DNA of 49,559 nucleotides from Bacteroidota bacterium (GTDB taxonomy: Bacteria > Bacteroidota > Bacteroidia > Chitinophagales > Chitinophagaceae), in assembly GCA_005883765.1 (NCBI GenBank), contig VBAQ01000157.1, positions 26,999 to 76,557 of the forward strand. The letters are read 5' to 3'. Made by a program: the position numbers and the translations under genes. Below are positions 1-49,559 of the stretch, piece after piece. Each line of letters starts with the position of its first letter. Position 1 is the stretch's first letter. The notes beneath the pieces are model-generated. The model was given only the letters and a program-made list of their open reading frames with translations, searched no databases and was not told the origin of the DNA.

Positions 1-486
1 AGCATCATTCGCATGCTGGCACGGCTTGAGCCAAGAAAAATTATTGTTGTGTCCTCCTCGCCACAGATCCGTTATCCTGATTGCTACGGCATTGACATGA
101 GTAAAATGGGCGAGTTCATAGCGTTTAATGCGGCAGTTGAGCTGATGAAAGAAAGAGGTAAAATCAATTGCCTAAAAGAACTATGGGATCGATGTAAAGA
201 GATGCAGCGGAACCACCAGTTACAGACAGAAAATGTAGTGAAGCAGGTTTACAAGCAATTTGCTACAGAGGAAATATCAACCAAGATAGCCGAGCTTATT
301 ACTCCAAAAGATCTGAAAATTCCTGTCGAGGTTATTTTTCAGAGTATAGAAACCCTTCATAAATCCTGCCCTAGCAACCTGGGTGATTGGTATTTTACCG
401 GCAACTATCCTACACCTGGCGGAAACCGTGTGGTAAATAAAGCCTTCATGAATTACATGGAGGGAAAGAATGTGAGAGGATACTAA
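1..486 (+). CDS. purF: Amidophosphoribosyltransferase, C-terminal part (5' partial)
   Basis: The reading frame is open from the first base, so the gene begins upstream of the window; about 161 C-terminal residues are visible. The family transfers the amide of glutamine to PRPP, the first committed step of purine synthesis. The visible part has a PRTase-like segment ending in SSSPQIRYPDCYGIDMSKMG and a C-terminus GDWYFTGNYPTPGGNRVVN that I recognise from the long Bacteroidota PurF-type proteins. The N-terminal glutaminase domain and the PRPP loop are outside the window, so the assignment rests on this tail. It ends in TAA at 484-486 and is followed by a roughly 100-base AT-rich spacer before the next gene. 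Confidence 0.85.
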   Translation, partial: SIIRMLARLEPRKIIVVSSSPQIRYPDCYGIDMSKMGEFIAFNAAVELMKERGKINCLKELWDRCKEMQRNHQLQTENVVKQVYKQFATEEISTKIAELITPKDLKIPVEVIFQSIETLHKSCPSNLGDWYFTGNYPTPGGNRVVNKAFMNYMEGKNVRGY

Positions 487-507
487 AAGAAATCAAAAAA
501 CAAATCC

Positions 508-569
508 CAAATCTCAAATAAACGTCTTCCTGATTTTTTATTTTTTAATTGGATTTTGATTGAGATTTG
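508..569. repeat. Inverted repeat in purF-sixA spacer
   Basis: CAAATCTCAA at 508-517 is matched by its exact reverse complement TTGAGATTTG at 560-569, with an AT-rich loop containing a T-run. It could act as a transcription end after purF or be one of the short degenerate spacer repeats of this phylum. No clean G+C-rich stem is present. Confidence 0.35.
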
Positions 570-587
570 CCATGATATTAGAAACTT

Positions 588-1085
588 ATGAAGCAACTTT
601 TACTCATTCGCCATGCTAAAAGCAACTGGAATGACCCTTCGCTTGCAGATTTCGACCGGCCATTAAATGATCGAGGGAAAAAAGATGCGCCGGAAATGGC
701 GAAGCGACTATCCGATAAAAAAATTAAGATCAACGCTTTTGTTTCAAGTCCTGCAAAAAGAGCAAGGCAAACCTGCAAACATTTTGCGAAGAAATTTGAA
801 TTTAAAAAAAAGGATATCGTTCTTGAGCCGAGACTTTACGAAGCAGGCGACGACAGCTTTTATAATGTAGTAGAAGATTTAAAGAATAAATGGGATAGTG
901 TCGCAATAGTCTCACATAATCCCGGCATCTCTTCCTTTGCAAACTCGCTCACTGGAACAAAGATCGACGACATGCCCACTTGCAGCGTGTTCGCCATAAA
1001 AATTGATACAAAAAAATGGAAAGACTTCAGGACCGCAAAGAAGGAATTTTGGTTCTTTGATTATCCCAAGATCGAAACAAATTAG
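588..1085 (+). CDS. sixA: Histidine phosphatase, SixA-like
   Basis: A 165-residue member of the histidine phosphatase (phosphoglycerate mutase-like) superfamily. The catalytic RHG-type motif is at the N-terminus (LLIRHAKSNW, residues 5-14, with His as phospho-acceptor) and the second catalytic His is in SHNPGISSF near residue 110. Length and compactness fit SixA, a protein phosphohistidine phosphatase; the true substrate cannot be read from sequence. There is no signal peptide, so it is cytoplasmic. The stop codon abuts the stop codon of the convergent lipoprotein gene (1086) with no gap. Confidence 0.8.
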   Translation: MKQLLLIRHAKSNWNDPSLADFDRPLNDRGKKDAPEMAKRLSDKKIKINAFVSSPAKRARQTCKHFAKKFEFKKKDIVLEPRLYEAGDDSFYNVVEDLKNKWDSVAIVSHNPGISSFANSLTGTKIDDMPTCSVFAIKIDTKKWKDFRTAKKEFWFFDYPKIETN

Positions 1086-1514
1086 TTATTGAGTCTTTAT
1101 TCGAAAGAGGATATTGGTGGTCCCATCGGTTTCAACAAACTGCAATGAGCTTGAAGTACGATCTGTAAGCCTCCATGACTTGTTTAGCTGTATAATATTT
1201 GCGTCAGTCGTATTAAACTGCAGAGTTATCAATTCATTGTTCGAGGCATCAACCGAGTTGTTCCATGTTCCCGCAACAGTTAGCCCATCTTTTAAATAAC
1301 CAACGGCGCCGGAATTGCTAAACAATATTTTTGAACTGCCGAAGCTATTTGTCATATCCTGGTTGTGGTAGTAGTAATCTATGGCCCAGGTATTTCTGAT
1401 GAGCACATCTTCGGTAGAAGGCTTGATGCCAGTTGTATCGGGGGTGCAGCGGGTGAGAGTAAGACAAATGGATAATAATGCAAAAGCAGTTGAAAGAAAC
1501 TTTACGTTTTTCAT
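1086..1514 (-). CDS. Putative lipoprotein of unknown function
   Basis: 142 residues. The N-terminus has a positive start (MKNVK), a hydrophobic core and a lipobox-like LTRC at about residues 20-23, so it is probably lipidated and exported. The mature part is rich in Ser, Thr and Asn, with alternating hydrophobic residues (TWAIDYYYHNQD, LITLQFNTTD, SWRLTDRTSSSLQFVE) as in the small lipocalin-like lipoproteins common in Bacteroidota. I do not recognise a specific family. It converges tail to tail with sixA without spacing. Confidence 0.65.
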   Translation of the reverse strand: MKNVKFLSTAFALLSICLTLTRCTPDTTGIKPSTEDVLIRNTWAIDYYYHNQDMTNSFGSSKILFSNSGAVGYLKDGLTVAGTWNNSVDASNNELITLQFNTTDANIIQLNKSWRLTDRTSSSLQFVETDGTTNILFRIKTQ

Positions 1515-1611
1515 AAAAAAATGGATTTTGGTATGCCAAAATAAAAATTCCTTTTCAAAAGGGAAATAAACCTGGCTTATTTATAAACGTGGAAAGGCAA
1601 GATTTAGTATT

Positions 1612-1632
1612 ACTACCTTCTTCGAAGGTAGT
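1612..1632. other. Perfect 9-bp hairpin
   Basis: ACTACCTTC (1612-1620), loop TTC, then GAAGGTAGT (1624-1632). It sits 40 bases past the stop of the minus-strand glycosyltransferase gene. The T-run follows the stem on the plus strand only, so as an intrinsic terminator it would point the wrong way for both neighbours. It may still mark the transcript end of the glycosyltransferase gene. Confidence 0.45.
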
Positions 1633-1671
1633 TTTTCGTTACGGTGAGGTCTTGAGATGGCAATTCGCAGG

Positions 1672-2802
1672 TCATTTGCCCAGTTTTGAAAGAAAGGTTT
1701 GCACCGTCGTTCGTAAATCGTCCGTCGATCCTAAAATGGGAAACTTATAATTGAATTTTTTGGCCTTATCAAGCGTCCGCTGCAAGGAGAAGTCTCTTTG
1801 TTCAATGCTCAATGCTATTTGTTTTTGATTTAAGAATGCGGCAAGATATTCTTGTTCAGTTTGCCCGGGAGTAGGAATTAAAATCGCTTTCTTGCCCAAT
1901 TTTACCAGGTCCATTATGGTACTGTATCCACTGCGACTGATCACCCAGTCAGCATTTTCTGCTTCTTCATTTAGCTCCCTCGCCGAAAGGTGGTTATAGA
2001 ATTTTATCATGCCCGTTGACGGAATTGCGGTCAGTAAGGTCGGAACTCCCCTGACAATCGTAGCAGTGCCGGGATAATGACTCACCTCATTAATGATTTT
2101 GTTTTCTAAAATGCTGCGTTGCGGCTCAGGGCCAGATAAAATGAAAAGCAGGTGATGATTCGTTTTTTCTTTTGGGATGTCAAATGAGATCGATTTTTTC
2201 TTTTCAAAACGTGAAAGCCATCCGGCGTATCTGAGGGGAATTTTTGGTTTGATAATAGGATGTGACAACTCGCCTGCAAGGCTGTTTGGTCCGGACACAT
2301 CGGGAACCCAACACTCCGAAAACCTTTGAATGTATTTATAGTTCCATCTGCGTAAAATGTTTTCGCTCCAAGTTCCTAAATGGCCTTTTATAGTAAGCTG
2401 ATGAGTGATTAAAACTGCCGGGATTCTCTTGTGGTATAAGCCATAGCGATTGTCAGAAATTACTGCGTCGAACTGGTGAGCAGCCATCATTTCTTTCAGC
2501 CACCTATGTTCTTTCCCAATTGTTTGAATCATTCTTGGAATCTGCAAAATAATTTTCCATCCGAGGCTCCTTGCTGAATAGTGGATCCTATATCCTTCCA
2601 GAGGCAAAAACGGCAGGCCGGGAAATTCCGCTCTAAGCAAGGCTTCCTGTTGACCCTCGCCTGCAAGCCATACGTCGCAGTTCTGCGACAGAAGCTCATT
2701 TACAATGGGAATGCAGCGGGTAGCATGTCCCAGTCCCCAATCCAGTGGGGCCACCAGGATGCGAAATCTACGCAGCAATTTTTCATTATTGGCCTGGGCC
2801 AT
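1672..2802 (-). CDS. MurG-like (family 28 type) glycosyltransferase
   Basis: 376 residues with the GT-B fold signature of MurG-like enzymes: an N-terminal glycine-rich loop (APLDWGLGHATRCIPI, residues 18-33) and a C-terminal nucleotide-sugar region with SRSGYSTIMDLVKLGKKAI and IPTPGQTEQEYLA. Proteins like this are frequent in Bacteroidota as a glycosyltransferase family protein distinct from true MurG. The donor is probably a UDP-sugar; donor and acceptor are unknown. No membrane span is seen, so it is cytoplasmic or peripheral. It is transcribed alone, divergent from the tiny lipoprotein gene at 2874. Confidence 0.75.
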   Translation of the reverse strand: MAQANNEKLLRRFRILVAPLDWGLGHATRCIPIVNELLSQNCDVWLAGEGQQEALLRAEFPGLPFLPLEGYRIHYSARSLGWKIILQIPRMIQTIGKEHRWLKEMMAAHQFDAVISDNRYGLYHKRIPAVLITHQLTIKGHLGTWSENILRRWNYKYIQRFSECWVPDVSGPNSLAGELSHPIIKPKIPLRYAGWLSRFEKKKSISFDIPKEKTNHHLLFILSGPEPQRSILENKIINEVSHYPGTATIVRGVPTLLTAIPSTGMIKFYNHLSARELNEEAENADWVISRSGYSTIMDLVKLGKKAILIPTPGQTEQEYLAAFLNQKQIALSIEQRDFSLQRTLDKAKKFNYKFPILGSTDDLRTTVQTFLSKLGK

Positions 2803-2873
2803 ATTATTTTAAATTTTTGACGGCCGATATACTAATTTGTTTGTAAAATAGTTTTAATTTAGAAATCCATTTT

Positions 2874-3017
2874 ATGAGACGAAAGAATAAAATAATCGCG
2901 CTTTTGTTGCTGTTGGGAACAATAGTTGCTTTTGGTTGTAATAAGAACTATTATTCCGGCACTGGCAAAGGCAGCAACTGTGGTTGTCCAAGTCATAAGG
3001 GAATGACGGGGTATTAA
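2874..3017 (+). CDS. Tiny putative lipoprotein (47 aa)
   Basis: ATG at 2874, TAA at 3015-3017. The product starts with RRKNK, has a hydrophobic run of Leu, Ile and Val, and an AFGC lipobox (Cys at residue 22), so it looks like a lipoprotein. The 25-residue mature peptide is short and polar and ends in NCGCPSHKGMTGY. I recall very short lipoproteins with a C-terminal CGCP...G(Y/F) motif in this phylum, but their function is unknown. The two closely spaced cysteines could bind a metal or form a disulfide. Confidence 0.6.
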   Translation: MRRKNKIIALLLLLGTIVAFGCNKNYYSGTGKGSNCGCPSHKGMTGY

Positions 3018-3030
3018 ATTGGCTATTGAA

Positions 3031-3276
3031 ATGAAAACCTCTTCGGATCGTGATCTGTTAGTATTGATCAAAAATGAGCTCATGAGCCAACGGGCGATTG
3101 AACAGGAGGTTGCGTATCTAAATCACATTCTTCGCAAAACAGAACTCCCTCACCAATTTTGTAAGGCACACGAGTTAGTGCAACGAAATCACATCACACG
3201 AAAAACTTCCCGGCTTTTAGTTGCTTTTCGCCTCCCTTTATTAAAGCCATTCTGGTTTTTGATTGGCAAGAATTAG
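3031..3276 (+). CDS. Small hypothetical protein
   Basis: 81 residues from ATG 3031; a TTG four codons earlier (3019) is also in frame but less likely. It lies directly behind the tiny lipoprotein gene and may be co-transcribed. The product is basic, begins with a polar helix (SSDRDLLVLIKNELMSQRAIEQEVAYLNHIL) and ends in a hydrophobic stretch (PLLKPFWFLIG). No family recognised. Small size and lack of motifs make it uncertain. Confidence 0.4.
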   Translation: MKTSSDRDLLVLIKNELMSQRAIEQEVAYLNHILRKTELPHQFCKAHELVQRNHITRKTSRLLVAFRLPLLKPFWFLIGKN

Positions 3277-3447
3277 TATCTGCGTTCAATAAGAATTATC
3301 ATTTTTGTATCGTCGCCGTTGCCGATCAGGCCTTGCCATGTGTCCTTCAATATTTGCGTGACTGTTGAAATGGTCAGAGCCAGAAACAGCCCGGTAACCT
3401 TCGTTGCAACGGGAGTGAAAATTACTGATGCCAGTAGATAAAAAAAT

Positions 3448-3455
3448 TACCTTTG
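3448..3455 (+). promoter_or_regulatory. Candidate -7 box (TACCTTTG)
   Basis: Exact match to the Bacteroidota -7 consensus TAnnTTTG, ending 20 bases before the ATG of the fumarylacetoacetase-family gene. No good TTTG -33 element lies at the right distance, so this is a partial promoter call. Confidence 0.4.
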
Positions 3456-3475
3456 CTGCTCTAAAAATTCAATAG

Positions 3476-4483
3476 ATGAAACTGGTCTGCTACATGGAAG
3501 AAGAACGTGATCGGCTAGGCGTGCTTGTCAATGACATGGTTTACGACATGGAGGTGTTGCACCCCGATTTGCCCACAAGCATGAGCATGTTTCTAAATTA
3601 TTGGGAAGATGCTTTTCCCGTAGCACAGGCTGGGGAGTTGATGTTACGTGAAGGGACAAGAACAAGCAATCGGGGAGTTCCTTTAAACGATGTGCAATTG
3701 CTGGCACCTGTACCATTCCCAACCTCGTGCAGGGATGGCTATGCATTTCGCCAGCACGTGGAAGCAGCGCGAAGAAACCGCGGAGTGCAAATGATCGCTG
3801 AATTTGATCAGTACCCCGTATTCTATTTTACCAATCCTCACAGCATTCAAGGTCCTGGCGACGTGAATTGCATGCCTGATCATTTAGAGAAACTCGATTT
3901 TGAACTAGAGGCGGCTATTGTGATCTGCAAACATGGAAGAAATATTTCCGCTGACGATGCTGATGAATATATTGGTGGGTTGATGATCATGAATGATCTG
4001 AGCGCAAGACGTCTGCAGATGGAGGAAATGTTACTAAATCTGGGACCGGCTAAGGGGAAAGATTTCGCTACCGCAATTGGTCCCTGGGTTGTAACCCTCG
4101 ATGATTTGGAACAATTTGTTGTTCCCGCTAAAGAAAATCATACTGGCAGACGGTGGAACTTATCGATGAGGTGTTGCGTCAATGAAAGGCAGGTTAGCGA
4201 AGGCAATCTAGCCGATATGGACTGGACCTTTGCAGAAATCATCGAGAGGGCTTCCTATGGTGTGGATCTGTATCCTGGCGATATCATTGGCAGCGGAACA
4301 GTTGGCACGGGATGTTTTTTGGAATTAAATGGCACCGCTAAAGTTGAAGATCCTAACTACGCGGAGCAATGGCTGCTAGCGGGCGATGTGGTGGAAATGG
4401 AGATCGACGGCTTAGGAAAATTGACCAATTCGATTGTAGTGGAAGACACGGATTGGAGTCTTCTCAAAAGAAAGAAGATATAA
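3476..4483 (+). CDS. Fumarylacetoacetate hydrolase family protein
   Basis: 335 residues, the usual length of this family in Bacteroidota. The C-terminal two thirds carry the FAH fold: an acidic metal-binding segment (LDFELEAAIVI, about residues 141-151), the loop KGKDFATAIGPW (about 193-204) and GSGTVGTGC (about 272-280) near the active site. The family hydrolyses or decarboxylates 2-oxo diacids with Mg or Mn. Fumarylacetoacetate from tyrosine/homogentisate breakdown is the likeliest substrate, but homogentisate dioxygenase is not adjacent, so specificity is inferred. Monocistronic by layout. Confidence 0.8.
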   Translation: MKLVCYMEEERDRLGVLVNDMVYDMEVLHPDLPTSMSMFLNYWEDAFPVAQAGELMLREGTRTSNRGVPLNDVQLLAPVPFPTSCRDGYAFRQHVEAARRNRGVQMIAEFDQYPVFYFTNPHSIQGPGDVNCMPDHLEKLDFELEAAIVICKHGRNISADDADEYIGGLMIMNDLSARRLQMEEMLLNLGPAKGKDFATAIGPWVVTLDDLEQFVVPAKENHTGRRWNLSMRCCVNERQVSEGNLADMDWTFAEIIERASYGVDLYPGDIIGSGTVGTGCFLELNGTAKVEDPNYAEQWLLAGDVVEMEIDGLGKLTNSIVVEDTDWSLLKRKKI

Positions 4484-4613
4484 CAGGAATAAAAAAGGCC
4501 GCCCGGCGATTTGTTGAATTTACCTAGTTGCAACACATGAGAAAATCCAATTAAATACGATCCAGGGCGACCAAAGAGTTTGTCAGTCCATCTAACGCCC
4601 GGACTATGGGAAA

Positions 4614-5342
4614 TTAGATCACCACTTTGTTAATTCTTTTAGCGGTGGCACTTCCCGCATTCCTCACCTTTCCAAGAAAAGATTCCTTGACCTTAAGTTC
4701 TTTTGCTGCGTTTACTTCTGCAGAACCGACCCCATCGTTATCAATGTCCATAGTTTGAACAACAAAATCGGCGGCTTTAATGGAACCAACGCTGTTACTT
4801 TTGATCACCGCGTTATCTGCCTTTCCGCGCAGTTTCAAATTCCCCACACTTTTATTTTTAATATCCAGCTTTTGAGCATTCAGCGCCAGGTCAACAGAGC
4901 CTACACTTTTATTGTTCAAAGAAAGATCACCAAAGCTTAGATTACCCTCAGAAGCCAAATTACCCACCATCTTCAGGTCCATGCTCTTTAGGTTTTTAAA
5001 AGTGATGTACACCGTCATTTTCTTTTTTGAATCGAAATGTGAATCCTTCTTCATGTCGACAATAAGTTTATTACCCTCGTTTTTTACCTCGAAAAGCTGT
5101 TGGAGATTATCTTCCGCTTCTATCTTAACAGACTCTTTGCTTCCTTGAGTGAGCACAACATTAAAAACTCCACTGACTTGTAGTTGATCAAATGATTGAA
5201 TGGCCACATCCTTAGTAATGACATTTCCACTTCCTTCAATTTTTACCTCTTTTTTGTCTTTTTCTTTTTCCTGGGCGAAGGCTGTAGCAAACGACAGGGC
5301 TAACAGCAGGACGTTAGCGGCAGTCGCGATTGTTTTTCTCAT
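4614..5342 (-). CDS. GIN-domain (DUF2807) putative adhesin-head protein
   Basis: 242 residues from the ATG at 5342; an upstream in-frame ATG (5366) would add eight residues before the signal peptide and is less likely. The signal peptide ends at ...ATAFAQ. The mature protein has the repeating beta-strand pattern of the GIN domain: FDQLQVSGVFNVVLTQGS, then rungs such as LSLNNKSVGSVDL, LDIKNKSVGNLKL, IKSNSVGSIKA and IDNDGVGSAEV, spaced at about 20 residues and suggesting a beta-solenoid. This family is abundant in Bacteroidota and is exported to the periplasm or outer surface; its function is not established. A polar EKEKDKKE stretch follows the cleavage site. Confidence 0.8.
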   Translation of the reverse strand: MRKTIATAANVLLLALSFATAFAQEKEKDKKEVKIEGSGNVITKDVAIQSFDQLQVSGVFNVVLTQGSKESVKIEAEDNLQQLFEVKNEGNKLIVDMKKDSHFDSKKKMTVYITFKNLKSMDLKMVGNLASEGNLSFGDLSLNNKSVGSVDLALNAQKLDIKNKSVGNLKLRGKADNAVIKSNSVGSIKAADFVVQTMDIDNDGVGSAEVNAAKELKVKESFLGKVRNAGSATAKRINKVVI

Positions 5343-5541
5343 ATAAAAGCGTTTAAGATGGAACAATAAAAGTAGACGAAATAATTCGTAGAACGAAGAT
5401 GATAGTTATTTTGTTACAGGATACCGTAAAAATTATGAAAGGCAATTAGCTTATTTGGGCGAAGGGATTTGTGTCGCGACTTGCCCCTGATGCCTTCAGC
5501 CGCGAACCTAATACAGCCGGGGACATCCCATCAACAGGTGA

Positions 5542-6543
5542 TCAGACCTTTAGCGCTTCTTTTCGCCTTCCGATCCTCTCCCTTAAGATCCGGAAAAACT
5601 TTGATCGCTCTTTTTCACTCACCCTGCTGATCAACGTTGAACGTTTCATCAGGCTTTGCACATAGTCATACATATTTTCGCAAAAACTCACATCCCTCGT
5701 CGACATATAGTTAATTACGGCGTGGGAAATCACAGCCATTTTTGTTCCTTCAAGTGTAACCAGGAAGCTGTTGTCACATAGGATCACTTCGTTAAAATAG
5801 ACCCTGTAGCTGCCGATGGGCTTCATGTCGGGGTCTCCATATTTGAATTTATATCCTCGCTCGGCCTGTTTTTCTACATGGTCAATCACCTTTTCCCAGG
5901 TCTCGTAAAGCTTTAGAATGTCCCTGTCGGATTCAAACATTTGGCCGTCACGATAAAATTCTATTTGCCTGATCGCAATGTTGATATTTTCTACGTTCCA
6001 AAGTTCTGTAGTCGGTAATTGATTATAAAGAGACAGCGCTTTCTCACCTAGTTCATTTAATTCATCTGAATAGGCGTCAAAACTGAAACGGCGGTGTTCA
6101 AATTCAGGAAAATGAAAAATGGTTTTCATCCAGAAAAAATATTTGAAGGCGGCGATTTCCCTGAAGTAAAAGTGATTGAAAATTGGCACGTCCTTACAGA
6201 GATAATAGAGTTCTTTATTTTTAAAACTGTTCATGTAACTAAGGTCCCGGATGATGCCTTTCAAATAATCATCGAACCGAAAAGTTTTACTGTTCAGAAA
6301 ATTTCCCTGGAACAAGAATGCGCCTGTTTCCAAATTCATTAACTGGTCCAAAGAGATCTTGTAATGAGAACAGAGTTTGTAAAGCTCTTCCAATGAGATA
6401 GTTTTTTCTCCACGCATGCGCCTGTATATGCTATCCGCGCTTACGTCAAGTACTTTAGCAATTTCCTCTGTTGAAGACACATGATCAGGGATACTGCTCT
6501 TGATTACCTGGAAGAGTTTCAATTGAAGTTCTGAAGCGTTCAT
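5542..6543 (-). CDS. HTH transcriptional regulator, second of a tandem paralogous pair
   Basis: 333 residues. The N-terminal 75 residues form a helix-turn-helix: SSTEEIAKVLDVSADSIYRR followed by SLEELYKLCSHYKISLDQL. The remaining 250 residues are a conserved sensory or multimerisation region with shared landmarks (FNHFYFREIAAFKYFFWMKT, INIAIRQIEFYRDG, NYMSTRDVSFCENMYDY). Its length and layout equal those of the gene just upstream (6552-7553), 8 bases away, showing tandem duplication and probably one transcript. No known ligand. A conserved palindrome lies in the promoter of the pair, suggesting autoregulation. Confidence 0.75.
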   Translation of the reverse strand: MNASELQLKLFQVIKSSIPDHVSSTEEIAKVLDVSADSIYRRMRGEKTISLEELYKLCSHYKISLDQLMNLETGAFLFQGNFLNSKTFRFDDYLKGIIRDLSYMNSFKNKELYYLCKDVPIFNHFYFREIAAFKYFFWMKTIFHFPEFEHRRFSFDAYSDELNELGEKALSLYNQLPTTELWNVENINIAIRQIEFYRDGQMFESDRDILKLYETWEKVIDHVEKQAERGYKFKYGDPDMKPIGSYRVYFNEVILCDNSFLVTLEGTKMAVISHAVINYMSTRDVSFCENMYDYVQSLMKRSTLISRVSEKERSKFFRILRERIGRRKEALKV

Positions 6544-6551
6544 ATTTAGCT

Positions 6552-7553
6552 TTATAATTTTTGCTGGCGATCTTCAATCTTTGCCAGCAAGATCCCAAAA
6601 AAAATATTTCGTTGCCGCTCACTCGTTTGGCTGATAACGGTGCCACGTCGCATCAGGTTGTGCAGGTCTTCCTGACAGTGATTGCAGAAGTTTTCATCGC
6701 GGGTCATCATATAATTCAGCACATCATAGTTAAGGTAGGCAGTTCGTACACCGTCGGTTGTAATAAAAATCGTATTGTCACCGAGTATCACCCTGTTGTA
6801 AAAAAAATTAAAGTTTTCCTTTTTTGAGAGTGGATTTTCTCCTGGCAAGAATTTACAGCCATATTCAACCTGGGTTTTTAGGTGCAATATTGTTTCCTTC
6901 AAAGCCTCATAAACTAATTTAATATCGGCCGCAGAAGAAAAAACACCACTATCCTTATAAAACTCAATCTGCGAAATGGCGCTGTTAATACATTCGGTAT
7001 TCCAGATTTCTGTTGAAGGTATCTGGGTATAAAACCTTGCTAACTCCCTGCTCAGACTTTCAATTTCAGCAGGGACGGCATTGAGATCGATCGTCTTTGT
7101 AATAAAATCGGGATGCTGTAAAATGGTTTTCATCCAAAAAAAATAGCGAAAGGCTATTAAAGGCTTAAAATAAAAATTGTGAAAGAAAGGGATATCCTTA
7201 GTCAGATAAAAAATTTCTTTTTGATCAAAACTACTGACGTATTTCATGCCGCTAATTAGATCATCAAGGTATTTCTTATAGGAATATTGTTGATTATTGA
7301 TGCGGACGTTCTCAAAAAGAACAGAATTAGTTTTAATCTGTAACATCTGGTCAAGTGAAAGATGAAAACGGTCGCAAAGTAGTTTTGCTTCTTCCAGCAC
7401 AAGCGGGGTTTCACTACGGATGCGCCGATATGCACTGTCCGTGCTTACGTGCAGAATTTCAGACACCACATCCGTAAGAGAAGCTGCCGGCGGCATCAGC
7501 TCTTTTATTCGTTGAAATAAAAGCTCCTGGGCCTGGTTCGAAGGCATGGGCAT
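6552..7553 (-). CDS. HTH transcriptional regulator, first of a tandem paralogous pair
   Basis: 333 residues, same length and architecture as its downstream neighbour. The HTH at residues 24-70 reads SLTDVVSEILHVSTDSAYRR then EEAKLLCDRFHLSLDQM. The C-terminal region shares FHNFYFKPLIAFRYFFWMKT, INSAISQIEFYKDSG and NYMMTRDENFCNHCQED with the paralogue; the last contains a CxxC absent from the other copy. Two ATGs (7553, 7547) are possible starts. The upstream region holds a palindrome AACTG-N7-CAGTT (7589-7605) that recurs upstream of two neighbouring genes, so this pair probably regulates itself and the hydroxylase and small envelope genes at 7796-9667. Confidence 0.75.
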   Translation of the reverse strand: MPMPSNQAQELLFQRIKELMPPAASLTDVVSEILHVSTDSAYRRIRSETPLVLEEAKLLCDRFHLSLDQMLQIKTNSVLFENVRINNQQYSYKKYLDDLISGMKYVSSFDQKEIFYLTKDIPFFHNFYFKPLIAFRYFFWMKTILQHPDFITKTIDLNAVPAEIESLSRELARFYTQIPSTEIWNTECINSAISQIEFYKDSGVFSSAADIKLVYEALKETILHLKTQVEYGCKFLPGENPLSKKENFNFFYNRVILGDNTIFITTDGVRTAYLNYDVLNYMMTRDENFCNHCQEDLHNLMRRGTVISQTSERQRNIFFGILLAKIEDRQQKL

Positions 7554-7581
7554 CTGGTTGAGGTGATCTAAAATAAAGTTT

Positions 7582-7605
7582 TTGCAGAAACTGCAACTTT
7601 CAGTT
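7582..7605. promoter_or_regulatory. Overlapping palindromes before the tandem HTH genes
   Basis: TTGCAGAAACTGCAA (7582-7596) is a perfect 6-3-6 inverted repeat. Overlapping it, AACTG-CAACTTT-CAGTT (7589-7605) has the same 5-7-5 palindrome and similar spacer as the site at 8597-8613. It lies 29-52 bases upstream of the 7553 start codon, where an autoregulatory operator would be expected. Confidence 0.5.
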
Positions 7606-7661
7606 TATTTCTTTTAAGGTACGGGTTTTTTTTAAAGATTACTTCATCACACACTGATTGA

Positions 7662-7707
7662 TTGGTAAAAATTGCCAACCTGGAAGGACAGACCGCAAAA
7701 TTCAGTT
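7662..7707 (+). promoter_or_regulatory. Two-part conserved element upstream of the hydroxylase gene
   Basis: Part 1, TTGGTAAAAATTGCCAA (7662-7678), is a 17-base near-palindrome. After exactly 12 bases comes part 2, GACCGCAAAATTCAGTT (7691-7707). The same two parts with the same 12-base gap recur at 8568-8613. The gap sequence is not conserved while both parts are, which points to two protein-binding sites. It lies about 90-135 bases upstream of the 7796 start codon. Confidence 0.55.
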
Positions 7708-7795
7708 ATAAAACGGCCTCGTTACGAAATAATTTGGTGTGAGGATCAATAAACAAAAAAATTAAAGTTATAAGACCGCATCAAAAATTTAGTTT

Positions 7796-8476
7796 ATGAA
7801 ACCTTCTTCTATTTCTAAGAAACTTCAGGCACATCAACACATCAAGTGTTTTACGGTTTTTTTTCTGATGCTTGCGCCTGTTCCATATTTGATCGTTAAG
7901 TGTAACAGATTTAGTAATTCTGCCTTTCTATCTCTTTTGTTTTTTACAGGCTGGTTCATCTGGACGTTTGCCGAGTACGTATTACACCGTTTCTGGAATC
8001 ATGCAAAAGACGTTGATAAAAACAATTCGATTGTTCAACGACACCATCATCATCATACTCATCCAACTGAAATAAGCATATCGGCGACACAGCGCATTAT
8101 TATGATGTTTATCGTATGCTCACTTGTTGGCCTTTCCTTGTGGCTGAATTCATACGTGATGATCCTTGCAGGGATGGGAACGGGAATATTCTGGTTTTTC
8201 CAGATGCACTATTTTCTTCACCAGAAATGGGCAAAAAAGATTTTCCCTGTGCTTGTGCGTTATCATGTTGTTCATCATTGCAAAGAGCCCGATACCTGTT
8301 TTGGAATCACCACGAGCTGGTGGGATCGTATTTTTGGAACCACCCCGCACAAGGACAAAAAAATATCCGAAAAAGTTATTGCCTTTTATTATAAGAAGGA
8401 AAAGACGACTGGCAATGGATTCTTGGTTTCATCGATGATCGATGAAAAACTGAACCATGTTGGGTTAGGTGAATAA
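7796..8476 (+). CDS. Fatty acid hydroxylase / sterol desaturase family membrane protein
   Basis: 226 residues with hydrophobic spans near residues 18-34, 42-60, 100-120 and 125-142. The histidine clusters of the membrane di-iron family are present: HRFWNH (about 65), HHHHHTH (about 82), HYFLH (about 142) and HVVHH (about 160), followed by the conserved tail TSWWDRIFGTTP. Such enzymes use O2 and two irons to hydroxylate or desaturate acyl or sterol-like lipids in the membrane. Likely substrates here are fatty acyl chains of sphingolipids or ornithine lipids, which is inference. It stands alone behind the conserved two-part element. Confidence 0.8.
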   Translation: MKPSSISKKLQAHQHIKCFTVFFLMLAPVPYLIVKCNRFSNSAFLSLLFFTGWFIWTFAEYVLHRFWNHAKDVDKNNSIVQRHHHHHTHPTEISISATQRIIMMFIVCSLVGLSLWLNSYVMILAGMGTGIFWFFQMHYFLHQKWAKKIFPVLVRYHVVHHCKEPDTCFGITTSWWDRIFGTTPHKDKKISEKVIAFYYKKEKTTGNGFLVSSMIDEKLNHVGLGE

Positions 8477-8567
8477 TTGTCGACCCTATATAATGGTGGA
8501 ATTATGAATTTGCTGGTCTTAAGTTGAAGTGTCGTGATTGCTCGGCGCTGGTCCGGATAACCCTCGT

Positions 8568-8613
8568 TTGGCAAAAATTGTCAATTGAGAACGCCTAACT
8601 GCAAAATTCAGTT
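8568..8613 (+). promoter_or_regulatory. Two-part conserved element upstream of the small envelope gene pair
   Basis: TTGGCAAAAATTGTCAA (8568-8584), 12 bases, then AACTGCAAAATTCAGTT (8597-8613), the latter a perfect 5-7-5 palindrome. Sequence and spacing match the copy at 7662-7707. It lies in the 322-base gap 8477-8798, about 185 bases before the next ATG; apart from this element I see nothing else definable in the gap. Confidence 0.55.
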
Positions 8614-8798
8614 ATGAAAGAGAGGAAAAAGGTGTTAGCTTAGGATTAGCGTTCAAACAAACCAAAAACAGAGTAAACTTATTCTCAATTTATTTTCTAT
8701 CCGACCAATTGGATATTTGAACTGCTCCCTATAAAGGCATTTCATCAGACTTTCCTGCCCGAACCATTTTCATTTATAAAAATCGAAATAACATTTTT

Positions 8799-9200
8799 AT
8801 GAAAAGGATAATCATTTGCTTGGGCTTCATATCAATGTCGGCCATAACATTCGGCCAACAGACCAAGCCTTCGCAGAGCTTTACGAGCAGCGACTATTTA
8901 CAGAAAAGCAAACATCAAAAAACTGCGGCCTGGATAATGCTTGCAGGCGGCGCGGGCCTGGCGGCAGCCGGTGTAGCTGTCGATGCGTCTAACTGGAACA
9001 GCAGCGGTGGAGACGTGCTGCTTGCGATCGGCGGCGCATCTATTCTTGGGAGTGTTCCATTATTTATTGCTTCGGGAAAAAATAAAAGAAAAGGCATGGC
9101 GGTTTCCGGGTATTTTCAAATGGAGCGAATTCCTGTTGTACACCAAGCCGATGTGATCAACATGTCTTATCCTGCGGTTTCATTAAGAATTGATTTATAA
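8799..9200 (+). CDS. Small envelope protein, paralogue A
   Basis: 133 residues. Signal peptide MKRIIICLGFISMSAITFGQ, then a polar segment with SSDYLQKSKHQKTAAWIM leading into a Gly/Ala-rich membrane span (LAGGAGLAAAGVAV), a short loop, a second span (LLAIGGASILGSVPLFIAS), the basic patch GKNKRKG and a C-terminal region with alternating hydrophobics ending in PAVSLRIDL. The next gene, 20 bases downstream, encodes a paralogue with the same plan. I recall similar proteins in Chitinophagaceae but no assigned function. Likely in one operon under the element at 8568. Confidence 0.65.
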   Translation: MKRIIICLGFISMSAITFGQQTKPSQSFTSSDYLQKSKHQKTAAWIMLAGGAGLAAAGVAVDASNWNSSGGDVLLAIGGASILGSVPLFIASGKNKRKGMAVSGYFQMERIPVVHQADVINMSYPAVSLRIDL

Positions 9201-9220
9201 ACAAAACTAAACTGACCACC

Positions 9221-9667
9221 ATGAAAGGAAACATTGTTTTCATTATGCCGTTGATCATTGCTGCGAACTGTTTCTGTCAACAGACACATTTTACACAGAA
9301 TTTATCCCTTGAAGATTATATCAAAAAGAGTAAGCACCAGAAAACTGCGGCATGGATAATGCTGGGCGGAGGCGCCGCACTTGCTGTCACGGGCCTTGCT
9401 ATTGGAATACATTCGGTATACGATGAATTTGGAACAGTCTTTACCTCGGGCCACGACGACCGGTCATTTGTTGCCGGCGAGATAGTCTTCTATACAGGTC
9501 TGGCATCAATGGTTGGCAGCATTCCCTTATTCGTCGCTTCAGCCCGCAATAAGAGGAAGTCAATGGCTATTTCAACTTATTTCAAAATAGAAAGATACGT
9601 GGTCATTCAGAACAATGGGTTTAGCAACCAATTGTATCCGGCAATTTCCCTGCACATGAATCTATGA
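9221..9667 (+). CDS. Small envelope protein, paralogue B
   Basis: 148 residues, clearly duplicated from the preceding gene: signal peptide ending ...ANCFCQ, then DYIKKSKHQKTAAWIMLGGGAAL, a longer middle loop (about 15 extra residues, DEFGTVFTSGHDDRSFVAGE), a second span (GLASMVGSIPLFVASA), the basic RNKRKS and the tail YPAISLHMNL. The charged box KSKHQKTAAWIML and the basic patch after span 2 are the best conserved parts and define the family. Function unknown. Confidence 0.65.
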   Translation: MKGNIVFIMPLIIAANCFCQQTHFTQNLSLEDYIKKSKHQKTAAWIMLGGGAALAVTGLAIGIHSVYDEFGTVFTSGHDDRSFVAGEIVFYTGLASMVGSIPLFVASARNKRKSMAISTYFKIERYVVIQNNGFSNQLYPAISLHMNL

Positions 9668-9682
9668 GATTTTTCTCGCCCA

Positions 9683-9781
9683 ATGAAAGGAAGATTCGAG
9701 GGGGAGTTACAAGGAACAAGTTTTTCAGGCGAAACAGTAAAATTGCAAGTGACGAATGGAGTCCTTTATGTGAGTTTTTAG
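9683..9781 (+). CDS. Possible 32-residue peptide
   Basis: ATG 9683 to TAG 9781 encodes a short product with strongly alternating polar and hydrophobic residues (FEGELQGTSFSGETVKLQVT, then NGVLYVSF), which looks like real beta-strand coding. A rival frame over the same DNA (9664-9852) looks random. It could be an independent small gene or the C-terminal remnant of a lost larger gene. Low certainty because of its length. Confidence 0.25.
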   Translation: MKGRFEGELQGTSFSGETVKLQVTNGVLYVSF

Positions 9782-9848
9782 ATTTTAGATCGCCGCCCGT
9801 TGAAGAAGGAGCTTATAGTTTGGTTTGGGTTTTTTGGAGGGGAAAGTT

Positions 9849-9875
9849 TTGACATTCATCTACTGCAGATGTCAA
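9849..9875. promoter_or_regulatory. Inverted repeat before the T9SS protein gene
   Basis: TTGAC (9849-9853) pairs with GTCAA (9871-9875), with an inner ATCT/AGAT pair around ACTGC. It lies 35 bases upstream of the start codon at 9910. The outer arms resemble half-sites of the TTGG/GTCAA element upstream at 8568, so an operator is possible; a weak terminator for the preceding operon is the alternative. Confidence 0.3.
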
Positions 9876-9909
9876 TAAAAAATTTTAAGCAAAACCACCG
9901 GAGGTAATT

Positions 9910-11988
9910 ATGAAAAAAATTATGACGAGCCAGATGCATTTCATGGGCTTTATCTTTTTTTCGATTTTATTTCTTAATCACAGTTTGGCACAAACTAAAG
10001 TAGTCATACCGGGCACTTTTCAAAGCGAATTGGGATGCAGTGGCGACTGGATGCCAGACTGTGATAACACGGCACTCACCTATAATTCATCCACAGGTTT
10101 GTGGACAGGCAGTTTTATTATCCCAGCCGGTTGTCATCAATACAAAGTAGCTATTGATGGGAGTTGGGACGTAAATTATGGAGAAAACGGTATACTATTC
10201 GGGGCAAATATTAACTTATATGTTGCGGCAGAAACTTTAATAACCTTTACCTACGATCCCGAAACCCATTTGGTAACAACATCACCCATTGCCAGTGGTT
10301 TTTCTTCCAGTTGCTTACCACAGGTTGTGCTTGCGGGTTCTTTCCAGGATGAATTGGGGTGTAGCAGCGACTGGGACGCCAATTGCACCAACACTGCGCT
10401 TTATTACGTACCTGGAACTGGCCAGTTTGAAAATGATTTGAGCATTCCTCCTGGCTATTACGAATACCGTGCAATATTAAACAACGATTGGTCTGGTAAC
10501 AATTTTGGCGTCGATGGGATTCCAAACGGTGGTAACTATAGCATTTACATTCCATGTAACACAACAAAAGTCCATTTTACCTATAACCCTTTAACGCATG
10601 TTGTAACGTCGTCGTATAATTTAAATTCTCAACCCAATACAGTTGTTATTGCCGGTTCCTTCCAAAGTGAAGTCGGTTGCTCTGGTGATTGGCAGCCTGA
10701 TTGCGGCAACACTCGCATGACATACGATCCGATTTACGGGACATGGGTGGATACTTTATATATTCCTGCCGGACACTGGGAGTATAAAATCACCGTCAAC
10801 AATTCATGGAATGAAAATTACGGGCTTTACGGAGAACGCGATGGTGCTAATATTCCCTTGGATCTTTGTTATTCTGCTAAAGTGGTATTCACTTATTATC
10901 ATTCTGACTGCTATCATTACGCCTACACACAAGTTATTACGAATGGTGTTTGTGTAAATAAGTTTTATGACGCCAATGTAAATGGTTATCCTGATTATGG
11001 TGAGGAGCCAATGGGCGGAGTAGCATTTACTTTAACGGGCAATGGTATTACGCAAACACAAACTACGGGAAGTGATGGCAAGGCTGCTTTCAGTAATATT
11101 CCCGACGGCATTTATGTTGTGAAAGAAAATGTGCCTTCAGGTTACTACTCTTCGCTAATCGATTCTCAATATGTGTACGTCTTCAGCAGCAATGCCACGG
11201 TCAATTTTGGGAATGTTTGCATTGGTGCAGGAGGAGCTAAAGGAATGGGTTTTTGGACGAGCAAGAATGGTGAGGGTGCGTTAAATAATTCAGGGAAGTT
11301 GGAAGATGCATTGTGGTGGCTGCGCTACTTGGGCCTGCGAAATGCTGACGGGACAGACTTCGATCCCTATACGTATGCTCAGTTAAGAACGTGGATGATG
11401 GGAGCTAATTCGAAGAATATGACTTACATGTTGTCAGCACAACTAGCCGCTATGTTCTTAAGTATGGAACTGGGTTATGTGGACGGTTATAACAGCTATA
11501 TCTATACTCCTGGTTGTAGCTGGTGGGGCAACTTTATGAACGTATACAACTTAGTCTGGACCACAAATTATTATTTATGGTATAGAACGACGGTGGATGG
11601 CAAAGATCCCGACCGGAATTATTTGGACTGTCTCAAAACCGCATTTGATAACGCCAATAACAACCTGACTTTTGTGCAACCCCACCCATGCACCGGTGCC
11701 GTAACGAAGAGTGAAAGCAAACAGCTTCCTGAAGTTAATAGCATCGGGGTCGAAGCGAAAGTGTGGCCCAATCCGTCCAACAATTATTTCACTCTTCGTG
11801 CTGCGTACAATAGAAACAATGAAGGTGTTTTAATAAAAGTGTATAATGCCAATGGCCAACAGGTGTATACTGCCAATGGTTCTTCTAACAAAGACTATCG
11901 GTTCGGTGACAGATTTATTCCGGGTATTTATATGGTTGAAGTTGAGCAAGGAGATAATAGGACAACATTCAAGTTGATTAAGCAATAG
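9910..11988 (+). CDS. Secreted T9SS repeat protein with X25-like modules and SdrD_B-like domain
   Basis: 692 residues. Signal peptide ends at ...LNHSLAQ. Three tandem modules of about 105 residues start near residues 29, 137 and 242, each with (V)V.(P/A)GSFQSE.GCSGDW and later IPAG..EYK, then a GSW.ENYG-type stretch; this resembles the X25 starch-binding-like module of pullulanases. Next comes an SdrD_B/Cna_B-like domain (CVNKFYDANVNGYPDYGEEP, from about 348), a GFWTSKNG domain (about 446-560) and a C-terminal type IX sorting domain (VWPNPSNNYFTL from about 617, ending IYMVEVEQGDNRTTFKLIKQ). No catalytic motif was seen, so it is probably a binding or surface protein. Confidence 0.75.
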   Translation: MKKIMTSQMHFMGFIFFSILFLNHSLAQTKVVIPGTFQSELGCSGDWMPDCDNTALTYNSSTGLWTGSFIIPAGCHQYKVAIDGSWDVNYGENGILFGANINLYVAAETLITFTYDPETHLVTTSPIASGFSSSCLPQVVLAGSFQDELGCSSDWDANCTNTALYYVPGTGQFENDLSIPPGYYEYRAILNNDWSGNNFGVDGIPNGGNYSIYIPCNTTKVHFTYNPLTHVVTSSYNLNSQPNTVVIAGSFQSEVGCSGDWQPDCGNTRMTYDPIYGTWVDTLYIPAGHWEYKITVNNSWNENYGLYGERDGANIPLDLCYSAKVVFTYYHSDCYHYAYTQVITNGVCVNKFYDANVNGYPDYGEEPMGGVAFTLTGNGITQTQTTGSDGKAAFSNIPDGIYVVKENVPSGYYSSLIDSQYVYVFSSNATVNFGNVCIGAGGAKGMGFWTSKNGEGALNNSGKLEDALWWLRYLGLRNADGTDFDPYTYAQLRTWMMGANSKNMTYMLSAQLAAMFLSMELGYVDGYNSYIYTPGCSWWGNFMNVYNLVWTTNYYLWYRTTVDGKDPDRNYLDCLKTAFDNANNNLTFVQPHPCTGAVTKSESKQLPEVNSIGVEAKVWPNPSNNYFTLRAAYNRNNEGVLIKVYNANGQQVYTANGSSNKDYRFGDRFIPGIYMVEVEQGDNRTTFKLIKQ

Positions 11989-12075
11989 TTTTTTGGATCT
12001 TGCGAAGTTGGCGAATGTCCAAGTTTAAGGGAATGAAAAATTACCAAGAAATTAAATTTTGATAAATCAGCATGG

Positions 12076-12107
12076 AGCTGCATCTGAAAAGATGCAGCTT
12101 TTGTTTT
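12076..12107 (+). terminator. Intrinsic terminator after the T9SS protein gene
   Basis: Perfect 9-bp stem AGCTGCATC / GATGCAGCT (12076-12084 and 12091-12099), loop TGAAAA, followed by TTTGTTTT. It lies 88 bases after the stop codon and its T-run overlaps the -33 box of the lysS promoter. Confidence 0.8.
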
Positions 12108-12130
12108 CCTGCTTGCAATTCCTACTTTTG
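12100..12130 (+). promoter_or_regulatory. lysS promoter
   Basis: TTTG (12100-12103), a 19-base spacer, then TACTTTTG (12123-12130). Both boxes and the spacing fit the Bacteroidota sigma-ABfr consensus (TTTG, 19-21 bases, TAnnTTTG). The predicted transcript would start about 15 bases before the ATG at 12151. Confidence 0.65.
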
Positions 12131-12150
12131 CGCTTCAATAAATCTTATTG

Positions 12151-13719
12151 ATGCAGTTACCGCATTTGTCCGAGCAGGAAGAAATAAGAAGAGAAAAATT
12201 AGCTGAATTAATCATGATGGGGATTGAACCCTATCCCGCGTCATTGTACCCGGTTAACAACAACGCCCGATTTGTTAAGGAAAATTTTACGGAAGAAAAA
12301 AAGGACGACGCGCAGAGTGCCGGTTTTCGCGACGTTTGCGTTGCAGGCCGCATTATGAGTGTGCGCGATATGGGGAAGGCAAATTTTGCCGTGCTCCAGG
12401 ACTCAACAGGAAGGATCCAATTATACATCCGCAGAGATGACATTTGCCCCGGCGAGGATAAAAGTTTGTACGATGTGGTCTGGAAAAAGTTAATTGATAT
12501 TGGAGACATTGTGGGAGTCAGGGGTTTCGTATTTAAAACAAAAACAGGCGAAACCTCTATTCACGTTAAAGAGTTGACGCTGCTAACAAAATCCCTGAAG
12601 CCTTTACCCATTGTGAAGGAAGCAGAAGGACAAACCTTTGATGCCGTCACTGACCCGGAATTTAAATATCGTCAGCGTTATGCTGATCTCATCATTAATC
12701 CGCAGGTAAAAGAAACATTCACCAAAAGAGCCAGGTTGATCAATGCCATGCGGGATTTTTTAAATGGACATGGCGCTTTGGAACTTGACACACCTGTTTT
12801 GCAATCTATTCCCGGCGGTGCTGCTGCCCGGCCTTTTATCACGCACCATAATGCGCTGGATATTCCTATGTACCTGCGCATCGCGAACGAACTCTATTTG
12901 AAAAGATTAATAGTCGGCGGATTTGATTGGGTCTATGAGTTCAGTCGAAATTTTCGTAATGAGGGGATGGATCGCACACACAATCCCGAATTCACCGTGC
13001 TGGAATTTTATGTGGCTTACAAAGATTACTTGTGGATGATGGAAATAACAGAACAACTAATGGAAAAAACAGCGCTCGCTGTGAACGGTACGACAAAGGT
13101 GATGGTTGAAGCCCGCCCGGATGACCCGGTCGGACGGGGAAAAGAAATTGATTTCAAGGCTCCTTACCAGCGTATTAGCATGTACGATGCGATCAAAGAA
13201 TACACGGGCTTTGACATATCCGGTATGGATGAGCAGCAGGTTCATGATGTCTGCCGACAATTGCACGTGCATGTTGATAACACGATGGGCAAAGGAAAAA
13301 TGATCGATGAAATTTTTGGTGATAAATGCGAGGATCATTTTGTGCAGCCAACATTTATCATTGACTATCCCGTCGAAATGAGTCCTCTTACAAAAAAGCA
13401 TCGCAGCAAACCTGGCCTGGTTGAACGATTTGAGCTGCTCGTGAATGGAAAAGAAATTGCAAATGCCTACAGTGAACTGAACGATCCGATCGATCAGCGT
13501 GAGCGTTTTGAAGAGCAACTGAAGTTAATGGAACGGGGTGATGAAGAGGCTATGTACATCGATTATGATTTTCTGCGTGCCCTTGAATATGGCATGCCTC
13601 CTACCTCGGGAATCGGGTTTGGAATCGACCGTATTTGCATGCTGTTGTTAGATCAACCATCTATCCAGGACGTTTTATTATTTCCCATGATGCGGCCGGA
13701 GAAGAGGGAAGAAGAATAA
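12151..13719 (+). CDS. lysS: Lysine--tRNA ligase, class II
   Basis: 522 residues from ATG 12151; an in-frame TTG immediately before (12148) is not needed. It charges tRNA-Lys with lysine in the cytoplasm. An N-terminal OB-fold anticodon-binding domain (VCVAGRIMSVRDMGKANFAV, about residues 55-75) precedes the class II catalytic core, with motif 2 at FRNEGMDRTHNPEFT (about 270) and motif 3 at GIGFGIDRICMLL near the C-terminus. The lysine-pocket sequence ELYLKRLIVGGFDWVYE is intact. It has its own promoter and no operon partner. Confidence 0.97.
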   Translation: MQLPHLSEQEEIRREKLAELIMMGIEPYPASLYPVNNNARFVKENFTEEKKDDAQSAGFRDVCVAGRIMSVRDMGKANFAVLQDSTGRIQLYIRRDDICPGEDKSLYDVVWKKLIDIGDIVGVRGFVFKTKTGETSIHVKELTLLTKSLKPLPIVKEAEGQTFDAVTDPEFKYRQRYADLIINPQVKETFTKRARLINAMRDFLNGHGALELDTPVLQSIPGGAAARPFITHHNALDIPMYLRIANELYLKRLIVGGFDWVYEFSRNFRNEGMDRTHNPEFTVLEFYVAYKDYLWMMEITEQLMEKTALAVNGTTKVMVEARPDDPVGRGKEIDFKAPYQRISMYDAIKEYTGFDISGMDEQQVHDVCRQLHVHVDNTMGKGKMIDEIFGDKCEDHFVQPTFIIDYPVEMSPLTKKHRSKPGLVERFELLVNGKEIANAYSELNDPIDQRERFEEQLKLMERGDEEAMYIDYDFLRALEYGMPPTSGIGFGIDRICMLLLDQPSIQDVLLFPMMRPEKREEE

Positions 13720-13729
13720 ATTCTAAATT

Positions 13730-13783
13730 GCCACAGAGGTCACTGAAGCTCAGAGATTTTCAGTGTTTCTGTGCGTCAGTGGC
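13730..13783. repeat. CCACAGAGG-type inverted repeat, left of GxxExxY gene
   Basis: A forward copy (GCCACAGAGGTCACTGAAGC, from 13730) and an inverted copy (about 13759-13783, ending CAGTGGC) lie between the lysS stop and the GxxExxY stop. Related copies occur on the other side of that gene at 14221, 14299 and, inverted, 14355-14380. I recall such CACAGAGG/CACTGAAG spacer repeats from many environmental genomes, often beside GxxExxY genes. Confidence 0.6.
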
Positions 13784-13787
13784 CATT

Positions 13788-14186
13788 CTAAAAAACAACT
13801 CTTTTAATTTCGAGTTTCATTTTTGCAAAGTTTAGAATCAGACCCACCTTACAACCGGAACACTTCAAATAATTCAGTGTTTGCGCATAATCTTCTTCAG
13901 CAATCCCGCCCTCTTTCGCTTTGATCTCGACGATCACCTTACCAAATATCACAAAATCCGCATAGAACCGATGTGGTAAGATCGCGTCTCTATAGTGTAT
14001 TAGATATTCTTTTTCTCTTTCGTAAATAATGTTTTGTTTTCGGTTTTCATATTCAAAGGCATCCTTGTAAACTATCTCCAAAAAACCAGCTCCGAGCGTT
14101 TTATGAATATCAATCGCGATGCGGAGTATTAAATCTGTCTCTTGCTGTAAAGGATATTTTGCCAGATCGAACTTTTGCTTTTCCAT
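13788..14186 (-). CDS. GxxExxY family protein
   Basis: 132 residues from ATG 14186; a longer frame to 14264 runs through a flanking repeat and is unlikely to be coding. The signature GAGFLEIVY (Gly, Glu, Tyr) is near residue 40, followed by FYADFVIFGKVIVEIKA, whose Asp and Glu-x-Lys resemble a PD-(D/E)xK nuclease core, then EEDYAQTLNYLKCSGCKVGLILNFA. The family is very common in Bacteroidota and its function is not established; a nuclease-like fold is an inference from the D...ExK pattern. It is flanked on both sides by CCACAGAGG repeats, hinting at past mobility. Confidence 0.75.
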   Translation of the reverse strand: MEKQKFDLAKYPLQQETDLILRIAIDIHKTLGAGFLEIVYKDAFEYENRKQNIIYEREKEYLIHYRDAILPHRFYADFVIFGKVIVEIKAKEGGIAEEDYAQTLNYLKCSGCKVGLILNFAKMKLEIKRVVF

Positions 14187-14220
14187 GGTCTCTTCGTTTT
14201 TAATTTGAAAACGGCTAAAT

Positions 14221-14380
14221 GCCACAGAGGCACTGAAGCACAGAAAGGGAGTTTTTTTATCCAACGGCGCTTCTTTTCTAAGTTAAAAATAGCTATATGC
14301 CACAGAGATAGTGAAGCGCAGAGACGTGTTCTTGTCGCGATATAGAGCGAAAACCTTCAGTGTTTCTGTGCTTCTGTGGC
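14221..14380. repeat. CCACAGAGG-type repeats, right of GxxExxY gene
   Basis: Two forward copies (14221-14248 and 14299-14325, each GCCACAGAG...GAAGC.CAGA) and one inverted copy (14355-14380, CTTCAGTG...TTCTGTGGC). With the left pair, the GxxExxY gene is bracketed by five related units. The 228-base gap 14187-14414 holds nothing else I can identify. Confidence 0.6.
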
Positions 14381-14414
14381 TGTACAAAGCACGGTAATGC
14401 TCAGTGTTTCCACT

Positions 14415-15233
14415 CTACACGAACAAATCGTTATATAACTGAGCACCGGGAACGACCGAATACTTACTCAGATCAGTAATGCCTTCCCTGGCAAGGACAT
14501 CTTCGTCAATAAATAAATTTCCCGTGCATTCAGTGGAAGGCTGTTTTAAGATATAATAGGCTGCGTCCGCAAGGATCTCCGGTGTTCGACTCATTTTCAT
14601 TAGGGCCTCTCCTCCCAGCAAGTTTTTAATGGCCGCCGTTGCGATCGTTGTCCTCGGCCATAGGGAGTTAGCCGCAATTTTATCTTTCTTAAATTCCTCC
14701 GCCCAACCAATTGTCATCATACTCATGTTGTACTTTGAAATTGTGTAAGCGACGTGGTTTGCAAACCATTTCGGTTTCAAATTCAACGGCGGAGATAAAG
14801 TGAGAATGTGCGGATTAGCCGATCTTTTCAAAAAGGGGATGCAGGCTTTTGTCACAAGAAACGTTCCTCTTACATTAATACTATGCATCAGGTCGAAGCG
14901 CTTTGCTTCCGTTTGCTCAGTGCTCGTCAAAGAAATGGCCGACGCATTGTTTATTAAAATATCAATGCCTCCGAAATTTTCAATGCTTTGATCGATCAAC
15001 GTTTTGACCTGGTCTTCGAACCTTATATCACACTGCAGTGGCAATGCTTTGCCGCCAGCTTCTTCAATTTCCTTTGCTGCAGAGAAAATCGTACCCCCGA
15101 GTTTTGGATTCTCTTCAACGCTTTTAGAAGCAACTACGATATTGGCTCCGTCTTTTGCCAATTTCAGGGCAATGGCCTTGCCTATCCCACGACTTGATCC
15201 CGTTACCAGTATCGTTGTATTTTTAAAAGACAT
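14415..15233 (-). CDS. Short-chain dehydrogenase/reductase, HSDL2-like
   Basis: 272 residues. The Rossmann nucleotide-binding motif TGSSRGIGKAIA is at residues 11-22, NNAS near 92, and the catalytic Tyr-x3-Lys is YTISK near 163, preceded by the catalytic Ser in TLSPPLNL. The composition (ASKSVEENPKLGGTIFSAA after beta-2, and WPRTTIATAAI after the active site) matches the HSDL2-like SDR group, linked to lipid or acyl metabolism. Both NADP and NAD are possible. It is transcribed alone on the minus strand; substrate unknown. Confidence 0.8.
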   Translation of the reverse strand: MSFKNTTILVTGSSRGIGKAIALKLAKDGANIVVASKSVEENPKLGGTIFSAAKEIEEAGGKALPLQCDIRFEDQVKTLIDQSIENFGGIDILINNASAISLTSTEQTEAKRFDLMHSINVRGTFLVTKACIPFLKRSANPHILTLSPPLNLKPKWFANHVAYTISKYNMSMMTIGWAEEFKKDKIAANSLWPRTTIATAAIKNLLGGEALMKMSRTPEILADAAYYILKQPSTECTGNLFIDEDVLAREGITDLSKYSVVPGAQLYNDLFV

Positions 15234-15621
15234 GAAAGTATGATTGTTGATAATGAAGATAGTAAAACGAAGTAATTGATCTGGATTAATCTTTATTTCG
15301 AATATTTACTAGGCCAACAGTAAATTCAACAGTTGTGAGAATAAGCAGTTCTTCTCTTGTGCTAAGAAATTGTGAAGATTACTTTTGATTCGAAGTTGAT
15401 TGATACGAGATCTGGTATCCGATTGAAAAAACCATCTAACGTCCGTTAAAAAATAATTTCCGATTCCCTGAAAAACCAAAGATCGCATCAATCAACTTTC
15501 CTTGAAACAATAAGTCCCGTTTAAGTCCAAGTATCCAATTGAAACCTGTTTTACCTTAAGGAAGAAATTCCGCAACCTGAAAAACACCGACAGTGTTAAG
15601 GTTCGACCTGAAAAGGTATTT

Positions 15622-15652
15622 AAAAGCCCCGCATAATTTATGAGGGGCTTTT
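15622..15652 (-). terminator. Terminator after lptC
   Basis: AAAAGCCCC (15622-15630) and GGGGCTTTT (15644-15652) form a 9-bp stem; inside it CATAA (15632-15636) pairs with TTATG (15638-15642), giving a nearly perfect 31-base palindrome with A- and T-tracts on both sides. It lies 19 bases past the lptC stop. In the rest of the 437-base gap 15234-15670 I see only two small hairpins at about 15584-15613 and no credible gene. Confidence 0.75.
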
Positions 15653-15670
15653 CCATTTTTTTCTATAGGC

Positions 15671-16231
15671 TTATTGCGGAAAATTTTTATTGGAAACACG
15701 CAAAATTCCCGTGGGTTGTTTAAAAGTTATTCTTCTGAAATCCTGCGTGGCTTCAAGGCCTTGACTGGGAAATATCTGTTTATCTTTTGTTCGATATTCT
15801 GCATATTTATCGGTGTAAAATAATTTTGTGTTCTGATCCCACCACAAGTCAGAGCTCTTTAAGGTGTCTCCCTTGATATTGATCACCACCACACTATCCC
15901 ACAGGTACACTTTGTTCGTGCTCTCAAAATATTTTCCATGTTTACTGTCAAGCCATGTTTCAATTTTTGTGCTGTCATCATAAAAGTCCACATGCAGAGT
16001 TTTCGGAAATTCTACCACGATTGTGTCAGACTCATACCGTAGCATCAGTGGCGCAGTAAGCTTTGCTTTTACCTTACTTTCCTGGCTCAAATAACTTTCA
16101 ATATTTTTTCCTTCCTCCACCATCAGTTTCTTTTTGGACCAGTCTTCGATCAATTTTTCATCATTCTCACAACCAGCAAAGAAAGTGCAGCCGAATAATA
16201 CAGTGGTTATAAAAAAGAGATTTGCTTTCAT
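15671..16231 (-). CDS. lptC: LPS export ABC transporter periplasmic protein LptC
   Basis: 186 residues from ATG 16231 (MKANLFF...); an ATG two codons earlier is possible, while a longer frame to 16348 reads through a spacer repeat and is rejected. A lipoprotein-type signal ends at FFAGC. The mature part has the LptC/OstA-like beta pattern, with DTIVVEFPKTLHVDFYDDS and a C-terminal EATQDFRRITFKQPTGILRV. LptC links the LptBFG transporter to the LptA bridge that carries LPS to the outer membrane. The neighbouring outer-membrane barrel and LPS glycosylation genes agree with an envelope role. Confidence 0.8.
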   Translation of the reverse strand: MKANLFFITTVLFGCTFFAGCENDEKLIEDWSKKKLMVEEGKNIESYLSQESKVKAKLTAPLMLRYESDTIVVEFPKTLHVDFYDDSTKIETWLDSKHGKYFESTNKVYLWDSVVVINIKGDTLKSSDLWWDQNTKLFYTDKYAEYRTKDKQIFPSQGLEATQDFRRITFKQPTGILRVSNKNFPQ

Positions 16232-16246
16232 ACTCATCCCACCCCT

Positions 16247-16267
16247 GTCCTGAGCTTGCCGAGGGAC
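16247..16267. repeat. REP-like imperfect palindrome in lptC leader
   Basis: A 21-base imperfect palindrome with arms GTCC(T) and (A)GGGAC around GAGCTTGCC. The motif CCTCGGCAAGCTCAGGACAGG on the minus strand belongs to a spacer-repeat type I recall from many bacterial genomes. It lies 16-36 bases upstream of the lptC ATG, and its read-through produces the spurious N-terminal extension of the longer frame. Confidence 0.5.
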
Positions 16268-16371
16268 CGCTACGTGCTGCGTCTTTTCCCATGAACGGGA
16301 TTTATGGTTCTTATTTTTTTTGGGCTTATTGGAGAAAAAATCTGGCACTGCAAATATTTTTGACGAACCAT

Positions 16372-17748
16372 TTATTCATACTTCCTCTTGATAAACCAAA
16401 GATCACTCAATGAAAGACCCACTGAGATCCGGAAAAAATTGTCTTTGAGTAAATTTTTATTGTTGCCGCGTTTTGTGTATTCCAGTGAAAGATTAATAAT
16501 AGAGGCTTGTGCTCTTGCCAGTTGATTGTAATTCGCCAATGGAAGACCCATTCCAAAACTCAGTCCCCATAGAGGCAGCTTGTTTTCGACTTGAATATAA
16601 TCCTGTCCAATAACGAAACCTGCGCGGTAGGCCACATTACTGAAATAATTTTTTTTGGGCTCTGGCCTCACCTGGCCACCAAATCTCAGTTCCCAACTGT
16701 TCCGCACGGAGTCCATTGCGCCATAAAAACGATATTCGTTCCAATTGTTCTGAACAAAGTCTAACCCAACCAGCCAGTTGCCGTACTTGTTATTTTGAAT
16801 GTCAGCTTTTTTTTCAAGGACAAAACCAACGCCATACCCGGAAGGATAAATAATTTTTCCTTTGACATTTTTTTGCTGGTAAACACTATCCAATTGCACG
16901 TCGCCACTTTGAGTGCGCACAAAAGTTTCTCTCAAAATGTCCTGTTCGGCGTTGAGATTTTGTTTCAAATTTCCGTAAGCCCCGAGGCGTAACACCAATT
17001 TTTTATTCAGATCGATCTTATATTGGATGCCTGCATTTGCATACAAATTTCCAAAGGATGATTGAGTCGAATGTTCTGAACTGTTGTATTGCACGGTATC
17101 GTTGATAAAGGCCCGTTTTGTAGCATATTGTTTTTTGCCGAATAAATAACCGAAGTTGATACCAATGCTGAAGTTTTTAATGGCAAATCCGGTTCCTGTT
17201 GTTGCCAGGAAAGAGCCGCCATCACCACTAAACTCCGAGATGGCGCTGTCGATGGATAAGCCGGTAATGGGATCGTATAAACGTTCAATGCGATTGATCT
17301 TATAGCTTATCCTCGATAGTTGTCGCAACCCAAAATTTAATCCCCAATTTCTTCTCAGAGGAATGCCTAATTGCATATAAGAGAACAGCGCATTGCTGCT
17401 TGTAAATTTGTTCGCTGTATTGCCTTCACGCAACGTGTGATTGTCGAAGTTCAACCCCACGTCAAATAAAACTCTCCCGGAGGCAGATCTTTTTGATTTC
17501 TGCTCGATGTAAGAAAAGAATGCAGAATAAGAGGCAGGGTTATTAAAGTTCACAGACAGTGGGTCAGCATACGCAGCTGAAAAACTTCCCATGCCGCGGT
17601 TTACAATATTTGTATTTGGAGCCAGATCCCCTAAGCCATATCTTGAGTAAGGTGAATTATCCTGGGCATTTAAAAAACTGCAAAGAGCAAGCTGTAAGCC
17701 AAAGGCCATAAGCAGATTTCTAAGGGTTGTTGACTTCACTGATCGCAT
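16372..17748 (-). CDS. Outer-membrane beta-barrel protein of unknown function
   Basis: 458 residues. Signal peptide MRSVKSTTLRNLLMAFGLQLALCSFLNAQ, then the N-terminal motif DNSPYSRYGLGDLAPNTN, seen in FadL/OmpP1-like barrels of Bacteroidota, and many alternating aromatic strands (WGLNFGLRQLSRISYKI, WLVGLDFVQNNWNEYRFYG, SIINLSLEYTKRG). Its 5' end overlaps the coaX stop by 29 bases; an internal ATG (17709) would avoid this but would truncate a good signal peptide. It sits between coaX and lptC in a minus-strand run, suggesting co-transcription. A transport substrate cannot be deduced. Confidence 0.7.
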   Translation of the reverse strand: MRSVKSTTLRNLLMAFGLQLALCSFLNAQDNSPYSRYGLGDLAPNTNIVNRGMGSFSAAYADPLSVNFNNPASYSAFFSYIEQKSKRSASGRVLFDVGLNFDNHTLREGNTANKFTSSNALFSYMQLGIPLRRNWGLNFGLRQLSRISYKINRIERLYDPITGLSIDSAISEFSGDGGSFLATTGTGFAIKNFSIGINFGYLFGKKQYATKRAFINDTVQYNSSEHSTQSSFGNLYANAGIQYKIDLNKKLVLRLGAYGNLKQNLNAEQDILRETFVRTQSGDVQLDSVYQQKNVKGKIIYPSGYGVGFVLEKKADIQNNKYGNWLVGLDFVQNNWNEYRFYGAMDSVRNSWELRFGGQVRPEPKKNYFSNVAYRAGFVIGQDYIQVENKLPLWGLSFGMGLPLANYNQLARAQASIINLSLEYTKRGNNKNLLKDNFFRISVGLSLSDLWFIKRKYE

Positions 17749-18451
17749 ATAGTCCTTTAAAAATTAGTTCGGGGTCCGCAAATATCTTGTTTTTTAAATG
17801 GGAACCCAAAATGCCTGTATCACCCCCGGTTAAAAGCGCGTTAAAGTTCCCAAACTTTTCATTGTATGCATTTACAAATCCATCTATTTCTTTCGCCACT
17901 CCAATCACAACTCCTGAGAGAATGTTTGTGTTTGTATCATAACCAATCATCGAAACATTCCAATCTGGTTTTACCAAAGGCAATTTAGCAGTGTAGTGGT
18001 TCAATGATTTGAGCCTCATCTCGAGGCCCGGTGATATTGCTCCTCCAATAAACTCATTGAATTTATTAATGAAGTTGTAAGTAATGCACGTACCCAGGCC
18101 AATGACAAGATTATTTTTCCCGGGATAAGAGTAAACAGCCGCCGCCGCTAACGCCAATCTATCAGCTCCAATTGTTTCTGGTTTGCCGACCGGTGTAGTG
18201 AATGGAAGATTTGAAAGGTGATTCAGCTTGTGGAACTTGGTTGTTGAAGTCAGAAGTTTTTCGATCTGCGCGTCATGATCAATCACCGATGAAAGAATTG
18301 TTTTTTGTGGCTTAAACCGGTCAATCAGAACCCTGACTGTTTCCAAAGATCCATCTTGTAACACTATTAATTCTTCCAATGCTGAATCAACAAATAATGC
18401 TGCCTTCAATCTGGTGTTCCCAAAGTCAAAACAAATGGTTATGGAAGCCAA
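17720..18451 (-). CDS. coaX: Type III pantothenate kinase
   Basis: Phosphorylates pantothenate with ATP, the first step of coenzyme A synthesis, in the cytoplasm. The acetate/sugar-kinase-like fold shows FDFGNTRLKAALF at the N-terminus, GADRLALAAAA, the phosphate motif LGTCITYNFI, GGAISPGLEMRLKSL and LTGGD near the C-terminus. The start is uncertain because no ATG is available: TTG at 18451 gives 243 residues beginning ASITICFDFGNT, typical of the family, while TTG at 18472 (250 residues) overlaps a -7 box. The 3' end overlaps the following barrel gene by 29 bases. Confidence 0.85.
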   Translation of the reverse strand: MASITICFDFGNTRLKAALFVDSALEELIVLQDGSLETVRVLIDRFKPQKTILSSVIDHDAQIEKLLTSTTKFHKLNHLSNLPFTTPVGKPETIGADRLALAAAAVYSYPGKNNLVIGLGTCITYNFINKFNEFIGGAISPGLEMRLKSLNHYTAKLPLVKPDWNVSMIGYDTNTNILSGVVIGVAKEIDGFVNAYNEKFGNFNALLTGGDTGILGSHLKNKIFADPELIFKGLYAISEVNNP

Positions 18452-18469
18452 GCTCTTTTGTTTAGGCGG

Positions 18470-18477
18470 CAAAAGTA
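18470..18477 (-). promoter_or_regulatory. Candidate -7 box of coaX (TACTTTTG)
   Basis: Exact TAnnTTTG on the minus strand, 19 bases before the proposed TTG start at 18451. It supports the shorter coaX protein. No TTTG -33 box is visible upstream, where the sequence consists of ATGAGTA repeats. Confidence 0.4.
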
Positions 18478-18482
18478 GTGAA

Positions 18483-18563
18483 ATGAGTAATGAGTAATCA
18501 GTAATGAGTTGAGAAAAAAATCAATGGGTAGTCAGGGGTTAGTGGTTCCCACTCATTACTCAT
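18483..18563. repeat. Tandem ATGAGTA repeats forming a long inverted repeat
   Basis: ATGAGTAATGAGT at 18483-18495 is exactly complementary to ACTCATTACTCAT at 18551-18563, and both sides are built from degenerate ATGAGTA units. The stem can extend with mismatches. It fills the spacer between coaX and the LON-domain gene and probably arose by slippage and inversion. Confidence 0.55.
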
Positions 18564-18569
18564 CACTCA

Positions 18570-19208
18570 TTATTCAAATCCTAAACCAGATAGGTTTTTG
18601 AAATGGCCGTTCAGTTTGATCTTGCCTTTTAATTGTTCCATTTCGGCCACAAGGGGAATGACCTTGGCAAGATGCCTTTTTAAGTATTCCTGTCTCTGTC
18701 TTTCGTCCAACAGGTGAAGCATTTCGTATTCTTCTTCCAACGACAATCCTACATGGTGCGCGACATCATACGCCTTGAGATCTTCATCTTTCTTTTCGAA
18801 ATTTTTGTCGATCTTCAGCAGCTTATGAAGTTCACGGATGCTGTTCACTACTCTCTTCATTAACTCGCGGTTGCCTTCCTCTTTGGTGTCCGGGTAGTTT
18901 ACAATGGCTCCACTGTAAAATTTATCCGGCACTTCCTTTATCACTTCCAGGATGCGAAAGATCCTTGAGCCTTTTGTTTTAATATCCATTTCACCGTTCT
19001 CATAGACTTTGGTTACTTCAACCAGTTCTACTAACGATCCATAGTCCTGTAAGCGCTTTTTAACGACGGTAGGAATTCCGAATTGCTTTTTTTGAGCATT
19101 GCATTCGTTGATCAGTTGTTTATAGCGCGGCTCGAAAATGTGGAGGTTTAGATTTTCAGCCGGATAAACAACAATGCCAAGAGGGAATATTGGAATAAAA
19201 TTGGTCAT
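18570..19208 (-). CDS. LON peptidase substrate-binding domain protein
   Basis: 212 residues from ATG 19208 (MTNFIPIFPLGIVVYP). The N-terminal half is the beta-rich LON substrate-binding (PUA-like) domain, with FPLGIVVYPAENLNLHIFEP and a central GSRIFRILEV. The C-terminal half is helical and charged (LSLEEEYEMLHLLDERQRQEYLKRHL). There is no AAA ATPase or Ser-Lys protease domain, so this is the stand-alone type, usually annotated as a peptidase S16 domain protein. Its role is unknown, perhaps in substrate recognition for proteolysis. It lies between coaX and an LPS glycosyltransferase on the same strand. Confidence 0.8.
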   Translation of the reverse strand: MTNFIPIFPLGIVVYPAENLNLHIFEPRYKQLINECNAQKKQFGIPTVVKKRLQDYGSLVELVEVTKVYENGEMDIKTKGSRIFRILEVIKEVPDKFYSGAIVNYPDTKEEGNRELMKRVVNSIRELHKLLKIDKNFEKKDEDLKAYDVAHHVGLSLEEEYEMLHLLDERQRQEYLKRHLAKVIPLVAEMEQLKGKIKLNGHFKNLSGLGFE

Positions 19209-19263
19209 ACCCAAAATTAAGAAGTCAAACGTCAAACGGAAAAAGTGAAACACACATCACGAG

Positions 19264-20043
19264 TTAAATTTTGACCTTTGACTTTTGACTTTTCGCTTTA
19301 TTTAATTCCAATAATCGTGCATATTTTACAAACGTATAATAAGAACTCATTCTTGCACAAATAAAACCCTCCAATCCGTCTAAAAAGCCAAGCTTAAAAA
19401 CATAATATTTTATAAAAGAAAATATAGGTGCCAGGCAGATATTTATCCATGAAGATTTTATCGCCTGTTCGGAATATTTTTTTGCATTCAACAATGCATA
19501 ACGCAACATTTTATCGGCAAACTCAGCCGCGTTTTTTGCGGTGTAATGAAGAATATTTCCTTTCAACTTTCTGATCCTGGAATTCTGAGGTAAGTGCAGG
19601 CTTTCATGTACGATGGCTTCATTCCAGTTGGCATGGGAGCGATTGAACAATCGTATGTGCTTGTCGCCTCCCCACTCTCCAAAGCGCAAATGTTTATTGC
19701 CAAGAAAATTTTTAAATTTTATTTCGAAAACTTCTGCCCGGTCGTCCAATGGCAGACTCAACAAGGAATTTTTTAATTCAGCGTCAATGGATTCATCTGC
19801 ATCAAGGTTTAGTATCCAGTCATACCTGGCAAAGGTTGTGGCTTTGTTCTTTGTCTTTCCAAACCCTTCCCAGCTTTCTTCAACCAGCCGAACGCCGGCA
19901 TCGCGAACAATATTTTTAGTGTTATCTGTGCTCCCATTGTCGAGGACAACAACGTCGTCCGTAAGTTCGATTAGACTTTGAAGACAACGCCCTATTTCCT
20001 CTTCTTCATTTTTGCATATGATCACTACAGAGATTTTTTGCAT
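19264..20043 (-). CDS. Family 2 glycosyltransferase, LPS core type (WaaE-like)
   Basis: 259 residues. GT2 landmarks: ISVVIICKNEEEEIGRCLQS at the N-terminus, VVLDNGSTDNT near residue 33, and the metal-binding DxD-like LNLDADES near residue 78. The middle GEWGGDKHIRLFNR and NEAIVHESL match the WaaE/KdtX-like LPS core glucosyltransferases, and the C-terminal region has an amphipathic membrane-associated segment (SWINICLAPIFSFIKYYVF). Likely substrate: a nucleotide-activated hexose added to lipid A-core. The O-antigen ligase gene next to it on the same strand fits this role. Confidence 0.8.
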   Translation of the reverse strand: MQKISVVIICKNEEEEIGRCLQSLIELTDDVVVLDNGSTDNTKNIVRDAGVRLVEESWEGFGKTKNKATTFARYDWILNLDADESIDAELKNSLLSLPLDDRAEVFEIKFKNFLGNKHLRFGEWGGDKHIRLFNRSHANWNEAIVHESLHLPQNSRIRKLKGNILHYTAKNAAEFADKMLRYALLNAKKYSEQAIKSSWINICLAPIFSFIKYYVFKLGFLDGLEGFICARMSSYYTFVKYARLLELNKAKSQKSKVKI

Positions 20044-20079
20044 TCGAACATAGTTTCAAGCGTTGAAAAATGCCAAAGC

Positions 20080-20093
20080 CTGCCTGTCGGCAG
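20080..20093. repeat. Small G+C hairpin (CTGCC-TGTC-GGCAG)
   Basis: A 5-bp stem in the spacer between the O-antigen ligase stop and the glycosyltransferase start. It resembles the CCTGCC...GGCAGG spacer repeats of Bacteroidota and could form a weak stop or processing site. Confidence 0.35.
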
Positions 20094-20135
20094 AACTGTC
20101 AGCAGACACGTTTCGAAAAGTTAATTATATATCTT

Positions 20136-21413
20136 TCACTCATTATTCTTTGCAATCTCGTGGAACTTTGGCACGGAGCCCAGCCATTTGTACCACCACA
20201 ACAAAATGAAAGCGTGGATAAACACGCCGTATTGCACTTCCAGGCCTATATCAAAAACATAACTTAGTACGATAGAAATATTCAACAACCGCCAGGCAAT
20301 TTGTTTTTGAAGTGGTGCGATGAAAAAAGGGATCAGCATCACCATTGAAAATAAAATAAATCCGGGCCACCCCGTGCCCGCACCATAGATCATCCACTCA
20401 CTGGAAGGTAAAATTTTGTCGGCTTTGATCATTTGAGGATATTTTCGCTGATACAGCTTGTCTGTTTCATTTTTTATATCGCCGAACCCTACTCCTGTCA
20501 ATGGGTGATTGTTTTGCAGCCGCCAGCCTGCTTTGATCGATATTAACCTGTTTCCGTCGTTCGAGCCACTGCGGTAGTTATCATTTTTTAAAAATGAAAG
20601 ATCGTATTTTATATAGCTAATCCGGTTCTTAAAAGTTGGAAATGCCATCCAGGAAATAAATGGCAATAGTAATACTATGAAAAGCAGCCAGGAGTAGCGC
20701 GGTATTTTTCTTTGACGCCAGAGTACCCAGATAATAAAAACGAGTGTGCTGAAGTAGAAACAAATCAAGCCTGTTCTTGCTGCTAACACGTGCAAGTAAG
20801 CGACAAGAATAAATGTTATGGCAAGCAATGCAACAACAATTCGCCTTTGAAACGTTTTTCCTTTAGTTAGCAATAAAAATCCGGAGGTGAGTGTAGCGAT
20901 CGAAACTAACAGACTAAATCGGACATGATCATTGCCGAGCGGCGTTTCAATCGTCTGCGCTCTTAAATATGCTTCCTGAACAGAGTTTGCGTCTTCAAGA
21001 TAACGCCACAAACTCCAGCCCGTGCCCACGATGACGAGGATCAAAAACGCAAATGCAATTCTTTGCCAATCCTTGTCCGTGAAATAATTGAGCCCTGCAA
21101 AACAAACCGGCAATAACAGAAGGGGTAGTTTGATGCGAAGTATTTGGGACCATGTAGCAATATCTTGACTCCAAAAACCAGAGACCAATGGTAAGAGAAG
21201 TAATAAACTCATTGACCAAAGCAAGGGAGAAAAAAAGAAAGTTTTTAGTTGATCCGTTATATTTCTGTGAACAAGACATGCGCCTGCGAAAACTGTTAAG
21301 CCCAATGATAACAACATTCTTGAAAATAAAAGACCGCTCAGCATAATGAGTATGCTGATGAAAATGACTAGCTTTCGTGACGAACCAATCTTACCTTTTC
21401 TTACATCGTTCAT
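20136..21413 (-). CDS. O-antigen ligase family protein
   Basis: 425 residues with about eleven predicted membrane spans, starting with LVIFISILIMLSGLLF. A large extracytoplasmic loop before the last spans contains the Wzy_C-type pattern SGSNDGNRLISIKAGWRL...NHPLTGVGFGD, including the Arg and His-Pro region expected for polysaccharide ligases and polymerases. It would transfer or polymerise undecaprenyl-linked glycan at the periplasmic face. The neighbouring core glycosyltransferase supports a ligase, but WaaL and Wzy cannot be told apart from sequence alone. Its start is divergent from meaB, 43 bases away. Confidence 0.75.
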   Translation of the reverse strand: MNDVRKGKIGSSRKLVIFISILIMLSGLLFSRMLLSLGLTVFAGACLVHRNITDQLKTFFFSPLLWSMSLLLLLPLVSGFWSQDIATWSQILRIKLPLLLLPVCFAGLNYFTDKDWQRIAFAFLILVIVGTGWSLWRYLEDANSVQEAYLRAQTIETPLGNDHVRFSLLVSIATLTSGFLLLTKGKTFQRRIVVALLAITFILVAYLHVLAARTGLICFYFSTLVFIIWVLWRQRKIPRYSWLLFIVLLLPFISWMAFPTFKNRISYIKYDLSFLKNDNYRSGSNDGNRLISIKAGWRLQNNHPLTGVGFGDIKNETDKLYQRKYPQMIKADKILPSSEWMIYGAGTGWPGFILFSMVMLIPFFIAPLQKQIAWRLLNISIVLSYVFDIGLEVQYGVFIHAFILLWWYKWLGSVPKFHEIAKNNE

Positions 21414-21415
21414 GT

Positions 21416-21423
21416 TATTTTTG
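21416..21423 (+). promoter_or_regulatory. Candidate -7 box of meaB (TATTTTTG)
   Basis: Exact TAnnTTTG, 33 bases before the chosen meaB start ATG 21457. Its position argues against the longer reading frame starting at 21346, which lies upstream of it. The -33 region is weak. Confidence 0.4.
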
Positions 21424-21456
21424 CTAAAGGCAAGTTACGGGTATAAGATAAAAGTT

Positions 21457-22386
21457 ATGCTCGAAAATCAATTTGAACCCATGCACGAGCAGTTAATCCA
21501 ACAAATAAGAAATGGTGACACAAAAGCATTAGCGCGGGCTATTTCATTTATTGAAAATGAACACAAGGGCTATGAAGATATAATGCTGGCTGTTGCAACC
21601 AGCAACTCGACAAGCGTGATCGGCGTCACGGGCCCACCCGGGGCGGGTAAAAGCACATTGGTGGACGCATTGGTCGGTGAATTGCTCAAGGAAAATAAAC
21701 GGGTCGCCGTGCTTTGTGTTGACCCCTCTTCGCCTTTCAATCTCGGTGCGCTGCTAGGTGACCGTATTCGCATGAGCGAATGGTATACACATCCAAACGT
21801 TTTTATCAGGTCTTTGGCAACAAGAGGGTCATTAGGTGGGTTGAGTCCAAAAATCATAGAGATAACCGATGTTCTAAAATCAGTTGGGTTTGATCAGATC
21901 ATTATTGAAACCGTAGGGGTTGGCCAAAGTGAAATTGAAATTGCGGGCGTTGCTGATACTACTGTTGTCGTCATGATCCCTGAAAGTGGCGACGAGATAC
22001 AAACCATGAAGGCAGGGATAATGGAGATCGCAGATATTTTTGTCATCAATAAAAGTGACAGGCCGGGCGCTGACCTGTTTGAAAAAAATCTCCGCCTTAT
22101 GATAGCTCCTGCCTTTCATAAAACCTCTCACGAAATACCAGTGATAAAAACGGTTTCAACAGAAAAAAAAGGAATTCGTGAATTGACACGGGTGCTTAAT
22201 GATTGCTCAAAAGAAGATAGAAATGAGCAAAGGCGTTTATCACTGTTAACCGATAAAGCCTGGCATTTATTGGTCCAGAAAAAAATGAAAGGCGTCAATA
22301 AAACAGCGTTAAGACAAATGGTGCAGGTAGAGTCTAAAAAAGGAAAATTTAATTTATACGCATTTGTGCAAAATTTCGATCAATGA
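21457..22386 (+). CDS. meaB: Methylmalonyl-CoA mutase-associated GTPase MeaB
   Basis: 309 residues from ATG 21457 (MLENQFEPM). A G3E-family P-loop GTPase: Walker A GPPGAGKSTL, then DPSSPFNLGALLGDRIRM, the switch-like ETVGVGQSEIEIAG, and the guanine specificity NKSD. MeaB gates delivery and repair of adenosylcobalamin on methylmalonyl-CoA mutase. The mutase genes are not in the window. The longer upstream frame would overlap the divergent O-antigen ligase gene and shows no domain. A C-terminal helical dimerisation arm is present. Confidence 0.9.
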   Translation: MLENQFEPMHEQLIQQIRNGDTKALARAISFIENEHKGYEDIMLAVATSNSTSVIGVTGPPGAGKSTLVDALVGELLKENKRVAVLCVDPSSPFNLGALLGDRIRMSEWYTHPNVFIRSLATRGSLGGLSPKIIEITDVLKSVGFDQIIIETVGVGQSEIEIAGVADTTVVVMIPESGDEIQTMKAGIMEIADIFVINKSDRPGADLFEKNLRLMIAPAFHKTSHEIPVIKTVSTEKKGIRELTRVLNDCSKEDRNEQRRLSLLTDKAWHLLVQKKMKGVNKTALRQMVQVESKKGKFNLYAFVQNFDQ

Positions 22387-22458
22387 TCGGGGAAAAATAG
22401 TTTGGGTGATGTGTGAAATATCTTCTGTCGTCACGGCCTAAGAATGTAAATTGCAGCT

Positions 22459-24801
22459 ATGATCGATTACTTAGCGGGTTTGAATGAAAGGCAGCGTGAA
22501 GCCGTACTCCACGTCAATGGACCTTTAATGATCGTGGCTGGTGCTGGGAGTGGAAAAACTAAGGTGCTCACCACCCGCATTGCCCACCTGATGGCAAATG
22601 GTGTAGATGCATTCCACATACTCGCTCTTACCTTCACAAATAAAGCCGCCAAGGAGATGAAGGAGCGAGTGGAAAAGATCTTAGGTAACAATGAAGCCCG
22701 CAATTTATACATTGGAACGTTCCACTCGGTTTTTGCAAGAGTACTTCGGATAGAAGCGGACAAGATCGGGTATCCCAACAACTTTACGATTTATGACACT
22801 GATGATGCAAAGGCAGTCGTCAAAACGGTTATTCACGAATTGGATCTTGACGACAAGCACTACAAACCGTCCACGGTTTACAACCGCATTTCCTCCGCTA
22901 AAAACTCATTGGTAGGGCCGGAAGAGTATGCAAGAGATTACTACATTCAACAGGAAGACATGCGGGCCAACCGACCTGCTACTTCACAGATTTATTCGGC
23001 GTATGTGAAACGCTGTTTTAAAAACGGCGCCATGGATTTTGATGACCTCCTGCTGAAGTTTTATGAACTGCTCACGAAGATCCCCGAGGCCCTGAGCAAA
23101 TATCAGCGCAAGTTTCAGTTTATTTTGATCGATGAATACCAGGATACTAATCCTGCGCAGTACGCCGTCATAAAATTATTGGGTGCGCAACACGAAAATG
23201 TTTGTGTTGTTGGTGATGATGCGCAAAGCATCTACAGTTTTCGTGGTGCCACCATTCAAAATATTTTGCAGTTTCAGAAAGACTATGAAGATGTAAAGGT
23301 GGTGAAGCTGGAACAGAACTATCGCAGCACGCAAAGTATATTGAATATTGCCAATGAAGTGATCAAAAACAACAAAGGACAAATTCCGAAAATTCTATGG
23401 ACAGAAAATGCGGCCGGTGAAAAAATAAAGCTGGTTCGCACCATGACTGATAATGAAGAAGGAAAATTTGTTGCGGATACCATCCAGGAGCAGAAGCTGC
23501 GCAATCATTATCACAACAAAGATTTTGCAATACTTTATCGCACCAATGCCCAGAGCCGTGCTTTTGAAGAAAGCCTGCGTCGAATGGGAATTCCTTACAC
23601 CATGTATGGAGGTATCAGTTTTTACCAGCGAAAAGAGGTGAAGGATCTATTGGCTTATTTGCGTGTAATCGTAAATCCGAAGGATGAAGAAAGTTTGAAA
23701 CGGATCATCAACTATCCTGTCAGAGGGATCGGTAAAACCAGCATCGATAAGGCTGTACTGTTTGCCAATGAAAACGACACCAGCATGTGGGATGTGCTGT
23801 TAAATGCGCCCAAATTCGGTTACAGAGCGGGTGCACTCGAATCGATTGAAAGCTTTGTCACGTTGATCAAAATGTTTCAGAGTGAGCTGCCCAAAAGAAA
23901 CGCTTATGATATTGCTTTTGCCGTCGGTAAGCAGTCAGGGTTGATAAGGGATCTGTTTGATCGCAGGCAGGAAGGCGATGATGCGATCCAGAGATATGAG
24001 AACATCCAGGAGCTTCTGAATTCTATCAAGGAGTTCACAGAAACCCCCAGCAACGAAGAAGGAGAAGTTGGCGATAAAACTTTAGGAGCTTACCTGCAGC
24101 AGATTACTTTACTTACAAACGAAGATGAAAAAGATGCAAATGCTGACACTGTAAAGGTGATGACCATTCATTCTGCAAAAGGATTGGAGTTTGCGTGTGT
24201 GTTTGCCTGCGGGTTGGAAGAAATGCTTTTTCCGAACGCGATGAGCATTAATACCAGGGAAGAATTGGAAGAGGAGCGTCGATTATTTTATGTGGTCATA
24301 ACACGAGCCAAATATAAATTGTGGATCACCTACGCCAACACACGATACAAATTTGGCCAGCTTGTGCAGAATGAGCCGAGTCGATTCATCGATGAAATTC
24401 CGGGCGAATTCCTGGATAAAAGTTTTGCGGGTGGCGGTATAAGAAATCAATCAGGGGCATTCGATAGTTGGGCCAGTCAATCAGCATTTGAGAGAATGAA
24501 TCGTGGATTTGAATCTTCTATGCTTGATGGTCGAGGATCAAAAGCGGAGAGATCAAAGCCATCTTATTTAACTCCCAATGTTAAGTCTCAAACAAAAGAA
24601 CACATTCCTTCTCCCGACTTCAAGGCAAGCGATACGAGTAATTTGCAGGTGGGCCAAAAGGTAGAGCATCAAAAATTTGGGTTTGGCCAGGTAATAAAAG
24701 TCGAGGGTGCCATACATAACCCAATTGCAACAGTTAGGTTTGAGCAAAATGGAGAAAAAAAGATAATGTTGAATTATGCAAAGCTGAGAATTGTAGAATA
24801 G
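22459..24801 (+). CDS. pcrA: UvrD/PcrA-type ATP-dependent DNA helicase
   Basis: 780 residues, a superfamily 1A 3'-5' helicase of repair and replication. Motif I is GAGSGKTKVLTTRI (about 29-42), motif II DEYQDTNPAQY, motif III VVGDDAQSIYSFRGA, motif IV QNYRST, motif V TIHSAKGLEF and motif VI VVITRAK. The C-terminus ends in a small Tudor-like domain (VGQKVEHQKFGFGQVIKVEG) that in PcrA contacts RNA polymerase. Length and order are complete. Four bases separate it from the downstream oxidase frame, so co-transcription is possible. Confidence 0.95.
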   Translation: MIDYLAGLNERQREAVLHVNGPLMIVAGAGSGKTKVLTTRIAHLMANGVDAFHILALTFTNKAAKEMKERVEKILGNNEARNLYIGTFHSVFARVLRIEADKIGYPNNFTIYDTDDAKAVVKTVIHELDLDDKHYKPSTVYNRISSAKNSLVGPEEYARDYYIQQEDMRANRPATSQIYSAYVKRCFKNGAMDFDDLLLKFYELLTKIPEALSKYQRKFQFILIDEYQDTNPAQYAVIKLLGAQHENVCVVGDDAQSIYSFRGATIQNILQFQKDYEDVKVVKLEQNYRSTQSILNIANEVIKNNKGQIPKILWTENAAGEKIKLVRTMTDNEEGKFVADTIQEQKLRNHYHNKDFAILYRTNAQSRAFEESLRRMGIPYTMYGGISFYQRKEVKDLLAYLRVIVNPKDEESLKRIINYPVRGIGKTSIDKAVLFANENDTSMWDVLLNAPKFGYRAGALESIESFVTLIKMFQSELPKRNAYDIAFAVGKQSGLIRDLFDRRQEGDDAIQRYENIQELLNSIKEFTETPSNEEGEVGDKTLGAYLQQITLLTNEDEKDANADTVKVMTIHSAKGLEFACVFACGLEEMLFPNAMSINTREELEEERRLFYVVITRAKYKLWITYANTRYKFGQLVQNEPSRFIDEIPGEFLDKSFAGGGIRNQSGAFDSWASQSAFERMNRGFESSMLDGRGSKAERSKPSYLTPNVKSQTKEHIPSPDFKASDTSNLQVGQKVEHQKFGFGQVIKVEGAIHNPIATVRFEQNGEKKIMLNYAKLRIVE

Positions 24802-24838
24802 CTGGATGAACTCAGCTGTCGTACAGACCACAAATTTT

Positions 24839-26023
24839 ATGAGCGCCTTTTTCGATGTAATTGTAATTGGAGTAGGCTCTATGGGTTCTTCCACCTGCTA
24901 TCATCTTTCCAATCGTGGCTTTAAAGTTTTGGGTCTGGAGCAATTTGATATATCTCATGAATTTGGAGCGCATGCAGGACAAAGCCGCATCATTCGAAGA
25001 GCCTATTTTGAGAATTCTGATTATGTTCCCTTGCTAACAAAAGCGTATGAAAATTGGAAAGCCCTGGAGACGGAAACGGCAACCCAGGTCTATTTTCAAA
25101 CCGGTCTTGTTTATTTCGGTCCCGCTGAACATTTGTTGATGAAAGGCGTGAAGCAATCGGCTTCTTTATATAACATTCCTTTAGAGCATATAGACAACGA
25201 ATCAGCAGCAAAACGTTTTCCTCAATTCAAAATACCAGGTGATTTTGAAATTTTATTTGAACCTGAGGCCGGTTTCATTACTCCTGAAAATGCGATAAGA
25301 CTCTATGCAAAACAGGCCAGAAAAAAAGGAGCCGAAATTCATACAAGGGAGAAAGTAAGTGAATGGAGAAAAGAGGGAGATGGTGTCGTCGTCACCACCG
25401 ATAAAAATATATATCGATGTAATAAACTAATTATAACTGCAGGCGCTTGGGCGGGAAAAATTATCCCCTTTCTTTCAGAAAAAATCAAAGTCACGCGACA
25501 ATTTGTGGCGTGGATACAGCCACATTCGAGTGCCTCAGCGCCAGGGATGCAACAGTGGGATCATTTCGCGCTCGGTGAATTCCCGTGCTGGTTGATGACT
25601 GATAATTTTACGCAAGGCTGTTATTATGGATTTCCGATCCTACCCGAGTCAGAATTCGGAGAGCCTGCAGGATTGAAATTAGCCCATCATTATCCCGCTA
25701 TGACGACGGATCCGGATCACGTAAATAGGCTGATGATGGCATGTGATGAAGAGGACTTAAAATATGTATTGGATAAATACTTACCCGGTTGTTTTGAATC
25801 GTTGCTTTCCTACAAGATTTGTTTGTATGCCAACTCACCCGACGAAGATTTCATCGTCGACTTGCTTCCCGGCCATGAGGATCGTGTTGCCATAGCTTGC
25901 GGTTTTAGCGGCCACGGGTTTAAATTTGCTTCAATGATTGGCGAAATACTTGCCGACCTGGCGACACGGGGCAAAACGGACTTGCCAATTGAATTCCTGG
26001 GTCTCAAACGTTTTCTCGCTTAG
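24839..26023 (+). CDS. solA: Monomeric sarcosine oxidase / N-methyltryptophan oxidase family FAD enzyme
   Basis: 394 residues from ATG 24839 (MSAFFDVIVIGVG); an upstream ATG at 24806 would add 11 residues. The dinucleotide motif GVGSMGSSTCYHLSNRG is N-terminal, followed by SRIIRRAYFE, conserved in this family. The C-terminal CLYANSPDEDFIVD supplies the cysteine that in monomeric sarcosine oxidase carries FAD covalently, and ACGFSGHGFKF completes the flavin site. The family demethylates N-methyl amino acids, releasing H2O2 and formaldehyde. The exact substrate is not resolved; the gene symbol is by family resemblance. Confidence 0.8.
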   Translation: MSAFFDVIVIGVGSMGSSTCYHLSNRGFKVLGLEQFDISHEFGAHAGQSRIIRRAYFENSDYVPLLTKAYENWKALETETATQVYFQTGLVYFGPAEHLLMKGVKQSASLYNIPLEHIDNESAAKRFPQFKIPGDFEILFEPEAGFITPENAIRLYAKQARKKGAEIHTREKVSEWRKEGDGVVVTTDKNIYRCNKLIITAGAWAGKIIPFLSEKIKVTRQFVAWIQPHSSASAPGMQQWDHFALGEFPCWLMTDNFTQGCYYGFPILPESEFGEPAGLKLAHHYPAMTTDPDHVNRLMMACDEEDLKYVLDKYLPGCFESLLSYKICLYANSPDEDFIVDLLPGHEDRVAIACGFSGHGFKFASMIGEILADLATRGKTDLPIEFLGLKRFLA

Positions 26024-26105
26024 AAATGGTCTCCACGTCTGAATCTTCTTGCAAAGGGCCGTAATGGCACATTTAATGCGGTATAGGCCAAAAAGGGTTT
26101 TACCC

Positions 26106-28280
26106 ATGAAAATGATTTTCCCGTTTTTGACCCTTGCGTTTATTTCCTTTCTTGATTTCGCTGGCATAGCCCAGTCATCCACTAATGATATTAAAGCAGC
26201 CCGGCAACTCGTGGATGATGAACAAAAAGTTTTCAGGGATTTTTTGATGACGGCGCCGCTGAATGCAAACATTAAAAAAGGAATGCAAAAATTTGCCATT
26301 AATGACGTAAACAGTCTTCAAAATAATCTTCAATTCCTGGCTACAGCTCCTCGGGACAAAAGGATCAAAGGCATTCGAAGCCTTTCTTATTTTATGAAGG
26401 AGATACAGGAACAACTTAAGGAAGATAAAATAAACCAGCTTGATTTACCGGAAATCGTAAAAAAATATAAACAGACGCTCAACGATCTGCTCAGCAGAAA
26501 AAGTGACGAAGCTGTGGATAGAAATTTTAAATACCTGAATTGGCGAAGCTGCCAGCTATTGGCAAATGCATTTTGGGAATTTGAAGAAAAGCAGCAGATG
26601 GCTGACATCAGCGCTTACAAAAGAGTGGTCGAAACTCCCGACTATATTTTTTCATTTTTAGAAACTAAGCCTGGATTTTACTACACTGATTCACTGATAA
26701 TTTTTATGGCTGAAAATTATCCGGAGCAATTGTTATCCTACCTCCAGAAAAAAAATAACACGGTTACGAACAGTATCCGCAACCAAAAAAATATTTATGT
26801 ACAGCAACTGCTATCATTTTCGTCAAATAGCCTGGCGTCGGAGTTAGCACCATTCACTGAACAAATTGCTTATCATGAACTGACGATTGACGACGTTCTT
26901 AGCAGGCGGAAGAAAGTGAACGATTATTTCCAATTGCTGGTAAACACGGTAATGAGCAACAGGCAAAAAATGGATCAGGGTGATGATCCGGAATTCCAAA
27001 CAGCGTTATTAAATGCATTAGAAGAAAAGTCACTTGATTTTTATGTGAAAAAGATCAATGACCTCCATACCTCTCCCGACGCCGAACGTTTTCAATCTGT
27101 GCAATCGCTTCGTCCGCAAGACATCTATTATATTATTGTCAGCGCTGATGAAGAAATGTATACATCAACTTACCTGGGTCTTTACAAAAGGCTCATGTCG
27201 CATTTTAAGGATCGGCCTGCCGATTCCATACTCAACCTCGTACACAACGACAAGTTCAGAAGGTTCATGAGAATTGCCGCCACTTACAATACACTCACGG
27301 ATTTTCTCCATCATATGCCGGATACAAGGGCGAAGGACCTGCTCCACTCGTTCATTGGAAATATTGAAAGCAGTGATGAAGAAGAAGCCGTTGCCAACGC
27401 GGTCGACGTGGCAGATGCATTCATCACTTTATCAAAAGATCCCGTTTTTAACGGATATGTAGAGGAGGAATTGAGTGCCGGTTTAAAAAAAAGCCAGCGG
27501 AACGATCGTTACCAAAGCATCAAACTTTATTCAATACTGCAGCGGGTATATGACCTCGTAAATAGCGATCCATCCTCCAATAACCTGTCAGCAAATTATA
27601 AAGCATTGTCTTATTCATCATTAAAGGATAAGAAAGGAAATGTTTCTGAGCTGGTTCTTTTTTATGGCGACGAAGATGGAAAGAGCTCGTACAATAGTTT
27701 CATGAGTCTTTTCAGAGATAAGAAGCAATGGGATGTCGACATGAACGATTCATGGGTAACGATTAGTTCATTGCAAGGTCAGCCGATAAAAATTTATGCT
27801 AACCTTCCTCTAAAAAATGAAGATGAGAAAGATCTTGCAGCCCAGGAGGCCCTGGCTGCCTACCTGCAGCAACAATCAATTCGACCCTCTATTCTTATTC
27901 ACCGCGGTCATAGTTATCACCTGGCGGCTACACTGAAATATCTTGACGCTTCGGTTAAACTGGCAATTCTTGGCTCTTGCGGCGGGTATAAGAATATGAA
28001 AAAAATCATGGAACTAAATCCTGATGTGCATATCATTGCTTCGAAACAAGTAGGATCGATGGCGGTTAACGATCCCCTGCTTGATCATCTGAATGATTAT
28101 CTCATCCAAGGAAAAGATATTGATTGGGTGAATTTCTGGAATGAATTGAATGATTCTTTTAAAAAGGAATCAAATACGGCGAAACTTTTTGAAGAATATA
28201 TACCACCTTATAAAAATGTAAGCTCTTATGTCATCAGGTTATACAACTATCACAATGACGGCACTGTAGCAAAGCAATAG
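26106..28280 (+). CDS. Large exported protein with possible caspase-like C-terminal domain
   Basis: 724 residues from ATG 26106; an earlier in-frame start (26049) would sit before the signal peptide. The signal peptide ends around GIAQS. Residues 20-480 are helical and charged without a recognised domain. The C-terminal 240 residues alternate strands and helices: SELVLFYGDEDG, IKIYANLP, then ILIHRGHSYH (His 599 and 602) and VKLAILGSCGGY (Cys 625), followed by VHIIASKQVGSMAVND. A hydrophobic strand ending in His-x-Gly-His and the next ending in Ser-Cys-Gly is the arrangement of clan CD cysteine peptidases (caspase, gingipain, CHAT). Peptidase activity is inference; the short His-Cys spacing is atypical. 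Confidence 0.6.
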   Translation: MKMIFPFLTLAFISFLDFAGIAQSSTNDIKAARQLVDDEQKVFRDFLMTAPLNANIKKGMQKFAINDVNSLQNNLQFLATAPRDKRIKGIRSLSYFMKEIQEQLKEDKINQLDLPEIVKKYKQTLNDLLSRKSDEAVDRNFKYLNWRSCQLLANAFWEFEEKQQMADISAYKRVVETPDYIFSFLETKPGFYYTDSLIIFMAENYPEQLLSYLQKKNNTVTNSIRNQKNIYVQQLLSFSSNSLASELAPFTEQIAYHELTIDDVLSRRKKVNDYFQLLVNTVMSNRQKMDQGDDPEFQTALLNALEEKSLDFYVKKINDLHTSPDAERFQSVQSLRPQDIYYIIVSADEEMYTSTYLGLYKRLMSHFKDRPADSILNLVHNDKFRRFMRIAATYNTLTDFLHHMPDTRAKDLLHSFIGNIESSDEEEAVANAVDVADAFITLSKDPVFNGYVEEELSAGLKKSQRNDRYQSIKLYSILQRVYDLVNSDPSSNNLSANYKALSYSSLKDKKGNVSELVLFYGDEDGKSSYNSFMSLFRDKKQWDVDMNDSWVTISSLQGQPIKIYANLPLKNEDEKDLAAQEALAAYLQQQSIRPSILIHRGHSYHLAATLKYLDASVKLAILGSCGGYKNMKKIMELNPDVHIIASKQVGSMAVNDPLLDHLNDYLIQGKDIDWVNFWNELNDSFKKESNTAKLFEEYIPPYKNVSSYVIRLYNYHNDGTVAKQ

Positions 28281-28282
28281 CA

Positions 28283-30700
28283 TTAATTCTTATTTCTGAA
28301 CCTGCCAAAAAGGTCGTAGTTAATTTTCAGCTTGCCATCCTTATCATCTTTTGCTCTCAGAAAAATGCTAATTCCCGTTTTGGCATTGAGTCCTTTATTT
28401 TCAGGAATCTTATCCTGATGTTTTTTCTGACCATGCAACGGAATTTGTATGGACAGATCGGTGTTATTTGCAAAGCTATACACGCCTTCTACGTACATGC
28501 TAGCAGCTGTTGACCGGATCTCCATGCGATTTACACGGATCTCATTGCCATTTAAATCAAGCCTGTCTTTTAATTCTGCAAAACTGATGCTGCTCAAATT
28601 TCTTTTTTGCAAAAAGTTATTGTCAATTTCCATCAGGGGAACAAAATTTTCCAACTTTCCATTCCTTAGAGAAAAATCAACGTATCCTTTATTGGCAGGT
28701 TTATAAAGATTGTTGTCGGCGTCCAGCATGGAACTCAGGCTGATATCGGCAGAGAAACTGCCGCTAATATTTTCGGATTTCAGGGACTCCAATCCAAAAT
28801 TATTGAACGAGCGGAAAAGTTCTTTTACATTCACATTTTGCATTTTCGATCGCAGCACCAGGTCGCTCTTATTGCCATTATCTTTTGAAAGAGCGCTGAA
28901 ATTAATTGACCCACCTGCATGGAGTAGCGAAAAATTATCGAGCTTGATGATGTCGTTAGTCAAGGTAAGATTACCCCTCACATTAGTTGCGGAAAACTTT
29001 TTATAAATCACTTTTTCTGCCTGGATCGTCAAATACGCATTGCAGGCATCGAAAAGGCGGTCTATTTTGTTATTCAGTCGTTCAAAAAAAGAATATCCAG
29101 TTTTTTTCTTTGCGGAAGTTTTTCTATGAAGGGAAGATCTTAGTTCGCTGATATCAATACGGGGCGAATAGATGTTCCAGTCAAAAACCGCCTTGGATGG
29201 GTCCGTGTTGAAAAAATTGAGGAAATTATTCACTCTTCCATGAATAGAGATATTGTTGCTGTTTGCCGTGGTGTTCATTTTCCTGACCAGCATGTCACCA
29301 TTTTTAAATTCTAACTGGATATCTGTTTTTCTGAAATTAAGATTGCGTGGGTTATAAGTGATATCGCCATCATTGATCCTGACAGTCCCATTCAGATTAT
29401 AGATTGTGTCGGACTTCGTCTCCAGCGGTCCTTCGTAAGTGAGCGTGGCCTCTCCCTTGCCGCTGTTGAGATCTAACCTTCCACTGGCGATAGCTTTGTC
29501 CAATTGGGAAAGATCAAAGATCGTATGAACATTACACCGGATATACGGATGAATCAGGTTGTACACTGTGATGTCCTTGCTATCGAAAGAATTTTTTTCC
29601 CATTGACCTTTTATTTCTGTAAAACGCATAAATGAATTCTTATCGTCTCTTGGTTTTGAGGAGTCGATTTCATTTTTAAAGAGCCCATCGAAGCTGCAAT
29701 GTTCGAAGCGCGTAGGTGAAATGTCAAGAGATGCATCGCTTACTGAGAATGAAATACTCGCCAGGGGGTAATGTAAATATTTCATTTCCCCTGATAACAG
29801 AGCCTCTACTTTTTGCAAGGGCCTGGATAAATGATAGCTCGCAATTCTTTTAGCTGCTTTAGGTGGAAAGATAGAAGCGGCCTCATTCAGGGTCAGGTTG
29901 CTGGTTTTAAGATGAAGAGTAAAATGGGGATCGGCGCCCAGAAAAAAATTTGCTGATAAACGATAGGATTGTCTGTCTAACCTGGCAAGCTGATTTGTTA
30001 GGGAAAGCTTTTTATCCGAACGATCATAAAGGATTTTCCATTCGCCAACCAATTTTTTGTTGGTGAGGTAGCTCCCCTTCCTGGTATTAAAGGATGAGTT
30101 TTTTATTATGCTCCTGCAGTCCGTTTTGAACGTGATCTGCTCATTCTCTTCATACAAATTGCATTTCAATTTTTCAAACCATACATTATAAAACTTGTAT
30201 TTGCCATCGTCCTCAAAGGAAACATTCATGTTCTTTAGTGCGATTTTTTTTATACTGATTTTCTCTTGAGATTTTGACTGCGGCCTAAGGATCTTCCAGT
30301 TCTTATTCCCAAGGGAGTCGGCGAAGAAAATAATTTTGCCGTCCGTCAGCCTGATATATTCCGGAATCTTTTTGCCGGTCAGGACATCCAAAATACCAAA
30401 GCCCAGGTAAAGATGCTGGGCAAATAAAAGCTCTTTTTTATGATTATTAAAGTCTGAATCTTGTACATGCAGATTCCTTACGCCAATAGAAATGCCAGGA
30501 AAATTATGAATGGGATCGATCGTAAGATCGTCAAAACTTATCTTACCCGATATTTTTTTAGTGATGTCCGACTGGACCGACGCAATTATATTTTCCTTAT
30601 TTATTTTGACATAGACAAGGGCAGCGGCCAGTAAGAGGATCCATACAGAAATAAAGGCGACCAATGCCCCGATGATATACCTGATCCATTTCCTTTTCAT
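28283..30700 (-). CDS. AsmA-like family protein
   Basis: 805 residues from ATG 30700 (MKRKWIRYIIG); a start 13 codons earlier is possible but places polar residues before the anchor. One N-terminal membrane anchor (IIGALVAFISVWILLLAAALVYV) is followed by the AsmA N-terminal pattern KISGKISFDDLTIDPIHNFP and long beta-rich repeats, with the AsmA C-terminal type segment LRNGKLENFVPLMEIDNNFL and SFAELKDRLDLNGNEIRVNR. AsmA-like proteins are repeating beta-groove proteins of the periplasm implicated in phospholipid traffic and outer-membrane assembly. It converges with the preceding gene, 2 bases apart. Confidence 0.8.
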   Translation of the reverse strand: MKRKWIRYIIGALVAFISVWILLLAAALVYVKINKENIIASVQSDITKKISGKISFDDLTIDPIHNFPGISIGVRNLHVQDSDFNNHKKELLFAQHLYLGFGILDVLTGKKIPEYIRLTDGKIIFFADSLGNKNWKILRPQSKSQEKISIKKIALKNMNVSFEDDGKYKFYNVWFEKLKCNLYEENEQITFKTDCRSIIKNSSFNTRKGSYLTNKKLVGEWKILYDRSDKKLSLTNQLARLDRQSYRLSANFFLGADPHFTLHLKTSNLTLNEAASIFPPKAAKRIASYHLSRPLQKVEALLSGEMKYLHYPLASISFSVSDASLDISPTRFEHCSFDGLFKNEIDSSKPRDDKNSFMRFTEIKGQWEKNSFDSKDITVYNLIHPYIRCNVHTIFDLSQLDKAIASGRLDLNSGKGEATLTYEGPLETKSDTIYNLNGTVRINDGDITYNPRNLNFRKTDIQLEFKNGDMLVRKMNTTANSNNISIHGRVNNFLNFFNTDPSKAVFDWNIYSPRIDISELRSSLHRKTSAKKKTGYSFFERLNNKIDRLFDACNAYLTIQAEKVIYKKFSATNVRGNLTLTNDIIKLDNFSLLHAGGSINFSALSKDNGNKSDLVLRSKMQNVNVKELFRSFNNFGLESLKSENISGSFSADISLSSMLDADNNLYKPANKGYVDFSLRNGKLENFVPLMEIDNNFLQKRNLSSISFAELKDRLDLNGNEIRVNRMEIRSTAASMYVEGVYSFANNTDLSIQIPLHGQKKHQDKIPENKGLNAKTGISIFLRAKDDKDGKLKINYDLFGRFRNKN

Positions 30701-30885
30701 TGATAAAGAGGATGGGAAGATAATAGCGAAGCTGTACAAATTGAGTGCCGTGGGTCCGTGTTAATACGCTGATTAAAAGATAATTGGTTATTTATTACAA
30801 GTTTTGCCTATTCGGAACGGCATTTGCTATAAGGTGGGCAGATCAAGCCTTGTTGTCCTATTGTGAAATTTAAACCTGAATAACT

Positions 30886-31494
30886 ATGTCTCTTGAAGAC
30901 AATTCAATCGCTGAGCGGCACGCATGTTACTATTTGACATTTAACGTTGTCGATTGGATTGATATTTTTGTAAAGCCGGTGTTTAAGCAGATCATCGTTG
31001 AATCACTGAATCATTTTATAGCAAAGAAGGGGTTAACTGTGCATGCCTGGTGTTTAATGACCAATCACCTGCATTTGATAGCTCAAACGAAGCAGGGGTT
31101 CGGTCTGTCGCTTCTTGCAGACGATTTCAAAAAATTCACTACTAAAATTATACTGGAAGATATAGTGGCTGAGCCCGAGATAAGACGTAATTGGGTAATG
31201 AAAAAATTTGAAGAGGCAAGCATCGCGATGAAATTGCTTGATAAATTCCAGGTTTGGCAAACCCCAGTTAATTCTGTTTATATTGATCTTCATGATGAAG
31301 ACATGATGAATGAAAAAATAGATTATATTCATTACAACCCGGTGCGTGACAGAATTGTTAGTCATGCCGAAGATTATTTGCACAGTTCTGCAAGAGACTA
31401 CATTGGCATCAAAGGACTGGTCAATGTGTCCATCGCGGACGAAAAATTAGGATCAACCTCGATCATACGCTACATGTCATCTTACCGTCGTTAG
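30886..31494 (+). CDS. REP-associated tyrosine transposase (RAYT)-like protein
   Basis: 202 residues. The IS200/Y1 HUH nuclease fold is visible: an opening strand (CYYLTFNVVDWIDIF), the metal-binding HUH motif in LMTNHLHLIAQ (His 62 and 64 by count) and the catalytic tyrosine in KIDYIHYNPVRDRI near residue 147. Stand-alone RAYTs are single-copy, domesticated relatives of IS200 transposases that process hairpin REP repeats. No terminal hairpins or IS ends were seen immediately beside it, so I call a RAYT rather than a complete IS. Any link to the palindromic repeats elsewhere in the window is a hypothesis. Confidence 0.75.
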   Translation: MSLEDNSIAERHACYYLTFNVVDWIDIFVKPVFKQIIVESLNHFIAKKGLTVHAWCLMTNHLHLIAQTKQGFGLSLLADDFKKFTTKIILEDIVAEPEIRRNWVMKKFEEASIAMKLLDKFQVWQTPVNSVYIDLHDEDMMNEKIDYIHYNPVRDRIVSHAEDYLHSSARDYIGIKGLVNVSIADEKLGSTSIIRYMSSYRR

Positions 31495-31738
31495 CCGCAA
31501 AATTGTTCTTGCATCGATGAATTAATTCAACCCATTTATTTTTTACGTAGCGTTTAATTTTGCCGGAATTTTAAACTTTTATTTGCAACTATGGTCTTTA
31601 TATAGCAACAAGCTTCTCTTGCTTTCCACAGTACGAACAAGCTCTTTTAAGATTAGCAATAAAATAAACTCGAAGTCTTTTGCCACAATTTTTTTCATTG
31701 TGTCTTAAGATGTATTTTTTAACCAAACAAGTAAATCT

Positions 31739-32416
31739 ATGAAGACAAGTAAAAAAACGATGATTACTACGCTCGCATTGAGTATTTCTTTGGCGGGTTT
31801 TAGCCAGGTAGGAGTTCGCACAGTTACGAGTGCAGCAGCAAATGCGTCACTGAGCGCTAACGCTGCCCAACGAGCTGTGACAGCGACTACCCAGGCAACA
31901 AGGACAACCGTTCAGACAACAACATCTCAAGCGGGTCAGGCATCTGCAAAAGCATCAGCGCAGGCACAGAAAGGGTTGACAACTGCTTCGGATGCGAAGG
32001 CCAAAACAAATACTAAGGCCAACGTAAAGGCAGGCGATAACTATAACCAGATCGCTGTCGATCATGCAAACGATGCCGCCTTAGGAAATGCCAATGATCA
32101 TTCTGCTCTTATTTCCAAAGACGCTTCAGTGAGCGCAAATACAAATGCTAGTGTTACCACAACGAGTCCGAATAGTAATTCCAGTACAAATGCCAACAGT
32201 CAAAATAATTTAGGATCAAAAGTTTCAACCATTGCAAAAGACAAGTCGACGACAGGAACTGATAAGGCTGAAGCGATCAAATCGGAAATAGACGCCAATG
32301 GAAAGGCTGTTCTTACAACAGGAGCCGAAAAGTCAGACGAAGCAAAAACTCAGGCTAGTGTAAAGGCTGCCGCGGAGGCAAAAGCAAAAAGCAATACGAA
32401 ATCAAATGTTCACTAA
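31739..32416 (+). CDS. Exported Ala/Thr/Lys/Asn-rich low-complexity protein
   Basis: 225 residues. Signal peptide MKTSKKTMITTLALSISLAGFSQ. The mature part is almost wholly Ala, Thr, Ser, Asn, Lys, Gln, Asp and Gly, with recurring pieces such as TTSQAGQASAKASAQAQKGL, KAKTNTKANVKAG and EAKAKSNTKSNV; there is only one aromatic residue. Such hydrophilic, disordered sequence resembles LEA-like or spacer proteins, but no family is recognised. A strong hairpin lies between it and the barrel gene 76 bases downstream. The preceding 244-base spacer contains only AT-rich sequence and a weak 6-bp hairpin (CACAAT...ATTGTG, 31684-31702). Confidence 0.65.
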   Translation: MKTSKKTMITTLALSISLAGFSQVGVRTVTSAAANASLSANAAQRAVTATTQATRTTVQTTTSQAGQASAKASAQAQKGLTTASDAKAKTNTKANVKAGDNYNQIAVDHANDAALGNANDHSALISKDASVSANTNASVTTTSPNSNSSTNANSQNNLGSKVSTIAKDKSTTGTDKAEAIKSEIDANGKAVLTTGAEKSDEAKTQASVKAAAEAKAKSNTKSNVH

Positions 32417-32445
32417 ATAGTGTGAGCATTAAATATTTAATATTT

Positions 32446-32477
32446 AAACATCCCATTCACGTTCGAATGGGATGTTT
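32446..32477 (+). terminator. 13-bp perfect hairpin between two exported-protein genes
   Basis: AAACATCCCATTC (32446-32458), loop ACGTTC, then GAATGGGATGTTT (32465-32477). The stem is perfect, but only a TTT run is present and the next start codon is just 15 bases further. It could end the low-complexity gene's transcript or act as a leader hairpin controlling the barrel gene. Confidence 0.6.
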
Positions 32478-32492
32478 CATAAATAGTATGTT

Positions 32493-33329
32493 ATGAAAAA
32501 AATATTGATTCTTATTTTGGTTAGTGTTTGTTTTGGTTGTTTTGTCCAGGCGCAAACAGATAGTACTAAAAAGTCAAAGCCGCAATTAAAATTGAGTGTG
32601 AACTATAACAGTAATTTGAATTACTATGGAAGAACGGACAGTCTGAGAAGCAGTGGCTTTTTTCCACTGGCGGAACTGTGGTTCACTGAGAATTTTTATA
32701 TTAACGCGGCTCCAATATTTGTAAATAATAAATCCGCTTCATTTGAGTACGCGGGAACCGTAGCAACTGCCGGCTACCAATTTTTCACAAGTGATAAAAA
32801 ATGGTTCGGCAATTTTTATGTACTAAAACCATTCTATGAGAGCAATAGCCAATTGGTTCAGTCGGCTCTAAAGGCGCAAGGCGCTTTTAGCCTTACAAAC
32901 CTTAATAAGCTCGTCAATGTCATCGGAGGTGCTGATGTTAAATACAGCGACAAGCTCGACTTTGGAGTGACCGGTGGGCTGGATCATATTTTTCGGAAAC
33001 AGTTTGAAGATAATTCAGTTCTTGTAGTGGATCCTTCCGCATATTTATTTGCCGGCACTCAAGAGTTTACCAGGTCTTATTATAAAAAAAGTAATTTTTT
33101 GATCTTTCCTGGCGTCGGTCAAACCGTTTCACAGGAAGTTAAAAACTTCAACATTCTCTCCTATGAGTTTTCAGTGCCGATAATTTACGCGAAGCAAAAA
33201 TTTCAGTTGCTGTTTACACCTGCCTATGTTATTCCCCAAAATCTCATTACAGTGGAAGGTCGTCCTGATCTTTCCGAGCAAGGAAAGAAAACGTTGTACG
33301 CGACCGTCGGATTCAAACTGATCTTGTAA
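32493..33329 (+). CDS. Outer-membrane beta-barrel protein of unknown function
   Basis: 278 residues. Signal peptide MKKILILILVSVCFGCFVQAQ, then repeated amphipathic strands with aromatic girdles (LKLSVNYNSNLNYYGR, AELWFTENFYINAAPIFV, WFGNFYVLKPFYES, LDFGVTGGLDHIF, FQLLFTPAYVIPQ) and a C-terminal strand ending in KTLYATVGFKLIL, typical of a terminal barrel strand. About twelve strands are plausible. No plug domain or TonB box was seen. Function unknown. A terminator-like hairpin follows. Confidence 0.65.
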   Translation: MKKILILILVSVCFGCFVQAQTDSTKKSKPQLKLSVNYNSNLNYYGRTDSLRSSGFFPLAELWFTENFYINAAPIFVNNKSASFEYAGTVATAGYQFFTSDKKWFGNFYVLKPFYESNSQLVQSALKAQGAFSLTNLNKLVNVIGGADVKYSDKLDFGVTGGLDHIFRKQFEDNSVLVVDPSAYLFAGTQEFTRSYYKKSNFLIFPGVGQTVSQEVKNFNILSYEFSVPIIYAKQKFQLLFTPAYVIPQNLITVEGRPDLSEQGKKTLYATVGFKLIL

Positions 33330-33356
33330 GGCAATTCTTAAGTCTATAATGAAAGA

Positions 33357-33378
33357 AGGGTTGATAGAAATCAACCCT
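33357..33378 (+). terminator. Hairpin after the beta-barrel gene
   Basis: AGGGTTGAT (33357-33365), loop AGAA, ATCAACCCT (33370-33378), a perfect 9-bp stem 28 bases after the stop codon. No strong T-run follows on the plus strand, so efficiency is uncertain. Confidence 0.55.
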
Positions 33379-33398
33379 GTATTAAAATCCAATATCCT

Positions 33399-33661
33399 AT
33401 GAAAAACCAGTTCTATAAATACAAAAGCTGGTCCATAAAATTTTTAAAGCGAAATCAAAAGGTTTTTCCATTGTTAGGCTGGTATTTTGTGGAATTCTTT
33501 TCCCAAACGAGGTTTATCCGGAGGTCTACAATACTGTGTTGCATCTCGGGGCAATACATCAAGTTATCCCTGCTTCTCATCAAACAAATTATTCTGCTGT
33601 GTTACAAATGATTCTTTTTGTGATTGACAGGAATCAAGATGACTTTATTCCATTTTCATGA
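33399..33661 (+). pseudogene. Possible frameshifted gene: two frames joined at a slippery heptamer
   Basis: ATG 33399 opens a frame beginning KNQFYKYKSWSIKFLK. Past that, the -1 frame (open from 33419 to TGA 33659-33661) looks more protein-like, for example AKSKGFSIVRLVFCGILFPN and HQTNYSAVLQMILFVIDRNQ, and its stop overlaps the next gene's ATG as ATGA, an operon-like junction. The switch point coincides with T TTA AAG (33443-33449), a canonical -1 slippery heptamer. A joined product would have 87 residues. Alternatives: an ordinary one-base mutation, or the zero-frame 70-residue ORF being real. No family recognised. Confidence 0.35.
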
Positions 33662-34137
33662 ACTTAAAATATTTTTTTATGAAACCAGGTAGCAGATTAA
33701 CAGTAGCAAAAACACTGCTTGTTCTTTTTTGCTTCGCCCTGTTCTCTTTTGCTTCAAAATGGGGCGGTGATAGTTTTGAAATTTGGCTGAACGGTAAAAT
33801 GGTACTTCAGCAATTTGTGCATGTATCGAAAGGCGTTCAAACCCTCCAGTTAAGTCAAACTTCTGAAAATGAGAAGTTGGACATTTATTACAGCCATTGT
33901 GGTCGAACCGGAAGCAATAGGTACATCACTATTAAAGATGAGAATGGTCGTCCGCTCAAGGTTTGGAAGTTTTCTGATTCTAACGCGGCGATGTCATTTA
34001 GATTGAAAGAGATTTTGGGCTTGAAAAAGAATAAGGATAGCAGGCTGAGTCTTTTCTATTCATCCAAACAACTTCCAGCTGGCAGGTTGCTTGCGACATT
34101 GAACACGTCAAAGGAAAATAGCATTGCCAGCAAATAA
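33658..34137 (+). CDS. Small exported protein of unknown function
   Basis: 159 residues from ATG 33658, overlapping the preceding stop by ATGA; ATG 33679 (MKPGSRLTV) is the alternative start. The signal peptide core is TLLVLFCFALFSFASK. The mature region starts WGGDSFEIWLNGKMVLQQFV and continues with VSKGVQTLQLSQTSENEKLDI, YYSHCGRTGSNRYITIKDENG and PLKVWKFSD, a compact beta-rich domain I recall from many Bacteroidota proteins, where it has no assigned function. A charged low-complexity tail follows. Confidence 0.65.
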   Translation: MNLKYFFMKPGSRLTVAKTLLVLFCFALFSFASKWGGDSFEIWLNGKMVLQQFVHVSKGVQTLQLSQTSENEKLDIYYSHCGRTGSNRYITIKDENGRPLKVWKFSDSNAAMSFRLKEILGLKKNKDSRLSLFYSSKQLPAGRLLATLNTSKENSIASK

Positions 34138-34172
34138 GGAGAGCTGACCTCACTTTCAATGAACCCGATTTT

Positions 34173-34598
34173 TTAGAGAAGTATTTTATAAAATTTTTCC
34201 AGCTCTGCCAGTTCTGTAGGTGAGAGTGGTTCGTTATTATCATATTTTGATTTAAAAAACAATACTCTTTTGTGCTGTGGATATTTCTCCAGGATAGATG
34301 AAACCATTCGACCAATGGTTTCATCTTTTGTATATAATGGTTTCGGCGTTGGGGGAGTGGACTTATAGCGGGTTGGTCTTTTTAATATTTCCGCTTCTAA
34401 TGTGGCAAGCCAATTAGGTGGTATTGTTCCAATCTTAGCGGCTTTTTTATAAAGTCCTTCTAATTGTTTTTTGCTTAGCCCGCCTCTCTCCTGGTACTGA
34501 AATGATAAACTTTGAATGAATGAGGAATGAGGATAGACAAGCAGCGCTGCCTGCAATATATCATTGATAATATCTACGTCAGGTTTTTTTCTGTACAT
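34173..34598 (-). CDS. Hypothetical protein with an internal duplication
   Basis: 141 residues, no signal peptide, basic and helical. Two halves share a pattern: IINDILQAALLVYPHSSFIQSL then SFQYQERGGLSKKQLEGLYK; and IGRMVSSILEKYPQHKRVLFF then KSKYDNNEPLSPTELAELEKFY. Each is helix, YPxxxxxxxF, K/QY, a turn, LS, helix. A Pro-rich linker (STPPTPKPLY) separates them. I know no function. It lies 22 bases behind the YccF-like gene on the same strand, so both may share a transcript. Confidence 0.6.
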   Translation of the reverse strand: MYRKKPDVDIINDILQAALLVYPHSSFIQSLSFQYQERGGLSKKQLEGLYKKAAKIGTIPPNWLATLEAEILKRPTRYKSTPPTPKPLYTKDETIGRMVSSILEKYPQHKRVLFFKSKYDNNEPLSPTELAELEKFYKILL

Positions 34599-34619
34599 AA
34601 CAGAAATTAAAATTTTAGT

Positions 34620-34997
34620 TTATGCAGGAACAATTTTTCTCCCGAACGGCATGAGGGAAATTTCTACGAGTTTAAAGTGTTGTCGGCCCCAGGGAATTCC
34701 AATGATCGTAATGCACAAAATAAATCCCATTACGATGTGAATGATAGCAGTGTACCATCCCCCGCACAAGATCCAGATAAGGTTGAAAACAAGATTTAAG
34801 CAACCCAGGTCGCTGCCATCGCTGATTATTTTTTTGCCGAATGGCCACAATACCACTTGGGCCAATTTAAAACATTGGAGACCCCAGGGAATGCCAATGA
34901 CAGTAATACACAAAACGAGGCCGCCAATAAAATATCCAAGGGCAGCGAGCAAGCCACCAAAAATTAACCAAACCAGGTTTCCCAATAGATTGTCCAT
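34620..34997 (-). CDS. yccF: YccF domain inner-membrane protein
   Basis: 125 residues made of two copies of the YccF unit. Each has a membrane span followed by the signature LCITVIGIPWGLQCFKLAQVVLWPFGKKI (copy 1, about residues 29-57) and LCITIIGIPWGRQHFKLVEISLMPFGRKI (copy 2, about 93-121). The family is widespread, membrane embedded and without a firmly known function. Length agrees with the family. Likely co-transcribed with the gene downstream at 34173-34598. Confidence 0.8.
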   Translation of the reverse strand: MDNLLGNLVWLIFGGLLAALGYFIGGLVLCITVIGIPWGLQCFKLAQVVLWPFGKKIISDGSDLGCLNLVFNLIWILCGGWYTAIIHIVMGFILCITIIGIPWGRQHFKLVEISLMPFGRKIVPA

Positions 34998-35009
34998 CTC
35001 TTGTTTTTG

Positions 35010-35195
35010 TTACAATAAAAGAAGTGATAGGATATAGACGACCAGTAGTGTTGTCGTGCCCATAAGAATTGTGGCTACAGAATAGGCTCTCAACATTGCT
35101 TTCATCTCAAGATCTGAAAATTTCGAAATTACCCAGAAATAAGCATCGTTTGAATGAGAGATCAAAGCCAACATGAAAAAGGGAGTCGGAGCTAT
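35010..35195 (-). pseudogene. C-terminal remnant of a GntP-family permease
   Basis: Starting at the codon right after the stop of the PfkB kinase and in the same frame, 61 sense codons are open to TAA at 35010-35012. They read as a hydrophobic membrane C-terminus: ALISHSNDAYFWVISKF, then MLRAYSVATILMGTTTLLVV and YILSLLLL. The SHxNDxxFW motif followed by two spans is the hallmark C-terminal end of GntP-type gluconate:H+ symporters. About 380 N-terminal residues are missing, so this is a deletion remnant. An internal ATG (35174) could start a 54-residue peptide, but function is unlikely. Confidence 0.65.
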
Positions 35196-36119
35196 CTATC
35201 CCAATTCGATGTCAAAATTCACGAGCTCACGAAACAGGCGAAGACGTTTGTCAATGTCTTCTTTTTTTATTTCTTTCAACCTGATGGGGCCGAATTTTTC
35301 TACGCAAAAACTTGCCATCGCGCTTCCGACAATAATGGCGGTTTTCATGTTCTCAAATGATACATCTCTTGTTTTTGCTAAATGTCCGATAAATCCGCCC
35401 GCAAATGTATCCCCGGCGCCAGTGGGATCAAACACATCTTCCAATGGTAAGGCAGGAGCAAAAAAAACTTTGTCACCGTGAAAAAGCAGGGCACCATGTT
35501 CGCCTTTTTTTACAATAAGAAATTTCGGACCCATAAGCAAAATGGATCGGGCGGCTTTTACCAGCGAATACTGTCCACTGAGCTGCCTGGCTTCTGCATC
35601 ATTCACCAATAAGACGTCTATTTGACTCAACACTTTTTCAAGGTCGGTCATTGCAGTTTCCATCCAAAAATTCATTGTGTCCATGACAATCAACTTCGGC
35701 CTTTTTTTTAATTGTCTTATCACGCTCATTTGGACGGCTGGTTGCAAATTTCCCAGCATTAAGAATTCTGACCCCTGGTAATTCTCCGGCATTTGGGGGT
35801 TGAAATCAGCAAGGACATTCAGGTCAGTTATCAACGTGTCACGGCTATTCATATCCGCATGGTAACGCCCACTCCAGAAAAAAGATTTTTTATCTTTTCT
35901 CGTTTCCACTCCATCCATTGCTACGCCCCTGGTAATGAGCTGGTCTATTTCTTCTTTCGGGAAATCGTATCCGATGATAGAAACCTGGTTGATCGGCCGT
36001 ATAAAATTGCTGGCCGCATAAGCTGCATAAATGGCCGAGCCACCAATGATCTGGTCTGTTTTTCCAAAAGGTGTTTCTATTGCATCGAAGGCCATTGTGC
36101 CAACAACTATCAGGGACAT
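35196..36119 (-). CDS. PfkB family carbohydrate/nucleoside kinase
   Basis: 307 residues. N-terminal GGSAIYAAYAASNF matches PfkB signature 1 and the C-terminal DPTGAGDTFAGGFIGHLA is signature 2, with the catalytic Asp in GAGD. The middle LIVMDTMNFWMETAM and LLVNDAEARQLSG are the conserved helix-strand elements near the ATP site. The family phosphorylates sugars or nucleosides (ribose, adenosine, fructose). The phosphate acceptor is not clear; Bacteroidota proteins of this sort are usually called sugar or adenosine kinases. The permease remnant fused behind its stop suggests a once-adjacent transporter gene. Confidence 0.8.
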   Translation of the reverse strand: MSLIVVGTMAFDAIETPFGKTDQIIGGSAIYAAYAASNFIRPINQVSIIGYDFPKEEIDQLITRGVAMDGVETRKDKKSFFWSGRYHADMNSRDTLITDLNVLADFNPQMPENYQGSEFLMLGNLQPAVQMSVIRQLKKRPKLIVMDTMNFWMETAMTDLEKVLSQIDVLLVNDAEARQLSGQYSLVKAARSILLMGPKFLIVKKGEHGALLFHGDKVFFAPALPLEDVFDPTGAGDTFAGGFIGHLAKTRDVSFENMKTAIIVGSAMASFCVEKFGPIRLKEIKKEDIDKRLRLFRELVNFDIELG

Positions 36120-36272
36120 GCACCGGGAAATTAGTAATTAGGAATTTGTTATGGCGGGCAATATTAAGCAAAAGTTTCAAGTTCGGCACCCGCAGTTTAA
36201 ACCTCTGTGAAACGCGATCAGGCTTCAAAAGCCGGCGACATGGAACATCAATATGAGTGCTTATCTTTGGGT

Positions 36273-36860
36273 ATGGCCCAACCACTACGTCGGAAATCAT
36301 CAAAAAGGGAAGTCATACTTATCAAAGCAGCTTCCATGTTCAAGGATAAGGGCTTTGCCGCCTCCTCGATGCGTGATCTGGCCGAAACAGTTGGCATCGA
36401 AGCAGCCAGCCTGTACAACCATATTAAATCCAAATCGGAGATCTTGCAGGAGATCATTTTTCATGCGGCTACCGAGTGCAATGTTCACCTGGAAGAAGTA
36501 GACGTGGAAGAGAAGTCCTCGCTAAAAAAAATTGAAGAGATCATCCGCTTTCATGTGCGCATGATGCTGAACCGTTTTGAAGAATATCATGTGATGACTC
36601 ATGAATGGATACATCTTTCTGAGCCCCATCTCACAAATTTTATCGGCCAGCGCCGCAGTTATGTACAGCGACTTGAGGCCATCGTTGAACAGGGAATAAA
36701 AAATAAAGAAATGAAACCCGTTGTACCTTATGTAGCTGTACTCACCATTCTTTCTGCAGTACGTGGTCTCGAATTCTGGCACCGCAGCCAGAAAAAATAT
36801 TCTCCGCAGCAAATGGAAGATAATATGGTGATGCATTTGATCACAGGCCTCCAGGCGTGA
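36273..36860 (+). CDS. TetR/AcrR family regulator, likely of phenylacetate genes
   Basis: 195 residues from ATG 36273 (MAQPLRRKSS); ATG 36240 would add 11 residues. The N-terminal HTH reads ASSMRDLAETVGIEAASLYNHIKSKSEILQ, with KDKGFAASSM before it. The C-terminal ligand domain is helical (VRMMLNRFEEYHVMTHEWIHL, VLTILSAVRGLEFWHR). Its position 72 bases upstream of paaE on the same strand suggests it is the paa regulator (PaaR-like), responding to phenylacetyl-CoA or a related CoA ester. That role is inferred from location only. Confidence 0.75.
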   Translation: MAQPLRRKSSKREVILIKAASMFKDKGFAASSMRDLAETVGIEAASLYNHIKSKSEILQEIIFHAATECNVHLEEVDVEEKSSLKKIEEIIRFHVRMMLNRFEEYHVMTHEWIHLSEPHLTNFIGQRRSYVQRLEAIVEQGIKNKEMKPVVPYVAVLTILSAVRGLEFWHRSQKKYSPQQMEDNMVMHLITGLQA

Positions 36861-36932
36861 TTTATTTATTTTTACCTCTTTCTTTGTTCAGGGAATTAAT
36901 AATTGCGAATTTGGAATCAGACTCCTTGTGCC

Positions 36933-38012
36933 ATGTCAATACACTTTCAAAAGCTTGAGGTGAAAGAAGTCAGAAGAGAAACTCCCGAGTGTGTTTCCGT
37001 ATTGTTTCGAGTTCCGGACGAAATAAAAAAAGATTTTTTATACAAGCAAGGGCAAAGTCTTACCATGCGCACTTTTTTGGGTGGTGAAGAAGTTCGAAGA
37101 ACTTACTCCATTTGCGCTTCGCCACTTGACAATGAGTGGAGGGTAGCGATCAAAAAACAGGAAGGCGGCCTATTTTCAAATTTTGCGAATGAAACATTGA
37201 AGCCAGGTGATTTCTTGGAAGTAATGGAGCCGGTGGGGAAATTTTATACAGAACTTCAGCCCGGGAATAAAAAAACTTATGTGGCATTTGCGGCTGGCAG
37301 CGGCATCACTCCCGTTATTTCTATTATCAAAACTACATTGCGAATCGAGCCACAAAGTCAATTCACGCTAGTGTACGGAAATAAGTATAAAAACTCTATC
37401 ATTTTTAAGGAGGAACTGGAGGCATTGAAAGATAAATTTATTGACCGGTTTAGGATCATTCATATTTTAAGTCGTGAGCGAACCGATGCGTCAATAAACA
37501 GTGGAAGAATTGATCTCAATAAATTGAATGGACTGAGCAAGTTGATCCGTTACAAGAATGTGGACGAATTTTTTATCTGCGGCCCCGAGGAGATGATCTT
37601 TTGTGTAAAGGAGTTTTTGGAGAGCAATGGTATTGACAAAAAGAAGATACACTTTGAATTATTTACTACGCCCGGAGAAGTGAAAGGCACAAGGACTAAG
37701 GAACAAGTTACGCGAAGGCAAGAAGGACCAAAAAGCAAGATCAGCGTTAAGCTTGATGGAATAAGTTTTGATTTTGAGCTTGGCGTGAATGACGAACCCA
37801 TATTGGATGCTGCGTTAAAGCAAGGAGCAGACTTGCCCTTTGCCTGCAAAGGAGGTGTATGCTGCACCTGTAAAGCGAAACTCATCCAGGGGAAAGTTGA
37901 TATGGAAGTGCATTGGGGACTGGAAGAAGAAGAGATTGAACAAGGATATATTCTAACTTGCCAGTCTCATCCCAAGACGGAAACGGTGGCAGTAGATTTC
38001 GACATAAAATAA
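36933..38012 (+). CDS. paaE: Phenylacetyl-CoA epoxidase reductase subunit PaaE
   Basis: 359 residues from ATG 36933 (MSIHFQKLEVKE). An N-terminal ferredoxin-NADP reductase domain has the FAD motif RTYSICAS and the NADPH region FAAGSGITPVISIIK and FFICGPEEMI. A C-terminal plant-type 2Fe-2S domain carries CKGGVCCTC (Cys-x4-Cys-x2-Cys) and the last Cys in ILTCQSHP. PaaE passes electrons from NADPH to the di-iron PaaA, which epoxidises the ring of phenylacetyl-CoA with PaaB and PaaC. It is separated from paaA by 6.2 kb of amino-sugar genes. Confidence 0.9.
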   Translation: MSIHFQKLEVKEVRRETPECVSVLFRVPDEIKKDFLYKQGQSLTMRTFLGGEEVRRTYSICASPLDNEWRVAIKKQEGGLFSNFANETLKPGDFLEVMEPVGKFYTELQPGNKKTYVAFAAGSGITPVISIIKTTLRIEPQSQFTLVYGNKYKNSIIFKEELEALKDKFIDRFRIIHILSRERTDASINSGRIDLNKLNGLSKLIRYKNVDEFFICGPEEMIFCVKEFLESNGIDKKKIHFELFTTPGEVKGTRTKEQVTRRQEGPKSKISVKLDGISFDFELGVNDEPILDAALKQGADLPFACKGGVCCTCKAKLIQGKVDMEVHWGLEEEEIEQGYILTCQSHPKTETVAVDFDIK

Positions 38013-38042
38013 AACGTACGATCTTTCTAAAATTTTTTACGA

Positions 38043-38786
38043 ATGAAATTTATTGTTAATGATGATTACGAAGCGTTGTCAATTCACGCTGCAAATGACC
38101 TGATTGAAGCGACCCGGTCATCGAAAAATCCTCTTGTGTGTACTGCCTCCGGCGATAGCCCGGCCGGATCATACAAAAAGATCGTCGAGAAAGTTCAGAA
38201 AAAACAATTGGATGTTTCAGACTGGCTTTTTGTTGGATTAGATGAGTGGGTTGGAATGAATGGAAGTGATGAAGGCAGTTGCCGCTATCATTTAGATCAA
38301 CAATTGTTTTGTCCTTTGCAAATAGCCGAGGAAAAGATCTGTTTCTTTGACGGAAAAGCAAAAGATTTGGAAGAAGAATGTCAGCGAGTCGAAAATTTTA
38401 TTCAAAAGCACAATGGCATAAATGTGGCCATACTAGGTTTGGGCATGAATGGGCATGTAGGAATGAATGAGCCGGGCACCGCACGAACCATCCGTTCGCA
38501 CGCTGCAGATCTTCACAGTACTACGCAACAGGTAGGTCAAAAATATTTCAGGAAGGAACAAGAACTTCGCCAGGGCATAACCTTAGGACTAGCCACATTG
38601 ATGGAAGCAAAACATCTTATGCTATTGATCAATGGCAAGCATAAAGCTGAAATTACAAAGAGGGTATTTGAAGAAAAAATTTCAGAGGAGCTACCTGCCA
38701 GTTTGCTGCGAGGTCATCCCAGTTTTAGCGTTTATCTTGAACCAGCTTCGGCACAGCTAATGCGGCTACAGTTACAAAAATCATGA
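38043..38786 (+). CDS. nagB: Glucosamine-6-phosphate deaminase-like protein
   Basis: 247 residues of the NagB/6-phosphogluconolactonase superfamily. Landmarks are CTASGDSPAGSYKKI near residue 33, the acid motif GLDEWVGM near 76 and LGLGMNGHVGMNEPG near 134-148, which has the catalytic His-Gly and Glu-Pro of the deaminase branch. It would convert glucosamine-6-phosphate to fructose-6-phosphate and ammonia. The stop overlaps the ATG of the ROK kinase (ATGA), so the two were an operon. The amino-sugar genes downstream support the deaminase call. Confidence 0.8.
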   Translation: MKFIVNDDYEALSIHAANDLIEATRSSKNPLVCTASGDSPAGSYKKIVEKVQKKQLDVSDWLFVGLDEWVGMNGSDEGSCRYHLDQQLFCPLQIAEEKICFFDGKAKDLEEECQRVENFIQKHNGINVAILGLGMNGHVGMNEPGTARTIRSHAADLHSTTQQVGQKYFRKEQELRQGITLGLATLMEAKHLMLLINGKHKAEITKRVFEEKISEELPASLLRGHPSFSVYLEPASAQLMRLQLQKS

Positions 38787-39630
38787 AAAAAGAAACAATT
38801 CTTGGAATTGATCTTGGCGGCACCAATGTGCGTGGAGGATCGGTTAGAGAAAATAAATTGTCTTCGATCCTTTCTCAGCGTATTAATTCCAGCGGCTCAG
38901 TTGACGAAGTCTTAGCACAATTGTTTGACCTGGTTGATCGTTCACTTGATGCTTCACCCAACGCGATCGGGATAGGTGTTCCAGGATTAGTGGATACTGA
39001 ACAATTGTTTATGATGTCGTCAATATTCCATCTTGGAAGCAGGTGCCATTGAGAAAACTAATTGCAGATCGTTATCATTTACCTGTTTTCATTAATAATG
39101 ATGCAAACTGCTTTGCCCTTGGTGAATTTTATTTTGGAAAAGGCAGGGGATCCGATTCGATGATTGGATTAACGATCGGAACGGGACTCGGGAGCGGAAT
39201 AATTATCAATAAAAAATTATATCCCGGCAAACACGGAGGAGCCGGTGAATTTGGAATGATCGATTATCTGGACAAATATGTTGAATACTATGCCAGCGGC
39301 CAGTTTTTTCAAAATGTTTACCAAGTGGATGGGCAGGCTGTTTTTAAAAAAGCAGAAGAAGGAGACAGAGAGGCAATGAAAATGTATGAAGAAATGGGCG
39401 CTCATTTGGGAAATGCGATCAAGATGGTCTTGTATGCTTTAGATGTAGAGTTAATCGTACTCGGCGGATCAGTTCGAAAGGCATGGCCTTATTTTAATAC
39501 TTCGATGTGGAGGCAAATCAAAACACTTGCCTTTCAAAAAGCAAAGGAGAATGTTCGAATCGAGATTTCAGAACTAGAAAACAGTGGGATACTTGGAGCA
39601 GCCGCTCTGTATTACGACGTGCACTCGTGA
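38783..39630 (+). pseudogene. ROK family sugar kinase split by a frameshift
   Basis: The first frame (38783-39052) has the ROK ATP motif GIDLGGTNVRGG and runs through GIGVPGLVDTEQ, then drifts into nonsense. The other frame carries the expected continuation IVYDVVNIPSWKQVPLRKLIAD from about 39004, NNDANCFALGE with the catalytic Asp, LTIGTGLGSGI and the C-terminal LIVLGGSVRKAWPY, ending at 39630. The break is at about 39002-39006, consistent with loss of one base or four. The zinc-binding CxCGxxGC of many ROK kinases is absent. It likely was a glucosamine, N-acetylglucosamine or glucose kinase; a sequencing error cannot be excluded. Confidence 0.8.
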
Positions 39631-39721
39631 TTTTTTCATAATGTAGTAAGGTGTTGACTTTTTGGTTATCTATAAGATTTAGACGAGTGATTGGCCGCAA
39701 TCTACTCGTATCATGGTCATT

Positions 39722-41557
39722 TTACCTGCTGTTCAATTTATCACTTAATTCTTCCAGCAACTTCTTCCCTTTTTCTACATCGGCTTTTATTTTTTCTGTT
39801 TCAAAGTTTTTTTCCTGATTGAATGATTGCATGTGTTTATCTAGTTCCTGGACCAATTGTTTAACCCGGCTGTCTTTAGATGATTGTGCCTTTTGTTTAA
39901 TTATCCTGATTTTTTCATAATCCACAATCCCTTCTCTTAATTTTTCAAAGCGGATACTGCTATTAGCACCGGGATAGATTAGAAAGCAATCACCCGCGGC
40001 CCATGAACCAAAACGTGCATCTCTCAAAGGATCGGCTGGCCAGGCATCGTAGGCCCATCTCAGGAAACCATCGTAATGGTGCGCATATGTGTACCAACCC
40101 AACCATCTGCCCTCAATGGGAGGAGAAAATATGAAGGTGTTAGGTTTTGGTGGGGTACAGCAAATATAGAATGTTGACGTGCGGGCTTGTGAGGAGCGTT
40201 TATCGACCTGGTCAACGCGGGGTTCTTGTCCAAAAACTGAAGAGTAATCACTCACCAGCATATCGAGTTCCGGGTGCCAGTCCCCGGCATAAGTTATAAG
40301 CCATTTCTTTGAGTTGTCTTTAACCACTTTTATTGCAGCCAGCGTTTGATCCATTCCACTTTCATTGATACCGATATAAGTTTTATTGAGCCAGCCTTTC
40401 TTTTGGAGATGTATCCGGAGGTCATTTAAAAAAATATTGTATGCCGTTTTGAATGTGTCCGATTGGGGAGGCCACGATTCATAAACATAGTTACCTGTTT
40501 TTTCATTCATATAACGAAACCGGTTGTTGTAGGGCAGCGGCGAATAAATGGTAATGGCCTTGTCTATGCCGAGACTCATTGCCAACTCTACGTACTGATC
40601 AAAAATATTATAATCAAATTTCCATGATCCATTTTTTTGTTTTATCCATTCTATCATTCCCCCTTCGGTGCTGTATTCATTGTCTCCCCACGGAGAATGT
40701 ACGCCATAGGTAGTAATGAACGTGCCGCCCACATCAGCATACAATTGCAAATGTTTTTTCAGCAACTCCTTATGCTCCTTGCCCCAGGGCTTAACGTGAT
40801 AATATTCTGCGATCACCCACGGATTTTGCCAGAGGTCCAGCCGAAACCTCCAGTCATGCGGTTTAGGCAATGATTGATTTTGCACCCTGACTTTTATATT
40901 CAAATCGACATGTTCATTCTCTGCCTGCACTTTGATGGTGCCAGTATACGTGCCAGGTTCGGCATCTTCGGGTATGTTGATGGACAGCCAGGCAGGTCTT
41001 ACTGTTTTTCCCGGCAGATCAAAACGATCAGTTCCGCCGCTGGTCAGTGGGACAAATCTGTCCGGCAATAAATATGCTCTGTCGGATGGTCCTCCACCGC
41101 AGCTTGCATCTTTTGCATTGTAAGGATAATTGGATAAAACATAGCAGACTTTATTGAGCTGAATATTTTTTTCACTCAATATTTTGCCCTTTTCATTCCT
41201 GAGATCATTTAAAATAAAATGAACTTGATCAACTGTGTCCTTCGACCAGGCAAGGATCTGAGCATTTAATCTTTCGCCTTTCCACCCGCTTTCGGACCAC
41301 GACAAAGTTTCAGCATTTAATCCGGGCACCTCAGTTCTGAAATATGATTCATTGGTAGATGCGAATGAGACGTGAAATGCCTTCTTCAGGGCATTCCAGG
41401 CGCTGATGTTTATTGTTGAATCATAAGTGTATTCTTCCTGGTAATGTGAACCAGGGACTGGTAATTTCGAAAAATCGACCTGGCCTTTGTATACTTGTCC
41501 ATAAACGACCGGAGCAAGTAAATAGAACAAACAACACCCCAATAAAACACTTTTCAT
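39722..41557 (-). CDS. DUF4091 / GH123-like glycoside hydrolase
   Basis: 611 residues from ATG 41557 (MKSVLLGCCLF); a longer frame to 41620 reads through a hairpin and is unlikely. Signal peptide ends at VVYGQ. The N-terminal part is beta-rich (residues 30-230). Then comes a TIM-barrel-like domain with RLDLWQNPWVIAEYYHVKPW, GGTFITTYGVHSPWGD and YIGINESGMDQ at the presumed active site, and the DUF4091 tail with GWYTYAHHYDGFLRWAYDAWPADPL and LREGIVDYEKIRII. Relatives in GH123 remove beta-linked N-acetylgalactosamine with an Asp-Glu pair; here the pair aligns by eye to Asn-Glu, so mechanism is uncertain. Confidence 0.7.
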   Translation of the reverse strand: MKSVLLGCCLFYLLAPVVYGQVYKGQVDFSKLPVPGSHYQEEYTYDSTINISAWNALKKAFHVSFASTNESYFRTEVPGLNAETLSWSESGWKGERLNAQILAWSKDTVDQVHFILNDLRNEKGKILSEKNIQLNKVCYVLSNYPYNAKDASCGGGPSDRAYLLPDRFVPLTSGGTDRFDLPGKTVRPAWLSINIPEDAEPGTYTGTIKVQAENEHVDLNIKVRVQNQSLPKPHDWRFRLDLWQNPWVIAEYYHVKPWGKEHKELLKKHLQLYADVGGTFITTYGVHSPWGDNEYSTEGGMIEWIKQKNGSWKFDYNIFDQYVELAMSLGIDKAITIYSPLPYNNRFRYMNEKTGNYVYESWPPQSDTFKTAYNIFLNDLRIHLQKKGWLNKTYIGINESGMDQTLAAIKVVKDNSKKWLITYAGDWHPELDMLVSDYSSVFGQEPRVDQVDKRSSQARTSTFYICCTPPKPNTFIFSPPIEGRWLGWYTYAHHYDGFLRWAYDAWPADPLRDARFGSWAAGDCFLIYPGANSSIRFEKLREGIVDYEKIRIIKQKAQSSKDSRVKQLVQELDKHMQSFNQEKNFETEKIKADVEKGKKLLEELSDKLNSR

Positions 41558-41578
41558 AGTCTTTGTTTTTTTAACAAC

Positions 41579-41624
41579 ACGGACAGGAGAAGATCCTGTC
41601 CGTAACTTGCCACCTTGCAAGTTA
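41579..41624. repeat. Two adjacent hairpins in the transporter-hydrolase spacer
   Basis: Hairpin 1: ACGGACAGGA (41579-41588), loop GAAGA, TCCTGTCCGT (41594-41603), a perfect 10-bp stem. Hairpin 2: TAACTTG (41603-41609) with CAAGTTA (41618-41624). They lie just upstream of the DUF4091 start and after the transporter stop on the minus strand. No U-run follows on that strand, so mRNA processing or a dispersed repeat is likelier than termination. Confidence 0.6.
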
Positions 41625-41708
41625 ACTATTTAAGCCATTGAGAATTTCGGGCATCTGTCGATGCGAATTCTATTGAATAAATTAATCCTGTCTTAAAAAA
41701 ATATTGAA

Positions 41709-42977
41709 TCAACGTGCAGGTTTTATTTTATAACCGGATGTGGCATAGTATAAAATATACAGGTAGCAGGGCAACATCAGGGCAAGGAATACTAATTGGA
41801 AATTGATCGTCGCCTTCAAATATCCGAATAGGAGTGGAATGATAGCTCCCCCTGCGATGCCCATGATCAACAGTGCGGAGCCAATTTCGGTAAATCTGCC
41901 GAGGCGGTTAATGGCCAAAGGAAAAATGGCTGGCCACATTAAAGCATTTGCCAGCCCTAAAGCCGCGACAAAACCAACAGAGACATACCCTTTCGTAACA
42001 AAGACTCCGATAGTGAGCAGAACTCCAACGATTGCAGAGACGCGCAGGGCTTTTTCCTGCGATATATATTTTGGAATAGTAAATACGCCAATCAGATATC
42101 CCAGCAACATACTTCCAAGTGTGAAAGAAGTAAAATATTTGTATTCATCTAATGGTATACCAAAACTTTTTCCATAGATACCAATCGCATCACCTGCCAT
42201 TACTTCAACACCCACATAAACAAAAATGCAAAGCACGCCTAATAAAAGATGAGGGAATTGCAATACGTTGGTCTTGTTGGCCGCCATACTTTGACCGATG
42301 GGTTCCGCGTTTGCTTGTGAAGCATCGATATCCGGCAAGGATGATTTTCGTATCATGATGGCCAATATGAATAAAATAACTGCAATCACGATATAAGGAT
42401 AGATGATACGACCCGCCAACTCATTTAACAAAGTTTCTTTCGTAGCAACATCCGTGGTCGCATCGATCTTCGCCTGGAGCTGATTTGCATTTTTCAGAAC
42501 GATTGTGCTCAATATAATCGGGCTTAATATGCCTGCGCCCTTATTGCAAATACCCATGATGCTAATGCGTTGCGCAGCGCTTTCAATGGGTCCAACAATA
42601 CTGATATAAGGGTTGGATGCTGTTTGTAATAATGCAAGGCCCATTCCCTGCACAAACAGACCTGTGAGAAATAACCCGAAACTTCTGCTATTGGCCGCGG
42701 GGATAAAAATGAGTGCCCCGATAGCCATGACAACTAAACCCCAGCTCATACCCATTTTCATCCCGGTCATTTTTAAGAGAGATGACGAAGGAATGGCGAG
42801 AAAAAAATAAGCCATATAAAAAGCAAACGTTACAAAAAAGGCTTCAGCATCGGTTTTTAGATTGCACGCCAACTTTAGAAAAGGGATCAGCGTGCCATTC
42901 ATCCATGTAACGAAACCGAAGATGAAAAATAAGGCCCCAATGATAACGACCGGGTTTAGTGCAGATTTGCGCGTCAT
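41709..42977 (-). CDS. Sugar MFS transporter (FucP/GluP/NagP type)
   Basis: 422 residues from ATG 42977 (MTRKSALNP); a longer frame to 43088 lacks plausible N-terminal sequence. Twelve membrane spans, with FGFVTWMNGTLIPFLKLACNL in span 1 and the family motif GMGLALLQTASNPYISIVGPIESAAQRISIMG in span 4-5, diagnostic of the FucP-like sugar:H+ symporters. YVGVEVMAGDAIGIYGKSFG and NALMWPAIFPLAINRLGRFT are conserved in the second half. Neighbours suggest an amino sugar (GlcNAc or GalNAc) as cargo. It precedes the DUF4091 gene on the same strand and diverges from the NahK-like kinase. Confidence 0.8.
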   Translation of the reverse strand: MTRKSALNPVVIIGALFFIFGFVTWMNGTLIPFLKLACNLKTDAEAFFVTFAFYMAYFFLAIPSSSLLKMTGMKMGMSWGLVVMAIGALIFIPAANSRSFGLFLTGLFVQGMGLALLQTASNPYISIVGPIESAAQRISIMGICNKGAGILSPIILSTIVLKNANQLQAKIDATTDVATKETLLNELAGRIIYPYIVIAVILFILAIMIRKSSLPDIDASQANAEPIGQSMAANKTNVLQFPHLLLGVLCIFVYVGVEVMAGDAIGIYGKSFGIPLDEYKYFTSFTLGSMLLGYLIGVFTIPKYISQEKALRVSAIVGVLLTIGVFVTKGYVSVGFVAALGLANALMWPAIFPLAINRLGRFTEIGSALLIMGIAGGAIIPLLFGYLKATINFQLVFLALMLPCYLYILYYATSGYKIKPAR

Positions 42978-43104
42978 ATTTCCTTTGTGATTTTGACCGG
43001 AGGTTAGCGATCCAAAGATGTCCTGATCATTTGTGAATCTCAACTGTCCAATTAGCAAGATAATATTAATAAAGCACTCTTCAGTCAATGCCGGGAACGT
43101 CCGC

Positions 43105-43116
43105 GCAAACGATTGC
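43105..43116. promoter_or_regulatory. Possible LacI-family operator
   Basis: GCAAACGATTGC, an imperfect palindrome with a central CG as in LacI/PurR-type operators (5 of 6 arm pairs match). It lies in the 196-base divergent spacer between the MFS transporter and the kinase, a good place for a sugar-responsive site. No LacI gene is in the window. Confidence 0.25.
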
Positions 43117-43173
43117 CTGATTACTTCAGCGAATGTTTTTTTAATTTGTTCCCGATAAAATGAGCTCAGATAT

Positions 43174-44238
43174 ATGTTAGAAGAAGTTTTATCATCGTAC
43201 GGAATAAATACAACAGCGAAAATTCAACCGCACGGAAGTGGGTTGATCCATAATACGTGGAAGGTTACTGATCAATCCAACGAATACATCCTCCAACGCA
43301 TAAATCACAACGTATTTAAACAACCCGAATACATAGCCAGGAATATCGAAGCCATTGCTTCATGGCTTGAAAAAAATCAGCCCGAATACTTTTTTGTAAC
43401 TCCGCTGGAGACAGAAAACAATGGAAGTTTGTTACACATTACCGGAGAGGGTTATTTTCGACTTCTTCCTTTTGTAAAGGATTCCCTTACCTATGATACC
43501 GCGCAATCCCCACAACAGGCTTTTGAAGCCGCCCGGCAATTTGGTTTGTTTACTTGCGTACTGAGGGATTTTCCTGTAGAAAATCTAAAGATTACACTCC
43601 CAAATTTTCATAATTTGAATTACCGCTATATTCAGTTCGAAAATTCCATTCAACATGGCAATCCTGTTCGAATGAAAGAAAGTGAAAAAGATATAGAGTA
43701 TCTCCTCTCCCGGAATTACATTGTTTCAACTTACAAACAAATCGTTTCAAGCAAAGAATTTAAAATGCGAGTCACTCATCATGATACCAAGATCAGCAAT
43801 GTGCTCTTTGATAAACATGGACAAGGAATTTGTGTGATTGATCTCGATACCGTGATGCCTGGTTATTTTATAAGTGATGTGGGCGATATGATGCGTACCT
43901 ACCTGTCGCCGGTAAGTGAGGAAGAAAAAGATTTTGAAAAAATTCAGATCCGGGAAGATTTTTTTGAGGCGATTGCCCGGGGTTATTTGAAAGAAATGGG
44001 AGAAGAACTTAGTCCAACGGAGACAGGGCATTTCGTTTATTCAGGGATATTCATGATCTATATGCAGGCATTGCGATTTCTTACAGATCATCTCAATAAT
44101 GATATTTATTATGGTTCTTTGTACGAGGGCCATAATCATGTCAGGGCAAAAAACCAGATCGTCCTTTTAGAGAAATTGCTCGGGAAAGAAAACGAACTCA
44201 CAAAAATCGTGAGCAGGATCAGTCCTAACAGGCATTAG
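43174..44238 (+). CDS. NahK-like N-acetylhexosamine kinase (aminoglycoside phosphotransferase family)
   Basis: 354 residues with the choline/aminoglycoside kinase fold: an N-terminal nucleotide loop HGSGLIHNTWKV, the Lys-like region EYILQRINHNVFKQPE, and the catalytic loop THHDTKISNVLFD (about 195-207) followed by the metal site VIDLDTVMPGYFISDVGDMMR. These match N-acetylhexosamine 1-kinases, which make GlcNAc- or GalNAc-1-phosphate for salvage. Its neighbours (transporter, GH123-like hydrolase, nagB-like) support this. It ends 31 bases before paaA on the same strand. Confidence 0.75.
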   Translation: MLEEVLSSYGINTTAKIQPHGSGLIHNTWKVTDQSNEYILQRINHNVFKQPEYIARNIEAIASWLEKNQPEYFFVTPLETENNGSLLHITGEGYFRLLPFVKDSLTYDTAQSPQQAFEAARQFGLFTCVLRDFPVENLKITLPNFHNLNYRYIQFENSIQHGNPVRMKESEKDIEYLLSRNYIVSTYKQIVSSKEFKMRVTHHDTKISNVLFDKHGQGICVIDLDTVMPGYFISDVGDMMRTYLSPVSEEEKDFEKIQIREDFFEAIARGYLKEMGEELSPTETGHFVYSGIFMIYMQALRFLTDHLNNDIYYGSLYEGHNHVRAKNQIVLLEKLLGKENELTKIVSRISPNRH

Positions 44239-44251
44239 TTTTGTAAATTTG
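44236..44251 (+). promoter_or_regulatory. Candidate -7 boxes of the paaA operon
   Basis: Two adjacent exact TAnnTTTG matches, TAGTTTTG (44236-44243) and TAAATTTG (44244-44251), end 19 bases before the paaA ATG. No TTTG lies 19-21 bases upstream, so the -33 element is weak, as for a regulated promoter. Confidence 0.4.
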
Positions 44252-44269
44252 TGAGATTAAAAATTGATC

Positions 44270-45214
44270 ATGTCTGTTCAGGAGCTAGAAAAAATTTTCC
44301 AGGCGAAAATCGATGACGAAGTGAAGATCGAGCCGAAAGATTGGATGCCGGAAAAATACCGGCAAAATCTCATTCGGCAGGTTAGCCAGCACGCGCATAG
44401 TGAGATCGTAGGGATGTTGCCTGAAGGAAACTGGATCACAAGAGCTCCATCCTTGAAACGCAAAGCAATTCTCCTGGCCAAGGTACAGGATGAAGCGGGC
44501 CATGGTTTGTATTTGTATTCAGCGACAGAAACTTTAGGAGTAACAAGAGAACAAACGATCAACGAGCTGCACAGCGGTAAAGCCAAATATTCCTCGATTT
44601 TTAATTATCCAACATTGACTTGGGCGGACATAGGTGCGATTGGTTGGTTAGTGGATGGAGCCGCCATATTGAACCAGGTAATGCTGACGCGGACATCTTA
44701 TGGACCCTATGCGAGAGCGATGGTAAGAATTTGTAAGGAGGAAAGTTTTCATCAGCGGCAAGGTTTTGAGATTTTGCTTGTTCTTTCAAGGGGATCAAAA
44801 GAACAAAGGGCCATGTGCCAGGATGCGGTCGATAGATGGTGGTGGCCGAGCCTGATGATGTTTGGTCCGCATGACAGTGATTCCACACATTCCGATCAAA
44901 GTATGAAATGGAAGATCAAAAGAAAAAGTAATGATGAGCTGAGACAAAATTTTGTGGACATGATCGCGGAGCAGGTAAAAGTTTTGGGGATGACTCTCCC
45001 AGATCCTCAATTAACATGGAATGTCAAAAAAGAGCACTATGATTTTGGAGAAATCAACTGGGAAGAATTCTGGAACGTGGTAAAAGGGAATGGGCCATGT
45101 AATAAGCAAAGGCTTGACGCCAGGAAAAAAGCATGGCAAGATGGTGAGTGGGTGAGAGAAGCAGCCGCGGTTTATGCTGAGAAAAGGAGGGCAAGACAAC
45201 AGGTTGCGGCTTAA
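44270..45214 (+). CDS. paaA: Phenylacetyl-CoA epoxidase catalytic subunit PaaA
   Basis: 314 residues from ATG 44270 ([11 protein letters not shown]); a TTG two codons earlier is discarded. PaaA is the ferritin-like di-iron subunit that epoxidises the aromatic ring of phenylacetyl-CoA. The iron ligands are in helix motifs [17 protein letters not shown] (Glu-x2-His) and [17 protein letters not shown] (Glu-x2-His). CoA-binding residues and the tail [20 protein letters not shown] are typical. First gene of the paaA-B-C-D-G-I run, all plus strand. Confidence 0.95.
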
Positions 45215-45234
45215 TTAATAATTAAGAATTAATA

Positions 45235-45627
45235 ATGAATAATTTTTTTAGAAAGCTTTATTACGGAGATATTCCTGAAGAAAAAACGGGAGCTGGATCG
45301 CAACAAGTTCCGAAAGTCTCCCCCACGGGGGGAGATTCAGAGGGCGCCTCTGATTGGCCTCTTTGGGAAATTTTTATTCGCAGCAAGCAAGGATTAGATC
45401 ATAAACACGTTGGCAGCTTACATGCAGCCGACGCGCAAATGGCCATTGAAAACGCCAGGGATGTGTACACAAGAAGAATGGAAGGCGTAAGCATTTGGGT
45501 AGTAGAATCAAAACATATCCATGCCTCCAATCCCGACGATGCAGAAAATTTTTATGAGCCCGCCGAGGACAAAGTCTATCGTCATCCTACTTTTTATGAT
45601 TTGCCTGATGAAGTAAAACACATGTAG
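45235..45627 (+). CDS. paaB: Phenylacetyl-CoA epoxidase subunit PaaB with a repeat-derived insertion
   Basis: 130 residues; typical PaaB has about 95. The conserved body starts at WPLWEIFIRSKQGLDHKHVG (about residue 42) and continues with HAADAQMAIENARDVYTRR, EGVSIWVVES and the C-terminal EDKVYRHPTFYDLPDEVKHM. Before it lie about 41 extra residues, including PKVSPTGGDSEGASD, encoded by a double palindrome (45317-45352) of the kind usually found in Bacteroidota spacers. PaaB bridges PaaAC units. The frame is intact across the element, so it is apparently translated. Confidence 0.9.
   Translation: MNNFFRKLYYGDIPEEKTGAGSQQVPKVSPTGGDSEGASDWPLWEIFIRSKQGLDHKHVGSLHAADAQMAIENARDVYTRRMEGVSIWVVESKHIHASNPDDAENFYEPAEDKVYRHPTFYDLPDEVKHM
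45317..45352. repeat. Palindromic element inside paaB
   Basis: Two hairpins in a row: TCTCCCCC (45317-45324), ACG, GGGGGAGA (45328-45335); then CAGAGG (45338-45343), GCG, CCTCTG (45347-45352). It is G+C-rich against the surrounding gene and stays in the paaB reading frame, encoding SPTGGDSEGA. Confidence 0.75.
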
Positions 45628-45628
45628 G

Positions 45629-45656
45629 TAGTTGACTGGTTGATTAGTTGACTGGT
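45629..45656 (+). repeat. 12-bp direct repeat between paaB and the S23 remnant
   Basis: TAGTTGACTGGT occurs at 45629-45640 and again at 45645-45656. Short tandem repeats of this kind often mark slippage or insertion borders. It lies where the S23-like gene has been placed between paaB and paaC. Confidence 0.5.
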
Positions 45657-45682
45657 CCAATGCCTCCTAAAGAGTTTACGTT

Positions 45683-46054
45683 ATGGAAGAAAAAAATCAA
45701 AGCTTTACCGAATTGGATGTTTGGAAAAAAGCCAGAATCTTGAAAAATGAACTAAAGGAAATTGCAGATAAATTTCCTCCTGAAGAAAAATATAGGCTCA
45801 CCGATCAATTGATTCGTTCTTCCAGATCCATTAACGCTAATATTGCGGAAGGTCATGGAAGATTCACATATAAAGATCAACTTCATTTTTGCATACAGGC
45901 TCGTGGTTGATTGAGCGAAACATACAATCATTTGATTGACGCGTTTGATTGTCGATATATTAATCACGATCGATTGAATTATTTTAAGATTCTGATCGAC
46001 GAAGTCGGTAGGTTGCTGAATGTGTATATTACTTTTTTGAGAAATAATCTATGA
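45683..46054 (+). pseudogene. Four-helix bundle (S23-type) protein gene with in-frame TGA
   Basis: The frame from ATG 45683 to TGA 46052-46054 (123 codons) contains one internal stop, TGA at 45908-45910. Before it: ELDVWKKARILKNELKEIAD and YRLTDQLIRSSRSINANIAE; after it, same frame: LSETYNHLIDAFDCRYI and LLNVYITFLRNNL. Both halves match the family, where the position of the stop is usually Ser (ARGSLSE), so TCA to TGA is the likely change. S23 proteins are encoded in 23S rRNA intervening sequences or stand alone; function unknown. The end overlaps paaC as ATGA. Confidence 0.8.
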
Positions 46055-46911
46055 ATAGAGAAAAGCTGATCAACCAATCAACTGATGCCCTAATCAACTA
46101 TACACTGCACCTCGCAGACGATGCTCTTATACTTGGGCATCGGAATAGTGAATGGTGTGGACATGGACCCGTATTGGAACAAGATATTGCCATCACCAAT
46201 ATTTCCCTTGACTTAATCGGCCAGGCAAGAAATTTTTACCAGTATGTTGCTCGCCAGATAAATGATTTTCAAAAAACGGAGTCTTCACAGGCGCCCTCTC
46301 TTTTGGAGAGGGGTTTTGGGGGTGAGGTCACTGAAGATACCCTCGCTTATCTAAGGGACAACCGTGAATTCAAAAACTGTCTGTTGGTTGAACAACCAAA
46401 TGGTGATTGGGCAAAAACGATCCTGCGCCAATTTTTATTCAGCGCTTATCAGTTCTATTTATACCAGGAATTACAAGACAGCAAGGATGAACAATTGGCT
46501 GCAATAGCGGAGAAGTCGTTAAAAGAAGTTACTTATCATTTGCGCTGGGGCAGTGAATGGGTAATTCGATTAGGTGATGGGACGGACGAAAGTCATCAGA
46601 GGATGCTGAAAGCGATAGAGGAATTATGGATGTATACCGGCGAACTATTTACAGCTACGGCTTATGAGTCGCAGGCAGTGGCCGAAGGATCGGGAGTTGA
46701 CGTGCGATTATTGAAAGCTCCCTGGGAAGAAAAGATAGAAGAAATATTTTCTGAAGCAACGTTGCCTTATCCCCCCTTATCGGGAGGGGGCAAGGGGGAG
46801 GCGGTCTTCCAACAAACAGGAGGGAAGGAAGGAAAACATACAGAACATTTAGGCTATATTCTAGCCGAATTACAGTTTATGCAGAGAACATATCCAGGAA
46901 GTGAATGGTAA
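46051..46911 (+). CDS. paaC: Phenylacetyl-CoA epoxidase structural subunit PaaC with two repeat-derived insertions
   Basis: 286 residues against about 250 usual. The ferritin-like body is complete: LHLADDALILGHRNSEWCGHG, ISLDLIGQARNFYQY, DTLAYLRDNREFKNCLLVEQ, QFLFSAYQFYLYQEL, EVTYHLRWGSEWVIRLGDGT and HTEHLGYILAELQFMQRTYP. Two stretches lack family resemblance, QAPSLLERGFGGEV (about 81-94) and LPYPPLSGGGKGEAVF (about 237-252), and both coincide with palindromic repeat DNA. PaaC stabilises PaaA and holds it in the complex. Both inserts are in frame and lie in inter-helix or terminal loops by eye. Confidence 0.9.
   Translation: MNREKLINQSTDALINYTLHLADDALILGHRNSEWCGHGPVLEQDIAITNISLDLIGQARNFYQYVARQINDFQKTESSQAPSLLERGFGGEVTEDTLAYLRDNREFKNCLLVEQPNGDWAKTILRQFLFSAYQFYLYQELQDSKDEQLAAIAEKSLKEVTYHLRWGSEWVIRLGDGTDESHQRMLKAIEELWMYTGELFTATAYESQAVAEGSGVDVRLLKAPWEEKIEEIFSEATLPYPPLSGGGKGEAVFQQTGGKEGKHTEHLGYILAELQFMQRTYPGSEW
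46294..46328. repeat. Palindromic element 1 inside paaC
   Basis: CCCTCTC (46294-46300), loop TTTTG, GAGAGGG (46306-46312), then GGTTTTGGGGGTGAGG. I recognise this pattern from spacer repeats in Bacteroidota. It is translated in frame as part of PaaC (PSLLERGFGGE). Confidence 0.75.
46771..46803. repeat. Palindromic element 2 inside paaC
   Basis: CCCCCC (46771-46776), TTATCGGGA, GGGGG (46786-46790), followed by CAAGGGGGAGGC. A second, different-looking member of the same G-rich repeat class. It encodes PPLSGGGKGEA within PaaC, just before the conserved HTEHLGYILAE helix. Confidence 0.75.
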
Positions 46912-46941
46912 GAGTTTTTCTTAGATTATATAATTGTCTTG

Positions 46942-47598
46942 ATGAAATCATCCAGCCTCCAACAAATCATTTTATCCTTGCTTGCTATTGCGTTTTGCTT
47001 TTTTATCCCTCACTATGCACACCTGCCTATTTTCATCTATCCCGTCGTCGTGTTGTTAGTAATCTGGTTGTTTTTAAAATATATTTCAAAAGAAAACTTT
47101 ACTAATCTTTTTTTCAGTTTCAAGAGATTCGAATTTGAGGCGGTGTGGCTAGGGATCATTGCTGCGATATTATTATCCTGTTTCTTTCAATTTGCATGGG
47201 AGCCCCTTATAAATAAAATTCTTCCTGGTGAAAAAATAGATCTATCTGATTTTTCAGGCATTCGCGGAAATACCGTGAATTATGTTATTATGCTTCTCCT
47301 GGCTCTGTTAGTAGGTGGTTTTTATGAAGAACTGGTTTTTCACGGCTTCATTTTTACAAGACTTGAAAAAATATTTCGGGGTAAAGCCATTATCGCAGTA
47401 TTCATCATAACAAATATCATTTTTGGAGCCTACCATTTTCAGCAAGGCATAAAAGGAATATTGCTGGCCACGATTGCGGGTGCCTCCTATCAGGTTTTAA
47501 TATTGAAGTTTAACCGAAATTTGTGGTATGGATTATTTTTTCATGCTTTTTTTGATTTTATTGGTTTAACGCTTATTTACCTTGGAAAAATTTCATGA
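46942..47598 (+). CDS. CPBP family intramembrane glutamic endopeptidase
   Basis: 218 residues from ATG 46942, with seven or eight membrane spans. The CPBP (Abi) motifs are in order: GGFYEELVFHGFIFTRLEK (catalytic Glu-Glu, about 130-148), NIIFGAYHFQQ (His, about 162-172) and LFFHAFFDFIGL (His-x3-Asp, about 198-209). These eukaryote-CAAX-type proteases process small proteins or protect from bacteriocins. It lies between paaC and paaD, and its stop overlaps the paaD start by ATGA, so it is translated with the paa operon. A role in phenylacetate breakdown is not expected; it looks like a passenger gene. Confidence 0.8.
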   Translation: MKSSSLQQIILSLLAIAFCFFIPHYAHLPIFIYPVVVLLVIWLFLKYISKENFTNLFFSFKRFEFEAVWLGIIAAILLSCFFQFAWEPLINKILPGEKIDLSDFSGIRGNTVNYVIMLLLALLVGGFYEELVFHGFIFTRLEKIFRGKAIIAVFIITNIIFGAYHFQQGIKGILLATIAGASYQVLILKFNRNLWYGLFFHAFFDFIGLTLIYLGKIS

Positions 47599-48098
47599 CA
47601 ACTCATCAAATAGATAAAGAAACAATTTATTCTTACCTGGAAGAAGTTAAGGATCCCGAAGTGCCGGCATTGAATGTTATTGATATGGGAATCGTGCGGG
47701 ATGTCGTGTTACATGATGACGATTGCCTCGAAATTATGATTACACCTACTTATTCAGGCTGTCCTGCAATGGATGTAATAAGCATGAATATTCGGATCAT
47801 GCTGTCGATGCTAGGCTTCAAAAAAATAAAGATCACACAAGTTCTTTCGCCTGCATGGACAACTGACTGGATGAGTGAAGAAGGAAAACGGAAGCTAAGA
47901 GATTATGGGATCGCTCCTCCCAATCCAAAACAACAAGTGTGCAACGATAAATTATTTGCCGTTCATGAGGCGGTGCAATGCCCTCATTGCGACTCGTGGC
48001 ATACCCATCGTGTGAGTGAGTTCGGTTCTACTCCCTGCAAGGCTTTATATGTTTGCGATGAGTGCAAGGAGCCTTTCGATTATTTTAAATGCCACTAA
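47595..48098 (+). CDS. paaD: Phenylacetyl-CoA epoxidase maturation subunit PaaD
   Basis: 167 residues (also called PaaJ in some genomes). The N-terminal half is a MIP18/SufT-like domain (DPEVPALNVIDMGIVRDV, then PTYSGCPAMDVIS with the conserved Cys), used in iron-sulfur protein assembly. The C-terminal half has a zinc-ribbon-like set of cysteines, QCPHCDSWHTHRVSEFGSTPC and VCDECKEPFDYFKCH. PaaD probably delivers or protects the iron-sulfur cluster of PaaE and is needed for epoxidase activity. Its start overlaps the CPBP gene stop. Confidence 0.9.
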   Translation: MTTHQIDKETIYSYLEEVKDPEVPALNVIDMGIVRDVVLHDDDCLEIMITPTYSGCPAMDVISMNIRIMLSMLGFKKIKITQVLSPAWTTDWMSEEGKRKLRDYGIAPPNPKQQVCNDKLFAVHEAVQCPHCDSWHTHRVSEFGSTPCKALYVCDECKEPFDYFKCH

Positions 48099-48103
48099 AA
48101 AAA

Positions 48104-48124
48104 ATTGCAGATTGCAGATTGCAG
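48104..48124 (+). repeat. Three tandem ATTGCAG units
   Basis: ATTGCAG is repeated three times without interruption (48104-48124), followed by ATTTTAGATTT, in the 58-base spacer between paaD and paaG. A simple slippage repeat. Confidence 0.7.
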
Positions 48125-48156
48125 ATTTTAGATTTGTGTAATTAATCAGCAGTCTC

Positions 48157-48930
48157 ATGTCTCCTATCCTTTTTGAAATAAAAGATTCGATAGGTTTTAT
48201 CACGCTCAACCGCCCGGAAAAATTAAATTCTTTCAACCGTGAAATGGCTTTGCTCATGCAGCAGAAATTAGATGACTGCAAAGGCAAAGACGTGAGATGT
48301 GTCTATATTACCGGCGCGGGTAAAGGATTTTGCGCAGGGCAGGATCTGACTGAAGTGACAGAACCAGGCGCACCAGGCTTTAATGAAATTCTTGCCGAGC
48401 ACTATAATCCGATTATTACAAGAATCCGGAAACTGGAAAAGCCCGTAGTAGCCGCAGTCAATGGAGTGGCTGCTGGTGCCGGTGCCAATATTGCTTTGTG
48501 TTGCGACATAGCTATTGCTGCAGAGTCGGCGTCCTTTATACAAGCCTTTTCAAAAATTGGTTTAGTGCCTGACAGCAGCGGCACTTATTTTTTGCCAAGG
48601 CTGATCGGCTGGCAAAAGGCCTCTGCTTTAATGATGCTGGGCACAAAGGTTTCTGCTCAAGAAGCAGAAAGGATCGGCATGATCTACCAGTTTTTTCCGG
48701 ATGGGACTTTTTCTGAGAATTCAATGAACATTGCCAGGTATCTTGCACAAATGCCCACCCTTGCACTGGCATACACTAAGCAGTTACTGAATAATTCCCT
48801 TTCGACGCACTTTGACGAACAACTGCAGGATGAAAATATTTTTCAGCAAAGGGCTGCGCAAACCGAGGACTTTAAAGAAGGTCTAACAGCCTTTGTGGAG
48901 AAAAGAAAAGGGAATTTTAGAGGCCAGTAG
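48157..48930 (+). CDS. paaG: Enoyl-CoA hydratase/isomerase, PaaG-type epoxide isomerase
   Basis: 257 residues of the crotonase superfamily. The oxyanion-hole loop GFCAGQDLTEV and the second glycine stretch NGVAAGAGANIALCCDIAIA are intact, followed by SKIGLVPDSSGTYFLPRLIG, where the Asp after Pro corresponds to the catalytic Asp of PaaG. In the pathway the enzyme isomerises ring-1,2-epoxyphenylacetyl-CoA to the oxepin form. Alternative: PaaB/PaaF-type hydratase, but VPDxxGT is typical for PaaG. It follows paaD on the same strand by 58 bases. Confidence 0.85.
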   Translation: MSPILFEIKDSIGFITLNRPEKLNSFNREMALLMQQKLDDCKGKDVRCVYITGAGKGFCAGQDLTEVTEPGAPGFNEILAEHYNPIITRIRKLEKPVVAAVNGVAAGAGANIALCCDIAIAAESASFIQAFSKIGLVPDSSGTYFLPRLIGWQKASALMMLGTKVSAQEAERIGMIYQFFPDGTFSENSMNIARYLAQMPTLALAYTKQLLNNSLSTHFDEQLQDENIFQQRAAQTEDFKEGLTAFVEKRKGNFRGQ

Positions 48931-48949
48931 AACAAGAACTAAGATTTGT

Positions 48950-49249
48950 ATGATTTATAAGGAAATTACAGGAGAAATTATTGGTTGTGCGATGGAAGTT
49001 CATCGAACATTAGGTCCTGGCTTTCAGGAATATTTTTATCAAAGAGCATTAGTCGATGATACGGTTACCGTCGAAATAAAGGCACGAAATGAGCTGGAAG
49101 ATGTCCATTGGGCCCAATCTATTAACTATTTAGAGACTTCATCCTATCCAATAGGGCTTTTAATAAATTTTGGAGCAAAGAGCTTACAGTTCAAAAGACT
49201 TTACAATAAAAAATTTCCTCTTAATCAAAATAAATCCTATGAATCTTAG
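48950..49249 (+). pseudogene. GxxExxY family gene with an internal deletion
   Basis: ATG 48950 to TAG 49249 encodes 99 residues against about 125-130 usual. The front is normal (EITGEIIGCAMEVHRTLG, then the signature GPGFQEYFY), as is the end (DTVTVEIKARNEL, QSINYLETSSYPIGLLINFG). The segment between, which in family members leads to a conserved Asp strand (compare FYADFVIFGKVIVEIKA at 13788-14186), is missing after YQRALVDD, a loss of roughly 35-45 residues in frame. The presumed catalytic Asp strand is therefore largely gone. It overlaps the paaI start by 11 bases. Confidence 0.7.
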
Positions 49250-49559
49250 TTCCGCTGTAGTTACGCACATGATGGAAAATGATTTTTTTAGCCAGTGGAT
49301 GGGAGTTGAAGTGCTGGAAGTAAAAGAAGGATATAGCAGAATTAGAATGGCCATCAGAAAAGAGATGGTGAATGGCTTTGGCATTGTGCATGGCGGCCTT
49401 CCTTTTTCATTGGCCGATAGTGCCTTTGCATTTGCCTGTAATAACCGCAACAATTTATCAGTCGCCCTGGATGTTACCATCACATTTATGAAAGCCGTGA
49501 ATGTGGGAGATGTACTGACTGCCGAAGCGAAGGAAATTCATAATGGAAGGAGCACGGGT
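49239..49559 (+). CDS. paaI: Phenylacetate-pathway thioesterase PaaI (3' partial)
   Basis: ATG 49239; the frame is open to the end of the window (107 codons seen of about 135). Hotdog-fold thioesterase: MVNGFGIVHGGLPFSLADSA holds the active-site His-Gly-Gly and Asp region, then AFACNNRNNLSVALDVTITF and VGDVLTAEAKEIHNGRS. PaaI hydrolyses hydroxyphenylacetyl-CoA and similar dead-end thioesters in the cytoplasm, recycling CoA. Last visible gene of the paa run; paaZ, paaH and paaJ are not in view. Confidence 0.9.
   Translation, partial: MNLSSAVVTHMMENDFFSQWMGVEVLEVKEGYSRIRMAIRKEMVNGFGIVHGGLPFSLADSAFAFACNNRNNLSVALDVTITFMKAVNVGDVLTAEAKEIHNGRSTG

Follow-up and report, generated by a model that had tools for sequence, protein, structure and literature searches.

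In-frame three-block repeats in paaB and paaC of a Chitinophagaceae bacterium and their probable relation to DUF559 nuclease cassettes

Repeats within paaB and paaC

The analysed stretch of DNA (the window; 49,559 nucleotides, C144:26999-76557) belongs to a Chitinophagaceae assembly of 4.67 Mb in 403 contigs, hereafter the source genome. The data were assemblies alone, many of them MAGs, and genes were called with a home-made gene caller. On its forward strand the window carries paaA (44270..45214, from the list of open reading frames), a neighbour gene without insert, followed by paaB (45235..45627) and paaC (46051..46911). The frames of paaB and paaC are open throughout and both products match curated families, PaaB matching TIGR02157 from residue 41 and PaaC matching TIGR02158 and PF05138 as well as aligning with PDB 3pvr. 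An earlier note had described three G-rich palindromic hairpins within these intact frames, one in paaB and two in paaC, and all three were found again on the forward strand. The palindrome it described is present, but it missed a third, mirror block as well as the relation to PIT and BoxC repeats and the DUF559 cassettes reported below.

The paaB repeat (45317..45346) consists of the C-arm TCTCCCCC (45317-45324), the G-arm GGGGGAGA (45328-45335) and the mirror block AGAGGGCG (45339-45346), which matches the mirror of the G-arm at 7 of 8 positions. It is preceded by a conserved AAAG and encodes VSPTGGDSEGA. The first paaC repeat (site 1, 46294..46327) comprises the C-arm CCCTCTCT, the G-arm GGAGAGGG and the mirror block GGGTGAGG, encodes PSLLERGFGGEV and is of a BoxC/TM-like subtype; upstream of it lies the module CGGAGTCTTCACAGG (46277..46291), encoding TESSQ. 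The second paaC repeat (site 2, 46772..46799) has the C-arm CCCCCT, the G-arm AGGGGG and the mirror block GGGGGA and encodes PPLSGGGKGEA.

PaaB and PaaC were aligned with homologues from 29 relatives of the same order. The inserts in both proteins coincide with gaps in the homologue alignments, and they were not common to many genera. The proposal of the earlier note that the surplus residues of both proteins correspond to the hairpins held for about 10 residues of PaaB and, in PaaC, for 8-10 residues at site 2 and about 12-19 at site 1. However, PaaB exceeds its PDB homologues by about 38 residues, about 28 of which form a family-specific N-terminal leader (MNxxxxKYYYGDIPEE, window 45235-45320) that is common to many relatives and absent from solved PaaB structures; a few further N-terminal residues of PaaC derive from a different repeat. 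The site 2 insert was found in the source genome and in none of the 29 relatives aligned, and the PaaB insert was absent from the other genera aligned. Genome G222, from the same genus, has no insert at PaaC site 2 and a short remnant-like stretch at site 1, while its PaaB and GatB retain degenerate inserts. Judged from this comparison, the PaaB insert appears older than that of PaaC site 2. A different repeat copy occupies the position of paaC site 2 in G145. The alignments of empty and filled sites are too divergent to place insert junctions, a target-site duplication or a cleavage site to the base, and the single-sequence structure prediction of PaaC had a mean pLDDT of 36.

Site 1 of PaaC sits in a loop of naturally variable length among the 29 relatives, as would be expected if the inserts were ordinary loop-length variation carrying chance hairpins. 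A three-block finder was run on an unbiased 876 kb sample of the source genome, taken as stretches, with five dinucleotide shuffles as control. It gave 14 matches in the sample and 0 in each of the shuffles. Strict patterns searched across the whole genome gave 9, about 8-9 and 9 distinct places, and their reversed-pattern control gave 0. The paaB and paaC hairpins are thus not chance occurrences. Together with near-identical repeats elsewhere and with the frame and length bias described below, this makes loop variation with chance hairpins barely tenable.

A dispersed repeat with a mirror block and a reading-frame filter

The repeat is built of three blocks: a pyrimidine C-arm, a complementary G-arm and, 3-7 bases further on, the mirror (reverse) of the G-arm. 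Its length is about 28-34 bp, or up to about 48 bp including a left module, and its consensus reads AAAG-TCTCCCCC...GGGGG-CT. In a count of hairpins with a G-rich third block across all DNA analysed, which left out the strict pattern used for retrieval, the third block was closer to the mirror in 135 cases and to a direct repeat in 11 (sign test, p=3e-28), and a direct repeat was accordingly rejected as its description; perfect mirrors numbered 109 and perfect direct repeats 5, across about 45 arm sequences. A mirror block is a requirement of the antiparallel purine-motif triplex, and simple copying or inversion cannot make one. It could serve a purpose other than a triplex. The order of C-arm, loop, G-arm, loop and mirror G block is shared with the class II intrastrand triplex motifs PIT, BoxC and TM_ECO, and the published TM_ECO pattern (PMC4666352) is close to one subtype found here, CCCTCTCC-n-GGAGAGGG-n-GGGTGAGG. 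The repeat thus fits the class II layout, and triplex formation itself is a prediction; in E. coli, footprinting revealed no stable triplex in vivo (PMC4666352). The open-access papers searched included none joining intrastrand triplexes and Bacteroidetes, although an earlier description may exist elsewhere.

Unrelated loci and unrelated genera were found to share near-identical copies of the repeat. This speaks against DNA-structure-driven template switching at G-rich hairpins, by which inserts would be made or reshaped locally without transposition. Such rewriting of both arms together would account for subtypes that differ between genera at the same site, as observed at paaC and also at metG, where G188 carries a different repeat copy; but simple duplication or inversion cannot yield the mirror block, and we consider this explanation very improbable.

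The search for other copies, which the earlier note had proposed, placed 9 of the 14 copies of the unbiased sample in spacers although 81% of the DNA is coding, so that genes are a minority refuge for the repeat. The earlier suggestion of dispersed repeats inserted into coding sequence, as in Rickettsia, was borne out by further copies in genes and spacers and by homologues without the inserts. Elsewhere in the source genome, in-frame copies were found in about ten other conserved genes: metG, gatB, metH, adenine deaminase (ade), nadE, thyA, hemF, an RtcB-like gene, the glycogen debranching enzyme (GDE) gene and a GNAT gene. Homologues mostly lack these inserts, RtcB being the least clear case; empty sites were seen in homologues of PaaC, PaaB, NadE, GNAT, Ade, HemF, ThyA, GDE, GatB and MetG. 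In thyA, hemF and the debranching enzyme gene, an inverted repeat is separated by about 60-110 bases from a direct one, which is partly degenerate. Since the same repeats occur in so many other genes, the three insertions in one complex are not exceptional, contrary to the earlier note, and the idea that the Paa complex plays a special part was rejected.

The reading frames of the copies were surveyed for one strict repeat subtype on at least 118 named contigs (Mucilaginibacter, Chitinophagaceae, Prevotellaceae, Ignavibacteria and others). Among the matches listed, at least 33 copies lay in genes and at least 89 in spacers. Within genes the repeat core was 30 bases long in 31 of 33 copies, 29 in two and never 31, whereas among the 89 spacer copies lengths of 29, 30 and 31 occurred 11, 37 and 41 times. 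The excess of length 30 in genes (31/33 against 37/89) is significant at p=8e-8 among the matches listed, related copies not being fully independent. At this length, VSPxGGDLEGA was encoded by all 24 sense copies, and APSKSPPxGET or a similar peptide by all 7 antisense copies, again among the matches listed. All 31 therefore used one frame per strand despite a second stop-free frame on each (p=9e-10 among the matches listed, with the same partial dependence of related copies). Because the in-gene copies keep one length and one frame per strand, they are filtered at the level of the encoded peptide.

Two further arrangements of copies were observed. About 17 identical copies, several of them about 124 bp apart, form an array at G226:C15:49.7-62.0 kb that is unlike the dispersed pattern elsewhere. 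On Mucilaginibacter contigs (e.g. L221, L232 and L269), an intergenic copy often follows, at a distance of about 20 bases, an inverted copy that belongs to another subtype, an arrangement resembling paired REP units.

DUF559 nuclease cassettes bounded by the repeat

On contigs carrying leuS, about 170 extra residues of LeuRS were found to correspond, in a single frame, to an inverted repeat followed by a DUF559 domain, the short module SESSQ and finally a direct repeat. Such cassettes are about 450-550 bp long and hold two inverted repeat copies around a DUF559 gene, with the G-rich tails pointing outward. At 30 DUF559 loci of the family, a repeat was present within 160 bp upstream in 15, downstream in 17 and on both sides in 11, the tails pointing nearly always outward; no repeat stood beside any of 8 Y1 transposase loci or 29 paaC loci. 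Among 32 DUF559 domain matches across the phylum, the repeat was found upstream of 24, downstream of 21 and on both sides of 18, random windows giving 5.5 and 9%, and its orientation was more mixed than in the family. Strong DUF559 matches occurred in 16 of 17 genomes with the strict repeat versus 5 of 23 genomes without it. Some repeat-bearing genomes are poor in DUF559 (none in G225, two in G253), and solo repeats are far more numerous than DUF559 genes.

In-frame DUF559 domains were found in LeuRS (two sites), MetH (three sites), an IcmF-like B12-binding/MeaB fusion protein, chorismate synthase (aroC), adenine deaminase (ade) and CinA, and apparently also in type I restriction genes, while some other DUF559 genes are free-standing, with a repeat on either side. 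The source genome carries cassettes in frame in leuS (C369) and in the IcmF-like gene (C152). At the leuS site, among 116 family genomes, a gap of 385-628 bases occurred in 13, one of about 80-115 in three and none in most. The leuS gene of G208 (L388) encodes one LeuRS frame of 1315 residues that includes two different DUF559 cassettes. At L401, L403 and L411, DUF559 with flanking repeats lies within genes that appear by visual inspection to belong to type I restriction-modification systems.

Alignment of 16 DUF559 sequences revealed the invariant residues E21, R39, Q40, D49, E60, D62, H66, D75 and R78. The DUF559 profile matched PDB 3hrl and, more weakly, 3r3p, annotated as a "mobile intron protein", which we take to be the homing nuclease I-Bth0305I. 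Judged by these conserved active-site residues, DUF559 is an EDxHD/Vsr-type nuclease, in line with its previous placement in the EDxHD homing family (PMC9403480). As with the EDxHD homing endonucleases, conserved genes are reoccupied at the same sites. A tree of 49 DUF559 domains clustered by insertion site rather than by genome (16 changes against a shuffled mean of 29.9), and the first leuS site apparently holds several DUF559 lineages. Clustering by site is as homing would give, and vertical inheritance with losses fits as well. In contrast to the known EDxHD homing endonucleases, the cassettes have no intron and no intein domain. The cassette frames were open throughout and had no match to a group I or group II intron in Rfam; no Hint domain was found around the nuclease, and a domain scan of the cassettes returned only DUF559/REase and host domains. 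Introns and inteins were therefore rejected as carriers of the cassette, which must consequently be translated through and stays in the host protein.

Relation of the paaB and paaC copies to the cassettes and to known elements

Several observations connect the solo repeats with the cassettes. The leuS cassette of the source genome has the module TCGGAATCTTCGAAAG in front of its right repeat; this right-end module recurs as CGGAGTCTTCACAGG just before the paaC site 1 repeat and also precedes solo repeats in NadE and in LeuRS elsewhere. Moreover, the solo repeat in metH of the source genome has exactly the position that a full cassette occupies in G227. Against the connection, only solo ends were seen in paaB and paaC themselves, and a full DUF559 cassette in none of these genes. 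The inverted repeats flanking DUF559, the in-frame cassettes and the leuS right-end module at paaC site 1 make it most likely that the paaB and paaC hairpins represent DUF559 cassettes in solo or relic form. We put a probability of roughly three in four on the reading that they are short copies of a mobile three-block repeat that ends DUF559 nuclease cassettes homing into genes.

Alternatively, the repeats could be an independent, PIT/BoxC-like family spread by some host or transposon activity, which DUF559 uses as landing pads, so that the paaB and paaC copies would owe nothing to the nuclease. The great excess of solo copies over DUF559 genes agrees with this, as do the similar repeats of E. 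coli (PMC4666352), a species that was not among the control genomes with a DUF559 match. The outward inverted repeat pairs around DUF559, the right-end module common to full cassette and solo copies and the occurrence of solo repeat and cassette at one metH site argue against it, and we regard an independent family as unlikely. For the PIT, BoxC and TM copies of E. coli, exclusively intergenic positions and no known mobiliser are reported (PMC4666352), whereas the copies found here are often in frame within genes and also bound a nuclease cassette.

Rickettsia palindromic elements (RPEs) are about 150 bp long, end in CGTC and have no known enzyme (PMC10969869, PMC3733652). They share with the present repeats the in-frame translation of palindromes inside unrelated metabolic genes, an outcome (PMC10969869) that would also be expected if an RPE-type element, or a REP mobilised by a RAYT, had spread in Bacteroidota. 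RPEs are, however, about 100-150 bp long with a CGTC-tagged end, whereas the repeats described here measure about 30-48 bp, consist of three blocks, are associated with a nuclease and lack CGTC. REPtrons (REP and RAYT) and MITEs likewise have short hairpins around an enzyme gene and more numerous solo copies. In REPtrons, though, the enzyme is an HUH tyrosine transposase and not a DUF559/EDxHD protein, and the present repeats insert in frame within genes. No GTAG tag was found at the hairpin foot, and no Y1 tyrosine transposase was adjacent to or co-varied with the repeats. Y1 transposase numbers did not track repeat numbers and 0/8 of these loci were flanked, so that a RAYT/Y1 transposase was rejected as mobiliser; spread of an RPE or REP has little to recommend it. 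The likeness to MITEs holds in that inverted terminal repeats bound the enzyme gene and internally deleted forms occur in ThyA, HemF and GDE.

For the preferred reading, an origin in the DUF559 cassettes, the following course can be proposed. The nuclease would most likely cut an allele that lacks the cassette, and the break would be mended from a filled allele, so that the cassette is copied in. Such homing into empty alleles would explain why the same sites are occupied repeatedly. With neither intron nor intein to remove it, a cassette entering a conserved gene would survive where the host frame is kept and where the peptide it encodes is small and polar and probably lies in a loop; the inserts would presumably form surface loops that leave the host enzyme working normally. 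Internal deletion or insertion in trans would then give the two-end, MITE-like forms of thyA, hemF and the debranching enzyme gene, as well as the solo ends of paaB, paaC, metG, gatB and others. Both the nuclease-driven mobility and the descent of the paaB and paaC copies from this system are deduced from sequence comparison. In its widest form, to which we assign even odds, the proposal is that nuclease cassettes with potential-triplex hairpin ends constitute a mobile element of a new class. It would home into conserved sites of essential genes, be tolerated through translation and leave a permanent extra domain or peptide, the widespread BoxC/PIT-type repeats, including those of paaB and paaC, being its solo ends.

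PIT and BoxC repeats became known in the 1990s, and to our knowledge they have been assigned neither a mobiliser nor a function. A nuclease gene flanked by repeats of this type makes their origin testable. The proposal would mean that a selfish element can live in essential genes without splicing by staying in frame and being translated. The inserts in LeuRS, MetRS, MetH, ThyA, NadE and AroC, all universal enzymes, form a series of naturally acquired domains and loops in which the gain of protein segments can be studied, and cassettes and repeats would account for odd inserts in Bacteroidota annotations.

Finally, a four-helix-bundle gene of the 23S rRNA intervening-sequence protein family (TIGR02436/PF05635) was found between paaB and paaC at 45683-46054, interrupted by an in-frame TGA at 45908-45910. 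It is bracketed by inverted TTGATTAGTTGACTGG-type repeats at 45629-45656 and 46068-46095, the right one of which reaches into the start of paaC and gives the residues LINQST. The gene together with its repeats resembles a small cassette of a second kind within this operon.
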